DNA of 64,000 bases, from assembly GCA_021833625.1 (NCBI GenBank), contig JAKBEU010000001.1, forward strand, positions 248,001 through 312,000, read 5' to 3'. The notes below the pieces were generated by a model. The model was not told the origin of the DNA. It searched no databases and was given only the letters and a program-made list of their open reading frames with translations. The translations under genes and the position numbers were made by a program. Numbering within the stretch: position 1 is the stretch's first letter; each line of letters begins with the position of its first letter. The DNA comes from a bacterium. Its GTDB lineage: Bacteria; Patescibacteriota; Microgenomatia; UBA1406; GWC2-37-13. Shown here piece by piece: positions 1 to 64,000 of the stretch.

Positions 1-118
1 CAACAAACATGCTGCCATTTATTCCCAACTTTTCTGCCCATATTGAAAAGCGGGATTTCATTTTTATTTCTCCCTTTGCAATTTTATTGGTTACCGTATC
101 AGCGATTGTTTTTTTCAT
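1..118 (-). CDS. Partial CDS, probable membrane or anti-sigma partner of the ECF sigma factor
   Basis: Only the first 39 codons are inside the window; the gene continues past position 1. The ATG at 118 lies inside the last codons of the sigma gene (20-nt overlap), so the two are probably translationally coupled. The visible start (MKKTIADTVTNKIAKGEIKM) is a short basic cytoplasmic segment with no recognised domain. Genes in this position after ECF sigma factors often encode membrane proteins or anti-sigma factors, but that role here is inferred from position only. Confidence 0.55.
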   Translation of the reverse strand, partial: MKKTIADTVTNKIAKGEIKMKSRFSIWAEKLGINGSMFV

Positions 119-656
119 AGCACATTTTTTTAACTTGCAACCTTCCCCGATGAATTAATACTCCGACATTTCGTACGGGAATGCGCAAAATATCACTTAT
201 TTCCCCGTATGCCTTCTCTTCATAGTAAAAAAGCACAAGAGGTTCTTTGTATTTTACCTCTAACCGTTCAACACACTCCTTTAGTTTCCTTTTCATCTGT
301 TCGTCGTCTATTCTTTCTTCAACATTGTCACTGCTTCCCATATCAAACCATTCCGGCAGAGAAACAAATCTTTGGATAAAACTGCTTCCGATAATGTTCA
401 CGCTTTCGTTGTGTGCGATACGATACACCCAACTGGAAAACTTTAAGTTGTCGTTGAATGTCGGCAAATTTTTATATGCCTTAAGGAACACGTTTTGTAA
501 AATATCCTCTACTTCCCCATGTCTATTGGTTATCCTTAAAATGTACCTCTTCAACTTCGCCTCGTAGCGGGTTATCAGGTGATAAAACAACTCCTTTTGT
601 CCTGAGAGCACTTTTTTTACTAACTCCTCATCTGTTGTTCTATCCATTGAGTCCAT
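99..656 (-). CDS. ECF-type RNA polymerase sigma factor
   Basis: A 185-residue sigma-70 family protein of ECF size. Region 2 spans about residues 24-90 and contains the conserved EDILQNVFLKAYKN and FSSWVYRIAHN stretches for core binding and -10 recognition. Region 4 spans about 125-178 and contains a helix-turn-helix around YGEISDILRIPVRNVGVLIHRGR for -35 recognition. It would direct RNA polymerase to a small regulon, possibly under control of the overlapping downstream gene. The ATG at 656 has no close Shine-Dalgarno; an AGGAGGTG lies 38 nt upstream, inside a predicted hairpin. It follows the ars-like genes on the same strand. Family assignment is secure; the signal it responds to is unknown. 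Confidence 0.93.
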   Translation of the reverse strand: MDSMDRTTDEELVKKVLSGQKELFYHLITRYEAKLKRYILRITNRHGEVEDILQNVFLKAYKNLPTFNDNLKFSSWVYRIAHNESVNIIGSSFIQRFVSLPEWFDMGSSDNVEERIDDEQMKRKLKECVERLEVKYKEPLVLFYYEEKAYGEISDILRIPVRNVGVLIHRGRLQVKKMCYEKNNR

Positions 657-695
657 AGTAATAATACAAATTGCTTTTCTTTTTATTACAAAACA

Positions 696-729
696 CCTCC
701 TCTATTGTATCAACTACAAGTTGAGGAGG
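696..729 (-). promoter_or_regulatory. Hairpin holding an SD-like sequence between the secreted-protein gene and the sigma gene
   Basis: On the minus-strand RNA, CCTCC (729-725) pairs with GGAGG (700-696), and TCAAC (724-720) pairs with GTTGA (714-710) around a 5-nt loop, with a 9-nt bulge on one side. The structure begins just after the stop codon at 742 and encloses the only strong SD-like sequence upstream of the sigma gene. It may mask ribosome entry or stabilise an mRNA end. There is no U-run, so it is not a classical terminator. Confidence 0.35.
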
Positions 730-741
730 CGCTCTGTTATT

Positions 742-1167
742 TCATCTGTGCATTCCCATTCCCCGGCCTCCCTGGCCACTGAATGGAATGTTACTTCCAC
801 AGTTTGCCTGTCTTTGTTCCATAAAATCAAGTCGTTCCTGCATCTGTGCCTGAGTTATTACTCCTTGGTCAACTAATGCTTGAAGACGAGTTTTTTGAAA
901 TGCTTCCATCTGGTCATGCATCGAATTTAAATCGACACCTTTCTCAGTTGCGATTTGATAAAAGGTTTTACCTTTATTCAATTCACTCTGGAGATCGGTT
1001 TCACTCATCTTAAAAATCTTTGCTTTCTCAGTTAACATTTGTTGGCGGCCAATTCCTTGTCCGTTGCCTCTTTGTACTGTTGCGGCATAAGCTGTTGGTT
1101 TGTTTAAGCTGAAATAAACTACTCCAGCAATTACCAAAATTCCACTTATTGCTATTAGTTTGTTCAT
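742..1167 (-). CDS. Small secreted or membrane-anchored protein, DUF2680-like
   Basis: The start is placed at ATG 1167 (MNKLIAIS) because an AAAGGAGG sequence sits 8 nt upstream; an in-frame ATG at 1188 lies before that SD. Residues 4-20 form a hydrophobic signal or anchor segment. The mature part has a helical repeat with 'MSETDLQSELNKGKTFYQIATEKGVD' character, as in DUF2680-type proteins, and ends in a Gln/Gly/Met/His-rich tail (GQGGRGMGMHR) that could bind metal. It sits directly downstream of the permease on the same strand. Function unknown; the metal link is inferred from neighbours and tail composition. Confidence 0.75.
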   Translation of the reverse strand: MNKLIAISGILVIAGVVYFSLNKPTAYAATVQRGNGQGIGRQQMLTEKAKIFKMSETDLQSELNKGKTFYQIATEKGVDLNSMHDQMEAFQKTRLQALVDQGVITQAQMQERLDFMEQRQANCGSNIPFSGQGGRGMGMHR

Positions 1168-1218
1168 GTGTGTTTTTCCTCCTTTCATACCTAGTAATAC
1201 AAAGTAGGTGGTGATATA

Positions 1219-2199
1219 TTACAAAACAGCATTGAAGATCCATCCCATTATCATTATTCCTACGATTGTTATCCCAAAAAACGCAGCCAATAATTGCCAT
1301 TTCATGACTTTCTTTAATATCATCGACTCAGGAACTGAAACGGTAACGATGGCTGTCATAAATGCAAGAGCAGTCCCCAAGGGAACTCCTTTTTGGACCA
1401 ACGCTTCCATGACAGGAATGACACTCACTGAGTTTGCATAAAGAGGAGCTCCAAGAAGTGTGGCAACTGGTACTGCCCACCACGATTTGCTTGATAAATA
1501 CTTGGCCACCAAAGAAGCGGGGACAAATCCATGGATAAGGGCGCCGATACTTACTCCCAATATGACGTATGGAAAGACAGTTTTAGTTATGTTCATCCCA
1601 TCTGTCCAAAAATATTTGAGTAATTCTATTATTGGAAGCGGTGTTCCTCCATTTTCTTGTTCTACTTGGACTCTGGACTTGAATTTAAGAAGCTCTGGTT
1701 TTATATATCTCTCCATGCCAAGCTTTTGGATAAAAAATCCCCCAATCATCGCAATAAGTATCCCTAAAACATTATAGATAATTGTCACCTTCATTCCAAA
1801 CATTGCAGGGAAAAGATAAAGAGAAGATTCATTTACCAAAGGAGAACTAATAAGAAATGCAAAAGTAACTCCTAAAGGGATTCCTGCACCAACAAATCCA
1901 ATAAAAAGTGGAATAGAGGAACAAGAACAAAAGGGAGTGACTACACCAAGAAAGGCTGCAAATAAATAATCAAGTCCAAACCATCTTCTCTTCAAAAGCA
2001 GGTTCCGTACTCTCTCCATAGGGAAGTAGTAGCGGGTAAATGCCATGAAGTAGTTAATCACAATAAGAAGCAGGCCAATCTTTATCGTGTCATAAATGAA
2101 AAAATTAATGGTATCTCCCCAATAGGAATGAGGAACTATACGAAACCATTGATAGGTTAGAAGATCTGCAAATAGTTGAATGGGTCTAAATATATCCAT
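1219..2199 (-). CDS. ArsP/YraQ-type permease (PF03773-like)
   Basis: A 326-residue integral membrane protein with about eight hydrophobic segments. The diagnostic motif TPFCSCSSIP is at residues 88-97, and a paired loop (GAPLYANSVSVIPV) appears in the second half, as expected for the two-repeat permease family. Family members include ArsP, which exports organoarsenicals. The order arsR-like regulator, redox disulfide protein, permease supports a metalloid or thiophilic metal efflux role. The start is 2 nt after the stop of the upstream disulfide protein, so the genes form one operon. The exact substrate cannot be read from sequence. Confidence 0.9.
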   Translation of the reverse strand: MDIFRPIQLFADLLTYQWFRIVPHSYWGDTINFFIYDTIKIGLLLIVINYFMAFTRYYFPMERVRNLLLKRRWFGLDYLFAAFLGVVTPFCSCSSIPLFIGFVGAGIPLGVTFAFLISSPLVNESSLYLFPAMFGMKVTIIYNVLGILIAMIGGFFIQKLGMERYIKPELLKFKSRVQVEQENGGTPLPIIELLKYFWTDGMNITKTVFPYVILGVSIGALIHGFVPASLVAKYLSSKSWWAVPVATLLGAPLYANSVSVIPVMEALVQKGVPLGTALAFMTAIVTVSVPESMILKKVMKWQLLAAFFGITIVGIMIMGWIFNAVL

Positions 2200-2201
2200 T
2201 G

Positions 2202-2450
2202 TTATTTTGTACTTTTAATAAATTTTTTTATCTTCTCAATATCTGGTGTAAAGCCTGTCATAACAACTTTGCCGTCTACGGCAAGGGCTGGGCTACTCAT
2301 AACACCTTTTTCTATTAATGCTTGCATGCCTTCGGAACCACTGAGATACTCTACCTTTTCTTTTAACCCCATCTCCTCAACAGCTTTTTGGGTTATTTCA
2401 TATAACTTCTTACAGGTCGGACACCCACTCCCCAAGACTTGAATTTTCAT
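2202..2450 (-). CDS. Small redox-active disulfide (thioredoxin-fold) protein
   Basis: An 82-residue protein with the active-site motif C10-P-T-C13 followed by helix, strands and a cis-proline-like 'MSSPALAVDG' segment, the layout of the minimal glutaredoxin-like 'redox-active disulfide protein 2' family. It overlaps the regulator stop by 4 nt (ATGA) and abuts the permease. Small thioredoxins in this position commonly hand electrons or metalloid ligands to the permease system. No signal peptide, so cytoplasmic. Confidence 0.88.
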   Translation of the reverse strand: MKIQVLGSGCPTCKKLYEITQKAVEEMGLKEKVEYLSGSEGMQALIEKGVMSSPALAVDGKVVMTGFTPDIEKIKKFIKSTK

Positions 2451-2749
2451 AAGGTAAATAATGTATTAATAATTTTTTCTCCTTTTTTAGTAAGCGAATA
2501 ATACACATAAAGCCCTTTCTTCTCGTCTATTACCATACCTGCATCTTTAAGATCTTTTAAATGGTGGGAAATAAGACTTTGGGAAAGAGCTACGTGTTCC
2601 ATGATTTCACAAACGCAGTGTTTCCCGTTACGCAAAATGCAGAGAAGTTTCAACCTGCTTTCTTCTGAAACAAGTTTGAGGAGGGATGATAAAGAAACGA
2701 CTTGTTTTGATTCAGTACTTTTAGATGAACAACAGCTATATGAACTCAT
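2447..2749 (-). CDS. ArsR/SmtB-family metal(loid)-responsive repressor
   Basis: A 100-residue winged-helix protein. Cys45-Val-Cys47 sits in the motif position equivalent to the ELCVCDL metal-binding motif of ArsR; Cys6-Cys7 at the N-terminus may supply additional ligands. The recognition region is around residues 52-68 (VALSQSLISHHLKDLKDAG) and the wing follows (GLYVYYSLT). I place the start at ATG 2749 rather than ATG 2755 because the predicted transcription start from the promoter at 2758-2785 falls at about 2750, which would give a leaderless message. First gene of the operon, probably autoregulated through the palindrome in its own promoter. Confidence 0.9.
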   Translation of the reverse strand: MSSYSCCSSKSTESKQVVSLSSLLKLVSEESRLKLLCILRNGKHCVCEIMEHVALSQSLISHHLKDLKDAGMVIDEKKGLYVYYSLTKKGEKIINTLFTL

Positions 2750-2757
2750 ATTCATAT

Positions 2758-2785
2758 AGTATAGAAGACATATGTCTCATGTCAA
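2758..2785 (-). promoter_or_regulatory. Sigma-70-like promoter with embedded palindromic operator for arsR
   Basis: Minus strand: -35 TTGACA (2785-2780), 16-bp spacer, -10 TATACT (2763-2758). The spacer contains the perfect 12-bp palindrome AGACATATGTCT (2766-2777). A repressor bound there would block RNA polymerase, which is the usual ArsR arrangement. The hexamers and palindrome are visible; assignment of the palindrome to this regulator is inferred from position. Confidence 0.75.
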
Positions 2786-2857
2786 CTCATTTGGCACACG
2801 TGTTATCGGCAAGAGCGCGACGATATGACCCACATATGGCGTATCGCTGTCTGGAGA

Positions 2858-3058
2858 TCACACAGACAAATCGCTAAGAAACTTGTTAACCATCGCAAGT
2901 TTTTTCTCCATTTTTTCTTTTTTCATCATTAATTCTTCTTTACTCATGTCTTTCATATATTCCCCCCAGTGGCGCTCACCATGTTCATGCATGCCGTGTT
3001 TTCCATCATGGCAAGGACATGTGCAACCATCCTTTTTGGAATCATCTTTGTTTTTCAT
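2858..3058 (-). CDS. Small Cys/His-rich probable metal-binding protein
   Basis: A 66-residue protein starting at ATG 3058, 8 nt after a strong AAAGGAGGTG. A GTG at 3067 is too close to that SD. Residues 12-30 hold a cluster of three Cys and five His (CTCPCHDGKHGMHEHGERH), followed by a basic amphipathic helix. No known enzyme domain. It lies directly upstream of the ars-like module on the same strand, so metal sequestration or chaperoning is plausible but unproven. Confidence 0.72.
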   Translation of the reverse strand: MKNKDDSKKDGCTCPCHDGKHGMHEHGERHWGEYMKDMSKEELMMKKEKMEKKLAMVNKFLSDLSV

Positions 3059-3110
3059 ATTTCTCACCTCCTTTCATCTTTCAAGAGTATAAACAAAACC
3101 TGATAAAGAG

Positions 3111-3139
3111 CTGAAATGGAGTGAAACACCTCCTTTCAG
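3111..3139. promoter_or_regulatory. Bulged hairpin in the intergenic region upstream of the Cys/His-rich gene
   Basis: CTGAAA (3111-3116) and GGAG (3118-3121) pair with CTCC (3130-3133) and TTTCAG (3134-3139), leaving one bulged T and an 8-nt loop. The 12-mer CACCTCCTTTCA occurs here (3127-3138) and again at the SD of the downstream gene (3065-3076), so the SD context has been duplicated inside a hairpin. No U-run. Possible leader structure of the minus-strand transcript. Confidence 0.35.
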
Positions 3140-3192
3140 TGAAACTTAAGCTCTATATAATAGAATTACAACTTGTTGGCGTTTGTTCGCCA

Positions 3193-3220
3193 TTGTTGTG
3201 GTTGATGAATTTGTTACAAT
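3193..3220 (+). promoter_or_regulatory. Promoter of the 3229 gene
   Basis: TTGTTG (3193-3198), 16-bp spacer, TACAAT (3215-3220). The ATG at 3229 is 8 nt beyond the -10, so transcription would start at or next to the start codon. Confidence 0.5.
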
Positions 3221-3228
3221 GAGAGCGT

Positions 3229-3852
3229 ATGAAGGAGGCTATACAAAAATTTTCCGCACGGCTTTCCGCGTGGTACGAAAAATTACCCGACAAGAAAAAA
3301 CATGTTGAGTTTATAACGGCACTATTATCCGTCCCCGTTATGGTGACGGTCATTATTCTGAACCTCAACAATCTCCAACAGTCAAAAAATGCAACGTCAA
3401 AACAGGCATCTCCCACAACTGCCCCCATCCAGGTAGTCATAACAGGGGAGACTGGCACAAAACAACCGCCACCACCATCTCCAACCTCGTTTGTCTCCGT
3501 TTCTCCCACGCCTTCACCGACTTTAACTCAATGTAAGCAGGAAATCGGACCGGTGACAATCCTTTCTCCTCAGGAAGGAGAAATCGTCACAACGGATCCC
3601 GTATGCATCACCATTACGACCGACTCTTCCTACTGTCCGATTACTTGGTCATATTCCTTAAACGGAGGGACCTGGTCTACCTATACTGATAAAAACATAT
3701 GTCTCTACAATCTTGACGGCGGCAATAAGACAATACAGTTGAAAGTGAAGAGTACCGCATCGGATCAGGTAATAGAATTACAACGTTCCTTTATCTATAA
3801 AAACCTTAATGCAACACCTTCTCCGGCAACTTCCTCAGCACCGATTCAATAG
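3229..3852 (+). CDS. Membrane-anchored protein with Pro-rich linker and small extracellular beta domain
   Basis: A 207-residue protein: basic N-terminus (1-26), one transmembrane helix (about 27-46), a Pro/Thr/Ser linker with PPPPSPT and PTPSPT runs, then a domain of about 85 residues (105-190) rich in Thr, Tyr and paired Cys that begins 'GPVTILSPQEGEIVTTDPVC', resembling Ig-like or fibronectin-like surface domains. A second PSPATSS tail ends the protein. Likely exposed on the outer face of the membrane. No enzymatic motif recognised. Divergent from the Cys/His-rich gene. Confidence 0.75.
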   Translation: MKEAIQKFSARLSAWYEKLPDKKKHVEFITALLSVPVMVTVIILNLNNLQQSKNATSKQASPTTAPIQVVITGETGTKQPPPPSPTSFVSVSPTPSPTLTQCKQEIGPVTILSPQEGEIVTTDPVCITITTDSSYCPITWSYSLNGGTWSTYTDKNICLYNLDGGNKTIQLKVKSTASDQVIELQRSFIYKNLNATPSPATSSAPIQ

Positions 3853-3860
3853 TTTTTTTA

Positions 3861-3890
3861 TTGAGCCTTTTCCACAATAAGTACTATAAT
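3861..3890 (+). promoter_or_regulatory. Promoter of the Nramp-like / MgtA operon
   Basis: TTGAGC (3861-3866), 18-bp spacer, TATAAT (3885-3890), giving a transcription start near 3897 and a leader of about 12 nt before ATG 3909 with no Shine-Dalgarno. Confidence 0.55.
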
Positions 3891-3908
3891 AAGGGACACG
3901 CTCAACCA

Positions 3909-5153
3909 ATGATTTTAAACAACTCAAAAACAAGGTTAAAGGTTTTCAGTTCTTCTTTTTTTCCTGCCATTATTTCTGCTTATATTGATAATACCGACAT
4001 ACTCTCGCTTGCCATTCTTTTCCTTGCTGCGGCTCTTTTTCGAGAACGTTCAATATATCTTCTTATCCCCATCTATGCGCTGCAATATTTCATAAACGAA
4101 TCCACTCATCGCATCTCTCTCATCACAAGAAAGGGACTCATGGATTTGGTGCGGGAACGGTTTGGTGTCCCCACCTCATTCCTTTTTGGCATCTTTGTTC
4201 TTCTCAGCAACTTATCGCTCACTGTTTCCATTTTTCTCCTTCTAAGGGAAATATCTCATTACATCACTTTTCCTGTTTCCTATTTTTATCTCTATATAGC
4301 GATATTTTTGCTTATTCCTATTTTTTTAAAAAAGCTAAAAAGCATCCGCAAATTGTTCTTCATAAACAGCGTGCTTTTGCTCCCTCTTTTTTCTTTTCTT
4401 ATTTTGGGACACGTTCACGTTGAAGAAATGTTCAGGCCCGTTTCCTTTTTTGAAATTTCACGTTTGAATATCTACCCCGTACTGGCTGCCATATTTGGGC
4501 TCAGCTTTCCGTTTTGGACACACTTCTTTATTGGCGGATATCTCTCAACCAACAACATATCCATTCATAAGCTTGAGTATGATAAATTAGAGCAGAGATT
4601 CGTGCTTTTTTTTTCGGGAATGTTCCAGCTCCTCATCCTCTTGAGTTTCGTCGGGCTGCTTTCCTTGTATAAACAGGCGCCCCCTTACCCTTCGTTTATG
4701 AAAATCATATATGACATCTTTCCGGTGATTCTCAGGATAAGATCCATTCCCACACTTCTTATGGTTTTTTCCTGCCTCTTCGGTCTCATGTTTATTTCAC
4801 TTTCTTCATCCTATATTTTTGGGAATTTCTTTGGAATAGAAGCACTTCCTAATCAGGAGATAGCCGAGTCAAGAGGGGTTAAATATTCCTATCTTTTTTT
4901 GCTTATCGCGTCTTTTCTTCTTGCATACCGGCTTCCCGTACGAACAATATCATTTATCGTTTTTGCGGGTGTTTTTAATTTTGGACTTTTGATCTTCCTT
5001 ATGTATTATCTTTTTATAATCGCTAATACAAAAGACCTTATGGGGCGGTTCAGAAACAGCCTTTTTTCCAACATAGTGATGATTACCGCGACAGTGTTAA
5101 TTTGTGTTCTTTTTGTGCTTGTCATTCTCGGATTTCTCTTTCCAAATCTATGA
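3909..5153 (+). CDS. Divergent Nramp-like multi-pass transporter
   Basis: A 414-residue protein with ten or eleven hydrophobic segments. The first segment, FFPAIISAYIDNTDIL, aligns in position with the Nramp TM1 signature (xGPGFLxxxxxxDPGN), but the metal-binding Asp-Pro-Gly-Asn is replaced by Asp-Asn-Thr-Asp. The following MDLVRERFGV matches the Nramp cytoplasmic loop before TM3. Start ATG 3909 was chosen because a TTG at 3861 lies within the -35 element. Its stop overlaps the start of the Mg2+ ATPase by 4 nt, implying a shared role in divalent cation (perhaps Mg2+) transport. The Nramp relation is a remote-similarity call by eye; another LeuT-fold carrier is possible. Confidence 0.6.
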   Translation: MILNNSKTRLKVFSSSFFPAIISAYIDNTDILSLAILFLAAALFRERSIYLLIPIYALQYFINESTHRISLITRKGLMDLVRERFGVPTSFLFGIFVLLSNLSLTVSIFLLLREISHYITFPVSYFYLYIAIFLLIPIFLKKLKSIRKLFFINSVLLLPLFSFLILGHVHVEEMFRPVSFFEISRLNIYPVLAAIFGLSFPFWTHFFIGGYLSTNNISIHKLEYDKLEQRFVLFFSGMFQLLILLSFVGLLSLYKQAPPYPSFMKIIYDIFPVILRIRSIPTLLMVFSCLFGLMFISLSSSYIFGNFFGIEALPNQEIAESRGVKYSYLFLLIASFLLAYRLPVRTISFIVFAGVFNFGLLIFLMYYLFIIANTKDLMGRFRNSLFSNIVMITATVLICVLFVLVILGFLFPNL

Positions 5154-7801
5154 AATACAGCCTATTCCTCAAAAACGATTACGATATACAGCCGCCCAAT
5201 GTTTTTCATGAAACGCTTGCCGATGTCGAAACGAAAGACGAAATTGAACAGAACCTCAAAAATGCGTCGCAAAACGATATCGGGAGAATCTTTACAAATC
5301 TCGCAACATCCATAGAGGGACTCAGTATAAAAGAAGTATCCAAAAGAATAGATTATTATGGTTTCAACGAAGTGGTCGCACAGGAAAGAAAACCATTTAT
5401 CATTCAGTTCCTCCTCACGTTTAATAATCCTCTCACTCTTTTGCTTTCACTCCTTGTCCTTATTTCATTCGCAACGGGAGATATGAGGACCGCCATTGTT
5501 GTTACAATAATGATTCTGATAAGCGTACTTCTTAAATTCGTCCAGGAAACCCAGGCCTTTAATGCAGCAGAAAAGCTAAAAAAAATGGTACGCACGACAT
5601 GTGCAGTTATCCGGAAAGGAGAGGTGAGGGAAGTGGGACTAAAAAAAATAGTTCCCGGAGATATCATCTCCCTTTCGGCGGGAGACATGATTCCCGCTGA
5701 TGTGCGGCTTATCCGCAGTAAAGACTTATTTATCAATCAGTCGCTGCTTACGGGAGAGGCGCTCCCCATCGAAAAGCATGCCGAAATCCAAACCAAAAAT
5801 AACGACGTACTAGAACTTACCAACATCTGCTTTTCCGGTACTAACGTGGAGAGCGGAATGGCTACTGCAGTCGTACTTGCAACGGGAGTAAATACTTATT
5901 TTGGAAATCTTGCGGAAAGTATTGTAGGACAACGCGAAAAAACAAGTTTCGATAAAGGGGTCGACCAATTTACTTGGCTGATGATCCGTTTTATGCTTGT
6001 CATGGCCCCTTCCGTTTTTCTTATCAATGGGTTTATAAAGCACAACTGGTGGGAAGCATTCCTCTTTAGTATTTCCGTTGCGGTCGGACTAACGCCTGAA
6101 ATGCTTCCGGCAATAGTTGCCATCAATTTATCTAAAGGGGCAATCTCACTTTCCAAAAAAAAGGTAATCGTAAAACGGCTTAACTCCATCCAAAATTTTG
6201 GAGCTATAGATATACTGTGCACCGATAAAACAGGAACCCTCACCCAAAATAAAGTCGCTGTTATAAAAAATATAAATATCAAAGAAGAGGATGATGAAAA
6301 GGTACGATTGTTCGGATACTTAAACAGTCTTTATCAAACCGGTTTTCGAAATCTCCTTGATAGTGCAATTCTTGCATTTTCCGAACAAAAAAACATGCAT
6401 GCATTCACGAGAAACCAATTCACCCGTATTGACGAAATTCCTTTTGATTTTTTGAGGAAACGGCTGTCGGTTGTTATCGAAGATGAAAAAAATAGACACA
6501 TAATCGTCTGTAAGGGTGCGGTTGAGGAGGTGGCAAACCTATGCAACACTTATGAACTCCACGGAGTAAAACATGCCCTTACCGCACAGACAAAAAAAAC
6601 CATCCAGGAAATAAGCAGGAAATATGCCGAGGACGGATATCGGGTCATCGCAATCGCCTCAAGACAAATTGATGACAAGAAAAAAAGATACGACAAGGCG
6701 GACGAACATCATATGAGCTTTATCGGATTTATTACTTTTCTTGACCCTCCGAAGGAGTCCGCGCGGCGGGCAATTGCGGAATTGCAAAAAAATGGAATAA
6801 CGGTAAAGGTCCTTACCGGAGATAACGAACTTGTCACAAAAAAAATCTGCTCGGAGGTAGAACTGTCAAATTCGGGAATACTCATCGGGAGTCAAATCGA
6901 AAAAATGAATGATGAAGAATTGCAAAAGGTTATTGACAAAACTACCATATTTGCAAAGCTATCTCCGGAACATAAAAAAAGAATCGTGAAGGCACTTCAA
7001 AAAGAACATCATGTGGTCGGCTTTTTGGGGGACGGCATAAATGACGCACCGGCACTCCGCAGTGCGGATGTCGGCATATCAGTCAACAGTGCCGTGGATA
7101 TCGCAAAAGAATCTGCGGATATGATTTTGCTCGAGTCAAGTTTACAGGTACTGTCAGATGGGGTTATTGAAGGAAGAAGGGTGTTTGGAAATATTTTGAA
7201 ATATATAAAAATGGGGGCAAGCTCGAATTTCGGAAATATGTTTTCCGTCATCGGAGCAAGTATTTTTGTACCCTTCCTCCCGATGGCACCTCTCCAAGTA
7301 CTGACAAATAATCTTCTGTATGATATTTCTCAAACCGCAATTCCGTCAGACACTGTTGATGATGAATACCTTATGGAACCTCGAAAATGGGACATCGGAA
7401 AAATTACCCGTTTTATGACGTTCATCGGACCCGTTTCCTCCGTATTTGATTACCTCACATTCTTCATGATGCTCTTTATTTTCAACGCTTGGAACAAACC
7501 GCAACTGTTTCAAACGGGTTGGTTTGTAGAGTCGCTTCTTACCCAAACACTAATCGTTCACGTTATCCGCAGTAAAAAAATTGCTTTTATACAGACATGG
7601 GCAAGTAAACCTCTTTTCGCAACAACACTTGTTGTTATGTTCACGGGTATCGCGCTTACCCTATCTCCGCTTGCATCCGCATTCGGGTTTGTAACGCTTC
7701 CCGTACTGTATTGGCCGCTCCTTATTTTGATGCTCACTTCCTACGTCCTTCTCACCCAAATTGTTAAAACGTGGTACTCGAAAAAATACGGATATTATTA
7801 G
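5150..7801 (+). CDS. mgtA: Magnesium-translocating P-type ATPase (P3B, MgtA/MgtB type)
   Basis: An 883-residue P-type ATPase with all core motifs: TGEA in the actuator domain, the phosphorylation site DKTGTLT (Asp near residue 359), TGDN, and the hinge GDGINDAPALRSADVGISV near residue 626. The segment LTPEMLPAIV...KKVIVKRLNSIQNFGAIDILCTDKTGT and the later NNLLYDISQTAIPSD...RKWD are specific to MgtA-type Mg2+ importers rather than Ca2+ or heavy-metal pumps. It would drive Mg2+ uptake at the inner membrane. The ATG at 5150 overlaps the stop of the Nramp-like gene (ATGA). Its own stop overlaps the convergent glpX stop by 4 nt, so no terminator separates them. Confidence 0.93.
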   Translation: MKYSLFLKNDYDIQPPNVFHETLADVETKDEIEQNLKNASQNDIGRIFTNLATSIEGLSIKEVSKRIDYYGFNEVVAQERKPFIIQFLLTFNNPLTLLLSLLVLISFATGDMRTAIVVTIMILISVLLKFVQETQAFNAAEKLKKMVRTTCAVIRKGEVREVGLKKIVPGDIISLSAGDMIPADVRLIRSKDLFINQSLLTGEALPIEKHAEIQTKNNDVLELTNICFSGTNVESGMATAVVLATGVNTYFGNLAESIVGQREKTSFDKGVDQFTWLMIRFMLVMAPSVFLINGFIKHNWWEAFLFSISVAVGLTPEMLPAIVAINLSKGAISLSKKKVIVKRLNSIQNFGAIDILCTDKTGTLTQNKVAVIKNINIKEEDDEKVRLFGYLNSLYQTGFRNLLDSAILAFSEQKNMHAFTRNQFTRIDEIPFDFLRKRLSVVIEDEKNRHIIVCKGAVEEVANLCNTYELHGVKHALTAQTKKTIQEISRKYAEDGYRVIAIASRQIDDKKKRYDKADEHHMSFIGFITFLDPPKESARRAIAELQKNGITVKVLTGDNELVTKKICSEVELSNSGILIGSQIEKMNDEELQKVIDKTTIFAKLSPEHKKRIVKALQKEHHVVGFLGDGINDAPALRSADVGISVNSAVDIAKESADMILLESSLQVLSDGVIEGRRVFGNILKYIKMGASSNFGNMFSVIGASIFVPFLPMAPLQVLTNNLLYDISQTAIPSDTVDDEYLMEPRKWDIGKITRFMTFIGPVSSVFDYLTFFMMLFIFNAWNKPQLFQTGWFVESLLTQTLIVHVIRSKKIAFIQTWASKPLFATTLVVMFTGIALTLSPLASAFGFVTLPVLYWPLLILMLTSYVLLTQIVKTWYSKKYGYY

Positions 7802-8766
7802 GCCAGATATTCTTCAAGCTCCTGTTTATTGTGTCTGTGGTGCGTATTGATGTAACGGATTGTTCCCGACTTTGTCCGTAGCACCATGGAATGGGAAATA
7901 ATGTAGTCGTTTTTGACGATAATCCCCGGGAGAAGGGGACCGTCAATAACTCCGGTTGCAGTGAAGGTGAGGTTTTTACCTTTGGCCAAGTCTTCCGCGC
8001 AATATATTTTCTTTAAGTCCTGAATTCCCATCTCAAATGCCTCTTTTTCCTCCTCTTTACTGCGGGGAGTAAACCTGCAAAAAAGCTGCCCGCCAAGTGT
8101 CTTCACGGGAACCGCTGCCAAGACCCCTTCCGTACTTCCTCCGGTTCCCATAAGCATATCAATTCCCGATTCAGGAAAACAGGTGGCAATAGCGCCCGCT
8201 ACATCGCCGTCCGTTATAAGTCGTACACGCGCGCCAACTGCCCTAATTTCACCAATTAATTTCATGTGCCGCTCCCTGTCAAGCACCATCACGGTCAATT
8301 CCTTCACGTCTTTCCCGATTGCTTTTGCAGTATTTATTACGTTATCGGAAACGGATGCGTCCAGGTCAATAATGCCACTTGCCGCTTTTCCGACAACTAT
8401 TTTTTGTACGTAAGTATCTGGTGCCCGAAGAAGAGAACCGGCAGTTCCTGCAACAACCACTGCAAGAGCGTTGTATCTTCCGTGCGCGACACTATCCGTA
8501 CACTCAAGCGGGTCAACGGCAATGTCCATCTCAGGGCCCGATCCTTTCCCCACCTTTTCGCCGTTAAACAATTCCGGAGCCTTATCTTTTTTCCCTTCAC
8601 CGATAATGATTTTTCCGTTGAACTCAATCTGGTTGAAGCGGTTCCGCATCTGTTTTACTGCAGCACCGTCTGCAGCCATTTTGTCTCCCCGTCCTATCCA
8701 CTGGGAAGAGGCAATTGCAGCGGCTTCCGTAACACGAACAAATTCAAGCGCAAGATTTCTATCCAT
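7798..8766 (-). CDS. glpX: Fructose-1,6-bisphosphatase class II (GlpX)
   Basis: A 322-residue GlpX-type phosphatase that converts fructose 1,6-bisphosphate to fructose 6-phosphate in gluconeogenesis or sugar recycling. Visible family signatures: SQWIGRGDKMAADGAAVKQM at the N-terminus, IIGEGKKDKAPEL (metal-binding Glu), DIAVDPLECTDSVAHG (normally DPLEGT; here Gly is replaced by Cys), LLRAPDTYVQK, and MGTGGSTEGVLAA. Start ATG 8766 gives the canonical MDRNLALEFVRVTE. The ECT substitution next to the catalytic metal site is unusual but the acidic ligands are intact. Monocistronic; the start region shows no SD. Confidence 0.93.
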   Translation of the reverse strand: MDRNLALEFVRVTEAAAIASSQWIGRGDKMAADGAAVKQMRNRFNQIEFNGKIIIGEGKKDKAPELFNGEKVGKGSGPEMDIAVDPLECTDSVAHGRYNALAVVVAGTAGSLLRAPDTYVQKIVVGKAASGIIDLDASVSDNVINTAKAIGKDVKELTVMVLDRERHMKLIGEIRAVGARVRLITDGDVAGAIATCFPESGIDMLMGTGGSTEGVLAAVPVKTLGGQLFCRFTPRSKEEEKEAFEMGIQDLKKIYCAEDLAKGKNLTFTATGVIDGPLLPGIIVKNDYIISHSMVLRTKSGTIRYINTHHRHNKQELEEYLA

Positions 8767-8847
8767 AGAGAGTGTGTAAATATCAAATAAATAATAGTTA
8801 CACATGCACTATACAAATATTTTAAATATTTATCAAATAGGGAGGAG

Positions 8848-9270
8848 TCAATCAGAAAGAATATCTCTTTCCAGTTCCTTCATCTCATCTTCCTTCAGTT
8901 GCGTGTCAAACCGTTTACAGTTTGCCCGTATGTACAGGAAAAGGAGAAAAAGTACCAACAAGATTGCAAGCTCAAATTTAATATATTCAATATCCTCAGT
9001 AGTACGCATCCCTGAGAACGCAAAGCGTTGGACGTCCTCCTTCGTCTCAGCCATAGGAATTCGTCCGTTTTCCGTATCAAATGTCCTTTCAAATGCAGCG
9101 TCAACCTGAGGACCAAACCTCCCGTCGCACCCGACGTACACGTTTATTGCTATAAAAGTGAGAAGTAATACGCCTACAAACACTTCAACGCCCTTTTTCA
9201 TATGCCTTTCGTTTGCGATAAAGTTATAACCCATAACTTTCCGTCCCCCTAACCTGCATCTCCGCTTCAT
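8848..9270 (-). CDS. Two-TM membrane protein of unknown function
   Basis: Up to 140 residues. Hydrophobic helices at about 26-43 (VEVFVGVLLLTFIAINVYV) and 101-115 (LAILLVLFLLFLYI) flank an extracytoplasmic region of about 55 residues; the C-terminus is charged and helical (KEDEMKELERDILSD). Start ATG 9270 lies 8 nt after a CATAAT -10-like element; ATG 9234 or 9201 are alternatives, the last preceded by AAAGG. Divergent from the Crp/Fnr gene, with operator-like palindromes between them, so probably part of its regulon. No family recognised. Confidence 0.68.
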   Translation of the reverse strand: MKRRCRLGGRKVMGYNFIANERHMKKGVEVFVGVLLLTFIAINVYVGCDGRFGPQVDAAFERTFDTENGRIPMAETKEDVQRFAFSGMRTTEDIEYIKFELAILLVLFLLFLYIRANCKRFDTQLKEDEMKELERDILSD

Positions 9271-9295
9271 TTTAGGCCATTATGACAATATATCT

Positions 9296-9333
9296 GTGAT
9301 AGCTGTCATCACCGATATGTGATATATATCACA
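9296..9333. promoter_or_regulatory. Two CRP/FNR-type inverted repeats in a divergent promoter region
   Basis: The perfect 16-bp palindrome TGTGATATATATCACA (9318-9333) fits the Escherichia coli CRP consensus TGTGA-N6-TCACA exactly. A second, looser inverted repeat GTGAT-N7-ATCAC is at 9296-9312. The centre of the first lies about 43 bp upstream of the predicted transcription start of the regulator gene (-10 TATACT at 9357-9362, no good -35), close to class II activator geometry. Confidence 0.75.
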
Positions 9334-9370
9334 CGCTTTAAACACGAAGGACTTGCTATACTTATGGCCA

Positions 9371-10024
9371 GTGAATCAAACGCCCACTCAACTTGATGCG
9401 TTTTTCCAAAACTACAAAACCCTGTCTCTAAAGGGTAGGACTGTTTTTCTCGGAGGAGACGAAGCACACGTCTCATTCATCAACTACTTAAAACAGGGAA
9501 CAGTCAAACAATACATGGTTTCAAACAAAGGAGATGAAATTGTTCTGAATATGTATCGGCCGGTTTGTTGTTTTCCCCTCGTGCATATATTTCCTTCCAT
9601 CCAAAACCATTGTTACTTTGAAACAATCTCTGATGTTGAGCTTATCCGTGCACCCATTGATCAGTTCGTTGTATTCCTCAAGCAAAACCCTCTTGTCCTG
9701 TTTGAAATTACGGAAGTCCTCGCTCATGCTTTTTTTGACATCTCAAGCATGATTGAGTGTCTTATACTGGGGCGTGCTCATAATCGCGTTGTTTTTGCGC
9801 TTCTTATGTATGCACGGAAATTCGGTGAATGCACAAAAAATGGAGAGCGTATCATTAATATGCCCCTTACACACAAGAATATCGGTGCACTTGTCGGACT
9901 TACCCGGGAAACGGTCAGCCGCGAAATGGAACGACTTGAACAGAAAAAAATCGTCACAAAAAAGAACGGTTTTGTATGTATTTCTAACATGAGAGGGCTC
10001 ATTGATGAAACACTTCTCCTCTAG
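9371..10024 (+). CDS. Crp/Fnr-family transcriptional regulator
   Basis: A 217-residue protein from GTG 9371 (TTG 9353 is an upstream alternative but lies before the -10). N-terminal cyclic-nucleotide-type beta-roll (about 15-110), long dimer helix (about 115-145), and C-terminal HTH with LTHKNIGALVGLTRETVSREMERLE. The recognition helix keeps the RETVxR arrangement that in E. coli Crp reads TGTGA, matching the palindrome just upstream. The beta-roll lacks the usual phosphate-binding cassette (FGExALL...RxA) and has CCFPLVHIF instead, so the ligand is probably not cAMP. Likely autoregulated and controlling the divergent membrane protein, possibly also the following ATPase. Confidence 0.9.
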   Translation: MNQTPTQLDAFFQNYKTLSLKGRTVFLGGDEAHVSFINYLKQGTVKQYMVSNKGDEIVLNMYRPVCCFPLVHIFPSIQNHCYFETISDVELIRAPIDQFVVFLKQNPLVLFEITEVLAHAFFDISSMIECLILGRAHNRVVFALLMYARKFGECTKNGERIINMPLTHKNIGALVGLTRETVSREMERLEQKKIVTKKNGFVCISNMRGLIDETLLL

Positions 10025-10138
10025 ACAAGTGGCGTTGCAATCAGAAAGTTCATTAGGTAATATGAAAGGTAGACGATCTCAGTCAGTCTGCCCCGCAATA
10101 GGAGACAGATTACTTATTTTCAAAGACAGATTTTTTTC

Positions 10139-10203
10139 AAAGAGATCATTTGCATTAAATCAACTGTATGAAAACTTGATTTATGGCAGGTGGTCTCTTT
10201 TTT
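10139..10203 (+). promoter_or_regulatory. Nested hairpin with U-run upstream of the cation ATPase
   Basis: Outer stem AAAGAGATCA (10139-10148) with TGGTCTCTTT (10191-10200), ten pairs including one G-T. Inner stem AAATCAA (10157-10163) with TTGATTT (10176-10182). The two are separated by a symmetric 8/8 internal loop. A T-run follows the outer stem. It occupies the leader of the ATPase gene and could act as a terminator of the Crp/Fnr transcript or as an attenuator. Confidence 0.5.
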
Positions 10204-10227
10204 ATAAACGTAAAACAAAATAACACT

Positions 10228-12783
10228 ATGGAAAGAAATATTGATGTCGAGCTTATCAAAGGACTCTCAACGCTTGAGGTAACAAAACGGTTGGTTAAAA
10301 ACGGTTATAATGAACTTCCCGCTCAAAAAAGAAGAAATATTTTCCTTATCTTTCTTGGCGTCTTGAAAGAGCCCATGCTCCTTCTTCTTCTGGGAAGCGG
10401 ATTTATTTATCTGCTTATCGGTGAGGCACGGGACGCTTATATGCTGTTAACGTTTGTATGTGTCGTTGTCGGAATCACATTCTATCAGGAAAGAAAAACA
10501 GAGCGTGCACTTGACGCATTAAAAAATCTTTCAAGCCCCCGCGCGCTTGTTATCCGAAACGGAAAAGAAGAACGCATTGCGGGACGTGAAGTTGTCGTTG
10601 ACGACATTATCATCCTTCGTGAAGGCGATAGGGTTCCTGCCGATGCCGTCATCCTTTCAACTACCAATCTGCTTATCGACGAATCGCTTCTGACAGGAGA
10701 GTCCATTCCCGTGCGGAAAAACGTATGGGATTACAAAACAAAACCGACCCGCCCGGGGGGAGAAGATCTTCCTTTTATTTTTTCCGGAACAATGGTAACG
10801 CAGGGAAGGGGAATTGCAAAAGTAATCAAGACAGGAGTCGAAACCGAAATGGGAAAAATAGGAAAATCACTGAGTTCTATTCAAGACGAAGACACGCTTC
10901 TTCAGAAAGAAATTGGGGAAATAACAAAAAAATTTGCCATCATGGGAGCAGTATTGTGTTTGGCAGTTGTCATCATTTATGGACTTACCAGGGGAAATTG
11001 GCTGCAGGGATTTTTGGCGGGTCTCACACTTTCAATGGCAATGCTTCCCGAAGAGTTTTCCGTCGTACTTTTGGTGTTCATGACGCTTGGTGCCTGGCGC
11101 ATGTCAAAACACAAGGTGCTTACGCGCAAAACTGCAGCTATTGAAACATTGGGTGCCGCAACGGCGCTTTGTGTTGATAAAACAGGAACCCTCACTCTCA
11201 ATAAAATGCAGCTTGACGGGATGATGGACAACCACGCATTCTATCGCCCTGATGAAACCGCACAAACTATTGACGACAACTATCACGCTTTGATGGAGTA
11301 CTCGGTTCTCGCAAGCCAAAAAGATCCGTTTGACCCGATTGAGAAAGAGATAAAAAATAAGGGAGAGAAATACCTGAAAGATACGGAACACATTCATGAA
11401 GATTGGCATTTAATCAGGGAATACCCTCTCTCAAAAGAACTACTTGCCGTTTCTCATGTGTGGGGGTCACCCGACAAATCGTCCTATGTCATTGCGGCTA
11501 AGGGTGCACCGGAAACTATTATTGATTTGTGTCATTTACCCCGCGAAGAGGCGGATGCAATTCTTTCGGATATAAAACGCATGTCCCAAAAAGGACTCCG
11601 CGTCATCGGCGTTGCAAAAGCATTGTTTAATAAAAAGGAGCTTCCGACCCTTCAGCATGACTTTGCGTTTGAGTTTATAGGACTTCTTGGATTTGTCGAT
11701 CCGGTACGCAAATCGATTGCAGATTCCGTGAAAGATTGTTATGGGGCGGGAGTGAGAGTCATTATGATAACGGGAGACTATCCGGGAACAGCCAGCTTTA
11801 TCGCACACGAAATCGGACTTAAAAACCCGGACCTTTTTATCACCGGACCCGAACTCGCTAAAATGAGCCACACCGAATTGAGAAAAAAAATTGGGGAAGT
11901 AAATATTTTTGCCCGTGTCGTACCTGAACAAAAACTTGCCATTGTAAACGCATTAAAGGCAAACGGAGAAATAGTCGCCATGACGGGAGACGGAGTGAAT
12001 GATGCTCCCGCCCTTAAGTCTGCACACATTGGAATTGCCATGGGAGAACGGGGAACGGATGTTGCACGCGAATCAGCAGACCTCGTGTTGTTGAATGATG
12101 ATTTCTCATCGATAAAAGAGGCGCTCCGTCTCGGTCGCAGGATTTTTGATAATTTGCAAAAAGCAATTGCCTACATTTTTGCCGTTCATTTACCGATTGC
12201 CGGCATCTCTTTTCTTCCTATTGTTTTTAATTTACCCATTGTACTTTTCCCGGCCCATATAGCTTTTCTTGAACTTATCATTGATCCCGCATGTTCGGTA
12301 GTGTTTGAGGCAGAGAAAGAAGAAAGAAACGTCATGTCCCGCCCGCCACGTAATTTAAAAAAACCTTTGTTTGATAGGGCAACTTTTTTTCTCAGCTTGC
12401 TTCAGGGGCTAAGCATTTTAACTTCCCTTATCATTGTGTTTTTGTTGGTACTGCGACGGGGTGGGGGAGAAAATGACGCGCGCACTATCGCGTTTGTGGT
12501 AATAGTGCTGAGTAACCTTGTGCTCATCATAACCAACCTGTCTAAGACCGAACATATTTTTCAGATACTGGCAAACAAAAACAAATCACTTTATTATGTT
12601 CTTGCCGGAACATTGTTCTTTTTGCTGCTTGTACTGTATGTTCCGTTTTTAAGATCAATATTCCATTTTTCGCTGTTGCACGCAAACGACATCCTGCTTG
12701 GTGTTTCATTTGCACTCTTCAACCTCGTCTGGTTTGAGGGGTTAAAAATGATCCGCGTGTCAAGACGAACCGTTACTGAATGA
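10228..12783 (+). CDS. P2-type cation-transporting ATPase (Ca2+-ATPase-like)
   Basis: An 851-residue P-type ATPase: N-terminal cation-ATPase domain (KGLSTLEVTKRLVKNGYNELP), actuator loop DESLLTGES, phosphorylation motif CVDKTGTLT (Asp about 316), hinge MTGDGVNDAPALKSAHIGIAMGERGTDVA, and a C-terminal bundle of about six helices. The TM4 sequence is MLPEEFSVV where classical Ca2+ pumps have IPEGLP, giving an additional acidic residue in the ion site, so the ion cannot be assigned with certainty. It probably exports Ca2+ or a similar cation. Start ATG 10228 gives MERNIDVELIKG. Its stop overlaps the convergent helicase stop by 11 nt. Confidence 0.88.
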   Translation: MERNIDVELIKGLSTLEVTKRLVKNGYNELPAQKRRNIFLIFLGVLKEPMLLLLLGSGFIYLLIGEARDAYMLLTFVCVVVGITFYQERKTERALDALKNLSSPRALVIRNGKEERIAGREVVVDDIIILREGDRVPADAVILSTTNLLIDESLLTGESIPVRKNVWDYKTKPTRPGGEDLPFIFSGTMVTQGRGIAKVIKTGVETEMGKIGKSLSSIQDEDTLLQKEIGEITKKFAIMGAVLCLAVVIIYGLTRGNWLQGFLAGLTLSMAMLPEEFSVVLLVFMTLGAWRMSKHKVLTRKTAAIETLGAATALCVDKTGTLTLNKMQLDGMMDNHAFYRPDETAQTIDDNYHALMEYSVLASQKDPFDPIEKEIKNKGEKYLKDTEHIHEDWHLIREYPLSKELLAVSHVWGSPDKSSYVIAAKGAPETIIDLCHLPREEADAILSDIKRMSQKGLRVIGVAKALFNKKELPTLQHDFAFEFIGLLGFVDPVRKSIADSVKDCYGAGVRVIMITGDYPGTASFIAHEIGLKNPDLFITGPELAKMSHTELRKKIGEVNIFARVVPEQKLAIVNALKANGEIVAMTGDGVNDAPALKSAHIGIAMGERGTDVARESADLVLLNDDFSSIKEALRLGRRIFDNLQKAIAYIFAVHLPIAGISFLPIVFNLPIVLFPAHIAFLELIIDPACSVVFEAEKEERNVMSRPPRNLKKPLFDRATFFLSLLQGLSILTSLIIVFLLVLRRGGGENDARTIAFVVIVLSNLVLIITNLSKTEHIFQILANKNKSLYYVLAGTLFFLLLVLYVPFLRSIFHFSLLHANDILLGVSFALFNLVWFEGLKMIRVSRRTVTE

Positions 12784-14065
12784 ATGTCATAGCGACACCC
12801 GTTTTATCAGCTCGACCTGTTCGACCGATACGATGGATATAGTCTTCGTATGTCTGCGGAACATCAAAGTTTATGACGTGACTTACGTTCGGGATATCAA
12901 GTCCACGGGCGGCAACATCCGTTGCGACCATGATATTGACAACATCTTCCTTAAACATGCGAAGCGACTGTTGACGTTGAAACTGTGCTTTATCTCCATG
13001 GATGGACGTTACCTTAAATCCCTTTGAAAATAAATCACGGGAAAGTCTTTCGACTCCCATTTTTGTTCTTCCGAACACAAGTACCTTTGAAAATTCTTTT
13101 TTCTGCAGAAGTTCTGTCAGCTTATCAACCTTTGTTGAGGTTGAGGCGACCTGGACTACTTCCTGTTTAATGTGACTTGTCGTTTCGGTTGTCTTGACGG
13201 AAATCGTAACCGGATTTGTTACAAATGACTTGATAAGTCCGTTTATATTACCCGATAATGTTGCTGAGAAAAACAGTGATTGACGAGTCTTCGGGAGAAA
13301 CGAAATAATTTCTTTTATGTCGTTGATAAATCCCATATCAAGCATCTGATCTGCTTCATCAAGAATGACCATGCTGAATTTTTCAAGTTTCAATGCTTTG
13401 CGGCTGATAAGATCTTTGAGTCTCCCCGGAGTTCCAACAACCACGTTAGGATTGCGTTGTAACTCCCGAATTTGCGTGTACATGGATGACTTTCCGATAC
13501 AAAATGAGCTGTAAATAGGCATTCCATCCGCAAATTTGCGAAGCTCATCGCGGATTTGAAGGGCAAGCTCACGAGTAGGGGCAACGATAAGAGCCTTATA
13601 GCTTCTGTCTTTCATTATCCGCTCAACAAGAGGGATAAGGAATGCGGCAGTCTTCCCGGTTCCCGTATTTGCGATACCGATAACGTCTTTTCCTTCACGA
13701 ATTGCAGGAATTCCCTGAATCTGAATAGGAGTCAATGTTTTGTATCCATGGCGAACAACGTTTTTTATCAACTGTTGCGGAAGATTAAGGCTTTCAAATA
13801 AAACATCCTCAGCAATAACAGGAGCAACCACAACCGGAGCGATAGTTGGCTTTACGCTCGCACGTCTAATGTAATCATGAATAACATAATCATTTACTCT
13901 TGCTGGTCCCCGTCCGCGACCTCCGCCACGACCGCCGAAACTTCTCCGAAAACCACCTTGCGCTGAAGGAGGACGGAAAGAACGGCCCGAGCCATTATGA
14001 CCGGAAAAACGTGAACCACCAAATGATGGTCTTGAGGGATTGGAACGAGAACGACTATTGTACAT
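12773..14065 (-). CDS. DEAD-box ATP-dependent RNA helicase with RG-rich N-terminus
   Basis: A 430-residue helicase. Residues 1-60 are a low-complexity Arg/Gly/Ser tail (RGGGRGRGP) suited to RNA binding; in most bacterial DEAD-box proteins such tails are C-terminal, so an N-terminal one is notable. The core has the Q motif (FESLNLPQQLI...GYKTLTPIQ), Walker A ANTGTGKTAAF, PTRELALQ, TPGRL, DEAD, SAT, then ATDVAARGLDIP and HRIGRTGR. It ends immediately after the last motif. Probable role in rRNA or mRNA unwinding, including at low temperature. Start ATG 14065; the leader is about 140 nt from a consensus promoter. Confidence 0.93.
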   Translation of the reverse strand: MYNSRSRSNPSRPSFGGSRFSGHNGSGRSFRPPSAQGGFRRSFGGRGGGRGRGPARVNDYVIHDYIRRASVKPTIAPVVVAPVIAEDVLFESLNLPQQLIKNVVRHGYKTLTPIQIQGIPAIREGKDVIGIANTGTGKTAAFLIPLVERIMKDRSYKALIVAPTRELALQIRDELRKFADGMPIYSSFCIGKSSMYTQIRELQRNPNVVVGTPGRLKDLISRKALKLEKFSMVILDEADQMLDMGFINDIKEIISFLPKTRQSLFFSATLSGNINGLIKSFVTNPVTISVKTTETTSHIKQEVVQVASTSTKVDKLTELLQKKEFSKVLVFGRTKMGVERLSRDLFSKGFKVTSIHGDKAQFQRQQSLRMFKEDVVNIMVATDVAARGLDIPNVSHVINFDVPQTYEDYIHRIGRTGRADKTGVAMTFIQ

Positions 14066-14101
14066 ACAATAAATATGAAAATAATTAATGAAAGAAAGTA
14101 A

Positions 14102-14131
14102 GAGCACTTTTCCTTAGAAAAAGGTAAGCTC
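14102..14131 (-). promoter_or_regulatory. Stem-loop in the helicase 5' leader
   Basis: On the minus-strand RNA, GAGC (14131-14128) pairs with GCTC (14105-14102), and CTTTTTC pairs with GGAAAAG around a 3-nt loop. It sits about 40 nt before the helicase start, inside a leader of about 140 nt. Long structured leaders are typical of cold-induced RNA helicase genes; no U-run follows. Confidence 0.45.
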
Positions 14132-14213
14132 CTCTTTAAAATAAACATTTAAGAAGAACTCAAAGACTACAACTAAAAAACGTATGTAGACTAACCTTAC
14201 TGTCTTGAAGGTA

Positions 14214-14242
14214 AGTATACTACAGGATATATTGCTTGTCAA
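14214..14242 (-). promoter_or_regulatory. Consensus promoter of the DEAD-box helicase
   Basis: Minus strand: TTGACA (14242-14237), 17-bp spacer, TATACT (14219-14214). Predicted transcription start near 14207. Divergent from the Fic gene, whose own -10 (TATAAT, 14274-14279) is 32 bp away. Confidence 0.75.
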
Positions 14243-14288
14243 CGAGAAGAACAAATCCTGATGTATTTTTCTTTATAATATACACATT

Positions 14289-15785
14289 ATGCAATTAGTC
14301 CCTGAGTCCTCAATAGGGCAGGATTTCATCAGCTCACCCAGGCTGGAAAAGCTCCCTGCACAAAATCCCATACAAAGACAGTCCGCATTAGACAGTATAG
14401 ATATGTCTTGTCGGACAGCGGTGCAGGACCATCAAAAAGAGGTTGCGCGGGCAGAAACCGTGATTACGGAGTTTATAAACGAAAACGGTCTGCCTATTCA
14501 AAAACAGGAACAGAAACCTGAAGAAATAGCCCTGCAAATGCAACATTTTATTGAAAAGAACAGGGCATATTTCTCACTCCCGCCCCAGAGTACCTATATG
14601 TTGGTTGACCCTCTTTCTTTGCAGATATTCGTTGGAAATTCGCCTGAAAGAAAGGATATGGATATGTGGGGAAATGCAAAAGGCACCGCCCTCCAAATAC
14701 TGGCACAGCGTCAATGCCAGATAGATGTACTTACTCAGGAGCAAATTTCAAAGCTTTCACTCCACGAAAAAGAATGTCTTACCATTGTAACGGCAAAGAG
14801 GGAAGAGGGAAGGATTATTCAAACCGCAGGGATACATAAAGAAGAACAATATCATGATGATTTTGTACGTCAATTTTCTCAAGCCGTAAAAACTCTTGTT
14901 CATTCACCTGATAAGTCTCCCGAAGGTATTACGTCTGTCGATGCTCTTCTCACACTCCTTGAATCACAATTCACCGTTTTCCCCGATGCATTGGCAAAAC
15001 AGATCTATCCTTTGTTTGCACAACTTACAACAGGAACGAGAGGACGCCTCACACCTGAGAAAAGAAAACAGCTCGTTCAAACTCTTCAAAAACATTCGCG
15101 GATCGTCTATCATGCACTCGCTTCAGAGATACGAAAGGATCCGGAAATTGCGAAAGCACAAGACGGGGAAGATATTCATCGAATTCTCTTTGGACTCACC
15201 CATACTGAGATAGCGGAACAAAGAAAAGAAAACTGGAAACATGTTTCCCACTATTTGACAGGTATGAAAAATAGACAGAATAAACAACTCACTACAGACG
15301 ACCTAGAACAGATACATATTCTCAGTTCCAAGGGAATTCTTCCGGATTATATGCACGGGTTCAGATTTGGTGATTATAAAGAATTCATTGTGTATCACCA
15401 GGAGATACATGAAAACTATATTTCTTCCAAAAAGGGGGTAAAAAAAACCCAACCGTTTACACAGGCATGGAAAACACTTGACAGTATTAACGCAAAGGCA
15501 AATGAACTTATCGCTCAGCATCCAAACTCCATTATGTTTGAACAACGGCTTGCGCCGCTTATTGCAGAATATGCAGCACTACATCCGCATCCGGATGGAA
15601 ATGGGACAATGGCAATTTTTTTTGCAGAGGCGTGTAAGGCATTGTCCGGAAATTATCCTATCCCCGAACAATTTGATCCGCGTTTGATTACCCGTCTGCG
15701 GAATACATTTCCTCACAACCCACTTGCGACTCTTACCGTTCTTACTTCCTTTTCCATAAAAGAAAGACAGTTGGATAACCTCTAA
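14289..15785 (+). CDS. Divergent Fic (Fido) domain protein
   Basis: A 498-residue soluble protein. The C-terminal part (about 330-470) has Fic features: ILSSKGILPDYMHGFRFGDY, then the core LHPHPDGNGTMAIFFAEACKAL at 431-452. The canonical Fic motif HPFx(D/E)GNGR is changed to HPHPDGNGT: the catalytic His432, the acidic residue and GNG are kept, while Phe becomes His and the ATP-phosphate-binding Arg becomes Thr440. Fic enzymes transfer AMP or related groups onto proteins. The 300-residue N-terminal region is helical and unrecognised. Start ATG 14289 is 9 nt after TATAAT. Active enzyme with altered nucleotide preference, or a pseudo-Fic scaffold, are both possible. Confidence 0.72.
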   Translation: MQLVPESSIGQDFISSPRLEKLPAQNPIQRQSALDSIDMSCRTAVQDHQKEVARAETVITEFINENGLPIQKQEQKPEEIALQMQHFIEKNRAYFSLPPQSTYMLVDPLSLQIFVGNSPERKDMDMWGNAKGTALQILAQRQCQIDVLTQEQISKLSLHEKECLTIVTAKREEGRIIQTAGIHKEEQYHDDFVRQFSQAVKTLVHSPDKSPEGITSVDALLTLLESQFTVFPDALAKQIYPLFAQLTTGTRGRLTPEKRKQLVQTLQKHSRIVYHALASEIRKDPEIAKAQDGEDIHRILFGLTHTEIAEQRKENWKHVSHYLTGMKNRQNKQLTTDDLEQIHILSSKGILPDYMHGFRFGDYKEFIVYHQEIHENYISSKKGVKKTQPFTQAWKTLDSINAKANELIAQHPNSIMFEQRLAPLIAEYAALHPHPDGNGTMAIFFAEACKALSGNYPIPEQFDPRLITRLRNTFPHNPLATLTVLTSFSIKERQLDNL

Positions 15786-15828
15786 TTCTTTCAGCTGTTT
15801 TTCAGATTTGGCGTATAATATGGGTAAC

Positions 15829-16509
15829 ATGAGAATTCTAGTTGTGGAAGACGAACACCGAATTGCGCAGGCCATAAAAAAAGGTCTGGAGCAGGAACGG
15901 TACGCCGTCGACCTTACATTCACCGGCACCGATGGATATGATATGGCTTCATCCGAAAGCTATGACCTTATCATTCTCGATCTTATGCTTCCCGGAATGG
16001 ACGGCATCACCCTCTGTAAACAGCTGCGAAAAAACAACATTCATATTCCCGTTCTTATGCTGACCGCAAAAGGACAAATTACGGATAAGGTAGCAGGTCT
16101 TGATGCGGGGGCGGATGATTACATGACAAAACCGTTTTCTTTTGAAGAACTTTTGGCACGAGTACGCGCCCTCACCAGACGCGAAGGCCCGGTACGCAAA
16201 ACGACTCTTTCTCTCGACGATCTTACCATGGATACGAAATCCTTCATTGTCAAAAGAGGGGGAGCACATATTTCGCTTTCTCAAAAAGAATTTGCACTTC
16301 TTGAATATCTTCTTATCAACAAGGGCGAAATCGTTTCAAAAGAAAAAATCATTGAACACGTGTGGGATTTTGACGCTGATATTCTGCCTAATACCGTTGA
16401 GGTATACATAAAAAATTTGCGAAATAAAATTGACGCACCATTTGTCGGAAAACAACCGCTCATTCATACGGTCCGTGGATTCGGTTACGTTATTGGGGAC
16501 GACGAGTAG
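15829..16509 (+). CDS. OmpR/PhoB-family response regulator
   Basis: A 226-residue two-domain regulator from ATG 15829, 9 nt after TATAAT (15814-15819). Receiver domain (1-118): acidic pocket E8-D9, phospho-acceptor Asp51 in LIILDLMLPGMDG, Thr in MLTAKG, Lys in MTKPFSF. Winged-helix effector (about 130-226) with the LSQKEFALLEYLL...VEVYIKNLRNKI signature. Pairs with the adjacent histidine kinase (12-nt gap) and likely controls the MacAB-like exporter downstream. Confidence 0.94.
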   Translation: MRILVVEDEHRIAQAIKKGLEQERYAVDLTFTGTDGYDMASSESYDLIILDLMLPGMDGITLCKQLRKNNIHIPVLMLTAKGQITDKVAGLDAGADDYMTKPFSFEELLARVRALTRREGPVRKTTLSLDDLTMDTKSFIVKRGGAHISLSQKEFALLEYLLINKGEIVSKEKIIEHVWDFDADILPNTVEVYIKNLRNKIDAPFVGKQPLIHTVRGFGYVIGDDE

Positions 16510-16520
16510 TATATTAGAGT

Positions 16521-17573
16521 ATGTTTCAAACAACACGCATAAGACTGACCGCATGGTATTTGCTGATTCTCATGACAATCAGCATATGTTTTAGTATCGT
16601 CATATATCGGATAATATCGGTTGAAGTCGAAAGATTTGCCCTGGCCCAAAGAATTCGAATTGAACGAAACCTTCACGCAACGCGGACGATTCCTCCCGAA
16701 CTGACACTCGACAAAATTGTCGATTCTCCCGTGGTCATCGACCCTGACATTTCACACGATATCAAAACGAGGATGCAACTTATGTTTCTTTTTATCAATG
16801 GAGGAATTTTTTTTGTCGCGGGCGGTCTCTCTTATTTTCTCGCCGGGAAAACCCTCGAGCCAATCTCCGAAATGATAGACGATCAAAACAGGTTTGTTTC
16901 CGACGCTTCGCACGAACTTCGCACCCCCCTTACTGCAATGAAAAGCTCGCTTGAAGTATATTCACGCGACCCAAAGCTGACGCTTTCTGAAGCGCGAAAA
17001 GTAATCACTGACAATATTGAAGAAGTAAACAAACTCCAAAGCCTCTCGGAGTCGCTTCTTGAGCTTACCCATCATGATTTGCTCGTTGAGAAAAAGGGTT
17101 TTTCGCAATTCTCCGTTAAGCAAGTCGCGGAAGAGGTGACAAGGAAAATGCGGCCGATTGCACAAAAAAAACAGATCACAATCAGTGGAACCATTGAAAG
17201 CATCTTCCTTTTTGGTAATAGGGAAAAAATAGCACAACTTCTTATGATCGTTCTCGATAACGCCATCAAATACAGCTATGAAAAAACCGAAATAACGGTT
17301 ACAACAAAAAAATCGGGAAAATATTTTTTCCTTTCGATAAGTGATAACGGTATAGGTATTAAAAAAGAAGATATTCCCCATATATTCGACAGATTCTATA
17401 GGGCTGATAATGCACGTTCAAAAACAGGGAAGGGCGGATATGGTCTCGGCCTTGCGATTGCAAAGCAAATCGTCACCACTCACGGCGGCACAATTGAAAT
17501 TAACAGCAAAGAAAGAAAGGGAACAACAGTCGCAATACTATTACCAATTAGCTTCAGCTCATTTTCAGATTAA
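16521..17573 (+). CDS. Sensor histidine kinase
   Basis: A 350-residue membrane kinase. TM1 at about 10-31 and TM2 at about 86-107 flank an extracytoplasmic sensor loop of about 54 residues. HisKA H-box FVSDASHELRTPLTAMK with phospho-accepting His131; HATPase_c with N-box LLMIVLDNAIKYS, G1 ISDNGIGIKKEDI, F-box HIFDRFYRAD, G2 GGYGLGLAIAKQI. There is no clear HAMP domain; TM2 runs almost directly into the dimerisation helix. Cognate partner of the response regulator. The small sensor and the downstream exporter suggest sensing of envelope stress or an exported toxic compound. Confidence 0.94.
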   Translation: MFQTTRIRLTAWYLLILMTISICFSIVIYRIISVEVERFALAQRIRIERNLHATRTIPPELTLDKIVDSPVVIDPDISHDIKTRMQLMFLFINGGIFFVAGGLSYFLAGKTLEPISEMIDDQNRFVSDASHELRTPLTAMKSSLEVYSRDPKLTLSEARKVITDNIEEVNKLQSLSESLLELTHHDLLVEKKGFSQFSVKQVAEEVTRKMRPIAQKKQITISGTIESIFLFGNREKIAQLLMIVLDNAIKYSYEKTEITVTTKKSGKYFFLSISDNGIGIKKEDIPHIFDRFYRADNARSKTGKGGYGLGLAIAKQIVTTHGGTIEINSKERKGTTVAILLPISFSSFSD

Positions 17574-17610
17574 TATAAGAAAATAAGTCCATATTACATT
17601 TAAACATTTT

Positions 17611-18906
17611 ATGAAATCCTTTCTCAAAAACGTAAAAGCGTGGTTTGATAAACAAGCATTAGTTGTTAAGATTTTTATTATAGGAGCACTGGCACTGGGT
17701 CTTTTTTTTGGTGGGAAAACTTTCTTTGGAGGAAAAAAAGTAACGACTCAATATCAGACTGATACCGTTACAAACGGCACACTCGTGGTTTCGCTTTCCG
17801 AGTCCGGAGTAGTCTCAACGGCAAACAACGCCATTATCAGTACTCAGGCAACAGGGGTTGTTTCAAAACTGTACGTCAAGGATGGCGATGCGGTAAAGTC
17901 AGGAGATAAAATCGCGGAGATAGATCTTGATATGGTGGGAAAACAAACAGCTGCCCAAGCCTTAAGCAGTTATCAAAGTGCAAAAAACAATCTCGACAGT
18001 GCCCAGGCAAATATGTATTCACTTCAGTCCACCATGTTTTCCAATTGGGATACGTTCATGAAGATTGCCCAAAACGGGACATACCAAAATGAAGACGGAA
18101 CCCCTAATAATATCAATAGATCCTTGCCAGAATTTCACATTGCAAACGACAATTGGCTTGCAGCTGAAGCAAAATACAAAATCCAACAAAATGTCGTAAA
18201 TCAATCCCAAACTGCCCTTAACTCCGCATGGCTTTCCTATCAACAGGCGTCATCTACCGTATATGCTCCCATTTCAGGAACTGTTTCGGGCCTCTCACTT
18301 CAGGTGGGTTCGGTTATCTCTTCCAACAACACTTCAACAACAAATAATACCCAAAGTGCCACAAAAATTGCCAACGTAAAAACGGAGGCCCCTCCATCAA
18401 TAACCGTCAATATTTCAGAAATTGATATTCCGAAAGTAAAAATAGGGAACAGGGCATCTATTACGCTTGATGCATTCCCGGACAAAACGTTTACGGGGAG
18501 GGTCATCAGTATTGATACTAACGGGACAACAACTTCAGGCGTAACAACATATCCGACCGTTATATTACTTGATACTGATCCGACAACAATTCTTCCCAAT
18601 ATGGCAGCATCCACAAATATCATTACCGCAACAAAAAGCGATATCCTTATTGTTCCCTCAAGTGCTGTAACGACGCAAAATGGAACAACTGTCGTACAGG
18701 TTATGAAAAACGGAGTACCGCAATACACACAGGTCGTCACGGGGATTTCCTCGGACACCCAAACAGAAATCATTTCGGGTGTTAAAGAAGGAGACATTGT
18801 CGTTACCGGTACTGTTTCCACTGCCACAGCAGCTACAACGGGAACTTCCGTATTCAGCACTTTTGGCGGAGCCCGAAATGCAGGAGCCGCACGTTTAGGA
18901 AGATAA
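17611..18906 (+). CDS. HlyD/MacA-like membrane fusion protein
   Basis: A 431-residue periplasmic adaptor type protein. A TM anchor at about 20-38 is followed by a split lipoyl-like domain (TQATGVVSKLYVKDGDAVKSGDKIAEID ... APISGTVSGLSLQVGSVISS), an alpha-hairpin region (about 110-210) shorter than in MacA, a beta-barrel, and a membrane-proximal domain ending in a Ala/Thr/Gly-rich tail. In an organism without an outer membrane the adaptor would extend from the cytoplasmic membrane through the wall. Next gene starts 5 nt after its stop. Confidence 0.9.
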   Translation: MKSFLKNVKAWFDKQALVVKIFIIGALALGLFFGGKTFFGGKKVTTQYQTDTVTNGTLVVSLSESGVVSTANNAIISTQATGVVSKLYVKDGDAVKSGDKIAEIDLDMVGKQTAAQALSSYQSAKNNLDSAQANMYSLQSTMFSNWDTFMKIAQNGTYQNEDGTPNNINRSLPEFHIANDNWLAAEAKYKIQQNVVNQSQTALNSAWLSYQQASSTVYAPISGTVSGLSLQVGSVISSNNTSTTNNTQSATKIANVKTEAPPSITVNISEIDIPKVKIGNRASITLDAFPDKTFTGRVISIDTNGTTTSGVTTYPTVILLDTDPTTILPNMAASTNIITATKSDILIVPSSAVTTQNGTTVVQVMKNGVPQYTQVVTGISSDTQTEIISGVKEGDIVVTGTVSTATAATTGTSVFSTFGGARNAGAARLGR

Positions 18907-18911
18907 TCACT

Positions 18912-19589
18912 ATGATAACCGTTTCTCACATATCAAAGCTCTATAAAACAGGCGATATTGAAACCGTCGCTTTGTCAGACGTATCATTTGAAATAAAAAA
19001 GGGAGAATTTGTTGCAATAATGGGACCTTCCGGAAGCGGAAAATCTACCCTTATGCATATTCTCGGTGCACTCGATCAACCGACATCAGGAGAATATAAT
19101 CTTGATGGGGAAAGCATTTCAAAAGCGAACGACGATGAACTGGCAGATATCAGGAATAAGAAAATTGGTTTTATTTTTCAAGCTTTTAACTTGCTCCCAC
19201 GGACAAGTGCTCTTAAAAATGTCATGTTACCAATGGCATATGCCGGAATTCCAGAAAGTGAACGACTTGTTCGGGCAAAAAAATATTTAGAGATGGTGGG
19301 ACTCGGAAACCGGATGGACCACACCTCAAACCAACTATCAGGAGGTCAGCAACAACGCGTTGCAATTGCCCGCGGACTCGTTATGGACCCGGCCATACTA
19401 CTTGCTGACGAACCAACCGGAAATATCGCGTCAAATCAAGCCGCGGAAGTCATGGATATTTTTACGAAGCTGCATGAAAAGGGACACACCATCGTTATGA
19501 TTACTCATGAACCGGATATTGCAGAATATGCAAAACGCGTTATCACCATTCGAGACGGCAAGATTTTGGAAGATAAAAAAAATAAATAA
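18912..19589 (+). CDS. ABC transporter ATP-binding protein (MacB/LolD type)
   Basis: A 225-residue ATPase: Walker A GPSGSGKST, Q-loop IFQAFNLLP, signature LSGGQQQRVAIARGL, Walker B ILLADEPTGN, H-loop MITHEPDIAEYAKRV. Sequence type matches LolD/MacB ATPases that power mechanotransmission exporters rather than importers. Sits between the adaptor and the permease (5-nt and 2-nt gaps), so the three form one export machine. Confidence 0.94.
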   Translation: MITVSHISKLYKTGDIETVALSDVSFEIKKGEFVAIMGPSGSGKSTLMHILGALDQPTSGEYNLDGESISKANDDELADIRNKKIGFIFQAFNLLPRTSALKNVMLPMAYAGIPESERLVRAKKYLEMVGLGNRMDHTSNQLSGGQQQRVAIARGLVMDPAILLADEPTGNIASNQAAEVMDIFTKLHEKGHTIVMITHEPDIAEYAKRVITIRDGKILEDKKNK

Positions 19590-19591
19590 CT

Positions 19592-20815
19592 ATGGATATT
19601 AAAGCACTCATCATTGAATGTTTCGGGACTCTCACCATAAATAAAATGCGTACCGGACTTGCAATACTTGGTATCGTTATCGGAATCGGAAGTGTTATCG
19701 CACTCATTTCACTCGGACAGGCAAGCCAACAGGCAATAACAAATCAAATTGAATCTCTCGGGTCAAATCTGCTCACCGTTCAACCCGGTGCGCAAAATAG
19801 CGGTGCCGTCCGTGGAGCGGCAGGAGGAGCTCAAACACTTACGCTTGACGATGCAAAAGCAATCATGTCCTCTTCAAAAATAACGACAATCAAATCAGTC
19901 TCTCCGGAATTTTCAAAACGCTCCCAAGTTACCTATGGACGTAACAATACAAATACACAGATTATAGGAGTGTATCCGGCATACGCAGAAATACGGAAAA
20001 TAACCGTATCTTCAGGAGTATTTATTACAGAAAGAGATGAGGCGGCAATGAGCAAGGTTGCAGTAATAGGACCGCAGGTTGTAGCAGATTTATTTGGTGA
20101 GGGCGCCAATCCTATCGGGCAATCAATTCGGGTGAACGGACAATCACTTAAGGTAATAGGAGTCACAACAGCCAAGGGGGGGAGCGGATTTAATAATCAG
20201 GACGATGTGATATATGTTCCTCTTTCGACCGCGCAAAAACAAATGTTCGGAGCGGATTATCTCAGTTCTATATCGCTTGAGGCAAAATCACAGGATGTAA
20301 TGGTGGCAGCACAAAATGAGGTAGGATATTTGCTTCTTGCCCGTCATAAATTCACTGATCCGACACAGGCAGACTTTTCAATTATGTCGCAAAATGATAT
20401 TTTAAATACTGCCTCTCAGGTTACCGGAACATTTACGACACTCCTCGGAGGAATCGCAGCCATTTCACTCCTTGTCGGAGGAATAGGGATTATGAACATA
20501 ATGCTCGTAACGGTTACCGAGCGAACCCGGGAGATAGGACTGAGAAAAGCGCTTGGTGCAAAACGGAAGGTAATTATTTACCAATTTCTTATAGAAGCAA
20601 TCATTCTTACGCTTACAGGAGGCATTATCGGTATGCTTTTGGGAATTGGAATTTCATTTGTTCTGTCGTCTATTATGGGTTTGCCATTTACCATATCACC
20701 TCCATCCATTGCACTCGCTATGGGGGTATCGGGAGTAATCGGGGTATTGTTCGGTTGGTATCCTGCCCAAAAGGCTGCAAAACTCCAACCGATTGAGGCA
20801 TTAAGATATGAATAA
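19592..20815 (+). CDS. ABC transporter permease (MacB/FtsX family)
   Basis: A 407-residue permease with the MacB topology: TM1 (NKMRTGLAILGIVIGIGSVIALISLG), a large extracytoplasmic MacB-PCD domain of about 220 residues, and three C-terminal TMs beginning LLVGGIGIMNIMLVTVTERTREIGLRKALGAK. Here ATPase and permease are separate proteins, as in Gram-positive-type macrolide/peptide exporters. Probably exports peptides, lipids or antibiotics. Substrate not predictable. Confidence 0.94.
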   Translation: MDIKALIIECFGTLTINKMRTGLAILGIVIGIGSVIALISLGQASQQAITNQIESLGSNLLTVQPGAQNSGAVRGAAGGAQTLTLDDAKAIMSSSKITTIKSVSPEFSKRSQVTYGRNNTNTQIIGVYPAYAEIRKITVSSGVFITERDEAAMSKVAVIGPQVVADLFGEGANPIGQSIRVNGQSLKVIGVTTAKGGSGFNNQDDVIYVPLSTAQKQMFGADYLSSISLEAKSQDVMVAAQNEVGYLLLARHKFTDPTQADFSIMSQNDILNTASQVTGTFTTLLGGIAAISLLVGGIGIMNIMLVTVTERTREIGLRKALGAKRKVIIYQFLIEAIILTLTGGIIGMLLGIGISFVLSSIMGLPFTISPPSIALAMGVSGVIGVLFGWYPAQKAAKLQPIEALRYE

Positions 20816-20862
20816 TGTATTATCAGTTTTTGTATAGTATTTACTAATTTAATTTTTTTCTT

Positions 20863-21291
20863 ATGAAACCAACAATGGTTGTCTTGACAGCAGCGCTCGT
20901 CGGAATTGCAGCTTTTTTTGGCGGCATCCAATATCAAAAAATGCAAGCCCCCTCATTGGGAAATGGGCGTTTCTCTCAGGGACTGACACGAACCGGAATA
21001 GGAACAGGGAATCGTACCTCAAATATGCGACCGGTTACGGGAGAAATAATTAATCAGGACAGTTCATCGTTCACGGTAAAAATGAATGATGGAAGCACAA
21101 AGATAGTTATACTTTCTGACTCAACCGCATATATGACGTCAAGTGCCGCTGCAAAAACGGATGTAAAAACTGGCCAAAAAGTCATGGTCATTGGCACGCA
21201 AAATGCTGACGGAAGCGTGACCGCACAAAGCGTACAGCTCAATCCCATAGGACGCGCATTTGGAGGAGCAAGCCCAAGTCCGAAACAGTAA
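20863..21291 (+). CDS. Secreted protein with DUF5666-like domain
   Basis: A 142-residue protein: N-terminal TM or signal (5-20), Gly/Thr/Arg linker, then a small beta domain (RPVTGEIINQDSSSFTVKMNDGSTKIVILSDSTAYMTSSAA..DVKTGQKVMVIGTQNADGSVTAQSVQL) typical of DUF5666-type OB-like domains. Same strand and 47 nt downstream of the permease, so perhaps an accessory or sensor for the exporter. Function unknown. Confidence 0.8.
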   Translation: MKPTMVVLTAALVGIAAFFGGIQYQKMQAPSLGNGRFSQGLTRTGIGTGNRTSNMRPVTGEIINQDSSSFTVKMNDGSTKIVILSDSTAYMTSSAAAKTDVKTGQKVMVIGTQNADGSVTAQSVQLNPIGRAFGGASPSPKQ

Positions 21292-21360
21292 GTAAAATAC
21301 GCATGCAAAAAATAAAATAGGGTATACTTCTTGTATTACAAACCTTTTGTATCCATAGAT

Positions 21361-22215
21361 ATGAAACACTTATCTAGAAAAGGATTTGCCCCTGTTATTA
21401 TTGTCGTTGCAGTTGCCGTAGTTGCGATTGCCGGTTACTTTTTTGCTTCAAAGCAAAAAAAGATAACGACTCCCCCGATTTCAAAGGAAGTAAAAAAAGT
21501 CCAGGAAGAAGTGCTGGGTAACTGTAAATATGACACAGCATTCTGCAAGTATGCAGCAAATGGCGTATTGGCTCTGTCAAAGGGATATAGCGTGACGAGC
21601 GAGACAGTATTTGACGGCAAAAAATCTACATCTGTTGTAAAAGCAGACGGGAAGGGAAATATGGATATGACAACCTACACGGATGGGAAAGAAGACGGAC
21701 GCACCATTATTTTTGATAAAGCCATGTATACAAAAAAACCCTCCGATACCGTGTGGATTGAATTTCCTCCCGCAGAAAGCGGAGACAAAACAACGCAGGG
21801 AGTAGGATTTGATGCGGAGTCCCTAAAAACCCAATTAAAAGATATCGTGGATGAAACGAAAAATTCTCTCACCGTAAAGAAACTGGGAACTGAAAAATGC
21901 GGCACACTTACCTGTATCGTATTCGAGATGAAAGAAACAGCCCTCAACACAACGACAAAGATATGGATTGACACAAAAGAATATCTTGCCCGCAAGATGG
22001 AAACGGTTATGAAGGAGGGAACGACGTCACTTACGTATGATTATCAATCGTTTACCATCACGAAGCCATCCCCCGTCAAGCAGATGCCCTCTGTTCAACA
22101 AATGATGAAAGACAGCGGAGTTAACGTCGATATTAACAAGATAAAAGATCTGATGAAAAAAGTCCCTCAAGGAGAAGGGGAGATATCGCCTCCCGTCGCA
22201 ACACCAAATGAATAA
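21361..22215 (+). CDS. Membrane-anchored secreted protein, lipoprotein-carrier-like fold suspected
   Basis: A 284-residue protein starting at ATG 21361 with the dipeptide-rich anchor KGFAPVIIVVAVAVVAIAGYFFA. The exterior part (about 50-250) has repeated beta strands (VVKADGKGNMDMTTYTDGKEDGRTIIFDKAMYTKKPSDTVWIEF), two CxxxxC-type Cys pairs, and a strand set ending in 'KIWIDTKEYLARKMETVMKEGTTSLTYDYQSF', reminiscent of LolA/LppX-like or outer-surface carrier folds. This is a fold impression only. Overlaps the next gene by 8 nt; -10 TATACT at 21323-21328. Confidence 0.72.
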   Translation: MKHLSRKGFAPVIIVVAVAVVAIAGYFFASKQKKITTPPISKEVKKVQEEVLGNCKYDTAFCKYAANGVLALSKGYSVTSETVFDGKKSTSVVKADGKGNMDMTTYTDGKEDGRTIIFDKAMYTKKPSDTVWIEFPPAESGDKTTQGVGFDAESLKTQLKDIVDETKNSLTVKKLGTEKCGTLTCIVFEMKETALNTTTKIWIDTKEYLARKMETVMKEGTTSLTYDYQSFTITKPSPVKQMPSVQQMMKDSGVNVDINKIKDLMKKVPQGEGEISPPVATPNE

Positions 22216-22948
22216 AGAGCATAACAAAACAATTCGTCTTGATTTTTTGGAGTGGGGGCTTTCTCTCGATTTGAAAGGAGGACGGATTGTATCGCTGTAT
22301 CATGGGGACAGAAAAATTCTTGGCACCTATAACAGAATAGATGGGAAGGCCGGAAATACTCACGTGTGTCTACCCAACTTTGCAGACGAGGGTAAGGCAC
22401 TTGGACTGCCGTTTCACGGACCTCCACGGACACTGCAGTGGGTTGTCAAGGAAAGAAGAAGATACAGTCTTGTTATTGAATGTGATATCCCAAAAACAAA
22501 GCTGTATCCGGCAAAAATTCATGTCGAACAATCATTTAGACTGCAGAATAATTTTGTCCATGAAATAAAGGCTACCAATTGTGGCAATTCTCCCGTTCCG
22601 CTTAATATCGGATGTCACTATTATTGGGACACGCCAAATAATTGGAAGGAAGTGCTTATAAACGGAAAAGACGTGTCTTATAAAATTCAGACAAACGGTT
22701 TTCAAGAATTCAGGACACAAAACGTAATCCAATTCCCGGGTGTTTCCTATTCCATTACCCAGACGGGTTTTTCCGACGTTGTCTTGTGGACCGGATTTAA
22801 AATAGAGAATGATACGAAAATATTCGACACTGCCTATTGCTGTATTGAACCCGTAAGGGGAAGGGGAGTTTTTTTTGGAAGCCCATCCAGTTTGCTTCTC
22901 CCAAAAGATTCGGTTTCTACTTCATTTCAGATTGATGAGACTGTATAA
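22208..22948 (+). CDS. Aldose 1-epimerase / galactose mutarotase-like protein
   Basis: A 246-residue beta-sandwich protein. Signatures of the galactose-mutarotase superfamily: KGGRIVSL near the start, LPNFADEGKALGLPFHGPPRTLQW (His in a position corresponding to a catalytic His), and IGCHYYWDTPNNW (second His). Probable function is interconversion of alpha and beta anomers of an aldose or hexose phosphate. Its stop codon lies inside the -10 of the tRNA-Leu promoter. Confidence 0.85.
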   Translation: MNKEHNKTIRLDFLEWGLSLDLKGGRIVSLYHGDRKILGTYNRIDGKAGNTHVCLPNFADEGKALGLPFHGPPRTLQWVVKERRRYSLVIECDIPKTKLYPAKIHVEQSFRLQNNFVHEIKATNCGNSPVPLNIGCHYYWDTPNNWKEVLINGKDVSYKIQTNGFQEFRTQNVIQFPGVSYSITQTGFSDVVLWTGFKIENDTKIFDTAYCCIEPVRGRGVFFGSPSSLLLPKDSVSTSFQIDETV

Positions 22949-22949
22949 T
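22944..22949 (+). promoter_or_regulatory. -10 element of tRNA-Leu(UAG)
   Basis: TATAAT at 22944-22949, 11 nt before the mature tRNA 5' end, overlapping the epimerase stop codon. No convincing -35. Confidence 0.55.
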
Positions 22950-22960
22950 TGGAGTATTCA

Positions 22961-23046
22961 GCCGGGGTGGCGAAACTGGCAGACGCGCAGGTTTTAGGAA
23001 CCTGTTCCCTGTAAAGGGATTGGAGGTTCAAGTCCTCTCCCCGGCA
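22961..23046 (+). tRNA. tRNA-Leu (anticodon UAG)
   Basis: Acceptor GCCGGGG (22961-22967) pairs perfectly with CCCCGGC (23039-23045), discriminator A. Anticodon stem CAGGT/ACCTG encloses TTTAGGA, anticodon TAG. Long variable arm (TTCCCTGTAAAGGGA) as expected for class II tRNA-Leu. T-arm GAGGTTCAAGTCCTC. CCA is not encoded. Confidence 0.97.
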
Positions 23047-23122
23047 CACAACTTTAATCTCTCTCTTGTATTCCACCCCTCCATTTTTGTATAATGTACC
23101 AATATAATTTAGCTGCTTTTTT

Positions 23123-23845
23123 ATGCAAAATGAACCGAAGTATAAACGCATCCTTCTTAAGCTAACTGGAGACATGTTCGGGAATCCCGAAACACATAAG
23201 GGTATAAATTTCGACGCAGTCCACAGGGTTGCTGAAGTTATCCATCATTTGAAGAAAAAGTCAAAAATTCAGATTGCGGTCGTTGTAGGAGCGGGAAATT
23301 TGTTCAGAGGACGCGAAGCAAGCGGACTGAATGTCGATAAAGGAACAGCAGATTACATCGGAATGATGGGGACCATAATGAACGCCCTCGCACTCCAGGA
23401 AGAAGTGGAAAGAATGGGGAGTACGGCTCGCGTCATGTCGGCCCTTGTCGTCCAGTCGGTCTGTGAACCGTTCATCCGTCGAAAGGCCATCCGTCATCTT
23501 GAAAAAGGCTACGTCGTCATATTAGGAGGCGGAACGGGAAGTCCCTTTTTCACGACCGACTCAGCTGCAGCACTTAAAGCCGCAGAATTAAACTGTGAAG
23601 TACTCCTTAAGGGGAGCACCGTTGACGGTGTCTACAATGCGGATCCAAAAAAAGATATAAGCGCAAAAATCTACAAAAAACTCAGTTACCAACAGGCTCT
23701 TGAAGAAGGCCTTACCGTAATGGACAATACGGCATTTGCCCTTTGTCAGCGTGCGAAAATCCCGATTATCGTCTTTAATCTTCAAGACCTTGATAACATT
23801 GAAAAGATTGTATACGGAGAAGACGTAGGAACGCTCGTTGAATAA
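23123..23845 (+). CDS. pyrH: UMP kinase
   Basis: A 240-residue amino-acid-kinase-fold protein that phosphorylates UMP to UDP. Features: KRILLKLTGDMFG at the N-terminus, VVVGAGNLFRGREA, ADYIGMMGTIMNALALQ, RVMSAL, VVILGGGTGSPFFTTDSAAALKAAEL, GSTVDGVYNADPKKD and CQRAKIPIIVFNL, all standard PyrH landmarks. The hexameric enzyme is cytoplasmic and essential. Two -10-like TATAAT boxes lie at 23090-23095 and 23103-23108. Confidence 0.96.
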   Translation: MQNEPKYKRILLKLTGDMFGNPETHKGINFDAVHRVAEVIHHLKKKSKIQIAVVVGAGNLFRGREASGLNVDKGTADYIGMMGTIMNALALQEEVERMGSTARVMSALVVQSVCEPFIRRKAIRHLEKGYVVILGGGTGSPFFTTDSAAALKAAELNCEVLLKGSTVDGVYNADPKKDISAKIYKKLSYQQALEEGLTVMDNTAFALCQRAKIPIIVFNLQDLDNIEKIVYGEDVGTLVE

Positions 23846-23856
23846 AAAAGGCCATT

Positions 23857-24555
23857 ATGGGCTCCAGTATTTATTCTGTCATCGATTCGTTTGCTGATGC
23901 ACAAAAGGCACACACGCTGCGGCGTTTTTTTAAAACAGGAAAAGGGGAATACGGAGAAGGAGACATGTTTTTGGGAATAGTTGTTCCTACCCAACGAAAA
24001 ATTGCAAATCAATTCTCAACCCTTTCTTTAAATGAAATCGAAAAACTACTTACCAGCAAAATACATGAACATCGTCTTATCGCACTCCTCATTCTTATTG
24101 AACAGTTTAATAAAGGAAATGAAACAATAAGGAATACGATATGTTCGTTTTATCTTTCCCACACAAAATATATAAACAACTGGGATCTTGTAGACCTCTC
24201 AGCTCATCATATCGTCGGAGCCTATCTTGAGAAAAAAAACAGAGATATCCTTTATGGCCTTGCCAGGTCTGAGTCCCTTTGGGAGCGAAGAATCGCTATC
24301 CTTTCAACTTTTTATTTCATTAAAAGGGGGGATTTTAAAGACACGTTGCAGACTGCAAAAATACTCCTTCATGACTCTCACGACCTTATCCAAAAAGCTG
24401 TCGGATGGATGCTCCGGGAGGTGGGAAAGCGGGGTGGAGAAAAAGAAGAGGTGGAATTTCTTGACGCTTATGCTCACGAAATGCCGCGCACTATGCTTCG
24501 CTATGCGATAGAAAGATTTCCGCAGGAAAAAAGAGCGAAATATTTGAAAGCTTAA
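23857..24555 (+). CDS. DNA alkylation repair protein (AlkD-like)
   Basis: A 232-residue all-helical HEAT-like repeat protein. Matches AlkD family landmarks: FFKTGKGEYGEGDMFLGIVVPTQRKIA at the N-terminus, NNWDLVDLSAHHIVG with a conserved Trp-Asp pair, SESLWERRIAILSTFYFIKRG, IQKAVGWMLREVGKR and a C-terminal MPRTMLRYAIERFP. AlkD removes bulky or positively charged alkylated bases without base flipping. Starts 11 nt after pyrH. Overlaps the convergent greA stop by 4 nt. Confidence 0.92.
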   Translation: MGSSIYSVIDSFADAQKAHTLRRFFKTGKGEYGEGDMFLGIVVPTQRKIANQFSTLSLNEIEKLLTSKIHEHRLIALLILIEQFNKGNETIRNTICSFYLSHTKYINNWDLVDLSAHHIVGAYLEKKNRDILYGLARSESLWERRIAILSTFYFIKRGDFKDTLQTAKILLHDSHDLIQKAVGWMLREVGKRGGEKEEVEFLDAYAHEMPRTMLRYAIERFPQEKRAKYLKA

Positions 24556-25007
24556 ACCACACTCACGATCGCATACTCAACATTGCCCTTTGGAGTTCTC
24601 ACAATCGCCCTGTCTCCGATTCTTTTCCCTTGGACGGCTGACCCAAGTGGTGAATAGAAAGAAATTTTTCCTTTTGCAAAATCGGACTCATACCCGTCTA
24701 CAAGTGTAAACGTTAGTTCACCCATTGTTGAAACTACGTGAACTTTTGACCCAACTCCGATTGTTCCGTTTTTATTTTTTTCAACAACCTGGACTCTCCG
24801 CAGAACCGCTTCAATACGTCGAATGTTGCGATCAAGAGAAGATAGTTTTGATCGTGCAACCCGATATGCCGCATTCTCTGATAAGTCACCCATTTCGCGT
24901 GCCCGTTGCAGCGCTACAATTGCGGGAATGCGTTCTTTTTTATATCGAATAAGCTCATCCTCGTAATTTTGCAACCCCTCCCGAGTAAGTTTTATTTTTC
25001 TTAACAT
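24552..25007 (-). CDS. greA: GreA/GreB-family transcription elongation factor
   Basis: A 151-residue protein with an N-terminal coiled coil (LTREGLQNYEDELIRYKKERIPAIVALQRAREMGDLSENAAYRVARSKLSSLDRNI) containing the conserved acidic tip (GDLSENAAY) that reaches the polymerase active site to stimulate RNA cleavage, and a C-terminal FKBP-like domain (GSKVHVV...GSAVQGKRIGDRAIVRTPKGNVEYAIVSV). It rescues backtracked polymerase. TATAAT (25018-25013, minus strand) ends 5 nt before the ATG. Confidence 0.93.
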   Translation of the reverse strand: MLRKIKLTREGLQNYEDELIRYKKERIPAIVALQRAREMGDLSENAAYRVARSKLSSLDRNIRRIEAVLRRVQVVEKNKNGTIGVGSKVHVVSTMGELTFTLVDGYESDFAKGKISFYSPLGSAVQGKRIGDRAIVRTPKGNVEYAIVSVV

Positions 25008-25132
25008 ACGATATTATATATGAAATCGATAAATGCTATTTTTATTTGTATTGCAATTTTATATTCATTAAAAGCAGGTGATTGCTGGTTGCGGAAGAAA
25101 TTTATTACCGATTGAACATATATAATTATCTT

Positions 25133-25864
25133 ATGCACTGTATTATTTTGGCCGGTGGATTTTCAACACGGTTGCATCCTATTACAAAAACCTTTCCCAA
25201 GGCGCTGCTCCCAATAAAGGGCAAGGCCATCGTTGACTATGTGTATGAAGATATCCGAAATCAAGAAGATGTTTTTGCATCAACCGTCGTAACAAATACG
25301 CTTTTTTTCTCCCTGTTTAAAAAACATTTTGCAAATGCGTTTTCCGAAGACGCGGTTACCGTTTTGGATAATGGAATATCTTCCTGTGAAAAACGCAGCG
25401 GAGCAATCGGGGACCTTCTGTTTGCAGTCAAAAATCAAGGACTGCAAAATGAAGACCTGCTCGTTGTTGCAAGCGATACATACACCTCACTTAAAATGCA
25501 GGATTTTATCCGTTTCTACAATCAATTTAAAGGGATAACCACGGCAGTATTTGACGGACATGACAAAGAAAGAATAAGAGGGATGTTGGGGTGTGTCGAG
25601 ATAAAAAGAAACAGGATAGTAGGATTTACTGAAAAACCGGAAAACCCCGCGACATCTCTCATGGCCATCCCTTACTACATATTTCCCAAACAAAGCATCC
25701 CGCTTCTTTTGGAGTTCCAAAAGGCAAGTGGGGGAGACTCTCCAGGATCGTTTATTTCATGGGTATATTCGCGCACGCCTACTTATGCCTATGATATGGG
25801 AACGGGTAAATATTTTGATATCGGAACTCTGGAGCATTACGAGCTGGCCAAGGCTAAAATATAG
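25133..25864 (+). CDS. Sugar-phosphate nucleotidyltransferase
   Basis: A 243-residue NTP-transferase. The N-terminus CIILAGGFSTRLHPITKTFPKALLPIKGKAIVDYV carries the nucleotide-binding GGxxTRL and catalytic-Lys PKALLPI motifs; VVASDTY (Asp for metal binding) and GFTEKPENPAT follow. Family reaction: NTP + sugar-1-phosphate to NDP-sugar, for example dTDP-glucose or GDP-mannose precursor synthesis. Start ATG 25133 is 6 nt after TATAAT. Sugar identity cannot be decided. The glycosyltransferases at 42-45.6 kb are possible consumers. Confidence 0.9.
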   Translation: MHCIILAGGFSTRLHPITKTFPKALLPIKGKAIVDYVYEDIRNQEDVFASTVVTNTLFFSLFKKHFANAFSEDAVTVLDNGISSCEKRSGAIGDLLFAVKNQGLQNEDLLVVASDTYTSLKMQDFIRFYNQFKGITTAVFDGHDKERIRGMLGCVEIKRNRIVGFTEKPENPATSLMAIPYYIFPKQSIPLLLEFQKASGGDSPGSFISWVYSRTPTYAYDMGTGKYFDIGTLEHYELAKAKI

Positions 25865-25894
25865 ACCTATATCTATATAAACTTCTTCCCATTC

Positions 25895-25920
25895 TAGCCT
25901 TATATTGAGGCTAAATAGCC
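25895..25920. repeat. Copy of the dispersed GAGGCTAAAT repeat with its own inverted repeat
   Basis: TAGCCT (25895-25900), 7-nt loop, AGGCTA (25908-25913); it contains ATATTGAGGCTAAAT (25902-25916), differing by one base from the two 16-mers at 34670-34685 and 34837-34852. It lies just upstream of the atypical island's promoter. Confidence 0.6.
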
Positions 25921-25929
25921 TTAAGACGC

Positions 25930-25958
25930 TTGAAATAATAACTATCTTATAGTATAAT
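25930..25958 (+). promoter_or_regulatory. Consensus sigma-70-type promoter
   Basis: TTGAAA (25930-25935), 17-bp spacer, TATAAT (25953-25958). Predicted start near 25965. The first ATG-initiated gene downstream is about 300 nt away, so the transcript has a long leader. Confidence 0.75.
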
Positions 25959-25961
25959 TAA

Positions 25962-26156
25962 GCGTTAAAAGCCTTAACCGCCACCAATGGGCGGATTTGT
26001 ACGGAGAACAAAGCAATAGCTGCTTTGCTTGAAGCACAAAGATATATAAGGAGTAACAAAGGGGATTTGGTTTCAAAAGCTGAAATCTTATACCCGAAGT
26101 TGCACTTTGACAAGCTGTTGAGAATGAGGGAAAAATACATTCTCCTGGATTTATAA
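25962..26156 (+). other. Open frame of 64 sense codons without a start codon; structured leader
   Basis: Between an in-frame TAA (25959-25961) and TAA (26154-26156) the frame reads plausible protein (for example AIAALLEAQRYIRSNKGDL and KLLRMREKYILLDL) but has no ATG or GTG near its beginning; the first TTG would give 44 residues. The same RNA can form small hairpins: CCGCC/GGCGG (25978-25994) and AAAGCA/TGCTTT (26010-26026). It may be a degraded gene, a non-AUG small protein, or a structured leader RNA. No family recognised. Confidence 0.4.
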
Positions 26157-26186
26157 GGAGTCTGGTCTTCTTCCACGCCTTGAGGT

Positions 26187-26225
26187 CTCCGAAAAACGTA
26201 GAACACTCTTCTATTTTTTTCGGAG
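26187..26225 (+). terminator. Large stem-loop (terminator or attenuator) before the lipoprotein gene
   Basis: A 17-nt arm beginning CTCCGAAAAA (26187-26203) pairs with the arm at 26209-26225 ending TTTTTTCGGAG, with only a two-position internal disturbance and a 5-nt loop. The U-rich 3' arm is inside the stem rather than after it. It lies 40 nt before the lipoprotein start and could terminate or attenuate the transcript from the 25930 promoter. Confidence 0.55.
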
Positions 26226-26265
26226 GCTTCGAGAGAGGAGGGAACTAGACACGAGGAGAATGAAG

Positions 26266-26892
26266 ATGAAAAATTTGAAGTATGCTTTGTTTTTTGCAAT
26301 GATGATTGCGCTGTCAGCTTGTGCGACAGCACCCACATCAGCACCCGCCCCACAGGCTAAACCCGTCTATTCATGTACCGTAAAGGTCACGAGTGGAATG
26401 GGCTGGAGCAATGTTCTGGGGAAGTTCGGATACGTCTATCAAAAGGATGCGTTCCCCGGCGTGCTTGTGAACGGAGTTGAGACGAGCGATTCCTACAATC
26501 TCCAACCGGGAGATTTCGTAGCGCTTGTGAACAAACCCGATAAATGCTCTGATGAATATATCGGAGCTCGGCAGGTGCATTTTGAATCTGCCAAGAACTA
26601 TCGGGAACTCAGCAGTTTCCAAACCCCCATCACAGGGGATGAACTCGAAACTGCTCTGTCCGGCGTTTGCAAGGATGTGCGCTTTGGTCTTGGTCTCGGT
26701 TTTGATAACAACATTTACACAGGTGGTTGCGGATATCCCACCTTTGTAATGACTTCGGATGCGGGGGGTAACCCTTCCTGCACGAAGTTTGACTCAGCGG
26801 CGCAAGCCTATGAGTCTATCAAACCGAAACTATCTACCTTTTGGTGGATTGCCGTTGCGTCGACTTCAGAGGGCCGCGACCTCTGCAAGTGA
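26266..26892 (+). CDS. Predicted lipoprotein of unknown function
   Basis: A 208-residue protein with a lipoprotein signal: MKNLKYALFFAMMIALSAC, lipobox LSAC with Cys19 to be lipidated. An Ala/Pro spacer is followed by a globular domain with three further Cys pairs (for example YSCTVKVTSGMGW, DKCSDEYIG, GVCKDVRFG, GGCGYPTF). Start ATG 26266 is 7 nt after GAGGAG; ATG 26260 is only 1 nt from it. A strong SD, a lipobox, apparently higher G+C and flanking terminators differ from its neighbours and suggest acquisition. No family recognised. An Lgt homologue is encoded at 40565-41413. Confidence 0.75.
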   Translation: MKNLKYALFFAMMIALSACATAPTSAPAPQAKPVYSCTVKVTSGMGWSNVLGKFGYVYQKDAFPGVLVNGVETSDSYNLQPGDFVALVNKPDKCSDEYIGARQVHFESAKNYRELSSFQTPITGDELETALSGVCKDVRFGLGLGFDNNIYTGGCGYPTFVMTSDAGGNPSCTKFDSAAQAYESIKPKLSTFWWIAVASTSEGRDLCK

Positions 26893-26914
26893 TTTTTTCA
26901 CCCTCCCTCTCTCA

Positions 26915-26962
26915 AAGCTTCTAGTCAAGAAGCTTGGCGTGTCGTAAGACACTGGTTTTTTG
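26915..26962 (+). terminator. Paired hairpins downstream of the lipoprotein gene
   Basis: AAGCTTCT-N5-AGAAGCTT (26915-26935), then GTGTC-GTAA-GACAC (26939-26952) with a GNRA-type tetraloop followed by TGG and six T. The second is a plausible intrinsic terminator. Confidence 0.6.
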
Positions 26963-27069
26963 TGAGGCGACCACAAGTTGCCTCCTCTCGTCCCAACGAG
27001 TAACAAAAATCCACACCCCAAGCTTCTTTTCCAACAATTTTTATTATTAATTTTCAAGTGTGTCATACG

Positions 27070-27105
27070 CCAAATCCCGCGACCTTAAAAGTCGCGGGAT
27101 TTTGG
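27070..27105. terminator. Strong hairpin, likely bidirectional terminator
   Basis: CCAAATCCCGCGAC (27070-27083), 7-nt loop, GTCGCGGGATTTTGG (27091-27105). The GC-rich stem is flanked by AAAT on one side and TTTT on the other, so it could stop transcripts from both the lipoprotein gene and the convergent dockerin-like gene. Confidence 0.75.
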
Positions 27106-27132
27106 CTTGGGCGTGAAGAACAGTAATAAGAC

Positions 27133-27486
27133 TTACTTTACGAGATCAAGGTCAAGTTGATTGATGACTCCGTCTTTATTGAGGTCGACATCAAAAACAT
27201 AAATAGGATTATCTCCGTCACGAGTTTTTCCGATTACTTTTTGCCAACAACTGTCCGCTTTTTTGCATCCCAGATTAGTCTGGACAAACTGACTGTCCGT
27301 TGCATCCACCGTCCCGCTTCTGTCAATATCTCCTATTGTTTGAGAGGGGGTAGGGGTGAGATACACCATTGGTGCAGCCCTGAAAATCTTCGATCCTCCA
27401 AAAATCAAAGCTCCAACGACAAGGAGGGCAAAAATAATTCCTACCACAATAACTACGGAAGAAACCGCTCCTTTTCTTGCTTTCAT
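27133..27486 (-). CDS. Membrane-anchored dockerin type I-like protein
   Basis: A 117-residue protein: TM anchor at about 8-30, a short linker with TPTPSQ, and two F-hand type calcium loops characteristic of dockerin type I: GDIDRSGTVDATDSQFV (about 52-68) and DVDLNKDGVINQLDLDLV (about 99-116). Both loops keep the DxDxxGxxxxxD ligand pattern. Dockerins bind cohesins, or act as Ca2+-folded surface modules. No cohesin is visible in this window. A second Cys pair (CKKADSC) lies between the loops. Confidence 0.85.
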   Translation of the reverse strand: MKARKGAVSSVVIVVGIIFALLVVGALIFGGSKIFRAAPMVYLTPTPSQTIGDIDRSGTVDATDSQFVQTNLGCKKADSCWQKVIGKTRDGDNPIYVFDVDLNKDGVINQLDLDLVK

Positions 27487-27533
27487 ATGCTATTCAAAAA
27501 ATATATATAGTTTTTAGTATACTATTGAGAGAT

Positions 27534-28547
27534 ATGAAAAACAAAACTACGGGATTTGTGGTAGTTGCACTTCTTGCAATGATTGCTCTTTTCTATCTTT
27601 CTTCTTCACAAAAAAAAATAGGGACTGTTGACTTCACCGCAAAATACAAACAAATGTCCCCTATTGAACTTGCCGGGTTTGAACAAGGCGAAGGATGGCA
27701 GGGGAATTTTACCTATGACAATGGACAGGTATTGGAAGGAAACACAAGCATCGTCTTTACGTCCTGGTATGGAAAAGAAAATGTCATCTCCCGGCAAAAA
27801 CAGTTTGACGTAAAGGGATATCAAAACGGATACCTCCTCCTATTTGTAAAAAATAAAGAACAGTTGAATGCCCTTACTTCATTCACCCTGACATTTCAAA
27901 ATAATAAAAACGAAAAGAAAACATTTCCTCTCTCACACCTTACAACCGGTTGGAATCGTCTCGCATTCACGCTTCCCAACTGGGAAAAGATAACATCAAT
28001 CGAGTTCTCGATAACTTCAAGTCCACTTCTTATCGCCGAAATAAATCTTGATAGGTTATGGCTTCAAAAAAATGACGATTATAAAAATGATATTAGTACA
28101 TCAACAAACACATCCAGTTTGCGGACAATAGGGAACAGGGTTTATTATTTCTCCGCATCCGAGAAGGCTGCATCATATACTTTTCCCCAGCTACAGTCAT
28201 TTGTAAGGGGGACAGTGTCTGTTGCGCTCATTCCCGAACATGCAAACAGTGCCACTCTTTCCCTTAACGGCACCTCCGTCAATCTCTCGCTTAGCACTCC
28301 TAAAACGTGCATTCTTACCAATAACAAAAAGGAGTCTATAAAAAAGAATTTCACAAAAACTCTATTTGAAAATAGCACCTACGTTTTTATCAAAGCAACA
28401 ACAATTAAGGACAAGGTACAGTTTTCTCTTTCCAACAATGGAGTCGATTTTGAAGACTGTGGAGAAATTAAAATGGACGGTAAGTCAAGTCCCGAGCTTC
28501 ATCTTACAGGATCGTATCTTATCGATTCTTATTCTTTCGAGTACTGA
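27534..28547 (+). CDS. Membrane-anchored extracellular beta-sandwich protein
   Basis: A 337-residue protein starting 10 nt after TATACT (27518-27523). One N-terminal TM (about 7-24), then two beta-rich regions. The first contains FEQGEGWQGNFTYDNGQVLEGNTSIVF and WNRLAFTLPNWEKITSIEFSI, resembling carbohydrate-binding jelly-roll domains; the second (VYYFSASEKAASYTFPQL...VSVALIPE) resembles a concanavalin-like or LamG-type sandwich. Probably surface exposed and sugar binding, by fold impression only. Confidence 0.7.
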   Translation: MKNKTTGFVVVALLAMIALFYLSSSQKKIGTVDFTAKYKQMSPIELAGFEQGEGWQGNFTYDNGQVLEGNTSIVFTSWYGKENVISRQKQFDVKGYQNGYLLLFVKNKEQLNALTSFTLTFQNNKNEKKTFPLSHLTTGWNRLAFTLPNWEKITSIEFSITSSPLLIAEINLDRLWLQKNDDYKNDISTSTNTSSLRTIGNRVYYFSASEKAASYTFPQLQSFVRGTVSVALIPEHANSATLSLNGTSVNLSLSTPKTCILTNNKKESIKKNFTKTLFENSTYVFIKATTIKDKVQFSLSNNGVDFEDCGEIKMDGKSSPELHLTGSYLIDSYSFEY

Positions 28548-28566
28548 TAGATGATATAATCCCACT

Positions 28567-29325
28567 ATGCAATATTCCATTTGGATATACAGTTTGGTAA
28601 GCGTATTTATTGTGAGCACACTTTCTTTGCTTGGCCTTAGCACGTTTGCAATAAAAAAAAGCCTTCTGCAAAAGATGCTTACTCTCCTTGTTGGCCTTTC
28701 GGCGGGAGCAATGTTTGGAGACGTATTCATTCATCTTCTTCCGGAGATTGCCCACAACAACGGATTTACCTTATCCATATCCTTTACTTTCATCGCGGGA
28801 ATTCTCATTTCCCTTATTATTGAGAAATTCATTAACTGGAATCACTGTCACGACCATGATTGCAAAGATACAAACGAAAAAGCATTTGCTTACATGATTT
28901 TATATGGGGACTCTGTCCATAATTTTATCGACGGGCTCGTCATAGGGGGGAGCTATCTTATTAATCCCGCAATTGGTATCGCAACGACTCTTGCTGTTGT
29001 ACTGCATGAAATCCCTCATGAAATTGGAGACTTTGGAGCGTTGCTACACGGCGGATTCTCAAGGGAAAAGGCGCTCTTTGCAAACTTCATCTCTGCCCTC
29101 ACTGCCGTACTTGGGACCCTTTTTGCACTCGTTGCTTACCAGCATATTAAGCAAGTACAATTCTATCTGCTTGCATTTGCAGCGGCAAATTTCATCTACA
29201 TTGCAGGAACAGATCTCATTCCCGAACTTCACAAAGAATCCAATGTAAACAAAACGCTTCTCCAGATTCTTTTTTTTATATTGGGAGTTGCCCTCATGCT
29301 GCCGCTTTTGCTTCTTGAAAAGTAA
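28567..29325 (+). CDS. ZIP-family metal transporter
   Basis: A 252-residue protein with about eight TM segments. The ZIP signatures are present: HNFIDGLVIGGSYL in TM4 and HEIPHEIGDFGALLHGG in TM5, which form the binuclear metal site. A His-rich cytoplasmic loop (NHCHDHDCKD) precedes them. Likely imports Zn2+, Fe2+ or Mn2+. TATAAT (28555-28560) ends 6 nt before the ATG. Confidence 0.93.
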   Translation: MQYSIWIYSLVSVFIVSTLSLLGLSTFAIKKSLLQKMLTLLVGLSAGAMFGDVFIHLLPEIAHNNGFTLSISFTFIAGILISLIIEKFINWNHCHDHDCKDTNEKAFAYMILYGDSVHNFIDGLVIGGSYLINPAIGIATTLAVVLHEIPHEIGDFGALLHGGFSREKALFANFISALTAVLGTLFALVAYQHIKQVQFYLLAFAAANFIYIAGTDLIPELHKESNVNKTLLQILFFILGVALMLPLLLLEK

Positions 29326-29332
29326 CTTCGTT

Positions 29333-29357
29333 AAAATACCCCTTGTATTTTATTTTT
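29333..29357 (+). terminator. Intrinsic terminator of the ZIP gene
   Basis: AAAATAC (29333-29339), loop CCCTT, GTATTTT (29345-29351), followed by ATTTTT. Confidence 0.65.
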
Positions 29358-29636
29358 CCCTGGACTAGGATAGTAAAAGTAGGAAAGGTACCGGAAACGA
29401 GTTTTTTAAAGATAAGGTGTATTTGGTATGTATTTTTTACCTATAATTATGTTATCAGACTCCTTTACTGACTGCTAACGGACAAATCGTTTCTCTTTAG
29501 AGCGTCAGGACAATGTTTTTTTTGACAAACACTACCGGTAGAGGGACCCTCTTTTTGCCTTAATACTATAAGAAATCCCATAGTAATTCTGTCTTTTTCT
29601 GGCACATCTAAAAAAGGCGTGGTACAATAACTTCAT
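29358..29636. other. Intergenic region without recognisable gene
   Basis: About 280 bp, AT-rich, no frame longer than a few dozen codons in a believable context. It holds a weak AGAG/CTCT hairpin before T5 near 29545 and the -10 TACAAT (29623-29628) of the next gene. I see no known RNA family. Confidence 0.5.
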
Positions 29637-30284
29637 ATGAAAAAACAAATTGTGTACTCATTACTTGGACTTGTTGTTCTTTTCGGAGGATTGTTCGGAG
29701 TCTATAAACTGATTGGATCGGGCTCTGTTGATGCGGATACCGCAAAAAAACTGGTTGAGCGCATTCCAAGCCGGACAATGTGGAACAAAAACGCACCCCA
29801 CACGCTTACTGTTTTTAGCGATTTTGAATGTCCTGCCTGTAAGGCATTTGACGATTATTTACAAACATTTGAGGCTACTAACAGTCCGCAACTGCCCATA
29901 ACTAAAAAGACTGCCCTCGTATTCCGTTATTTCCCGCTGTACCAAATCCATCAATATGCATATCCTTTGGCTTATGCAGCAGAAGCGGCAGCACGCCAGG
30001 GAAAGTTTGCCGAAATCACAAAAAGATTTTTTGCGGATCAATCACAATTTGGAACAATGGCCAACATCAAACCCTACCTTGTAACTGTCGCCAAAGACCT
30101 TTCCCTCAATGCTACGCAGTTTCAAAAAGATATGAATGATCCAAAAATCCAACAGGTAGTGCAGGACGAATTGCAACTGGGGGAGAGTGCGGGAGTGAAT
30201 GCAACGCCGACCTTTTTTCTTGACGGACAGAAACTGGAAAATCTTGCACCGCTTGATCTCTTAAACGCTTTGAAAAAGCTATAA
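29637..30284 (+). CDS. DsbA-like thioredoxin-fold oxidoreductase
   Basis: A 215-residue protein with an N-terminal membrane anchor (about 5-25) and a DsbA/DSBA_2 type domain. Active site FECPACKAF (Cys-Pro-Ala-Cys), helical insertion, and cis-proline segment VNATPTFFLDGQKL. It would form or shuffle disulfides in extracytoplasmic proteins, several of which in this window carry paired Cys. Start ATG 29637, 8 nt after TACAAT. First in a run of four same-strand envelope genes. Confidence 0.9.
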   Translation: MKKQIVYSLLGLVVLFGGLFGVYKLIGSGSVDADTAKKLVERIPSRTMWNKNAPHTLTVFSDFECPACKAFDDYLQTFEATNSPQLPITKKTALVFRYFPLYQIHQYAYPLAYAAEAAARQGKFAEITKRFFADQSQFGTMANIKPYLVTVAKDLSLNATQFQKDMNDPKIQQVVQDELQLGESAGVNATPTFFLDGQKLENLAPLDLLNALKKL

Positions 30285-30292
30285 TTACCTAT

Positions 30293-31111
30293 ATGGTAAT
30301 TCAACTGACGCCACAGCAGGGGAGAGGAACATTTTTTTGGTCACTCCCAAAAACGAATGACTATCAGACGATTTCTTCAGTTATTATCCCTCATGGTGCA
30401 AATACATTAAACGACGTCTATGATAACACCCTTATTTCTTATATACCAAACAGTACGGAATCGATTTCATTCTCATACACTGCAAAACAAGTGTCAAAAA
30501 CGATTTCTCCCTTATTCACTCTTCAGGACTATAACAAGATAACGGTGCCTTCCATTTTTTTTAATGAAGACAGTCTCGTAAATGGGAAGGATGAAAAGAT
30601 TATTGAGATGGCAAAACAAGTGGTAGGGAGTGAGCAGCGTATCAGCTCCATCATATCGTCGCTTTACAAGCATACTATCTCCTTCCTTTCCTATGAAAAC
30701 CCTATTGACGGTCTGTATCCCTACAGCCAAGCACTTGCCAATAAGCAAACGGATTGCGGCGGATACAGCACATTCCTTTCGTCCTGCCTTCAGTCACTTG
30801 GCATCCCAACCCGGCTCGTGTTGGGATTCGTATTTACGCCGCGGTTTTATTTATCTCTCCCTTTTATAAAACGTTCACTTCGTCATTTTTATATGCATGC
30901 ATGGGCGGAAGCACTATTGCCGGACAGCACATGGTTTCCACTTGATCCATCGGTCGAATGGAGACGCAGTCACGGACTTTCCAAACGGCAGGGGGGATTT
31001 GGAACTTTTCCCGCAGACCGACTCGTAGTGTCGATGGGGCATGCGATAACACTACCGACAAAAGAAAAAACATATCATTTTGACATTATTCAAAAACCAC
31101 TCTATATATGA
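30293..31111 (+). CDS. Transglutaminase-like cysteine protease-fold protein
   Basis: A 272-residue protein. The catalytic triad of the transglutaminase-like superfamily is visible: Cys155 in KQTDCGGYSTFLSSCL, His202 in FYMHAWAEALLPDSTWFPLDPS, Asp218 in the same stretch. No signal peptide or TM, so cytoplasmic unless exported otherwise. The N-terminal 90 residues are beta-rich. Members cleave or crosslink peptides and amides, including wall peptides. Overlaps the next gene by 4 nt (ATGA), so functionally coupled to the DegT-like protein. TATAAT at 30280-30285 allows independent transcription. Confidence 0.85.
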   Translation: MVIQLTPQQGRGTFFWSLPKTNDYQTISSVIIPHGANTLNDVYDNTLISYIPNSTESISFSYTAKQVSKTISPLFTLQDYNKITVPSIFFNEDSLVNGKDEKIIEMAKQVVGSEQRISSIISSLYKHTISFLSYENPIDGLYPYSQALANKQTDCGGYSTFLSSCLQSLGIPTRLVLGFVFTPRFYLSLPFIKRSLRHFYMHAWAEALLPDSTWFPLDPSVEWRRSHGLSKRQGGFGTFPADRLVVSMGHAITLPTKEKTYHFDIIQKPLYI

Positions 31112-32199
31112 TTTCGCTCGACTTTGCACCAAACGAAAAAAAAGATGATGCATTTTACAGTCTCTCTCTTTTACTGCAACCACACCTCTGGAGAAGGGGG
31201 GAAGGAGAGAAAAGATTAAACGACGTCATGTCCCCGCTTTTTCCCGGTTTTGCCTTTTCCTATTTTTTCTCCGGACGGGCAGCGCTGTTCCATCTTCTCA
31301 CATCATTTCATCTCCCAAAAGATTCGGCGATTGCCATTACCGGTTTTACCTGCAGTGCAGTTGCCATTCCGGCAATTCGAGCAGAGTTACACCCCGTCTA
31401 TATTGATATTGAAAAAGAAACATTTGCAATGACTCTTGCAGACGTGCAAAAAAAATGGAATAATTCCATTCGGGTCCTCATTCTTCAACATACATTCGGT
31501 CTTGTCCCCAGGGACAGAGATAAGATTCTTGCGTTTGCGAAGGAGAGACACATTATTGTTATCGAAGACCTTGCGCATGGTATCAGTCCACATCTTCACT
31601 ACGATTCTTACCTCTTACTGTCATTTGGAAGATCAAAATGGATTTCATCTGTTTTTGGTGCCGCAATTGGACACCCCAAAGGAAAGTCGCTCCCCAGAGC
31701 AACGAGAGTGGTTCCTGCATCTCTTCTTATAAGGGCTTTGTTATTTAAGCCGCTTAGCGTATTCATTCAAGCGACGTACGACATATATATCGGAAAGATA
31801 AAACTGTGGTTTTGTCGGAAGACACAACTTATTGTTCCAGAACTTTCCCAGGAAGAAAAAAAGGGCAAATGGTCAAATGAGTATGATTATGATTTCCCTA
31901 ACGCACTTGCGCTCCTTCTTCTTCATCAGTTGAAAAAAAGAATGGAAAAGAAACAATTCAAAAACAGATCCCCCCGTCTTATTAATAACAGAGATGAGGT
32001 TCTTGCGCGTCTTGCAAAAAAGCATATCTTTCTGGGAAGATGGTATACCCAACCGGTGGCACCGCTTGGTCTCCCGCTTGACAGTGTCCGTTACCAAAAA
32101 GGCTCGTGCCCTATAGCAGAGGACGTATGTGCCCACATCATCAACCTTCCTTTAGGCCCGGATATGCCTCATATACAGAAAATCATTGATGAACTATAA
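31108..32199 (+). CDS. DegT/DnrJ/EryC1-like PLP-dependent protein
   Basis: A 363-residue fold-type I PLP protein. Landmarks of the DegT family: SGRAALFHLL, FTCSAVAIPAI, VYIDIEKETFAMT, IEDLAHGISP with PLP-ring Asp154, and LLSFGRSKWISS with a Lys177 in the Schiff-base position. The C-terminal half is less conserved. DegT enzymes usually transaminate nucleotide-linked sugars. Here the neighbours (transglutaminase-like, FemX-like) suggest an envelope amino-sugar or peptide modification. Confidence 0.85.
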   Translation: MISLDFAPNEKKDDAFYSLSLLLQPHLWRRGEGEKRLNDVMSPLFPGFAFSYFFSGRAALFHLLTSFHLPKDSAIAITGFTCSAVAIPAIRAELHPVYIDIEKETFAMTLADVQKKWNNSIRVLILQHTFGLVPRDRDKILAFAKERHIIVIEDLAHGISPHLHYDSYLLLSFGRSKWISSVFGAAIGHPKGKSLPRATRVVPASLLIRALLFKPLSVFIQATYDIYIGKIKLWFCRKTQLIVPELSQEEKKGKWSNEYDYDFPNALALLLLHQLKKRMEKKQFKNRSPRLINNRDEVLARLAKKHIFLGRWYTQPVAPLGLPLDSVRYQKGSCPIAEDVCAHIINLPLGPDMPHIQKIIDEL

Positions 32200-32222
32200 T
32201 TTACACATTTAAGACATATAGT

Positions 32223-33290
32223 ATGACGAATTCTAAAATAACGGAAATTAATGAAGAGGGGCGATGGACCCTTTCTTTTAATAGCCTCAAATCTCCCTCT
32301 TTTTTGCAATCATGGGAATGGGGAGAGCTCCAGAAGCGGCTTGGATATTCCGTTATACGCGTTAGCATTCAGCGCGGTGGTGTGACAGGAATAGCACAGC
32401 TTATTATCATCAAAGGCAGGCGTGGCAACTTCTTATTCGTGCCCCATGGCCCCATGCTTAATGCGGAGTCAACGGATGACATCATTCAAATGACCGGAGA
32501 TCTTGTTTCTTATGCCGAAAGGGTGGCAAAAAAAGAAAAGCTCAACTTCATTCGCATTGCCCCTATCCTCGAAAACACGCAGGAAAATAGACATATTTTT
32601 ACTCAGCTTGGCTTCACAGCAGCACCCCTCTACATGCACGCTGAACGTGTTTGGCAGATGGCTATTTCGGCTGATGAAGAACAGTTATTGAAACAGATGC
32701 GCAAGACAACGCGTTACAGTATAAAACACGCTGAAAAACTGGGCGTCCGTGTAGAAATATATCCTTCCGCTCCAGCAGAAGCTCCGTTATTATCGAAAAA
32801 GACTGAATCACAATGCATCGACGAATTCTGGAATATTTATCAAGTAACCGCAAAGCGTGAGGGATTTGTTCCTTTTTCCAAGTCATATTTAATTAATGAG
32901 TTTGAATCCTTCAACAAAACAGGTTCCGCATTTTTTGTTTTTGCGTATGAGGAGGGGAACCGTCTTACCGCCGCCGCTTTAATTGTTTGTACGAAATCTA
33001 CCGCGTTTTATCATCAAGGAGCCACTCTTCATAGTAAAGTCCCCTCTGCATACCTTCTTCAGTGGAGATCGATTCAGGAAGCAAAAAAACGGGGCTGCAA
33101 GCTTTACAACTTCTGGGGAACGTATAAAAAAGGAAGAACGCCGGAAAGTTGGAAGGGACTATCGCTTTTCAAGGAAGGCTTTGGAGGATTTGCAACCGAC
33201 TACGTTGAGACCCAAGACAAACCGCTGAACTTCAAATACTACTGGACGGTCCTTTATGAAACAGCGCTTAAAATGAAGCGCTTTTTATGA
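32223..33290 (+). CDS. FemA/FemB/FemX-family aminoacyltransferase
   Basis: A 355-residue protein of the FemABX type (two GNAT folds). Signatures: FLQSWEWGELQKRLGY at the N-terminus, NFLFVPHGPML, LNFIRIAPIL, MRKTTRYSIKHAEKLGV, EGFVPFSKSYLINEF, and GCKLYNFWGTYKKGRTPESWKGLSLFKEGFGG. The family adds amino acids from aminoacyl-tRNA to lipid II stem peptides (interpeptide bridges). Ends the envelope run; its stop overlaps the convergent phosphatase by 6 nt. Confidence 0.92.
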   Translation: MTNSKITEINEEGRWTLSFNSLKSPSFLQSWEWGELQKRLGYSVIRVSIQRGGVTGIAQLIIIKGRRGNFLFVPHGPMLNAESTDDIIQMTGDLVSYAERVAKKEKLNFIRIAPILENTQENRHIFTQLGFTAAPLYMHAERVWQMAISADEEQLLKQMRKTTRYSIKHAEKLGVRVEIYPSAPAEAPLLSKKTESQCIDEFWNIYQVTAKREGFVPFSKSYLINEFESFNKTGSAFFVFAYEEGNRLTAAALIVCTKSTAFYHQGATLHSKVPSAYLLQWRSIQEAKKRGCKLYNFWGTYKKGRTPESWKGLSLFKEGFGGFATDYVETQDKPLNFKYYWTVLYETALKMKRFL

Positions 33291-34103
33291 CGCCTGGAAA
33301 AAAGGAGCAAGTGTCTTTATGACATTCGGATGGGCCGCAACAAAAGAATATTGTTTTTTTGCGTCGGAGTAATCAACTTGTATTTCATTTCCCTTAAGGT
33401 CGGCAAATATACCACCACTCTCCTTAACGATAAGGTATCCTGCCGCCACATCCCATAACCATCCATGAAAATTGAGAGTGATATGTGTCGCATTCTCAAC
33501 ATCACACAGATGGACCAAGTCCAGGCACAGTGATCCTTGTACACGGATTCCTCGGACACGCGAGAATATCTTCTCGATAAACTGAAAAAAAAGATTCCGC
33601 CAATGCGGCTGGGAAGAAATATACGTGAATATAACACAGTTTTCCAAAAGCTCGTCTTTTACCCGGAGTCTGACAGGGGACTCACCTTTTGCACATTTAA
33701 AAGCACCTTTCCCCGCCTCCGCAAAGTAAAGTATCTCTCGGCTTGGCCAGTAAATGACTGCCTCAGTCGGGACTCCCTCCACCGCATGGGCAATGGAAAT
33801 GGAAAAATAATCAAGCCCTGAGGCAAAATTATTGGTTCCGTCAAGCGGATCGATAATGAATGAGTGCTTTGTTCCTTTCTGTTCCAGATGTTCCTCTCCG
33901 ATGAATCCTATCTCTTGTTCCGGTATTCCTTGCGCTACAAGCTCTCTTACGATTGTTTCCTTGATTTGCTGCTGACTTGCAGTGTCGGCTGCCGTCACCA
34001 GGTTTTGATGGGAAGTCTTACGGACAATGTGAGACTCTTTGTGGAAGTAGCTAAGGACTATTTCGCCTGAGGCCCGGGCGGCTTTTTCAAGAATTGTGCG
34101 CAT
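33285..34103 (-). CDS. Inositol monophosphatase family protein
   Basis: A 272-residue phosphatase with all three family motifs: GEEHL (metal Glu), DPLDGTNNFASG (metal and catalytic Asp), and WDVAAGYLIVKESGG (metal Asp). Substrates in the family include myo-inositol phosphate, fructose 1,6-bisphosphate and 3'-phosphoadenosine phosphate; none can be singled out. Start ATG 34103 lies 9 nt after TATAAT (34118-34113, minus strand), predicting a leaderless mRNA. Confidence 0.92.
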   Translation of the reverse strand: MRTILEKAARASGEIVLSYFHKESHIVRKTSHQNLVTAADTASQQQIKETIVRELVAQGIPEQEIGFIGEEHLEQKGTKHSFIIDPLDGTNNFASGLDYFSISIAHAVEGVPTEAVIYWPSREILYFAEAGKGAFKCAKGESPVRLRVKDELLENCVIFTYISSQPHWRNLFFQFIEKIFSRVRGIRVQGSLCLDLVHLCDVENATHITLNFHGWLWDVAAGYLIVKESGGIFADLKGNEIQVDYSDAKKQYSFVAAHPNVIKTLAPFFQAS

Positions 34104-34396
34104 ATATATGTCATTATATACCACGTTATGCCCATTCTGAGGCTAAAAGAGGAGAAAAAGGGCAGGTGTAATACTTGATTTTAGCGTTATGACGGCCTAA
34201 ACGGTGATTCTGCGGAAAATAAATAACCAACAAATAACAAGTAGGAAAGTGAGGGAATTAATGAGGAATAAAACAAGGGGAGAGGAGAATTAAAAAAAGA
34301 ATTATTGAATAATTTTTATTTTATTTTTTTAATTGTACAGAGCCTACCCCTTCTTTCCAGGCACGGTTGACGTCGTAAAAGATACATTATACGACG

Positions 34397-34579
34397 TTAT
34401 GCATATTCTTCTCCCGACCAATAGATACCCATTAATTTGACCCCGGACGGGTCTGTCTTAAAAAGTGTTATATATTCATCACCGAAAGAGAGGACCCTTC
34501 TTCTATTCTCCTGTGGAATGCCACTCAATTGGTATGAATACACTCTCTTTGCGGTGTTAATAAGATGTCTTTGATCCAC
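34397..34579 (-). CDS. Small conserved-looking hypothetical protein
   Basis: 60 residues from GTG 34579, which follows GGGAGG at a 5-nt spacing. The product (MDQRHLINTAKRVYSYQLSG...) is basic then acidic, with FGDEYITLFKTD and a Trp-containing C-terminus, and reads like a real small globular protein. The frame is also open about 14 codons further upstream. It lies alone in a 1-kb island rich in repeats, so it could also be a remnant. No family recognised. Confidence 0.4.
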   Translation of the reverse strand: MDQRHLINTAKRVYSYQLSGIPQENRRRVLSFGDEYITLFKTDPSGVKLMGIYWSGEEYA

Positions 34580-34640
34580 TTCTTCCTCCCACTTTCCAAC
34601 AAGAGAAATGCCGGAAGTGGTGCGTTAATTATGTATTAAA

Positions 34641-34685
34641 TTTAGATTGTTAAATCAACCTAAACCGCAATATTTGAGGCTAAAT
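34641..34685. repeat. Hairpin repeat, copy 1
   Basis: TTTAGATTG (34641-34649), loop, CAACCTAAA (34656-34664), 5 nt, then ATATTTGAGGCTAAAT (34670-34685). The same hairpin-N5-16-mer arrangement recurs at 34808-34852. Confidence 0.7.
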
Positions 34686-34729
34686 CCTTCTCTTTCAGAA
34701 GGTCCCCATACCCCCTAGAGTATGTCCGG

Positions 34730-34753
34730 TTTGGATTGTTATATCAATCCAAA
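34730..34753. repeat. Hairpin repeat, copy 2 (covarying stem)
   Basis: TTTGGATTG, 6-nt loop, CAATCCAAA: a perfect 9-bp stem. It matches copy 1 at 20 of 24 positions; the fourth pair changes from A-T to G-C with both sides substituted, and the A-C mismatch of copy 1 is an A-T pair here. Followed by an inverted TTTTAGCC instead of the 16-mer. Confidence 0.7.
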
Positions 34754-34807
34754 TTAATAGTTTTAGCCTTGGAAATAGTAACAAACTATATCAATAGTGT
34801 ATCTATT

Positions 34808-34852
34808 TTTAGAGCACTATATCGCTCTAAATCGTGATATTTGAGGCTAAAT
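34808..34852. repeat. Hairpin repeat, copy 3
   Basis: TTTAGAGC (34808-34815), 8-nt loop, GCTCTAAA (34824-34831), 5 nt, then ATATTTGAGGCTAAAT (34837-34852), identical to the 16-mer of copy 1 at identical spacing. Confidence 0.7.
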
Positions 34853-34860
34853 AACGTAAG

Positions 34861-34869
34861 TTATCCACA
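34861..34869 (+). promoter_or_regulatory. Perfect DnaA-box sequence
   Basis: TTATCCACA matches the strong E. coli DnaA box. It lies 8 nt beyond hairpin repeat copy 3. Only one perfect copy was seen in the island, so an origin is not established; a DnaA-titration or regulatory site is possible. Confidence 0.45.
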
Positions 34870-34887
34870 ATGGAAACGTATCTCTTT

Positions 34888-34937
34888 AGAGGGAGGCAGC
34901 GGGCTATTCTCTTATTTTTAAGGCTGCTTCCTTCTCT
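34888..34937. other. Imperfect long hairpin
   Basis: GGAGGCAGC (34892-34900) pairs with GCTGCTTCC (34923-34931) with one G-T, flanked by AGAG and TCTCT that extend the stem after an internal loop. The loop of about 22 nt is T-rich. Part of the noncoding island; role unknown. Confidence 0.4.
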
Positions 34938-35015
34938 ACAGCAGTGGGCACATATGGTTGCTAATCATCAAATGGTAATATGGGTCGTTTAAAAACCATA
35001 CGTACGTAAATAATA

Positions 35016-35072
35016 TATCCTATAGTAAATTAATTACTATAGGATACTATAGGTCACAACTACTATAGGATA
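35016..35072. repeat. Iteron-like ACTATAGG repeats with a perfect 13-bp palindrome
   Basis: ACTATAGG occurs directly at 35036, 35046 and 35062 and inverted at 35019-35026. The first pair forms a perfect stem TATCCTATAGTAA (35016-35028) with TTACTATAGGATA (35034-35046) around ATTAA. Two copies extend to ACTATAGGATA. Four octamers in 57 bp looks like a protein-binding array. Confidence 0.7.
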
Positions 35073-35131
35073 ATTAATGCACGGACGTGAAAGATGCCAT
35101 TCCCCTCTTCCCTATGGATGTCTGCCCGCAT

Positions 35132-35902
35132 TTACCAGGCTAAAGAAAGAAGAACAATTGTTCCGATTACGGCTAAAATAATGATGTATTCACGGAGTGA
35201 ATGCTTGAATAATCGCTCGTCAATATACAGATGAGCAAGGCCGGCCGTGCAGTAGTATGCGACGGATACGGTAAGGGCGAAGATGGATGTCTGGATAGGC
35301 ATAAGGGACAACAGTATCCCCACCTCACCTACCGCAAGCATGGTCAATAATGCATAGTGAAATACTTCACGACTTATGTGAAGATCAAGACGGATGCTCC
35401 AGTAAAGTTGCAATGAAAGAATGAACGCAAGTGCCGCAAAAATAAAGGCGTTTGCCAAGAACCCCCAGTGAAAAGAGACAATGACGTTAGAAAAAAGAAA
35501 GAAAGCTATAGTCTGCAAAAAGTAATTCACCGAAAATCCCGCACGATACAGCTGCAGATTCCGCTCAACCCCAACGTTAAAAATATTTGATGAAAGCAGG
35601 ACGGCATAGATGCTCACCCCGTACACAAGCACAAAAGGAATACGCGTAAGCCATCTCACGGGAAACAAAAAATAAAATAAATAGCTTGCTACGGTAAGCA
35701 AAACCGGCAATATAAAGAGCATGAACCATTCGTTTTTTTCTATCCCTTCAAACACCGCAAAAAAGGTACATATATAGGCGGCAACCGCAAGAAGAGGAAT
35801 GAAAATAACGGCTTTGTCAAAGAAAAAGAAGGTAGATATAAGAAAGAGGAAGCTCATCACAATGGCTGAAATGACAAAGCGCAGACGTTTCTCAATACCC
35901 AT
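35132..35902 (-). CDS. Polytopic membrane protein of unknown function
   Basis: A 256-residue protein with about seven or eight hydrophobic helices and short loops (for example VISAIVMSFLFLISTFFFF and EYIIILAVIGTIVLLSLAW). Few charged residues within the membrane; no transporter signature recognised. Start ATG 35902, immediately after the YebC stop; a TTG at 35911 would overlap it. Operon partner of yebC, without obvious functional link. Confidence 0.78.
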   Translation of the reverse strand: MGIEKRLRFVISAIVMSFLFLISTFFFFDKAVIFIPLLAVAAYICTFFAVFEGIEKNEWFMLFILPVLLTVASYLFYFLFPVRWLTRIPFVLVYGVSIYAVLLSSNIFNVGVERNLQLYRAGFSVNYFLQTIAFFLFSNVIVSFHWGFLANAFIFAALAFILSLQLYWSIRLDLHISREVFHYALLTMLAVGEVGILLSLMPIQTSIFALTVSVAYYCTAGLAHLYIDERLFKHSLREYIIILAVIGTIVLLSLAW

Positions 35903-35903
35903 A

Positions 35904-36620
35904 TTATTCAAGATTTATAAAAACAAGGTGCACGTCATCCAACTCTTCGAGACCCTCAGCCATATGGATAACCTGCTGGGCTTCTTCTTTATTTGCAACA
36001 CTTACCTTAGTGAGCGCGCGGTATTCAATCTCGGAAAGCGAGGGGGTAAGGCTACCCAAAGCCCGCATTGCTTTACCGAACGATTCAAAAGGAAAGTAAA
36101 TAATAATCTTCCCTCCGCTTTCGTCTATATCATATGCATTTAAAGCTTCTGCAAAAGCAAACACATCGTCTTCCTTTTGTGTCGCAGCATCAAATTCCAT
36201 GACGGCACATTTTTGGAATAGGTAGGAAACAGAGCCCTGACTTCCCATTTTCCCTCCCCTGCTTTCAAGCGTCATTCGCACCTCGTTAAATGTCCGTGTC
36301 GGATTATCAGTCGTACATTGGATCATGCATGCCACTCCATGCGATAAGAAAGCCTCATATACTACTTCCTTCAAGTTGACGGAGTTGCTTCCCGTTCCCT
36401 TTTCAATTGCGCGTTCGATATTATCTTTGGGCATGTTTGCGCTGCGTGCTTTTTCTATTGCGAGCCTGAGTCTGAAGTTAGAAGCCGGGTCCCCTATTCC
36501 TCCGCCCTCTACAACCGCGAGTGTGATGATGCGGGACAGTTTTGCAAAGATTACTCCCTTTGCTTTATCATTCTCCCCTTTCTTCCGTTTTATGTTTGCC
36601 CATTTAGAGTGTCCTGACAT
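35904..36620 (-). CDS. yebC: YebC/PmpR/TACO1-family protein
   Basis: A 238-residue protein with the diagnostic start MSGHSKWANIKRKKGENDKAKG and the conserved ARSANMPKDNIERAIEKGTG, YEAFLSHGVACMIQCTTDNPTRT and GSVSYLFQKCAVMEF stretches. Members act as DNA-binding regulators or as translation activators that relieve stalling on proline runs. Expected in most bacteria. Its promoter overlaps that of the divergent TPR gene (TATAAT at 36648-36643). Confidence 0.95.
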   Translation of the reverse strand: MSGHSKWANIKRKKGENDKAKGVIFAKLSRIITLAVVEGGGIGDPASNFRLRLAIEKARSANMPKDNIERAIEKGTGSNSVNLKEVVYEAFLSHGVACMIQCTTDNPTRTFNEVRMTLESRGGKMGSQGSVSYLFQKCAVMEFDAATQKEDDVFAFAEALNAYDIDESGGKIIIYFPFESFGKAMRALGSLTPSLSEIEYRALTKVSVANKEEAQQVIHMAEGLEELDDVHLVFINLE

Positions 36621-36688
36621 AGAGTGATTTGTTTAGTCAGATTATACTTGACTTTCAATCAAAATACCATATACTGTTTCGTATTCTT

Positions 36689-37495
36689 ATGGATGAATTT
36701 GAACAGTTGGAAACGCAGGCAGTTGAGGCAGCAATAGAGGCTGATTGGGAAAAAGCTATCTCACTAAACCTTCGCCTGATGGAGCACGATAAAAAAAACG
36801 AACAGGTAATGCTGCGGCTCGGCTTTGCATACCTTCAAAAAGCAGAGTATGAGCTTGCAAAAAAATTTTACCATAAGGCTCTCCGCATACAGCCAAAGCA
36901 AGCCGTTGCACGACAATATCTTGAGAGAATTGAAATTTTGGAACAAGGCAAATTAGAGCCCCAGACAACAAAACAAACATTTAACCCCGGTCTTTTTATC
37001 GAGTCAACCGGAAAAACAAAATGCACTCCCCTGTCAAATCTCGGACAAAAACAAATACTTGCCCACCTTTACATCGGTGAAAAAATTAACCTTAAGATTA
37101 AAAAAAGACGGGTGGAAGCCCGGGCCGAAAATGAAGATTATATAGGAACCCTTCCTGACGATATCTCAAAACGACTTATATTATTTATAAAAGCAAAAAG
37201 CACGTACTCGGCATATATTAAGGATGCAACGCTGACAAAGGTCATTATCTTTATCCGTGAAGAAAAAAAAGGAAAATCCATCAACCACCACATTTCCTTC
37301 CCGCTTAACATGCAAAAAAATATTGTACAGCTTTCTTCAGGCACTCAACCTGAGCAAACGGATGAACAAACCGAAGACACGGAAGACGAAATGGATGATT
37401 GGGAAAAAATAGTTACTAACGTAGGAGAAGAAAAAGAAGAAATGATCGATATTCAAAAGGAAGATCTTAATGATGAAGAAGAAGACGAAGAATAA
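36689..37495 (+). CDS. TPR-repeat protein with acidic tail
   Basis: A 268-residue soluble protein from ATG 36689. Residues about 1-85 form two or three TPR helical repeats (EADWEKAISLNLRLMEHDKKNEQVMLRLGFAYLQKAEYELAKKFYHKALRIQPKQAVARQYLERI). The middle 120-210 is a beta-containing domain (IYIGEKINLKIKKRRVEARAENEDYIGTLPDDISKRL). The last 45 residues are extremely acidic (Glu/Asp runs). Likely a protein-interaction scaffold. The tail-coding DNA is overlapped by the convergent small membrane protein gene. Confidence 0.85.
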   Translation: MDEFEQLETQAVEAAIEADWEKAISLNLRLMEHDKKNEQVMLRLGFAYLQKAEYELAKKFYHKALRIQPKQAVARQYLERIEILEQGKLEPQTTKQTFNPGLFIESTGKTKCTPLSNLGQKQILAHLYIGEKINLKIKKRRVEARAENEDYIGTLPDDISKRLILFIKAKSTYSAYIKDATLTKVIIFIREEKKGKSINHHISFPLNMQKNIVQLSSGTQPEQTDEQTEDTEDEMDDWEKIVTNVGEEKEEMIDIQKEDLNDEEEDEE

Positions 37496-37650
37496 TGTTT
37501 TACCTTCCCCTTAAAAAAGACAATCTTCCCCCTTACTTTCCGCTTTGCAATGAGCTCGTGAAGTTCTTTAGGAACATGAGTGTCTTTCATTGAGCGCAGT
37601 GCAAGAAGAAGAGAGACGACGAGTATAAGAATGAGTATATAGATTGTCAT
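37453..37650 (-). CDS. Small single-TM protein overlapping the TPR gene
   Basis: 65 residues: TM helix at about 3-19 (YILILILVVSLLLALRS), then a basic region (KELHELIAKRKVRGKIVFFKGKVKHY) and a Ser-rich tail encoded opposite the acidic tail of the TPR protein (43-nt antiparallel overlap). A TATACT box (37666-37661) ends 10 nt before the ATG. The first 50 residues look like a genuine protein; the Ser tail may be an accident of overlap. Confidence 0.55.
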   Translation of the reverse strand: MTIYILILILVVSLLLALRSMKDTHVPKELHELIAKRKVRGKIVFFKGKVKHYSSSSSSSLRSSF

Positions 37651-37668
37651 ACGTACTTCAAGTATACC

Positions 37669-38553
37669 TTATTCCCACTTCTTTTCGGACTCTCCCAGAT
37701 AAATAACAATGTCGGAAAGCGAGCCCTGCGCTCTTTTGAGCTTGCAGCCAAAAAATGCGCTCATTGTTTTTGCGGTATCGGAAAAATTGGGTGAAGAACT
37801 GTCCGTTATAAGACAGGGATGATTTTGCGACTGCTTGTCCGTATCAATGTCAACGACGCGCATCCCTTCCCCATCAATGATGCGGCTTACCGTTACCGCA
37901 GCGTCATAGGACACAAGATACAATATCTGCACTGTCTTGTTTTCCGTACGCAGTTTCTTGCTGTAAAAGAATCCTATATACTGTGCCTGAAATGTTTTAT
38001 CCGACAGCAGCGTTTCCCCATTGTCCTGCACTTTCTTTATCGTGACCTGTTCAAAGGAAGAACTCCGCTTCCCCATAAACTGTGTCCAAATATATACCCT
38101 GTCAAAAAAACTTGCGTTTGAGGAAGAAAAGAATACTGAAAAAAAACCGGGAAGAGCTACGCTTTCCTGCGAGCCATAATACACGCTTTCTCCTGCCGGA
38201 TAAAAATAAAAATCCAACATCGACCCCGTAATCCGCGAGAAAGTCCGACGGAATAAATCAGGCTGTTTTTCAAGGTAAGCAAGCTTGCCCAGTGCCCCTA
38301 TCCGATATATTCCATATCCTCCCGGAACATCCGTCCTGCTGTCAGCCCCGAACGTGGTCAAATAATGAATTTCACCTCCCTTTTGCAGTGAATAATATAT
38401 CGGCTTGTCACTATAAAACAGGATGTTCACCCTATCCTGCGGGGAAAAAAAAGCGGAAGAGACAAACTGCTTAACACATATGACAACAAACGTCACGACG
38501 CAAATTACAATGCCCGTATACATTATCTGGATATGCCGCTTTGGCTTGTTCAT
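37669..38553 (-). CDS. LytR/CpsA/Psr-like envelope protein with LytR_C-like C-terminus
   Basis: A 294-residue protein: cytoplasmic start, TM at about 11-35, then a region resembling a reduced LCP domain (VNILFYSDKPIYYSLQK...TFGADSRTDVPGGYGIYRIGAL...FRRTFSRITGSMLDFYFYP). The C-terminus (SSSPNFSDTAKTMSAFFGCKLKRAQGSLSDIVIYLG) resembles LytR_C. LCP proteins attach glycopolymers to peptidoglycan, but the conserved Arg/Asp catalytic pattern is not obvious here, so it may be a non-catalytic relative. Its start overlaps the end of the antiporter gene (ATGA). Confidence 0.6.
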   Translation of the reverse strand: MNKPKRHIQIMYTGIVICVVTFVVICVKQFVSSAFFSPQDRVNILFYSDKPIYYSLQKGGEIHYLTTFGADSRTDVPGGYGIYRIGALGKLAYLEKQPDLFRRTFSRITGSMLDFYFYPAGESVYYGSQESVALPGFFSVFFSSSNASFFDRVYIWTQFMGKRSSSFEQVTIKKVQDNGETLLSDKTFQAQYIGFFYSKKLRTENKTVQILYLVSYDAAVTVSRIIDGEGMRVVDIDTDKQSQNHPCLITDSSSPNFSDTAKTMSAFFGCKLKRAQGSLSDIVIYLGESEKKWE

Positions 38554-40277
38554 ATACCTTCATGTTCCTTTTTAATATATGCTATCTGTCGGAGAATTTC
38601 CGCATGATCTACTTTTTTAAGCAGCATTATTTTTTTAATAATAGAGAGAGATGCTTCAAATTCCGGCTGTATCACCACATGTACTCCCAGGTTTTTCATC
38701 CGCTTCCCGTCTTTGTTACGGTGGATGCGGCTCATGATGATAATATTATGATTCAATTGCTTGGCATTCATAATAATCGTTTCCTGCGAGAACCTGTCCG
38801 GAAGTGCAAGGACTATCGCCGTTGCATGTTCTGCCTCTGCGTAGTCGAGCATGTCAATATCGGTCGGATCTCCGTAGATAATGTTTATCCCTTCCTGACG
38901 GGCTTTTTCAACGGTCTGAAAATTATAGTCAATAGCCACAAATGGAATATGGGCAAGAAGCAATGCTCGTCCGATATACGAGCCGATGCGCCCGTACCCA
39001 CATAAAATAACATGGTTTGCAATAGAGAGCGCATCGATTGAGCTTCTGTCGCGGTCAATGCGCTTCGTGACAAACGAATGGAAAAACGGCAGAAAACGAT
39101 GGACAAATGCCCACAGTTTTTTATATACCTTCTCCTTGTTCATAATAAGGGACGGAGTAAGAAGCAAGCTGATAAGAACCGTTGCGACAACAAACATATA
39201 TTGTTGTTCCGTAAATATTTTATTCGCATATGCAACAGACATAAGAATAAAGGCGTCCTCATCTATCTGAAACAGAAACAGAGAAAGATAGATGGAGAGT
39301 TTTGAATGAAAACGGAATGAAAGGAACAAGAGAAAAATTATGAGCGCCTTTGCAAGCATGACGAGAAGTGCAAACAGAAGGACTGATCCAAGAGACGGAA
39401 ACAATACCCCAAGATTAACGTTTGTCCCGATAAAAATAAAAAAAATAACGGCAAGGATGTCCCTGAATGGCCGGATCTGCGAAAAAATATGATAATGCTC
39501 ACTTGTTTGGGAAACGACGATTCCTGCCACGAAAATAGCGATAAAGACTGAAATATGCAAAAGGATAGAAACGTATGCAATGACAAAGATTGCAACGATC
39601 ATGAAGATATTCAGCAGCTCCCTTGATACCCGCGCAAATTTATCAAAAAGATAGGGAGCAACCCTCCGCCCCACGTAGTAGGCAAATGCGAGAATGAATG
39701 TGGCAAATACCATGTCAAGCACTACCCTTCCTGCCATTTCTCCTATCGTTTGATGTTCTGTGGTGAGTGAGTTAAATATGATCATGAAAGGAATGAAAGC
39801 CAAGTCCTGGAACATAAGAATACCCATGGCAAGCTCTCCGTGGAAAGACCCTTCTTCCCCATTATCCTGAATAATCTTTGCAACGATGGTAGTTGAAGAT
39901 GAAGAAAGGGCAATACCGATAAGCAGCGCCTGGGTAAAGGTAAATCCGAAAAACAAACTGATGAGCGCAATAAAAACAAGAGAGAGAACAAGCTGCAGGA
40001 ACCCGGCAAGCATTATGTATTTTCGGAGGGAAAACATCCGGTCAAACTGTATTTCCAGTCCGACCGTAAACATGAGAAGGATTATGCCAAAATATGCAAA
40101 CCCGCTGACGGTCTCTTTCGTCACCAAACCGGAAAAAAAATTTCCGACTACTATCCCTCCCAACATATACCCGACAATGGGAGAAATATTACGTTTCTTA
40201 AAAAAGTAGGCAAAAACAAACGGAATAGCTAAGAAAAGAATGATGTTTTGCAACAAAGACAGTGGTATATCAGCCAT
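38550..40277 (-). CDS. CPA2-family cation:proton antiporter with TrkA-N (RCK) domain
   Basis: A 575-residue protein. About twelve TM helices (residues 5-385) with CPA2 landmarks (GYMLGGIVVGNFFSG, FGIILLMFTVGLEIQFDRM, GIALSSSSTTIVAKIIQD), then an NAD-binding RCK domain (ANHVILCGYGRIGSYIGRALLLAHIPFVAIDYNFQTVEKARQEG) ending in a helical tail. KefB/KefC-like K+ or Na+/H+ exchange with nucleotide gating is the expected role. Overlaps the LCP-like gene by 4 nt. Confidence 0.93.
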   Translation of the reverse strand: MADIPLSLLQNIILFLAIPFVFAYFFKKRNISPIVGYMLGGIVVGNFFSGLVTKETVSGFAYFGIILLMFTVGLEIQFDRMFSLRKYIMLAGFLQLVLSLVFIALISLFFGFTFTQALLIGIALSSSSTTIVAKIIQDNGEEGSFHGELAMGILMFQDLAFIPFMIIFNSLTTEHQTIGEMAGRVVLDMVFATFILAFAYYVGRRVAPYLFDKFARVSRELLNIFMIVAIFVIAYVSILLHISVFIAIFVAGIVVSQTSEHYHIFSQIRPFRDILAVIFFIFIGTNVNLGVLFPSLGSVLLFALLVMLAKALIIFLLFLSFRFHSKLSIYLSLFLFQIDEDAFILMSVAYANKIFTEQQYMFVVATVLISLLLTPSLIMNKEKVYKKLWAFVHRFLPFFHSFVTKRIDRDRSSIDALSIANHVILCGYGRIGSYIGRALLLAHIPFVAIDYNFQTVEKARQEGINIIYGDPTDIDMLDYAEAEHATAIVLALPDRFSQETIIMNAKQLNHNIIIMSRIHRNKDGKRMKNLGVHVVIQPEFEASLSIIKKIMLLKKVDHAEILRQIAYIKKEHEGI

Positions 40278-40293
40278 ACATTTTCAGTATAGC

Positions 40294-40659
40294 TTATTTT
40301 CGCAGTTTGCGTTCACATTCTATACAAAAACGTGCTTCTGGTACGAGTTCCAGTCGGGTCTGCGGAATACTTGCTCCACATCTCTCACACGTTCCGTAAT
40401 TGCCTTTTTCCATATTGATCATCGCTATCTTTATTTCCTGCAGTCGTTTGGTGAGATCTTTTACCTGTGCTTCAACAGTATCATGTCCTACCTGTTCCCT
40501 CACATCAGTATCAACCGCAGCGTTATCAGATGCATGATCCGGGTCCAAAAAAGGATCTTCTTTTTTAATGTTTTCTATCTGCTGAAGAATTTTCTTTTCC
40601 TCCTCCATTATGACTTTTTTCTGATTTGTGAGGAACGACTTTGATAACTGTTTGAACAT
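40294..40659 (-). CDS. DksA/TraR-type zinc-finger protein
   Basis: A 121-residue protein with an N-terminal coiled coil (about 10-88) and a C-terminal C4 zinc finger, Cys91-x2-Cys94 and Cys112-x2-Cys115, in YGTCERCGASIPQTRLELVPEARFCIECERK. The family binds the RNA polymerase secondary channel and modulates transcription. The coiled-coil tip lacks the classic DxxDxA of E. coli DksA. The first 95 nt overlap the 3' end of the upstream lgt-like gene in another frame; an internal ATG at 40608 would reduce the overlap. Confidence 0.88.
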   Translation of the reverse strand: MFKQLSKSFLTNQKKVIMEEEKKILQQIENIKKEDPFLDPDHASDNAAVDTDVREQVGHDTVEAQVKDLTKRLQEIKIAMINMEKGNYGTCERCGASIPQTRLELVPEARFCIECERKLRK

Positions 40660-41413
40660 ATTGAGAATTCCAATTGATAAATGACTTAATCTTCAATCCA
40701 ATCAAAACTCTGAAATAATACACAAAATAAAAACAAGATGTCAAGAGCAATATCAGAAAAGCCCAGTATTCAGCCTTAATTTCAGTCAATAGTACAAGCG
40801 GGTCCGTCAGAAAATGCATGGTGATTACGACCAATGAGTATCCCCATACGAAAAAAATAAGGGGGAATTCTTTTGAAAAAGATTCCTTCCGTATCGCATA
40901 TAAAATACGGTTTGCCAAGAAGGAACCGACAAAAAACAACAACGCTGAATATAGGGCAACTGGGTGACGGAAACCTCCCGTTTTTATTCCGAGGAAAGAG
41001 CCGTCAAAAAAACTCCCGAGTCTTGAAATTGCGACAAACAAGAATAATGAAGGAACAACATAGTCACTGAATTCGAAAAAATCTATTTTCTTTCTTCCAC
41101 ACATGAGATATATCGTTCCGATGGCTCCTACTATCAGCCCTATCGCTGATATGCCTGGATAGCCGTTCACCAGTATGAACTTCAGCAAATCCAGTCCGAA
41201 CTGGTTAAAATGAAAAATGACATAGACAAGACGACCGATAAGAAATGCCCCTCCGAATGCGGCGAAAACTATATCAAATGCCGTTTCTTCATCGAACTTT
41301 GAAATGCGTATGTTCTTCCAGATCAAAAAACAGGACCAGAAAAATGCCAGCATGAGAAACACCCCATAGGTATAGATGCGAAAAGTTCCTATCTGAAAAA
41401 GAATGGGAAACAT
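40565..41413 (-). CDS. lgt: Prolipoprotein diacylglyceryl transferase-like protein
   Basis: A 282-residue protein with about seven TM helices. Lgt landmarks: FQIGTFRIYTYGVFLMLAF at the N-terminus, an SRLGSFFDGSFLG segment equivalent to RxGNFxNxE (the usual Asn is Ser), and GGFRHPVALYSALLFF equivalent to HPxQLYE. It would transfer diacylglycerol to the lipobox Cys of exported lipoproteins. Substitutions in both motifs make it a divergent member. The C-terminal 40 residues, overlapped by the DksA-like gene, are charged and poorly conserved. TATAAT (41430-41425) lies 11 nt before the ATG. Confidence 0.8.
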   Translation of the reverse strand: MFPILFQIGTFRIYTYGVFLMLAFFWSCFLIWKNIRISKFDEETAFDIVFAAFGGAFLIGRLVYVIFHFNQFGLDLLKFILVNGYPGISAIGLIVGAIGTIYLMCGRKKIDFFEFSDYVVPSLFLFVAISRLGSFFDGSFLGIKTGGFRHPVALYSALLFFVGSFLANRILYAIRKESFSKEFPLIFFVWGYSLVVITMHFLTDPLVLLTEIKAEYWAFLILLLTSCFYFVYYFRVLIGLKIKSFINWNSQYVQTVIKVVPHKSEKSHNGGGKENSSADRKH

Positions 41414-41520
41414 AGTTGAATAAAATTATACCGAAAACCGCATTAATAAACAAATACGAAACCCCCCCCTCCCGCCCTCTTTATTCCTAAACTCGTATAT
41501 TTGTGTATAATATCCCTCAT

Positions 41521-42096
41521 ATGAAGACGTCTATTCCTCCCCTTCGTGTCGGATTCGACATGGATGGTGTGCTTTTATATAACCCTGCCCGAATAGGACG
41601 CCCTCTTGTTTCCTCAATAAAACAGGTCTTTTTTGGGAAGAAAAAACTCAATTTTTACTACCCAAAAAGCAGCTATGAAAAGTTGTTTTGGAGACTCGTC
41701 CATAAGTCAAGCATCTATAACGCTCCCGGACTTCATGAAATATCGGGACTCGTAAAGGCCGGTAAGATTGAAGCATACCTTGTCACTGCGCGCTACAATT
41801 TTTTGGGTTCAACGGTTGGAAATTGGGTCAAAAAAAATAAGTTGGGGCAAACGTTCAAGGAAGTCATCTATAACAGCAAAGATGAGCAGCCGCACGAATT
41901 CAAGGAACGGATAATAAAAAAGCTGAAGCTTGACATATACATCGAAGATAATCTTGATATCGTAAATCACCTGACAAAAACTACCAAAACAAAAATATTT
42001 TGGATATATAACATATTTGACAGAGGGGTCGTCTTCCCCCAAAAATATCCTCATTTAGCCTCTGCAATGGAAGCGATGAAAAAATGGGTAAAATAA
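41521..42096 (+). CDS. HAD-superfamily hydrolase, 5'-nucleotidase-like
   Basis: A 191-residue protein with the HAD motif I FDMDGVL (Asp13, Asp15), a Thr in motif II position (AYLVTAR), Lys in the third position region (EFKERIIKKL) and IEDNLDIV as motif IV acid pair. Size and cap suggest an NT5C-like or polynucleotide phosphatase-like enzyme, though the substrate is unknown. Start ATG 41521 is 9 nt after TATAAT. Overlaps the next gene by 13 nt. Confidence 0.82.
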   Translation: MKTSIPPLRVGFDMDGVLLYNPARIGRPLVSSIKQVFFGKKKLNFYYPKSSYEKLFWRLVHKSSIYNAPGLHEISGLVKAGKIEAYLVTARYNFLGSTVGNWVKKNKLGQTFKEVIYNSKDEQPHEFKERIIKKLKLDIYIEDNLDIVNHLTKTTKTKIFWIYNIFDRGVVFPQKYPHLASAMEAMKKWVK

Positions 42097-43250
42097 ACAA
42101 TACAAAAAAACAAAAGGAAAAAAGTATCCTTTTTTTCTCTCCTTATTTTTATCCCTACATCTCCGGAATTACCCAGTACCCCTATCGGCTTTTGAGCGGA
42201 AATAATCTTCCCTATAAGACAACCTGTCTTACGTTTAGGTACAATTTTGCACTTTCCTCTGAAGAGAGGATAAGCGATAATCTGACGATAAAGAGAATGC
42301 CCTTTTGGTTTCGTATATCAAAAGGCTTTATTTCTCCACAGTCACTGCATCATTTTTGGCATGAAGTTAGAAAAACGGATACGGTTCTTGTTAATCTTCC
42401 CAGTTTTGAGGGGATTTTCCTTGTTCTGATGGCAAAACTGATAAGAAAGCCCGTTGTAGCGCTCCTTCACTGCGAAGTAAGTCTTCCCTCCTCCCCCTTC
42501 AATTTACTGGTAAATATTATTCTCAATTGCGGTGTTTATTTACAATTGTTGTGCGCAGAAAAAATCATTGTCGAAACGAAAGATTATTTTCTCAACAGAT
42601 GGCCATACTCCTCATTTTTCGGCAAGATATATGAAGTGTTCCCGTTGGTAAATACGAGTACGCCTGACGTCGTATTTGAAAATAAAATAAAAACTATCAG
42701 AAAAAAACATGCTCATTTAGTCGGGTTTTGCGGAAGAGTCGCATCTGAAAAAGGAATAGAGGTATTGATAGAAAGTCTGCGACTGCTTGGAAACACTACA
42801 CTCATTTTTGCAGGCCCGACCGGAGCTCAGGTTGCCGGAGAAGAATTGTATTATGAAAAAATACGGACCCTTCTTGAAAACAAAAAAATTCCCCATGTCT
42901 TTCTCGGATCTCTTTCTCCGGAAGAGCTTGGCGCTTTTTATAAGGGCATTGACGTGCTCGTACTTCCCTCCCTTAATAAAACAGAGGCGTTCGGAATGGT
43001 TCAGGTAGAGGCGATGCTGCGGGGCACCCCTGTTGTCGCTTCAAGCCTCCCGGGGGTCCGCATACCCCTCCTGATGACAAAAATGGGTATCCTGACCCGG
43101 CCGGGGAGCCCGCAGGACATTAAAGTGGCCCTGGAAAAAATTTTTGACAATAAAAATCTTTATGCAAATACAAAGTTGACGGAACGGGCAAAAAAAATAT
43201 TTTCCGTCAAAAAAACGGTTAATGAATTGTCCCGGCTGCTTGGGCTGTAA
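42084..43250 (+). CDS. Glycosyltransferase family 4 protein
   Basis: A 388-residue GT-B fold glycosyltransferase. N-terminal domain begins SILFFSPYFYPYISGITQYPYRL; C-terminal donor domain has GFCGRVASEKGIEVLIESLRLL, the PHVFLGSLSPEELGAFYKGIDVLVLPS segment and the E-x7-E motif TEAFGMVQVEAMLRGTPVVAS. Retaining transfer of a nucleotide-linked sugar to an envelope acceptor is the expected role. Convergent with the methyltransferase, 32-nt overlap. Confidence 0.92.
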   Translation: MGKINNTKKQKEKSILFFSPYFYPYISGITQYPYRLLSGNNLPYKTTCLTFRYNFALSSEERISDNLTIKRMPFWFRISKGFISPQSLHHFWHEVRKTDTVLVNLPSFEGIFLVLMAKLIRKPVVALLHCEVSLPSSPFNLLVNIILNCGVYLQLLCAEKIIVETKDYFLNRWPYSSFFGKIYEVFPLVNTSTPDVVFENKIKTIRKKHAHLVGFCGRVASEKGIEVLIESLRLLGNTTLIFAGPTGAQVAGEELYYEKIRTLLENKKIPHVFLGSLSPEELGAFYKGIDVLVLPSLNKTEAFGMVQVEAMLRGTPVVASSLPGVRIPLLMTKMGILTRPGSPQDIKVALEKIFDNKNLYANTKLTERAKKIFSVKKTVNELSRLLGL

Positions 43251-43932
43251 TAATAAAACGGTACGCAAAAAATTTAAGAACGGGAAGATTTCCCAGAAAA
43301 TAATTTATTTTCCGAAGGATCGGGAATGTATTGAAAAAAATCGGAGGAAGAAGCCCGTATCCGTGAACCGTAACAATGTCAAAGCGGTTTTCTTGCAGTT
43401 TGTGTTGGAAATTAAAATAGTGACAATTCACCATCCCCCCCTCTATTCTCCAACTGTGAAACAGCGTCACAAATACTGCCCAGGACGGGTTAAAAATATT
43501 CGGTTCGGAAAATACGATCATTCCCTTTTTGTCGGTTAAATGCGATCGTATTTCTGCCAGGGTTTCACCAAGCAGCACATGATGCAGGATATCACACCCA
43601 ACAACCGCATCCCATTTTTTTGAAGGAATGGTTTCGGATACCGTAAGGAGGTTTTTTTTCATTCTCACGCTTTTTACGTATTCCGAAAGTGACGTGAGTG
43701 AGCTGCGACTGATATCAACTGCCGTTACCGTAATACCTTCCCTTAGAAGAGGTATGGTTAATCGTCCGTTGCCGCTCCCAAAATCAACGACTTTTTTTAT
43801 TTTTCTTCTACGCAGTTCGTTAACGATATATTCCGTTTCTTCAGCAACGTGTCGGGGCGGCATGGAAAGCAACCGTTCGTCATATCTGTTTTTCTTCTTT
43901 TCAAAGTGGCGTCTTTGGCCTGATTTGCTCAT
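43219..43932 (-). CDS. Class I SAM-dependent methyltransferase
   Basis: A 237-residue Rossmann methyltransferase: motif I VVDFGSGNGRLTIPLL, motif II VTAVDIS, and WDAVVGCDILHHVLLGETLAEI as motifs III/IV. It carries a basic N-terminal 25-residue extension and a hydrophobic C-terminus. UbiE/UbiG-type small-molecule or glycolipid methylation is likely. Its start overlaps the end of the GT39 gene by 4 nt. Confidence 0.9.
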   Translation of the reverse strand: MSKSGQRRHFEKKKNRYDERLLSMPPRHVAEETEYIVNELRRRKIKKVVDFGSGNGRLTIPLLREGITVTAVDISRSSLTSLSEYVKSVRMKKNLLTVSETIPSKKWDAVVGCDILHHVLLGETLAEIRSHLTDKKGMIVFSEPNIFNPSWAVFVTLFHSWRIEGGMVNCHYFNFQHKLQENRFDIVTVHGYGLLPPIFFNTFPILRKINYFLGNLPVLKFFAYRFIITAQAAGTIH

Positions 43933-45602
43933 TGTCTTTTAAATATCTTTACCAACGGGTGGTCATACACGGTGAATGCTTCCTCTGCCCATTGGTCGGG
44001 AAAATCAACAGGGATTCCCAAATAACGAAGCGACGGATACGATGAAAATTCCTTCACTAAAGTAAAGCCTCTTTTCCCCTTAAACATGTCGGCATAAAAT
44101 CGTGAGGTAAGAGGATAACGATTTGACGCAGCCATAATGCTTCCCCATCCTCTATTAGACGACATGACGTAGTAATCTATTTTTTTCAACTGCGCATCAA
44201 TTGTCTTCCATTTTTCATTTGAATCCGCGTCAAAAATATGAACTTCCTGACCCACGTAGTTGCGGATTGCTGGATCCTCAACCGTCAGCGGAAGCGGATC
44301 ATCCCAGTATTCATAACTGATGACGCTTCTTGACGGAACATTGCCATATATCCAATATGAGGCAGCGATACGGGAGTGGTCTTTCGTATAAATAGACATA
44401 AAAGCAAGCGGCCAAAGAAGAATGCCAACACCGATGAGAAAAACGCATAAAAAAAAGGGGGGGCGGTTAAAGCGTCTTACCTTAACAAACGCTGCATGTA
44501 CTCCAACCGCAGCAAATATAGCAAAAAACGGATAGACAAAAATAAAATAACGCATTGTTTTTGCAAACTGTACCGATTGAAGGATAATGAATCCTAAAAA
44601 CCATAAAATACTTAAAAAAACCAACGGATTTTTTTTCCTGAGCAGCAGGACGACACCCAGAACCGCACACAAAAAGTAGAGCGGTCCCACTCCGAAGAAT
44701 ATGATGTTTATTGTCGGAAAGAAAACCGATTTTGACAGCCACTGCACGGCAGGCGGATATAATTGCGCGGGATTTTCAAATGATTTCAATATGTTTATAT
44801 TATTCATAAAAACCAAGCTGGGGCTGGGATTGAGGATATTGCCCGTTGCAAAGTAATACGGCGACCCTAAGCGCAGCGCACAATATGCGGATATACCAAA
44901 AACCAATAATAAGCCTATTTTTTTGGCAAAACTCCCTTTTACTTTCAGCACTCCCCACAAAATAATTATTCCGATAAGCGGTACAATATACACCGCACTT
45001 ATCTTGCTGGCAAAGCTCAGTCCGAGCGAAAGTCCGGAAAAAACATAATTGAAGAGAGTTCCTTTCTCCTTTTTTATGACAATTTTTACGGCAAAGTAAA
45101 GACTGCTCCACGCAAATGCGTTTAAAAAGGTGTCTACCGTAAAAAAATGCGAAAGTTGAATGGGTAAAACCGCGATTGCATATAAGAACGCCGCAATATA
45201 TTTTATCGACGCATGTAATTTCAATTTTTTTTCGACGAGTTCAATTAATTTGAAGACAATGACAATGATAAAAAAATCCACAATCCCCGATAGCAGTCTT
45301 CCCTGAAGATTGAACTGACCGTACGTATCATTAAACAAATAACGCGCGATTATTTTATTAAGCAGGACGGGAAAGGTGCCATAGACATAAAACGGATAGC
45401 TTTTGTTTACCGGATTAAAGGGAGAGCTTCCAGGGTTTAAGTACTCCCCAAGTGAGGAGGGAATTTTTACGTCAACGCCCACCATCGTCAAAAACCGCTC
45501 ATCCGGATGAAGGTGCCACCCCGCATCCCAGTTGTTGCCTACTAACCGTAAAAAAAGACCTAACAAAAGAATTGCGAGAAAAATGACGGTATTTCTCTTC
45601 AT
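43929..45602 (-). CDS. GT39/ArnT-type membrane glycosyltransferase
   Basis: A 557-residue polytopic protein with about eleven TM helices. The first extracytoplasmic loop carries the catalytic-type motif NNWDAGWHLHPDERF (Asp and DE pair), and a soluble C-terminal domain of about 150 residues follows the last helix. Family members transfer sugars from polyprenyl-phosphate carriers to proteins or lipids on the outer membrane face. Preceded in the same direction by the CBS-protein gene (3-nt gap). Confidence 0.88.
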   Translation of the reverse strand: MKRNTVIFLAILLLGLFLRLVGNNWDAGWHLHPDERFLTMVGVDVKIPSSLGEYLNPGSSPFNPVNKSYPFYVYGTFPVLLNKIIARYLFNDTYGQFNLQGRLLSGIVDFFIIVIVFKLIELVEKKLKLHASIKYIAAFLYAIAVLPIQLSHFFTVDTFLNAFAWSSLYFAVKIVIKKEKGTLFNYVFSGLSLGLSFASKISAVYIVPLIGIIILWGVLKVKGSFAKKIGLLLVFGISAYCALRLGSPYYFATGNILNPSPSLVFMNNINILKSFENPAQLYPPAVQWLSKSVFFPTINIIFFGVGPLYFLCAVLGVVLLLRKKNPLVFLSILWFLGFIILQSVQFAKTMRYFIFVYPFFAIFAAVGVHAAFVKVRRFNRPPFFLCVFLIGVGILLWPLAFMSIYTKDHSRIAASYWIYGNVPSRSVISYEYWDDPLPLTVEDPAIRNYVGQEVHIFDADSNEKWKTIDAQLKKIDYYVMSSNRGWGSIMAASNRYPLTSRFYADMFKGKRGFTLVKEFSSYPSLRYLGIPVDFPDQWAEEAFTVYDHPLVKIFKRQ

Positions 45603-45605
45603 ACC

Positions 45606-46667
45606 TTAGTCCTTCTTTTTTACCTTTTGTAAAACATGTTCCAGATTTTTCCCTTCCTCAACTATTACTTTCGGATTTCCTGCTTTTGGAATGAGGGACA
45701 TAACGACCTTAAAGAGTCCTCCGTTTTTCTCCTCCTTCACAAAAATTTTAGCTTTTTCCACATCCCTCTCCCCTCTTAACTTTTTCTTCATTCTCTCAAA
45801 AAAGTTCTTGACGATAATGGAACTTTTGAGGGAAAGATTTTGACTGGACGCTTCAAGCTTGTTGTTGTTTTTTTCAAAAACGAGCAATTTGAGAAGGTCT
45901 CGGGTCGTTATGATACTTATCGGCTTATTTTGATCGTCAACAATGACAATACTTCCTATCTTCTTCTCCATAATAAGATGCAGGGCGTCACGTGCGTAAT
46001 CGCCCAGGCTCAACGTCAGAACAAAAGATTTCATGAAGTTCTTTACCCGCTTTGACTGCAATGTTGTTTTGTCCTCAGCCGGTCCGCCTCTTTCTCTTTT
46101 TTTTGGAGAAATAAGAAATGAAACAAGATCGTAATAACTCAATATTCCTCTCAGTTTCCCCGCAGGATTTATCACGACAAGCTTTGATACTTTCGTATTC
46201 TTGAATACCTGAAGGGCATGACCTATCGTTTCGTCTTCCTGGATAACAACAAGGGGTTTTTTCTTGTCCTGGATAATATCCTTAATAAGGACCGTGAATA
46301 TGTCCGACGGCTCAAACACCGACAATAACTTTCTCGCCGTTACCATTCCCAAAAACTTTTCCTGATCGTCAAAAACCGGCAAATAATGAATCTTTGACTC
46401 AATCATCATCTGTGCAATCTTACCCGTCGAATGCTGTAACTTTACGTGAGGAGCGTGGAAGAGACAATGCTCCACTTTTGCATTTGAAGGATGAGACGTT
46501 TTGATGACCGAGTAATAAGGATTGATAAGTCCCAGATATTTTTTTTGATCATTGAAAACAAACGATGCATCATGCGAGCTTGTTAATTTGCTAAGTGCGG
46601 ATGTGAGCGGTTCGTCAGGCATGCTCGTGATTATTCCCTCGGTTTGCAGTACCTTTTGTGCTTTCAT
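45606..46667 (-). CDS. Protein with four CBS domains
   Basis: A 353-residue cytoplasmic protein made of two CBS pairs (about 5-125 and 135-265), recognisable as repeated units such as HYLPVFDDQEKFLGMVTARKLL, SKLVVINPAGKLRGILSYYDLV and GSIVIVDDQNKPISIITTRDLL, followed by a basic C-terminal region of about 85 residues. CBS modules bind adenine nucleotides and act as energy or ionic sensors. No catalytic domain is attached. Start overlaps the pepA stop by 4 nt. Confidence 0.88.
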   Translation of the reverse strand: MKAQKVLQTEGIITSMPDEPLTSALSKLTSSHDASFVFNDQKKYLGLINPYYSVIKTSHPSNAKVEHCLFHAPHVKLQHSTGKIAQMMIESKIHYLPVFDDQEKFLGMVTARKLLSVFEPSDIFTVLIKDIIQDKKKPLVVIQEDETIGHALQVFKNTKVSKLVVINPAGKLRGILSYYDLVSFLISPKKRERGGPAEDKTTLQSKRVKNFMKSFVLTLSLGDYARDALHLIMEKKIGSIVIVDDQNKPISIITTRDLLKLLVFEKNNNKLEASSQNLSLKSSIIVKNFFERMKKKLRGERDVEKAKIFVKEEKNGGLFKVVMSLIPKAGNPKVIVEEGKNLEHVLQKVKKKD

Positions 46668-48175
46668 AGTGCAGAAAATTGTTCAAGAAAATTAATAATG
46701 CTTGCGACTCCCCATCCTGAAGCTCCTTTTGGAAGCATTCCCTTTTCGCTTTCCCTATATGCGGGACCTGCTATATCGATATGAATCCATTTCATTTTCT
46801 TTACAAACGCTTTCAGGAATAAACCGGCAGTTATCGCACCCCCATATCTTCCCCCTCCAATATTTTTCAAATCGGCGATGTCACTTTTCATCTGTTTTGC
46901 GTACCCTTCGTAAAGCGGTAATCTCCAATATTCATCTCCCGCCTCAGTTGCATATTTATTATATTCCTTTTCAAACTGTTCATCATTGGTAAACAATCCC
47001 GCTAAATCGTTGCCAAGTGCTACCATACATGCTCCGGTGAGTGTTGCCAGATCAAAACAGTAGTCTGCTTTTAATTGTTCTTCGGCATATACGAGTCCGT
47101 CCGCAAGGGTAAGGCGTCCTTCGGCGTCGGTATTAAGCACTTCAATGGTTTTCCCATTCATCGCTCTCACTATATCGCCCGGTTTTATTGCTTTACCGGA
47201 TGGCATATTTTCACATGCGGGCAGAATACCGAACACTTCACCGAAAGAAACGGTTGGGTTCTCCGTTGCAAGATAATGAAATACTCCCAACACCGCAGCC
47301 CCTCCGGACATATCTATTTTCATATCCATCATCGCTTCGCTTGGTTTTAAGGAAAGACCGCCGGAATCAAAGGTGATGGATTTTCCAATGAGAGCAATTT
47401 TTTTACTCCCCTTTCCTTCATATCTCAGTACGATAAACGCCGGTTGTCTCTCACTCCCCTCAGCCACTCCCAAAAATGCGCCCATTCCCAATTTTTCACA
47501 CATTTTTTTGTCCAACACTTCAACCTTTACCCGTCCTTTCGACAGTTTCCCTATTTCTTGCGCTTTTTCTACGAGCGTTCCGGGATGTAGGTGGCTTGCC
47601 GGAGTATTAATCATATTTCGGGCAAACAGCACGGCGACGGATTTTTTTTCTGCAGACTCCACTTTCTTTTTTGCCCGTATTGCATTGCTCTCTGAAACTA
47701 AGAGGTACGCATTCTTTACATGATTTATTTTTTTTCTTGATTCTTCCGCCTTAAAATCCTCAAACACATAGTCCCCGAGAATAATACCTTCCCCTATCGC
47801 TTCACTGTTATCTTCGACTGCTTTTATTCCGTCGTTTGCATGGATAACAACCGTATCTGTTTTTGAAGTATGCAGGCCACGAATTACTTCTCCCACCCTA
47901 TCCTTCAATACACGTGCGGTAAGTTTTGTACTTCTTCCCAAACCGATAAGCGTAATGCGTTGCAGCGTTCCCTCTTTTAAAAATTCAATGGAAAGCGTTT
48001 CCGTTTCCTTCCCCGTAAATTCTTCTTTCTTTATTTTTTCGTTCAGATACTGCTCATTTTCCGTCTTCAATTGACCGGATATTTTTTTATCCGTAAATGA
48101 AAAATATAAGTGCATTATTTGTGACTTTGTCCCGCTTGTTATGAAGGAGGAGGAAACGTGTATTTTTGGAGTCAT
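46664..48175 (-). CDS. pepA: Leucyl aminopeptidase (M17)
   Basis: A 503-residue M17 peptidase. C-terminal catalytic domain with metal ligands in IGKSITFDSGGLSLKPSEAMMDMKIDMSGGAAVLG and the signature NTDAEGRLTLADGLVYAEE; the N-terminal macro-like domain is about 160 residues. Hydrolyses N-terminal residues in the cytoplasm; some members also bind DNA. Promoter TTGACT-N17-TAGTAT (48213-48185, minus strand). Confidence 0.95.
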   Translation of the reverse strand: MTPKIHVSSSFITSGTKSQIMHLYFSFTDKKISGQLKTENEQYLNEKIKKEEFTGKETETLSIEFLKEGTLQRITLIGLGRSTKLTARVLKDRVGEVIRGLHTSKTDTVVIHANDGIKAVEDNSEAIGEGIILGDYVFEDFKAEESRKKINHVKNAYLLVSESNAIRAKKKVESAEKKSVAVLFARNMINTPASHLHPGTLVEKAQEIGKLSKGRVKVEVLDKKMCEKLGMGAFLGVAEGSERQPAFIVLRYEGKGSKKIALIGKSITFDSGGLSLKPSEAMMDMKIDMSGGAAVLGVFHYLATENPTVSFGEVFGILPACENMPSGKAIKPGDIVRAMNGKTIEVLNTDAEGRLTLADGLVYAEEQLKADYCFDLATLTGACMVALGNDLAGLFTNDEQFEKEYNKYATEAGDEYWRLPLYEGYAKQMKSDIADLKNIGGGRYGGAITAGLFLKAFVKKMKWIHIDIAGPAYRESEKGMLPKGASGWGVASIINFLEQFSAL

Positions 48176-48184
48176 AGTGAAACT

Positions 48185-48213
48185 ATACTACCCCTTCTTA
48201 TTAAATCAGTCAA
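48185..48213 (-). promoter_or_regulatory. Promoter of pepA
   Basis: TTGACT (48213-48208), 17-bp spacer, TAGTAT (48190-48185); start codon at 48175, so little or no leader. Confidence 0.5.
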
Positions 48214-48229
48214 GAGCTAAAAATACCTA

Positions 48230-48257
48230 TTGACAAATGATTAAAATTATTCATAAT
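48230..48257 (+). promoter_or_regulatory. Promoter of the four-gene ligase cluster
   Basis: TTGACA (48230-48235), 16-bp spacer, CATAAT (48252-48257); the ATG at 48275 follows a leader of about 11 nt with no Shine-Dalgarno. Confidence 0.6.
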
Positions 48258-48274
48258 GTACGGTATATAAAAAA

Positions 48275-49720
48275 ATGAAAGAAGATAAACAGAACCTTGA
48301 GGAAGAGGAACCTCCAAGTGCTTCAGTAAAAAAAGTTGTTTTAAAGAAAAAACATAATCATAACGAACTTGTCGTCTATATTTATAACGTAGTCGAAGAT
48401 GAATGGTCATTTATCTCCGCAATTACTGGTGAAGAAAACAGAAAAGAAGAAATTGAAAGTTGTAATAATTCCGCGGAATGTTATTTGTTTGCAAACGCCG
48501 ACGAAAATGAGTTTACCTATATTTCGCCAAAGCCCATTTCTCCTGCTTTCAAAAAATATTTTCAGGATCTGGTCGGTATAACAAAAATCGACATTCTTGT
48601 CCCGAAAAAAGTATCTGGACTTATTTCCAAAGATTTTTTCAATGATAAGGAATTATTCAAACGGTTCTTAAAAAAAGCAAGAAAATATAAAAAGGTAACC
48701 CTTGTCAGCTACGCCTCTTCCCCCCAATTTCTTGATTTGAAACAAAAACTTATCGACCGGAAAGTGAATGTCGTTACCCCGGAAGCTCCTGAAGAAGACT
48801 GCGCATGGACCGTCAACTTTTACGGAAGCAAGTCCGGAATACGCCAGCTTGCCCAACAAAGTACCGCGCTTGAGCCTGACTTTATTATGCCGGAGGGGGT
48901 TATTTGTGTCGGAAAACTGGATGCGGCAAAAATAGCGGCAAACAGATTTATCAACGACAATGGAGTCGTCATAAAAACAAATAAAGGCAGCAGCGGGAAC
49001 GGAGTATTGATTTTCCGCAGCGGCGATTTGCCAAAAGATTACAAGCAATGCGAAAAGACTATATATACAATACTTAATCAAAACGAATACTGGGACAGAT
49101 ACCCCATTATCATTGAAGACCTCATAAACGTGAGCGTCAATAACGGAACCAGTTTTCCCAACATTGAATTCAAGATAAATAAAAACGGCAAAATAGACAT
49201 GCTCTATTACTGTCTTATGATGGTCACGAAAGAAGGCGTGTTCTACGGTATTGACATGCATGAGGACGTCCTTAATGAGCGCCTTGCCGCACGCATCATC
49301 GATACCGGTTACTATATAGCGGAACGGTATGCCGCCGCCGGATACAGAGGGCATTTTGACATTGATATGATCGCAACAAAATATAACCAAGTGTTTGTAA
49401 ACGAATCAAATACCCGTAATACGGGAGGGACGGATGTTTTCAAGGTGGCGCTTGAACTTATCGGAAAAGATTTTTTCTCCGATTCTTATGTCTTAAGTCG
49501 AAGCAAGTATACAATAGAGGGAATGAAACATCCCACATTCACTAATGTCGTGAAAAAACTGAAGCCGCTTCTTTTTAATAAAAAGACGAAAGAAGGAGTT
49601 ATGATTACCTCGGAAAACATCATTAAACAAAAACAGCTTATTTATAATATTTTTGGTAATACGAAAAAGAGAGCATATCAAATCGAAGAGGAAATGAAAC
49701 AACTCCTCTTAACTCAATAA
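48275..49720 (+). CDS. ATP-grasp carboxylate-amine ligase (PGM1-like peptide ligase suspected)
   Basis: A 481-residue protein. After an acidic/basic low-complexity N-terminus, residues 50-210 resemble a pre-ATP-grasp domain (EFTYISPKPISPAFKKYFQDLVGI). The ATP-grasp fold follows: NGVVIKTNKGSSGNGVLIF (nucleotide Lys and Gly-rich loop), YPIIIEDLINV, and the metal site GYRGHFDIDMIATKYNQVFVNESNTRNTGG (Asp, Glu and Asn ligands). Such enzymes activate a carboxylate as acyl phosphate and join it to an amine, for example in peptide assembly. Leads the cluster 48.3-53.2 kb; next gene 15 nt downstream. Substrates unknown. Confidence 0.75.
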   Translation: MKEDKQNLEEEEPPSASVKKVVLKKKHNHNELVVYIYNVVEDEWSFISAITGEENRKEEIESCNNSAECYLFANADENEFTYISPKPISPAFKKYFQDLVGITKIDILVPKKVSGLISKDFFNDKELFKRFLKKARKYKKVTLVSYASSPQFLDLKQKLIDRKVNVVTPEAPEEDCAWTVNFYGSKSGIRQLAQQSTALEPDFIMPEGVICVGKLDAAKIAANRFINDNGVVIKTNKGSSGNGVLIFRSGDLPKDYKQCEKTIYTILNQNEYWDRYPIIIEDLINVSVNNGTSFPNIEFKINKNGKIDMLYYCLMMVTKEGVFYGIDMHEDVLNERLAARIIDTGYYIAERYAAAGYRGHFDIDMIATKYNQVFVNESNTRNTGGTDVFKVALELIGKDFFSDSYVLSRSKYTIEGMKHPTFTNVVKKLKPLLFNKKTKEGVMITSENIIKQKQLIYNIFGNTKKRAYQIEEEMKQLLLTQ

Positions 49721-49735
49721 TCCTTTCACCGCCTT

Positions 49736-51148
49736 ATGGAACTATTGAACATTTCAACGCAAAATCAGTCGGATGGCATACGGGCAAGTATTACGTATGG
49801 AAAGAAAAAACAAACTTATTCCCTCTCCTACCCCGCATCTGTCTGGAAATCGTATCCTTTACACTTAAAAGAACTTATACGGGAAAATATCGCATACATC
49901 TTCACCGCACACTTGCCTTTTTTATACAAAAAACAACTGGAAATACGTTATGACACACCCCGTCCCCTTTCTTCTCTTTGGATAAATAATCTTTTTTTCC
50001 ACTTTCTTCCCGGATACAACCGCATGCATAATTTTGTTGATGATCATAAGTCGACCTCCATAATGAAATTGTTTTTTAATTCACACTATATTTTCACCCG
50101 TTCCAATAACACGCTTCTTCCTTATCCTGAAAAAAAAAGCGGAAAGAAAAAAGAGACGGTGATTATTCCTTTCAGTTTCGGAAAGGACAGCTTTTTGACG
50201 TACTGGGTAACAAAAAAATTAGGATTCAATCAAATACTTATCTGGTACCACGACCCGACAAACGGATTTGAAGGAAAACAAAAGGAGCTCCTCTTTAAAA
50301 AATTTTGCACAAAAACAAAAAATAAATATTACTTTGTGCGCAATGAGTTCGGGCTCCTCCGGGCGCAGGATGAAAAATGGTTCGGATGGGAATCAGCTCT
50401 TCTCTCTTGGGCCGTTATGGCGCTCCCTATTGCATATAAGGAAAATGCACATTACATCCTTTTCAGTAACGAAAAAAGTACGAATGCCCACATGCCGGGA
50501 GAAGAAGACATATCTTTTATCCCCGACTATGAACAGTCCTCAGGTGCCACTAAAGAGTTATCACTCCTCACACAGGCTCTTACAAACCACTCACTCAAAA
50601 CCTCTACTCTATTGCAGGGACTGCACGACCTTGGCATTATCGCAATATTGAAGGAAGGATTCTATGAGGATACCGTTCCGTATCTCATGTCCTGTTGGGA
50701 TTCGACTGCCCATTCCCGTTGGTGCCAAAATTGTACGAAGTGTGCGCGCATGTATGTATATCTCCGCGCTAACGGCATTGATCCGAAAGAAGCTGGCTTT
50801 ACCGAAAATATGTTTACGGAAAAAAAGAAAAAACTGTTTAATGTTTTCGGAGTAAATGCCACAGGGACCGGGTGGGATGCGATGGGACTCAATACCCATG
50901 AACAGGCATTGGCATTTTACCTGTGCGTAAAACGGGGATATACGGACCCGCTTGTAAAAGAATTTGCTGCCCAACCGCTTTTCTTATTTGTCGAAAAAAA
51001 TATCGACGCATTACTTGAAGAATATTTTTCGCTTCACACCGAAGCCTCAACCCCTTCCCGCTGGAAGCAAAAAGTTGATCGTATATATACAAGTTATTTA
51101 GAAAAAACAAAAAAAAACATATACTCACTATGTCAAAAAAAGAGCTGA
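49736..51148 (+). CDS. PP-loop (N-type ATP pyrophosphatase) protein, MurL-like possibility
   Basis: A 470-residue protein. The PP-loop FSFGKDS is at about 146-152, followed by a Rossmann-type HUP half (FNQILIWYHDP). A Cys cluster WCQNCTKCARMYVYL near residue 335 may bind zinc. PP-loop enzymes adenylate a carboxyl or carbonyl and release PPi. Size, architecture and proximity to a D-Ala-D-Ala-ligase-like gene raise the possibility of a MurL-type epimerase acting on a glutamyl wall precursor, but I could not confirm this by sequence. Overlaps the next gene by 19 nt. Confidence 0.65.
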   Translation: MELLNISTQNQSDGIRASITYGKKKQTYSLSYPASVWKSYPLHLKELIRENIAYIFTAHLPFLYKKQLEIRYDTPRPLSSLWINNLFFHFLPGYNRMHNFVDDHKSTSIMKLFFNSHYIFTRSNNTLLPYPEKKSGKKKETVIIPFSFGKDSFLTYWVTKKLGFNQILIWYHDPTNGFEGKQKELLFKKFCTKTKNKYYFVRNEFGLLRAQDEKWFGWESALLSWAVMALPIAYKENAHYILFSNEKSTNAHMPGEEDISFIPDYEQSSGATKELSLLTQALTNHSLKTSTLLQGLHDLGIIAILKEGFYEDTVPYLMSCWDSTAHSRWCQNCTKCARMYVYLRANGIDPKEAGFTENMFTEKKKKLFNVFGVNATGTGWDAMGLNTHEQALAFYLCVKRGYTDPLVKEFAAQPLFLFVEKNIDALLEEYFSLHTEASTPSRWKQKVDRIYTSYLEKTKKNIYSLCQKKS

Positions 51149-52173
51149 GAAAATATACCATCGCATTCCTTTACAATGTCCGGCATTCTTATCCTGATCC
51201 GGATGATCCGAGGTCCCAACTCGAGGCTGATTTTGATGACCCAGGAACAATAGAACATGTTATGCGGCATTTGAAAAACTGCGGATGCAAGGTGCTGCCG
51301 ATTGAAGCTAACGAATATGCATATGATGTGCTCTTAAAAAATAGGGACAAAATAGACCTGGCTTTCAATTTTTCGGAAGGAATGTATGGAGAGGATAGAT
51401 ATGCCCATATTCCCGCTATTTTGGAAATGCTCCGCATTCCCTACACGGGGTCTTCTCCTCTCACACAAGGACTTGTTTTGCACAAAGCACGAATGAAAGA
51501 CATGCTTAGAAGTCAGGGAGTCCCCACCCCCGCCTCCCAACTTTTTGTCACGGGAAAAGAAAAAAGAGAGCCGTCTCTTTTATTTCCTCTTATCGTAAAA
51601 CCGGTTTCCCAAGGATCGTCAGCCGGCATTACTCAAAAAAGTGTAGTAAAAAATGACAAAGAACTGCGCAAGCAGGTGCAAAAAATCCTTACATTATTCG
51701 GTCAGCCCGTACTTGTGGAGCCGTTTCTTACCGGAAAGGAATTTTCGGTTGCACTCCTTGGCAATCCCCCGAAGGCCCTTCCCATTATCGAGCCGGACCA
51801 TTCTCTTCTCCCTCAGGACTATCTTCCCTTTGACTCCCTTGAAGTGAAATGGGTCTTTGAAGAAGCTTCGGATTTAAAATATCTTATGTGTCCGGCAAAA
51901 ATCAGCAAGAAAATTCAGAACAAAATAGAATCGATTGCGTTTGCCACATGGAACGCCCTTGCAATCCGTGACTGGTGCAGGATAGATATGAAAATGGATG
52001 CAAATGGCGCCATCTTTGTTTTGGATGTGAATTCTCCGGCCGGACTTATGCCGCCTGAAATTTCAACTACCTCTTATTTTCCCCTTGCCGCCCGTGCAAA
52101 ACATATTGAATATGAACAGCTATTATCAATGATTATTTCTATTGCTCTCAAACGCTATGGTATTAAAAAGTAG
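51130..52173 (+). CDS. D-alanine-D-alanine ligase-like ATP-grasp protein
   Basis: A 347-residue ATP-grasp ligase. Matches to Ddl: DLAFNFSEGMYGEDRYAHIPAILEMLRIPYTGSSPL, LVLHKARMKDMLRSQGVPTP, FPLIVKPVSQGSSAGI, VLVEPFLTGKEFSVALLG, and the metal/product loop WCRIDMKMDANGAIFVLDVNSPAG (Asp, Asp, Asn). The omega-loop region is diverged from standard Ddl, so the product may be a different dipeptide. Overlaps both neighbours in the cluster. Confidence 0.85.
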   Translation: MSKKELRKYTIAFLYNVRHSYPDPDDPRSQLEADFDDPGTIEHVMRHLKNCGCKVLPIEANEYAYDVLLKNRDKIDLAFNFSEGMYGEDRYAHIPAILEMLRIPYTGSSPLTQGLVLHKARMKDMLRSQGVPTPASQLFVTGKEKREPSLLFPLIVKPVSQGSSAGITQKSVVKNDKELRKQVQKILTLFGQPVLVEPFLTGKEFSVALLGNPPKALPIIEPDHSLLPQDYLPFDSLEVKWVFEEASDLKYLMCPAKISKKIQNKIESIAFATWNALAIRDWCRIDMKMDANGAIFVLDVNSPAGLMPPEISTTSYFPLAARAKHIEYEQLLSMIISIALKRYGIKK

Positions 52174-53236
52174 AGGCCAAACCGTTACTCTTCCTCATGG
52201 AGGATTACCGGAAGTTATATCTCCCCACTTGTTAACTCTTATTGAAAAAACCGGTGGGAAAAACGGTCCCATTGGAAAACAATTTGTCGCACAACCACAC
52301 CTTGAATGTAAATATTTTAATAAAATTTCCGCAGACCCTTTATCTGAAGATCACAACGAGGTCGCTCCCGGCCTTGTATATAAATACAGAGGAAAAATAG
52401 ACACAAAAGGGAAAGTGATGTTTTACGGGAGAGCCCTCTGGACCGTTACCCGTTTTTGCGGATCTTATTGCCGGTTTTGCACGCGTGGACGCGAGGTCGG
52501 AATGATGCCGAATTCAAAACAAGTATTGAAAACTCATTCAGCTCTTTCTTCACAGCCTTTTCTGAGTGACGCACAAATATGCGAAACGATTAGCTATCTC
52601 TCCCGCCACCCGGAAATCAATGAGGTCATCCTGTCAGGGGGAGATCCGCTTACCACCCAACAGGAATATCTCACAAGAATAATTGACGAGCTGGTAAAAC
52701 TCCAGTCAAAGGGTAATCTTCATGTGATTCGCATCGGGAGCCGTTTGCCGGTACATAATCCGGGTGCCGTAAAAGATTGGCACTATAGTCTTCTTGCCCG
52801 GATAAAAAATCCGTATCTTATGGTTCATATTAATCACCCTGCAGAGCTTACTCCCGAAACGCTAAGCGTACTTACCCGTTTCAGGAAAGAGTCGCTTGCC
52901 ACTCTCATGTCTCAAACCGTCTTTTTGAAGGGAGTGAACGACAATGAAAAGGTCCTACTTGAACTTTTTAATACAATGACAAGAGAAGGCATCAGACCCT
53001 ATTATCTCTTTCAGAACGATCCCGTCTATTGGGCACAACACCTCACCGTTCCCGTCAAACGGGGAATCGCACTATGGCAAAAAATTCGTCCGAAACTGTC
53101 CGGTGTTGCAGCAACCGCACGCTATGTAATTGATGTCCCCTTCGGATACGGCAAAATCCCCATTCCGGAAGGCGGAGCCTGGCAGTTTGATAAAGGCAAA
53201 TATCTTGATTTTAAAAAGAAGCCGTTTAGCTTATAA
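52157..53236 (+). CDS. KamA-family radical SAM aminomutase-like enzyme
   Basis: A 359-residue protein from ATG 52157. Radical SAM cluster motif RFCGSYCRFCTRGREVG (CxxxCxxC), VILSGGDPLTTQQEYL and VIRIGSRLPVHNP as in lysine 2,3-aminomutases. The PLP-Lys region, usually PGGGGK, is DVPFGYGKIPI: the Lys is kept but the glycines are changed. No long C-terminal oligomerisation tail. The family moves the alpha-amino group of lysine, glutamate or an EF-P-linked lysine to the beta carbon. Here it may supply a beta-amino acid to the adjacent ligases. Start codon overlaps the Ddl-like gene by 17 nt. Confidence 0.88.
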   Translation: MVLKSRGQTVTLPHGGLPEVISPHLLTLIEKTGGKNGPIGKQFVAQPHLECKYFNKISADPLSEDHNEVAPGLVYKYRGKIDTKGKVMFYGRALWTVTRFCGSYCRFCTRGREVGMMPNSKQVLKTHSALSSQPFLSDAQICETISYLSRHPEINEVILSGGDPLTTQQEYLTRIIDELVKLQSKGNLHVIRIGSRLPVHNPGAVKDWHYSLLARIKNPYLMVHINHPAELTPETLSVLTRFRKESLATLMSQTVFLKGVNDNEKVLLELFNTMTREGIRPYYLFQNDPVYWAQHLTVPVKRGIALWQKIRPKLSGVAATARYVIDVPFGYGKIPIPEGGAWQFDKGKYLDFKKKPFSL

Positions 53237-53243
53237 AAACTAT

Positions 53244-53272
53244 TTGTCCCTGCCCGAACCATCTGATATAAT
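53244..53272 (+). promoter_or_regulatory. Promoter of the tRNA-Ile/tRNA-Val pair
   Basis: TTGTCC (53244-53249), 17-bp spacer, TATAAT (53267-53272), start near 53280, 18 nt before the tRNA. Confidence 0.65.
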
Positions 53273-53297
53273 TTGTGTTGCTGATGAGAGTGTTTTT

Positions 53298-53369
53298 GGG
53301 CGCGTAGTTTAATGGTAAAACAGTTCTCTGATAAAGAACAGAGCGAAAGTCCGATTCTTTCCACGCCCA
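53298..53369 (+). tRNA. tRNA-Ile (anticodon GAU)
   Basis: Acceptor GGGCGCG (53298-53304) pairs with CACGCCC (53362-53368) with one C-A mismatch at the sixth pair. D-stem GTTT/AAAC, anticodon stem GTTCT/AGAAC with loop CTGATAA (anticodon GAT), T-stem GAAAG/CTTTC. Discriminator A, CCA not encoded. Followed by T8. Confidence 0.93.
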
Positions 53370-53409
53370 CAGTTTTTTTTGACAAGAGGGGTCCACCCAA
53401 TACAAAGTA

Positions 53410-53481
53410 GGCCGCTTAGCTCAACGGTAGAGCGCTTCGTTTACATCGAAGATGTTGGGGGTTCAAATCCCTCAGCGGCCA
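53410..53481 (+). tRNA. tRNA-Val (anticodon UAC)
   Basis: Acceptor GGCCGCT (53410-53416) pairs with AGCGGCC (53474-53480), discriminator A. Anticodon stem CTTCG/CGAAG with loop TTTACAT, anticodon TAC. T-arm GGGGGTTCAAATCCCTC. CCA not encoded. Confidence 0.96.
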
Positions 53482-53538
53482 CTCTTCCCTAAATACGTCT
53501 TGCTTCTCTCTCACTTTTCTTTCATAATAAAGAGAGCG

Positions 53539-55815
53539 ATGAAAAAAGATGTTGCGCTTTTCATAAAAAAAACGAGCCGCTCCAGCGTTGAGGGGCTTGT
53601 CCGTTTTGTCGTTTTACTTCCCTACTTTTTTTCCGTTTCCACGCTTTTGAGGACCCTCCTGTATCCGTGGAAAAACATGACAACCAAAAAGGAAATCCGT
53701 GGATTTTCATTTCAGGAATGGCTTAGCAGAGCCTTCCTTAACTTAAGTTCCCGTGCAATAGGCTTTTTTATGCGCCTTTCCATTCTCCTTTTTTTTGTTT
53801 TAGTTGAGGGTGCATATATCTGCTCCCTTCCTTTTCTTATTATCCTCTTTTATCTGACGGTCCTTCCCGCAAAAACAATCCTCTATCTTGTTCAACCGAG
53901 TGAAGAAGAGGTCATGCAAAAACAAAAAGAATTATTCATAAAATCTCACTGTCTGAAAAACGAACACCAGGATGCGGTCCATCTTTGGTTTACTGTGCTG
54001 TGGAATGCGCGGAATCAAAAGGCACTCACACCTCCTCTTGCCCGCGACTGGGCATTTGGATACACCCCTTCCCTTGATAGATATGTTGACGATCTTACTA
54101 GCCCCTCATATCAATCCTCTCCACGCCATATCGTCGGACGAAAAAAAGAATTGAAACAGATTGAAGAGGTTCTTTCAAAATCCGCAGAAGCAAATGTCGT
54201 TATTGTCGGCGAAGAGGGAGTCGGAAAACATACCGTCGTTGACGCCCTTGCCCGTCTTGTGTATGAAGGACAAATAGGAAAACAACTTTCCTATAAACGG
54301 GTGTTAAAGCTCAATATGGAAAAAGTCCTTACGACATATACCGATCCAAAACAAAGGGAAGCTCTCTTTGAAGAGTTATTATTTGAAGCAAACGAGGCGG
54401 GAAGCATCATCCTTGTCATTGAAAATATCGACAAATATATTTCCTACGGTGAAGGACGGGTTGATCTGACAACCCCATTGGAAAAATTTGCAAATCATTC
54501 CAACATTCAGTTTGTCGGCATCACCTCTCCGTTTTTTTATCAACGTTTCGTATTTGCAAATGAAAAAATAAACAGACTGTTTATCAAAATAGACGTTCAG
54601 GAAATCTCGCGCGACGAAGCGCTCAGTGCGCTTCTTGAAATTATACCCTCATTTGAACGTCTGTATCATTGTATTATCCCCTATGAAACGGCGCTCGCCG
54701 CAATTGAAAAAAGCGAATTTTATATTACTTATATCCCTTTCCCGGAAAAAGCAATAGACTTGCTTGACAGCACATGCACGCATGTCCAAAGAATCCAGAG
54801 GAATAAAAATACAAATACCTACAGTGTTGTTTCGCCGGAGTTCATCGACACGGTTCTCTCTGAAAAAACCCACATCCCAACAAGCCTGACTGATGATATG
54901 AGAAGCAAACTGTTAGGTCTTGAAACGCTTCTTTCCGAAAGAGTATTGTTCCAGGAAGAGGCAATCTCTTCCCTTTCCGGCGCTCTTCGCAGATCATTCA
55001 TTCTTCTTGGGAAACGGAAAAAACCTCTTGCGACATTTCTCTTTTTGGGATCAACCGGAATCGGAAAAACGGAAACGGCTAAGGCATTGGCAACCCTTTT
55101 TTTCGGATCAGAAAAATATCTTACGCGCTTTGACATGTCTCTCTATCAGTCAAAAGAAGATATCAAGACACTTGTCGGATCGCTTGAGTCGGGAATACCG
55201 GGACTTCTTTCAAAAGCAGTCCGTGAACAACCCTTCTCCGTTCTTTTGCTTGACGAACTTGAAAAAGCACATCCCGACCTTATTAACATTTTCCTGACCG
55301 TCATTGATGAAGGATATTTTGTCGACGGATTCGGAAAACGGGTTGACTGTAAAAACCTTATTATTATTGCAACGTCAAATGCAGGTGCCGATTACACCTA
55401 TAAGCAACAACAGGTGTTAAGCAAACTTAATAGCGCAATTGCCAAAGACGATGAAAGCAAGTCCGATTCTTCCAACAATAACGTCTTTATTGATTATCTT
55501 ATCCAAAACAAAATATATTCACCGGAATTTTTAAACCGTTTTGACGGAGTGGTTGTCTACAAGTCGATAACGGAAGACTCCGTCATCATACTTGCAAAAA
55601 AAATCGTCGCGGGAGTCCAAAAAACCCTCTATTCCTTATACAAAATACACATCTCGGTATCGGACGACACGCTTAAAGCGATTATAAAAAAGGGGTTTAA
55701 TCCGGCATTTGGCGCCCGAAATCTGGAACATGTTGTCACTCAGGAGCTTGAAGACAAGGTCGCATCCCTCATTCTTCAAAAGAATATTCATGAAGAGGAA
55801 ACTATCATTCTATAA
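53539..55815 (+). CDS. Membrane-anchored Clp/Hsp100-like double AAA+ ATPase
   Basis: A 758-residue protein from ATG 53539. Instead of a Clp N-domain it begins with hydrophobic segments (about 15-45 and 74-118) that should place it in the membrane. D1 AAA+: Walker A VGEEGVGKHT (about 222-231), but Walker B is IILVIENID, lacking the usual Asp-Glu pair. D2: Walker A FLGSTGIGKTETAK (about 503-516), intact Walker B VLLLDELEKAH, sensor 1 IATSNAG, and sensor-2-type GARNL with a ClpB-like C-terminal D2-small domain. There is no obvious ClpP-binding IGF loop. Likely a membrane-tethered unfoldase powered mainly by D2. Confidence 0.87.
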   Translation: MKKDVALFIKKTSRSSVEGLVRFVVLLPYFFSVSTLLRTLLYPWKNMTTKKEIRGFSFQEWLSRAFLNLSSRAIGFFMRLSILLFFVLVEGAYICSLPFLIILFYLTVLPAKTILYLVQPSEEEVMQKQKELFIKSHCLKNEHQDAVHLWFTVLWNARNQKALTPPLARDWAFGYTPSLDRYVDDLTSPSYQSSPRHIVGRKKELKQIEEVLSKSAEANVVIVGEEGVGKHTVVDALARLVYEGQIGKQLSYKRVLKLNMEKVLTTYTDPKQREALFEELLFEANEAGSIILVIENIDKYISYGEGRVDLTTPLEKFANHSNIQFVGITSPFFYQRFVFANEKINRLFIKIDVQEISRDEALSALLEIIPSFERLYHCIIPYETALAAIEKSEFYITYIPFPEKAIDLLDSTCTHVQRIQRNKNTNTYSVVSPEFIDTVLSEKTHIPTSLTDDMRSKLLGLETLLSERVLFQEEAISSLSGALRRSFILLGKRKKPLATFLFLGSTGIGKTETAKALATLFFGSEKYLTRFDMSLYQSKEDIKTLVGSLESGIPGLLSKAVREQPFSVLLLDELEKAHPDLINIFLTVIDEGYFVDGFGKRVDCKNLIIIATSNAGADYTYKQQQVLSKLNSAIAKDDESKSDSSNNNVFIDYLIQNKIYSPEFLNRFDGVVVYKSITEDSVIILAKKIVAGVQKTLYSLYKIHISVSDDTLKAIIKKGFNPAFGARNLEHVVTQELEDKVASLILQKNIHEEETIIL

Positions 55816-55831
55816 GCTATAATATACTGAA

Positions 55832-56950
55832 ATGAAGATATACTTTACTGCATCAACTTCAGTGAATGGCGAACTTTCCCCTTCATATAAGCAGATTATT
55901 ACTTACATAAAAAACCATCACGTTGCCCTCACCTCGGGAGAGCAGATTGTGAAAAAAGAAATGCTGGAAAAAGACAAACTGCTCCCTTCGAAAATAATTT
56001 TTGAACGTCAAAATAAACGGATTGAAGAATCGGACCTTATTATCGCCGAGACGTCCAAGCCCTCCCTTGGGGTGGGAGGAGAGATTGTATATGCTCTTTC
56101 TCTTGGAAAACCGGTGCTTGCGCTTATCAATACCACTTTTGAAGACATTATCTCCCCCATGCTTGTCGGCAACCCTTCAGAAAGTCTCTATATCGAATAT
56201 TATGATCAGGATAACCTCCGGCATAAAATCAATGACTTTATTAAACATGTAGAACGCCTGAAAAGAAGGAAAGGAAAACTTATTGTGATAGACGGCGGAG
56301 ACGGTTCGGGAAAAACAACCCAAGCTACCCTTCTTGTTGACTATCTGAAAACACAAAAGATACCGGTAAAATACGTTGATTTCCCCCAATATCGTCGTAC
56401 ATTTCACGGAAAGACCGTCGGAAGATTTCTTACCGGTGAGTTTGGCGGAATTAATCAGGTTTCGCCCTACTTGGCATCCCTTGCCTATGCTCTCGACCGA
56501 GCATCAGCTAAACGGGAAATGGATGAGTTTTTGGCTTCAGGAGGCGTCATTATTGCCAATCGTTATGCGACTTCAAGCATGGCACATCAGGCGGCAAAGT
56601 TTACAAATGAGGCTGAAAGAGCCGAGTTTCTCAAGTGGATATACGAATTGGAATACAAGGTACACAAAATTCCAAAAGAAAACCTTGTTATTTATCTTCA
56701 TGTGCCATGGCAATTTGCCGCGGAATTGACCCGGAAAAGGGCCGTCCAAAAGGGACAAACACAAGATATTGCTGAAAAAAGTTATGAGCACCAGAAAGCA
56801 TCCGAAGCGATGTATTTACAACTGACAAAAAAATATAAACACTGGAAACAAATAGACTGTGTCCAAAATAATCAATTACTGAAGAAAGAATACATCCAAT
56901 CAAAAATAGTTGAACTTGTTGCGCCCTATCTTTCAGAAAGAGGAAAATAG
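55832..56950 (+). CDS. tmk: Fusion: nucleoside 2-deoxyribosyltransferase-like domain + thymidylate kinase
   Basis: A 372-residue fusion. Residues 1-120: NDT/DNPH1-like fold, with IYFTAS at the start, RIEESDLIIAETSKPSLGVGGEIVYALSLGKPVLAL, the last part matching the catalytic-Glu region of that family. Residues about 148-365: dTMP kinase, with P-loop VIDGGDGSGKTTQATLL, VDFPQYRR, DRASAK, IIANRYATSSMAHQ and HVPWQFAAELTRKRA. The N-domain could hydrolyse or exchange the base of (deoxy)nucleotides such as damaged dNMPs before kinase entry. Tmk symbol refers to the C-terminal half. Start ATG is 8 nt after TATAAT (55818-55823). Confidence 0.88.
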   Translation: MKIYFTASTSVNGELSPSYKQIITYIKNHHVALTSGEQIVKKEMLEKDKLLPSKIIFERQNKRIEESDLIIAETSKPSLGVGGEIVYALSLGKPVLALINTTFEDIISPMLVGNPSESLYIEYYDQDNLRHKINDFIKHVERLKRRKGKLIVIDGGDGSGKTTQATLLVDYLKTQKIPVKYVDFPQYRRTFHGKTVGRFLTGEFGGINQVSPYLASLAYALDRASAKREMDEFLASGGVIIANRYATSSMAHQAAKFTNEAERAEFLKWIYELEYKVHKIPKENLVIYLHVPWQFAAELTRKRAVQKGQTQDIAEKSYEHQKASEAMYLQLTKKYKHWKQIDCVQNNQLLKKEYIQSKIVELVAPYLSERGK

Positions 56951-56955
56951 AAGTA

Positions 56956-57591
56956 TTATCTTCGCTCAGGATGTGATTGAGCGCCTTCAAGACTTGAGGC
57001 AAATTGGTTTACTTCATTTTGCAGCTCCGTAATTTTTTTTCCTTCTCCATTTATGAAGAGCCTGCCCCGATGATTTACTACAATACTCAGACATGCACCA
57101 ATCTGCGGGGCCATCGGGTCTTCGTTACTCCACTCCCTATCGTTCATGCTTCTGAATTTTCTTGTACTTTCAAATCCCATGCCTCTTTGGTGCGCATTTT
57201 CCATAAACCGTTTTTTCCGTATAGCATAATCAAGTTCTTTGTCGTAATCACAAATGATTCCGGCAGGAACCGCTCCACTACTTAAAAAGATATCAAGTTC
57301 AGCAGGGTGTCGTATTCCATCTATGACAAATTTATCCTTTCCCCGTTCAGACGCTTCAAATACGCGAGACATGGAGAGTTCTCCTAGATAACCCGGACCG
57401 CATTGTCGCCTGTATTCGACAGCACGTGCAAACATGTCATCTCTCCTATTTGGATCATTTGGATAATCCCTTAGTATTTGCTCACGCAAAATGGCAGACA
57501 TACTTATTGGCATGTAACCACGGCCCTCGAGGGCTCCAGAGATGACCCCTTTTCCGGCTTTAGGCATTCCAACCAATGCAATGATAATCAT
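56956..57591 (-). CDS. P-loop nucleotide/dephospho-CoA kinase-like protein
   Basis: A 211-residue P-loop kinase: Walker A GMPKAGKGV, then ILREQILRDYPND, YRRQCGPGYLGELSMSRVF and KFVIDGIRHPAELDIF, an arrangement resembling the UPF0200/dephospho-CoA-kinase-like and archaeal NMP kinase families. A lid region DYAIRKKRFMENAHQRGMGFES follows. Probably phosphorylates a nucleotide or CoA precursor. Tail-to-tail with the thymidylate kinase fusion (5-nt gap). Confidence 0.72.
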   Translation of the reverse strand: MIIIALVGMPKAGKGVISGALEGRGYMPISMSAILREQILRDYPNDPNRRDDMFARAVEYRRQCGPGYLGELSMSRVFEASERGKDKFVIDGIRHPAELDIFLSSGAVPAGIICDYDKELDYAIRKKRFMENAHQRGMGFESTRKFRSMNDREWSNEDPMAPQIGACLSIVVNHRGRLFINGEGKKITELQNEVNQFASSLEGAQSHPERR

Positions 57592-57600
57592 ATTTGGCGA

Positions 57601-57629
57601 TTGAATTCTATCTTATAGTATTATATACT
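57601..57629 (+). promoter_or_regulatory. Promoter of the radical SAM gene
   Basis: TTGAAT (57601-57606), 17-bp spacer, TATACT (57624-57629); predicted start near 57636, ATG at 57642. Confidence 0.65.
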
Positions 57630-57641
57630 ATAACCTCAAAT

Positions 57642-58496
57642 ATGGCAACCGAACGACTTATCGCTCCCTCTGCTCTTCTTACACTCCCTAAACAGGAGAA
57701 ACAGAACTTCTTTTATCACTTTCACGAGGCTGAAATCAACTTCGGGTGCGGAAGTCGCCCTTGCAGAATGTGCTGCTATTCTGCACCCCGCTATACCTCT
57801 TCCCTCCCCTCAAAAACCATAAAGGAAATTCATTCGTTAAAACAGGAAATAGCGCCCCACATACCGTTTTGGCACTATCGGGCCGGTGATCCCTTTTACT
57901 GGAGGGATGAGAGTACAAATGAGAACTATGCCGATATTGCACGGGACGCATACGAAAAAGGGCTCGCACTTTCCATCCAGACACACGGGTGGCTTGCCGA
58001 TGAAGAAATTCCACAAAAGGCTGCATATCAGCTTGTTGAATGGGGAAAAAAACATGGGAAGAAAAATCTTGTCGGCGTTTCCATTGACCCTTACGGATTT
58101 ATTGACATTCCCCGCGACATTCAGGAGCTGAGTATTGCACTGACCGTACAGACTCTTGAGCCTATCCTGGAACACGTCACTGCATTTTATAATCCGCAGG
58201 GAACCGATGAAGGAGGAATGGAAAAGGTCTTGGAATTGGTTATGCGTACTATTCCCCCGCATCTTCAGAAAAACGTCAAATATGAAAGTATTTTTGGTGC
58301 GGGTCGGGCAAATACTCTTGATCAAAAACCTACTGAGCTTTTTATTCCCTCAACTATTGGCTATTCTTTGCGGCATAACGGCACAATTGTATTCACACAA
58401 GAGATGAATGGCAGGCAGTATGCCCAAGGCAACATCTTTACCTCCCTCAAAACGCCTCTCCCCCTTCCTATCCCAAGACCACCCGATTTTGATTGA
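57642..58496 (+). CDS. Radical SAM-like protein with atypical Cys motif
   Basis: A 284-residue protein. The putative cluster site is NFGCGSRPCRMCCYS, that is Cys36-x4-Cys41-x2-Cys44 (plus Cys45) rather than the classical Cx3Cx2C. Downstream FWHYRAGDPFYWRDES and LALSIQTHGWLADEE resemble the GDP and TxG beta-strand motifs of radical SAM barrels, and VGVSIDPYGF fits a later strand. No SPASM or other C-terminal cluster domain. The substrate is unknown; neighbours are nucleotide enzymes. Confidence 0.65.
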   Translation: MATERLIAPSALLTLPKQEKQNFFYHFHEAEINFGCGSRPCRMCCYSAPRYTSSLPSKTIKEIHSLKQEIAPHIPFWHYRAGDPFYWRDESTNENYADIARDAYEKGLALSIQTHGWLADEEIPQKAAYQLVEWGKKHGKKNLVGVSIDPYGFIDIPRDIQELSIALTVQTLEPILEHVTAFYNPQGTDEGGMEKVLELVMRTIPPHLQKNVKYESIFGAGRANTLDQKPTELFIPSTIGYSLRHNGTIVFTQEMNGRQYAQGNIFTSLKTPLPLPIPRPPDFD

Positions 58497-58509
58497 CCCT
58501 ATTATTCTT

Positions 58510-60000
58510 TCAAGTCGCACTTCTTGCATCGCTTATCGTCAGGAGAACCGTTTCCGGAGCAATGGAACTCTGTCTGCAAATAGCTACAAAATCATTATAT
58601 TCCTTTGTGCCGGGAGTAAGAAGTAAATCAACTCCATATTTTTTCGGAGTAGATTCTCCCGCTTTTACATCAACAGATTTCTTTTTGAAATCATACACAA
58701 TCCCAAGTACCTTAGCACCCCTTTTATTGTGAAAGTCTATTTTTCCTGATGTTCTGATGAAATGCAGGTCGTAAAGTATCTGCGGAAGCTCATTTTCAAA
58801 TTCTTGGGGAGAAACAATTTCCTGTCCGAGTAGTTGAATTGTCTTTGTTCCTTTCGATTTATATATATTCAGATCCGGAATTCCGTCGGCATTGGCATCG
58901 CTTATCATCGAAAGAACTTCTTTCCCTCCCACCTTTATCGGGTAAAGAGGAATGTCTCCTGAGATGGGTACGACAAAAGGCACCGTCATTCCCGGGTCAA
59001 ACAAAAACTTTATCCCTTCCTGTTCAAGCATTATCCCACTGTGGCCTTTTTTGTATGGAGGATTGTCGGACGCAAATACTACCACGCGCGGATTATCAAA
59101 ACCCATAGTCTGAAGGGCATCAGCAAGACGAAGAGTGTGAAGCGAACAATTCCCTCCCACCGTATCATACATTTCTTTTCTTCTTCTTATAATCTTCCGA
59201 TAAAATTCCATAACATCCCCCCTCCCTCCTTTTAAGTATTCTGCATAAAAAGAAAGCGTATTAAATGGTCTCTGTTCAATAACATCTTCCAATAGTTGGG
59301 CTGTTTGCATATCAAGCTTTCCAGCAACGTCTGCTAAGTGGAGTGTTTCTGCAGTAAGTCCGGATATGTGCGGTCTCACCGTCTGGAAATCCTGCTGATT
59401 CTCCTGAGTTGGCTTGAAGCGTGGAGTGTATATTCCTTTTTGAGTTGTGGCAAACTGTACAAATCCCGCAGTAAAGCCTTTTTTCGGATCAACCATTTCG
59501 GGAAGTGCAGTTACTTCTATCGGAAATGTTTCGGCGGGTTTTCCCAGCGGAATGTCAAGATAACTTAATACGGTAAATGCGCTCTCTCCTTTTTTTCTGC
59601 CGAAGGTTACTGAACCGACATAGCGGACGGATCCTACCCTATTTATTGCATCAAGCACTTCCCTTTTTCTTTCTTCCGTAAGTCCGTCCCTATTGACGGA
59701 TGTATATCCTCCATTTTCCTCTATCATGACAACCGAATCGGATACGACAATGGCGCTATCTCCTTCGCCTTCTTCCCCACTCATTTTTTTTCTTTGTTCG
59801 TCAAATTTTGCCCTCGACATTTCGGCCACATATCTAAAACCTTCAGTTTCAGGAATGTCGATTTCTTTTTTTATTCTTTCTTCATCGAATCGAACAGGAA
59901 CGGCAATCGCATCAAGACCGGGGGCTTGTTTTCTAAACTGCTCAAGTTTTCGTGCGTTTGATGTCGCAAGAGCCAAAGGAAGCCTTCCTTGTTCAACCAT
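58510..60000 (-). CDS. Fusion: Ham1/Maf-like NTP pyrophosphatase domain + NAT/transglutaminase-like domain
   Basis: A 496-residue protein. Residues 5-190 resemble ITPase/Ham1 (LALATSNARKLEQFRK at the start; acidic strand SAIVVSDSVVMIEENGGYTS). Residues about 255-350 carry a Cys-His-Asp triad in the style of arylamine N-acetyltransferases and transglutaminases: Cys285 (TVGGNCSLHTLRLADAL), His320 (KKGHSGIMLEQ), Asp335 (KFLFDPGM). A C-terminal region of about 150 residues is unrecognised. A housecleaning NTP hydrolase joined to an acyl or amide transfer domain is not an architecture I know. Convergent with the radical SAM gene (13-nt gap). Confidence 0.65.
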   Translation of the reverse strand: MVEQGRLPLALATSNARKLEQFRKQAPGLDAIAVPVRFDEERIKKEIDIPETEGFRYVAEMSRAKFDEQRKKMSGEEGEGDSAIVVSDSVVMIEENGGYTSVNRDGLTEERKREVLDAINRVGSVRYVGSVTFGRKKGESAFTVLSYLDIPLGKPAETFPIEVTALPEMVDPKKGFTAGFVQFATTQKGIYTPRFKPTQENQQDFQTVRPHISGLTAETLHLADVAGKLDMQTAQLLEDVIEQRPFNTLSFYAEYLKGGRGDVMEFYRKIIRRRKEMYDTVGGNCSLHTLRLADALQTMGFDNPRVVVFASDNPPYKKGHSGIMLEQEGIKFLFDPGMTVPFVVPISGDIPLYPIKVGGKEVLSMISDANADGIPDLNIYKSKGTKTIQLLGQEIVSPQEFENELPQILYDLHFIRTSGKIDFHNKRGAKVLGIVYDFKKKSVDVKAGESTPKKYGVDLLLTPGTKEYNDFVAICRQSSIAPETVLLTISDARSAT

Positions 60001-60045
60001 ATTGCCAAAAAGAAAAAATGTTTATATATTTATCTCCCCCAACGC

Positions 60046-61215
60046 TTATTCTTCCCTAAATGCAGCGCCATACCCATATTCTTGGGTCCACTTACGGCTT
60101 GCTCGGATAATTATTTTATTTGCATACGGGAAAAGCGGATTCATTTGTTCATCAAGTGCATATGGCAAATATCCTCCCCGGGCAAAATATACGTCGTTTG
60201 GTACATCGGGATCAATGGGCGCATTCATCGGAGGAAGCTCTCCCTTATGCATATGTTCGCCATGGGTGTCTTTTCTGGTATCGTTCCATGGGCAAAATGT
60301 GTCATCTCCCCGCTCTTTTCTTATATGCCGCATGATTTCGTCTTTTATTCCTTTTTCCGCATCTCCCATATCTCCCACTACTTGTATATTTCCATCTTCC
60401 CCCCTCAAAGCATTCACCGTCTTTTGCATTGCATCAGGAAGAGTTCTGACAATTTCATCTGGCATGGTAATGTAGTTTGCGTGTTTTTTGACCCCGTTTG
60501 TCCCCGTTACTCCTTCGGTAAGTCCATATGCCATATATCCTGCTGTTATGCGCAGAGGAATTTCATGTTTTTTTGCATATGCACGAAGAAGTAATATCCC
60601 TTGACCTGTTGCCGGCCCGTCAATCACCACCTCCACGCCCTTTTTGAGTGTCTGTTCGTTTCCTTGTTGTATCTGCAACTCCATATAGCTAAGTATCGAG
60701 TCGCCGGACGCAAGACAGTCGTCGTGAATACGTACCCCATATACGTGCCCATCCTGCTTTAAGGCGGGGCTTATGCCTTCTGCAAGAGCCTGCTGATACT
60801 GCGCGCGGACTCCATCGTCACCAAATCCCTGTCGTGCAAAACGCATAAGGGAAAGCGCATATTCACTTGTTGATCCGTGAAGAATGGAAAGACTTAAGCC
60901 CCTCTCATCGTGACTGAATGTTACAGCTTCTTTTGTTCCCGTTGTCGTACCGGTTAACCGCTCCGTCAGTCTTTTGTCCTCTCCCAGTTTATGCAAAAAC
61001 GTATCTGGTCGGATGATGCTTCCCGGAAATGAAGCACTCAATTCGGGAGGAAAGGTAACAAAATAATTCCAGCTTTCTTTTATGCCTTCTTCATCGGTAA
61101 GATGAACCTTGCCATGATCGTGCCACACCGTTCCCTCCAGTTTCGCCGGATTCCGGAGCAAACCTATGATTACCTCTCCCTGTCTCATCCCTTTTTGTGA
61201 CTTATTCTCAACCAT
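60046..61215 (-). CDS. Uncharacterised protein with a PRPP-binding-like loop
   Basis: A 389-residue soluble protein. VYGVRIHDDCLASGDSIL (about 158-174, Asp165-Asp166) resembles the phosphoribosyltransferase motif (four hydrophobics, two acids, then SG/TG-S/T), and the following KGVEVVIDGPATGQGILLLRAYAKKHEIPLRITAGYMAYGL fits the next strands of a type I PRTase-like fold. The C-terminal 100 residues contain Cys/His (TFCPWNDTRKDTHGEHMH). Upstream neighbour in the same direction ends at 61351, separated by two terminators; downstream is the Ham1 fusion (45 nt). Nucleotide salvage role is a guess. Confidence 0.55.
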   Translation of the reverse strand: MVENKSQKGMRQGEVIIGLLRNPAKLEGTVWHDHGKVHLTDEEGIKESWNYFVTFPPELSASFPGSIIRPDTFLHKLGEDKRLTERLTGTTTGTKEAVTFSHDERGLSLSILHGSTSEYALSLMRFARQGFGDDGVRAQYQQALAEGISPALKQDGHVYGVRIHDDCLASGDSILSYMELQIQQGNEQTLKKGVEVVIDGPATGQGILLLRAYAKKHEIPLRITAGYMAYGLTEGVTGTNGVKKHANYITMPDEIVRTLPDAMQKTVNALRGEDGNIQVVGDMGDAEKGIKDEIMRHIRKERGDDTFCPWNDTRKDTHGEHMHKGELPPMNAPIDPDVPNDVYFARGGYLPYALDEQMNPLFPYANKIIIRASRKWTQEYGYGAAFREE

Positions 61216-61221
61216 AGACTT

Positions 61222-61247
61222 AAAAAAAATCCGCCTCTTGGGCGGAT
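61222..61247 (-). terminator. Intrinsic terminator on the minus strand
   Basis: Minus-strand RNA: ATCCGCC (61247-61241), loop, GGCGGAT (61235-61229), then a run of U (61228-61222). It ends transcription coming from the HD-domain gene. Confidence 0.8.
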
Positions 61248-61268
61248 AATTTATTTAACAGTCGGTAT

Positions 61269-61287
61269 AAAAAAACCGCTTACGCGG
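61269..61287 (-). terminator. Second tandem terminator on the minus strand
   Basis: Minus-strand RNA: CCGC-GTAA-GCGG (61287-61276) followed by seven U (61275-61269). Upstream of the first in transcription order; together they insulate the 60046 gene. Confidence 0.75.
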
Positions 61288-61350
61288 CAGATAATCACTT
61301 TTTTGTTTGTTTTCAGTATAACCATCTAATCGGTAATTATTACATATCTA

Positions 61351-62100
61351 TTATACCTTGTCAATGTTGATTCCCCATATCTCAAAAAAGCGCATTACGG
61401 CAGGATATTCCATCCCGTTTTTTTTAAGCCATTCTATTTCTTCCCCCGCGACTGTCGTTCCCATGTCATTGAGGCTTTTTAAAACATCCTCTTCATTATT
61501 CACGCTGATTTTTTTAGACAAAATCTCGTTTGCTTTTGTTTTCGCAATAAGACAGGTGCGCAAATAGCCCAAATGCTCTACAACACGGAATGCCCTTCCT
61601 ATTTTTGTTTTTTGATTGTTCAGATTGCCGCTTGCATCAACTATGGCGTTTCTTTCCAGTGACTCCGTAAAAACAGGAAGAGGAAAAATGGTGTATGCCA
61701 ATGAAAAAAGAAGATGTGCTTCTTCCGCATCATCATGTTTATTTTTATCTTTAAGCTGTTTATCTCCCATTATTGCTTCCGGCCAATCATGGGTTATGGC
61801 AAGAATTTCAAACGTCCTTTTTTCATAAGGAGTAAATTGTGCGTCTTTCGGTACTTCCCCTTTCTTCCAACTTTTTGGGGGAGTTTCACAGTGGTGTATA
61901 AAAAAACGGGTAAGTCCATACATGAGTTGCATGTGCGTAATGTCGTTCATATCAGCACCCAGGAGATGTTCCCATTCTTTATTCGTCATTGATGCGGGCT
62001 GACGGTGGGACCAGCGGGTTATCTCGGCGGCTTTTTGCCCAAAAAAGGATTCCCTAAACGTATTATGAATGGCAATCGGGCTTAATGTTTCATGTCCCAT
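61351..62100 (-). CDS. HD-domain phosphohydrolase-like protein
   Basis: A 249-residue helical protein from ATG 62100. His69/His70 (FFIHHCE) and the pair His104-Asp105 (LAITHDWPEAIMGD) with a following Glu give the HD metal-site pattern, and VVEHLGYLRTCLIA supplies later helices. HD proteins hydrolyse nucleotides (for example 5'-nucleotidase YfbR, dGTPases) or cyclic dinucleotides. An upstream frame extends to 62262, but a promoter at 62111-62139 and the divergent dcd start argue for ATG 62100. Confidence 0.75.
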   Translation of the reverse strand: MGHETLSPIAIHNTFRESFFGQKAAEITRWSHRQPASMTNKEWEHLLGADMNDITHMQLMYGLTRFFIHHCETPPKSWKKGEVPKDAQFTPYEKRTFEILAITHDWPEAIMGDKQLKDKNKHDDAEEAHLLFSLAYTIFPLPVFTESLERNAIVDASGNLNNQKTKIGRAFRVVEHLGYLRTCLIAKTKANEILSKKISVNNEEDVLKSLNDMGTTVAGEEIEWLKKNGMEYPAVMRFFEIWGINIDKV

Positions 62101-62110
62101 AAGATTTGCT

Positions 62111-62139
62111 ATTGTATCATTTATTTGAACAAAAGTCAA
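62111..62139 (-). promoter_or_regulatory. Promoter of the HD-domain gene
   Basis: Minus strand TTGACT (62139-62134), 17-bp spacer, TACAAT (62116-62111), 10 nt before ATG 62100. This placement rules out start codons further upstream for this transcript. Confidence 0.65.
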
Positions 62140-62191
62140 AGAATGGCTGTCCAATAGACGCAGGGACCGCTTTTTAGTATAATGGGGAGAT

Positions 62192-62764
62192 ATGATGCTT
62201 TCAGACACAGACATAAAACGGGCCCTTTCGGAAAAACGTATCGTTATCGATCCTCTTCCCAATTACGAAGAGGCGCTTTCTGCCTGCACCATCGACCTTC
62301 GGCTGCATAATGAGTTTGAGGTATTTGAACGCACGGACATCCCCTATTTTGACCTAAAAAAAATGGATGACACCAATGTCACAAAAAAGGTGGTTATTGG
62401 AGCAAATGAATCATTTATCTTAGCGCCGGGAAAGTTTGCTCTTGCTTCCACATATGAATGGGTTGAGCTTCCCGATGATATAGGCGCACGCTTAGAGGGA
62501 AGGTCATCTTTGGGACGGCTTGGCATTATCGTTCATTCAACCGCAGCGCTTATTCATCCCGGAATGAGAGGAAGAATAGTGCTAGAGCTGAGTAATTTAT
62601 CCGAGATTCCGGTTGCCCTCTACCCGGGACTTCGTATTTGTGCCCTTTCATTTGAAACACTATCATCTCCAGCAGAACTTCCTTATTACAAACAAAAATC
62701 GGCCAAATACCGCAATCAAAAAGGAGTAACCAGCAGCAAGATTGGACTGGACGCAGACAAATAA
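62192..62764 (+). CDS. dcd: dCTP deaminase
   Basis: A 190-residue trimeric-fold deaminase (or bifunctional deaminase/dUTPase) making dUTP or dUMP for thymidylate synthesis. Landmarks: MLSDTDIKRAL, IDPLPNYEEALSACTIDLRLHNEF, GKFALASTYEWVELPDDIGARLEGRSSLGRLGIIVHSTAALIHPGMRGRIVLELSN (catalytic Glu and Ser/Arg), LYPGLRICALSFE. Start ATG 62192 (or 62195) lies 8 nt after TATAAT (62178-62183). Adjacent to thymidylate and nucleotide genes. Confidence 0.95.
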   Translation: MMLSDTDIKRALSEKRIVIDPLPNYEEALSACTIDLRLHNEFEVFERTDIPYFDLKKMDDTNVTKKVVIGANESFILAPGKFALASTYEWVELPDDIGARLEGRSSLGRLGIIVHSTAALIHPGMRGRIVLELSNLSEIPVALYPGLRICALSFETLSSPAELPYYKQKSAKYRNQKGVTSSKIGLDADK

Positions 62765-62766
62765 AG

Positions 62767-62849
62767 TGCCGGGAGAGGGGGTCGAACCCTCACGAGGTTG
62801 CCCTCACTAGTTTTTGAGACTAGCCTGTCTGCCATTTCAGCACCCCGGC
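62767..62849 (-). tRNA. tRNA-Leu (anticodon CAA)
   Basis: Minus strand: acceptor GCCGGGG (62849-62843) pairs with CTCCCGGC end; anticodon stem CTAGT/ACTAG with loop CTCAAAA, anticodon CAA. Class II with variable arm GAGGGCAACCTC, T-arm GAGGGTTCGACCCCCTC. No encoded CCA. Confidence 0.94.
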
Positions 62850-62885
62850 ATGCCGTGTACGATTATATCAAAGAAACGGGCCAAA

Positions 62886-64000
62886 TTACCAGCTCCCTCC
62901 TCCTCCACCTCCACCGCCTCCCCCTGAAAATCCTCCGCTAAATCCTGAAGAATGGCCTGTTGTAGATGAAACGGGCGTTGCGGACGTTTTAAAACTATTA
63001 GCACTCGAATGCATTACTGAAGCAAAATAGACTGCGTTGAACGCGGAATTGTTATGTCCGACATACCATGACGGCTGAGTGAGTGAGATATCCTTAAATC
63101 GCCCTGCCCATATTTTCTCTACACCGAACGCAATGGCAAAGGGTAACAGTTTTTCAAAAAACATCTGATTTTTTGCCTGGAATTCCAGTTGACGCTCCTG
63201 GGAAGACAGAAATGTCTTCAATGACTTTGCAACGCTTGCCTGTTGTGCTCCCAATATTGTTTTTGCAGGCATCCGTTTCGCAAAAATAAACAAAATAATC
63301 GCAAGCACGATATTGCCCGTAAACAGGGCAATCCCTCCCAAAACATAATAAAGCGTACGCGTTGTCTGGGGATTTTTTTTGAAAAAACCATCCCCAACCA
63401 CCTGTGTATAGAGACTGTCAGTCACTTTATTCATTTCTGAACTAAGTTCTGCACCTTTTATTTTCAATTCATCGCTGTCTTTAAATAATCCGGATAGAAG
63501 CAACTCCTCAAACGGCATAATATCAGCCTTTCCTTCCCATTCCTTTTTCTTTTTAAGGACAAAGTCATTTTTCTTTTCCTCAACAATTTGCAGATATCCT
63601 CTTTGGGCAAGGTGGACAATTGACCCGAATATGTCCCGCATGTCGACCGTTTCGTCGATAAGCGATCCCGTTTCGGCAGGAGTAAGAGATCTTCCCTTTT
63701 CCGTTTTCGGCGGATCATACCATACGCGCACGTCCTGCACCTTCGGATCCCGCCCGGTCAGATACCACCGTATCGGAATATAAACAGGCAGCACAATGTA
63801 CCAAATAAGGCCCAGGAGAGCTAATATAATGCCAAGCAGTGAGAGGATAAGCATTCCGTACCATGTATTCTCAAAACGGGTGTAGGGTGTCGGCTCCAAC
63901 ACCGCAACATTCCCTTTTGGAAATCCAACGACAATGGTAAGTCCCGAACCGGGAGTTAGGGTTGACTGTGAAGTAAATGTCGGAGCTTCTGCTGTGGTGA
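62886..64000 (-). CDS. DUF2207-type membrane protein, N-terminus beyond window
   Basis: The frame is open to the window edge; 370 residues are visible. The N-terminal visible part (LTPGSGLTIVVGFPKGNV) fits the end of the DUF2207 extracellular domain. TM helices at about 50-75 (visible numbering) and a pair near 225-255 flank a cytoplasmic region with DPKVQDVRVWYDPPKTEKGRSLTPAETGSLIDETVDMRDIFGSIVHLAQRGYL, typical of the family. The C-terminus ends in a Ser/Gly-rich run of ten Gly plus SW. Function unknown; TPM/DUF2207 proteins are common in small genomes. Confidence 0.88.
   Translation of the reverse strand, partial: TTAEAPTFTSQSTLTPGSGLTIVVGFPKGNVAVLEPTPYTRFENTWYGMLILSLLGIILALLGLIWYIVLPVYIPIRWYLTGRDPKVQDVRVWYDPPKTEKGRSLTPAETGSLIDETVDMRDIFGSIVHLAQRGYLQIVEEKKNDFVLKKKKEWEGKADIMPFEELLLSGLFKDSDELKIKGAELSSEMNKVTDSLYTQVVGDGFFKKNPQTTRTLYYVLGGIALFTGNIVLAIILFIFAKRMPAKTILGAQQASVAKSLKTFLSSQERQLEFQAKNQMFFEKLLPFAIAFGVEKIWAGRFKDISLTQPSWYVGHNNSAFNAVYFASVMHSSANSFKTSATPVSSTTGHSSGFSGGFSGGGGGGGGGGSW

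Follow-up and report, generated by a model that had tools for sequence, protein, structure and literature searches.

Four genes in the window, the whole analysed stretch of 64,000 nucleotides, form a tightly packed cluster (p1 to p4, Table 1). Our preferred reading, held tentatively as plausible but short of probable, is that p1, p2 and p3 constitute a module for the non-ribosomal assembly of a small peptide, in which p2 would act as a MurL-type epimerase, and that p4 supplies beta-lysine. Open reading frame coordinates confirmed the gene placement and the packing on one strand described in the earlier note, with a gap of 15 nt between p1 and p2 and overlaps of 19 nt (p2/p3) and 17 nt (p3/p4). 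The family calls of that note, an ATP-grasp enzyme for p1, a PP-loop protein for p2, a Ddl-like ligase for p3 and the KamA family for p4, held as well. It had also placed the genes behind one promoter. A strong sigma-70-like site was present just upstream of p1, but 18 such sites were observed in the region against 12.2 expected, so this promoter counts as consensus evidence only.

Table 1. Features of the four-gene cluster (positions in the window).
Feature	Position	Strand	Assignment
sigma-70-like promoter TTGACA-16-CATAAT	48230-48257	+	11/12 consensus matches; consensus only
p1	48275-49720	+	predicted ATP-grasp peptide ligase, PGM1/LdmS/BesA class, weak pre-ATP-grasp domain
p2	49736-51148	+	MurL-superfamily, QueC-fold PP-loop protein; proposed ATP-dependent carboxyl-adenylating peptide epimerase
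p3	51130-52173	+	Ddl-fold ATP-grasp ligase without GGxSxE donor-site motif
p4	52157-53236	+	predicted KamA-family radical SAM lysine 2,3-aminomutase, EpmB-like

Judged by sequence, p2 is distantly related to MurL, which epimerises peptides from L to D at the expense of ATP. In hhalign it matched bona fide MurL at 99.5% (E = 2e-23) over 289 columns of the catalytic part, and both proteins share the PP-loop and the motifs SNE and SC..WCxxCxKCA. The only NCBIfam matches up to E = 1 were MurL and the PP-loop protein TtuA. Against the curated MurL model NF041275, p2 scored 12.3 bits (E = 0.044), which is under the 700-bit cut-off and makes it a superfamily relative only; the MurL proteins of loci L023-L025 likewise scored below 700 bits. 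In the tree, p2 and MurL formed separate clades with a long branch between them. The AlphaFold2 model (pLDDT 92.2) had QatC (9y01_B, Z 14.9, 315 residues), QueC (3bl5, Z 14.7) and Cap9 (9nto, Z 14.4) as its best solved structures. Variants of the QueC-fold motifs were present, SFGKDS for the family SGGxDS and C(x)9CxxCxxC for the family C(x)8CxxCxxC, the QueC-type cysteine motif having been described previously (PMC13329287). The earlier note had called p2 a PP-loop ATP pyrophosphatase; the PP-loop stands, and the assignment is refined to a distant MurL relative with a QueC/QatC-type fold. MurL uses ATP, yields AMP and turns L into D only (PMC8788868), and was described as being without known conserved domains (PMC5808125). 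With MurL and a sizeable sister family assigned to the QueC fold, a plausible chemistry is the adenylation of a carboxyl group by a PP-loop enzyme.

The sole PF07478 match in the genome was p3 (E = 5e-29), and its model (pLDDT 89.6) matched the fold of DdlB over the whole length (Z 33.9). The GGxSxE donor-site motif, that of Glu15 in E. coli DdlB, was missing from p3 and its relatives, whereas canonical Ddls of the same class have it. In further difference from D-Ala-D-Ala ligase, HGxxGEDG was replaced and the omega-loop K-Y was changed to K-W. A plain Ddl role for p3 was rejected on the missing motif and on a related genome of the same family (G156) that has Mur ligases without a stand-alone Ddl. 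Lacking the motif for a free D-Ala donor, p3 fits a peptide donor. The other ligase, p1, is assigned by its profile and structure-chain matches to the PGM1/LdmS class of ATP-grasp peptide ligases. It matched the PGM1 chain of PDB 3wvq (E = 1.2e-7), LdmS (NF047900, E = 5.6e-6) and BesA (E = 2e-4), yet scored far under the equivalog cut-offs of these ligases. Its possible pre-ATP-grasp domain (PF18604, E = 7e-4) reached 20.5 bits, under the cut-off of 27.5. Among 287 genomes of the phylum, p1 was found in 12 and together with p2 only in the present one, and close relatives of p1 sit away from p2 and p3. The candidacy of p1 and p2 as regular partners was therefore dropped, as was that of a p1-like gene in other p2 clusters, where the matches were weak and of a general ATP-grasp kind.

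The complete four-gene set was seen in the present window alone. At 27 of 55 non-redundant p2 loci, a gene matching the Ddl profile lay no more than 1.5 kb from p2 and in the same orientation. At two of these (L052 and L063) the closest hit proved to be another, related ATP-grasp gene, which leaves Ddl-like partners at about 26 of the 55. The pairing spans Patescibacteria and DPANN archaea and, occurring at about half of the loci, excludes chance association. Distances of p2 and p3 correlate. KamA was missing from most p2 loci; p2, p3 and KamA occurred together in three other lineages (L034, L049 and L021), and KamA was found with p2/p3-type genes in four lineages, one of them a Woesearchaeon without an EF-P match. 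Across the 287 genomes, p4 co-occurred with p2 (P = 5e-4) and with p1 (P = 2e-3), and at L118 a KamA gene lies beside two p1-like ligases. The earlier note had taken rare adjacency of the four genes, or separate housekeeping roles, as arguments against a joint function. The outcome was divided. A housekeeping role is probable for p4, and the close relatives of p1 are found away from p2 and p3. Adjacency of p2 and p3, on the other hand, is frequent, and three further lineages combine p4 with genes of the p2/p3 type. No report of this cluster type in Patescibacteria was found among the titles and abstracts listed from the open-access literature, and a search there for MurL with ATP-grasp returned nothing beyond a peptidoglycan minireview.

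On sequence grounds, p4 is an EpmB-type KamA enzyme. It matched 2a5h (E = 3e-37) and, like EpmB and lysine 2,3-aminomutase, retains the radical SAM cysteines, the PLP lysine (K337 equivalent) and the two aspartates that bind the lysine side chain, D293 and D330 of lysine 2,3-aminomutase (D288 and D326 in p4). It carries FGYG in place of GGGG and an insertion of roughly 12 residues. The earlier note had correctly read both the PLP lysine and FGYG. The non-lysine substrate that it drew from FGYG lacks support and is dropped, since p4 retains both aspartates that bind lysine. The altered GGGG characterises a clade to which a KamA beside EpmA in the same taxonomic family also belongs; p4 is 54-55% identical to that KamA. 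With 156.8 bits, p4 falls under the EpmB equivalog cut-off of 369.3 bits, as does the KamA beside EpmA in G156 (171.4 bits). In contrast to epmB, its gene sits with p1 to p3 and not with epmA. EpmA (G000:C1:150799-151800) and EF-P with a PGKG tip (C1:151826-152380) are encoded side by side, away from the cluster, and p4 therefore probably also serves EF-P. An EpmA-like protein accompanied a short KamA of EpmB length in ten of the genomes compared and was absent from two controls without KamA.

For the proposed module we infer the following order of steps and substrates. The ligases p1 and p3 would each convert a carboxylate to an acyl phosphate, which would then be joined to an amine. Taking the peptide from its partner ligase, p2 would adenylate the C-terminal carboxylate; the alpha-proton would leave and return, and hydrolysis would yield a C-terminal D residue, AMP and PPi. 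An ATP-dependent ligase gene adjoining a MurL-superfamily gene would recall the MurD2/MurL pair, a Ddl-like ligase taking the role of MurD2. The resulting short peptide would carry one or more D residues and need no free-amino-acid racemase for its synthesis, in keeping with the lack of an alanine or glutamate racemase match in this genome. p4 would provide free beta-lysine, mainly to EF-P via EpmA and possibly as a building block too. The earlier note had proposed that a beta- or D-amino acid is made and joined into a peptide. The conserved peptide-assembly neighbourhood favours this, and involvement of a D-amino acid is likely. Its source would be p2, as a member of the MurL superfamily, and not a racemase.

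Epimerisation is not assured, given the long branch between p2 and MurL and a QueC fold that also performs amidation, nitrile formation and protein conjugation. p2 might instead be a QueC/QatC-like enzyme that conjugates carboxylate and amine: after adenylation it would form a nitrile or amide on a protein or peptide, so that the cluster would contain a third ligation step in place of an epimerase. We consider this improbable. The fold and the cysteine motif of p2 agree with it, and QatC aligns over the N-terminal part too, but MurL carries the same cysteine motif, so the fold does not discriminate between the two activities. By sequence p2 matches the MurL family, the QueC profile gave no match up to E = 1, and its neighbours are peptide ligases and not queuosine or defence genes. 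PADLOC returned zero defence families for the four proteins; a defence system, suggested by the resemblance to QatC and Cap9, was rejected on this result and on the neighbouring ligases. The action of p2 and p3 on the stem peptide of the cell wall is slightly less doubtful, though still unlikely. The genome encodes MurA-F, MurT/GatD, MraY and MurG; its profile searches, on which the absences rest, gave no match for alanine racemase (Alr), glutamate racemase (MurI) or a second Ddl, leaving p3 and p2 as the sole Ddl and MurL homologues found. The Alr profile gave a match in only 8 of 14 control genomes; at least one bacterium in which Alr would be expected went undetected. The same reasoning led to the discovery of the Xanthomonas MurL (PMC5808125). 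This gene content suggests the wall precursor named in the earlier note, a proposal weakened by four DPANN genomes that carry p2, three of them with p3, without a Mur ligase match. Against the wall also speak the missing donor motif of p3 and the position of p2, which adjoins ATP-grasp genes and not MurD or MurD2, unlike the MurL genes of L024 and L025, which sit with MurD. G156 has Mur ligases without a stand-alone Ddl, Alr or p2, so missing Ddl and Alr alone need not demand p2 and p3. Alr was also absent from several p2-negative genomes. Among genomes with several Mur ligases, counted by eye, it was present in 3 of 12 p2-positive and 4 of 9 p2-negative ones, numbers too small to tie p2 significantly to the lack of Alr.

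That the four genes share no pathway, with p4 as EpmB for EF-P, p3 as a housekeeping Ddl and unrelated p1 and p2 that came to lie in a single transcription unit as the genome was reduced, also appears unlikely. The EpmA and EF-P pair elsewhere in the genome, the distribution of EpmA-like proteins with short KamA and the single occurrence of the full set fit such a history. The wide recurrence of p2 with a Ddl-like gene, and of both with KamA in three other lineages, including the L049 archaeon, which lacks an EF-P match, does not. Use of beta-lysine from p4 as a building block of a beta-lysine-containing D-peptide is rated the least unlikely of these alternatives and would agree with the co-occurrence of p4 with p1 and p2, with the four lineages combining KamA and p2/p3-type genes and with the KamA at L118. 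The EpmB-like clade of p4, the presence of EpmA and EF-P and the lack of KamA at most p2 loci count against it.

Extending the preferred reading, a Ddl-like ligase and a MurL-type ATP-driven C-terminal epimerase could form a racemase-independent route to D-peptides that is widespread in Patescibacteria and common to DPANN archaea, feeding the wall in racemase-less Patescibacteria and elsewhere making an undescribed peptide. In this general form the proposal is doubtful. The recurrent pair is a candidate source of D residues for some ultra-small bacteria that have Mur ligases but in which neither Ala nor Glu racemase was detected. Archaea also carry it without a Mur ligase match, which hints at a further peptide. 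Many of the Ddl-like partners of p2 are fusions of a dipeptide ligase and a Ddl. Some of these fusions adjoin a gene of the enolase superfamily, whose best match, in the one member tested, was L-Ala-D/L-Glu epimerase; such epimerase-like neighbours suggest peptide epimerisation as a recurring theme.

The cluster is best accounted for as a module of peptide ligases and a putative epimerase, built around a Ddl-like/MurL-like pair (p3 and p2), to which a PGM1-like ligase (p1) and an EpmB-type aminomutase (p4) are added in this lineage. The analysis showed the enzyme families, their folds and motifs, the gene neighbourhoods and the gene content of the genome; epimerisation would be the putative activity, and the order of steps and the substrates are likewise presumptive. 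The coordinates of the four ORFs, all on the + strand, the 15-nt gap and the 19- and 17-nt overlaps were confirmed as the earlier note had read them. Third-position GC was even over the four genes (0.41-0.43) and a sigma-70-like site with 11/12 matches lay immediately 5' of the cluster. The assembly of the source genome, G000, comprised 1.1 Mb in three contigs with a completeness of 99.56%, and the window corresponds to G000:C2:248001-312000.

For p2, Pfam yielded nothing useful and NCBIfam a weak match to MurL (E=0.044), the ATP-dependent peptide L-to-D epimerase. Homologues were gathered from 287 genomes of the phylum and aligned, and the PP-loop and four cysteines were invariant. Three of them were MurL proper: against the MurL profile, two reached 1e-98 and 1e-114, and the third, in which MurL is fused to MurD, reached 8e-57. 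Profile-profile alignment of p2 to this MurL set gave 99.5% and E=2e-23 over 289 columns; in the tree, the p2 family and MurL stood apart with long branches between them. The main rival explanation for p2 is QueC-like amide chemistry. A p2 model built from 53 sequences (pLDDT 92.2) had QatC, QueC and Cap9 as top solved-structure matches (Z 14.4-14.9). QueC is defined by SGGxDS and a zinc-binding C(x)8CxxCxxC (PMC13329287); C(x)9-12CxxCxxC was present in 52/53 p2-family members and C(x)9-19CxxCxxC in MurL. MurL was reported to have no known conserved domains (PMC5808125) and to consume ATP with release of AMP (PMC8788868). Homology to p2 and the common motif suggest a QueC-type PP-loop fold in MurL, which would account for the AMP release.

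The Ddl-like assignment of p3 by profile was matched by its AlphaFold2 model (pLDDT 89.6), which aligned with DdlB over 296 residues (Z 33.9). In the motif comparison, GGxSxE was absent from p3 and its relatives, whereas canonical Ddls of the same bacterial class have it; further changes affected HGxxGEDG and the K-Y of the omega loop. In Ddl, the Glu of GGxSxE binds the first D-Ala at the amino group. Loss of this Glu would fit a donor other than a free amino acid.

Scanning of 84,980 species yielded 54 p2 loci; after removal of duplicates and addition of the phylum loci, 55 were compared. A same-strand Ddl-profile match lay within 150 bp in 22/55 and within 1.5 kb in 27/55, a fair count being about 26/55, as the nearest match in L052 and L063 was a related ATP-grasp gene. 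The excess was far above chance at an assumed 2% per locus, but as the loci are related, the P value computed for it is not meant literally. Many partners were an L-amino-acid-ligase-type ATP-grasp fused to a Ddl domain. Additional genes in some of these fusion clusters encode a third ATP-grasp protein, a PLP enzyme resembling DAP decarboxylase, an acyltransferase and a member of the enolase superfamily, which in the one case examined came closest to L-Ala-D/L-Glu epimerase. Distances of p2 and ligase correlated at r=0.51 (0/5000 permutations as high) and, for single-domain pairs only, at r=0.36 (62/5000), with genome kinship still contained in both figures. In a Gottesmanbacteria-centred clade (L035, L038, L039, L040, L042, L043, L018), two divergent p2 genes, tail to tail, replace the p2-Ddl pair.

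G000 encodes MurC, MurD, MurE, MurF and MurT/GatD, with Mur ligases and GatD assigned by profile, and MurA, MurB, MraY and MurG, assigned by eye from sequence. The profile search of the genome returned zero matches for Ala_racemase_C and glutamate racemase; p3 was the sole PF07478 match and p2 the sole match of a MurL-like search. Xanthomonas MurL was discovered by the same line of reasoning (PMC5808125). A simple wall role is argued against by G156, a genome of the same family in which Mur ligases were found but no stand-alone Ddl, Alr or p2, and by four DPANN genomes, all with p2 and with 0 Mur ligase matches in the search.

Peregrinibacterial locus L034 held p2-p3-p4 in the same order. Related KamA-containing sets occurred in L049 (Woesearchaeota) and L021/L079 (Magasanikbacteria). 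The contigs of L049 and L032 look archaeal because they carry a Hef-like helicase gene, typical of archaea, and an archaeal PheRS, respectively. Among the 287 genomes, p2 and p4 co-occurred in 4 (0.47 expected, P=5e-4), p1 and p4 in 4 (0.63 expected, P=2e-3), and p1 and p2 only in G000.

Lysine 2,3-aminomutase aligned with p4, with the equivalents of D293, D330 and K337 kept. The GGGG change was seen across the p4 clade, including the protein adjoining EpmA in G156. As G000 has EpmA and EF-P, and EpmA-like proteins occur in ten compared genomes with a short KamA, p4 is most likely EpmB. No EpmA-like protein was found in G029 (88% complete), G007 (long KamA) or the KamA-less G146 and G138. Beta-lysine may have a second use as well, since p4 repeatedly lies close to p2/p3 or p1-like genes.

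PGM1 matched p1 at E=1.2e-7, and p1 also resembled the LdmS and BesA profiles. p1 is a sporadic cluster member: close relatives stood alone, and more distant ones lay beside Ddl-like genes in L127-L129 and beside a p4 relative in L118. Peptidases (S58, M14-like, C39-like) adjoined the p1-like/p3-like pairs in L127-L129. Two of the closest relatives (L122, L125; different families) had 52-53% identity to p1.

Coordinates of the cluster and of further features
Feature	Location	Strand	Remark
p1	window 48275-49720	+	ATP-grasp ligase
p2	window 49736-51148	+	PP-loop protein
p3	window 51130-52173	+	Ddl-fold ligase
p4	window 52157-53236	+	KamA family
Cytosol aminopeptidase (M17)	window 46667-48175	-	divergent, directly upstream of p1
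DegT-family aminotransferase and adjoining FemAB-family gene	window 31108-33290	+	possibly wall cross-bridge formation
Nucleoside 2-deoxyribosyltransferase-like domain fused to thymidylate kinase	window 55832-56950	+	
Three proteins	window 57594-61215		300, 496, 389 aa; zero Pfam matches at 1e-5
EpmA and EF-P, adjacent	G000:C1:150799-152380		EpmA by TIGR00462, E=5e-81; EF-P tip PGKG
Natural MurL-MurD fusion	L025:8038-10734		Patescibacterium, same class as G000
Arginase-family gene (PF00491)	L122:2245-3129		adjoins p1 relative
Arginase-family gene (PF00491)	L125:8633-9496		adjoins p1 relative

Small SET-domain genes occurred near p2 or p1 genes in L022, L027, L069 and L118, with SET confirmed by Pfam in L118.
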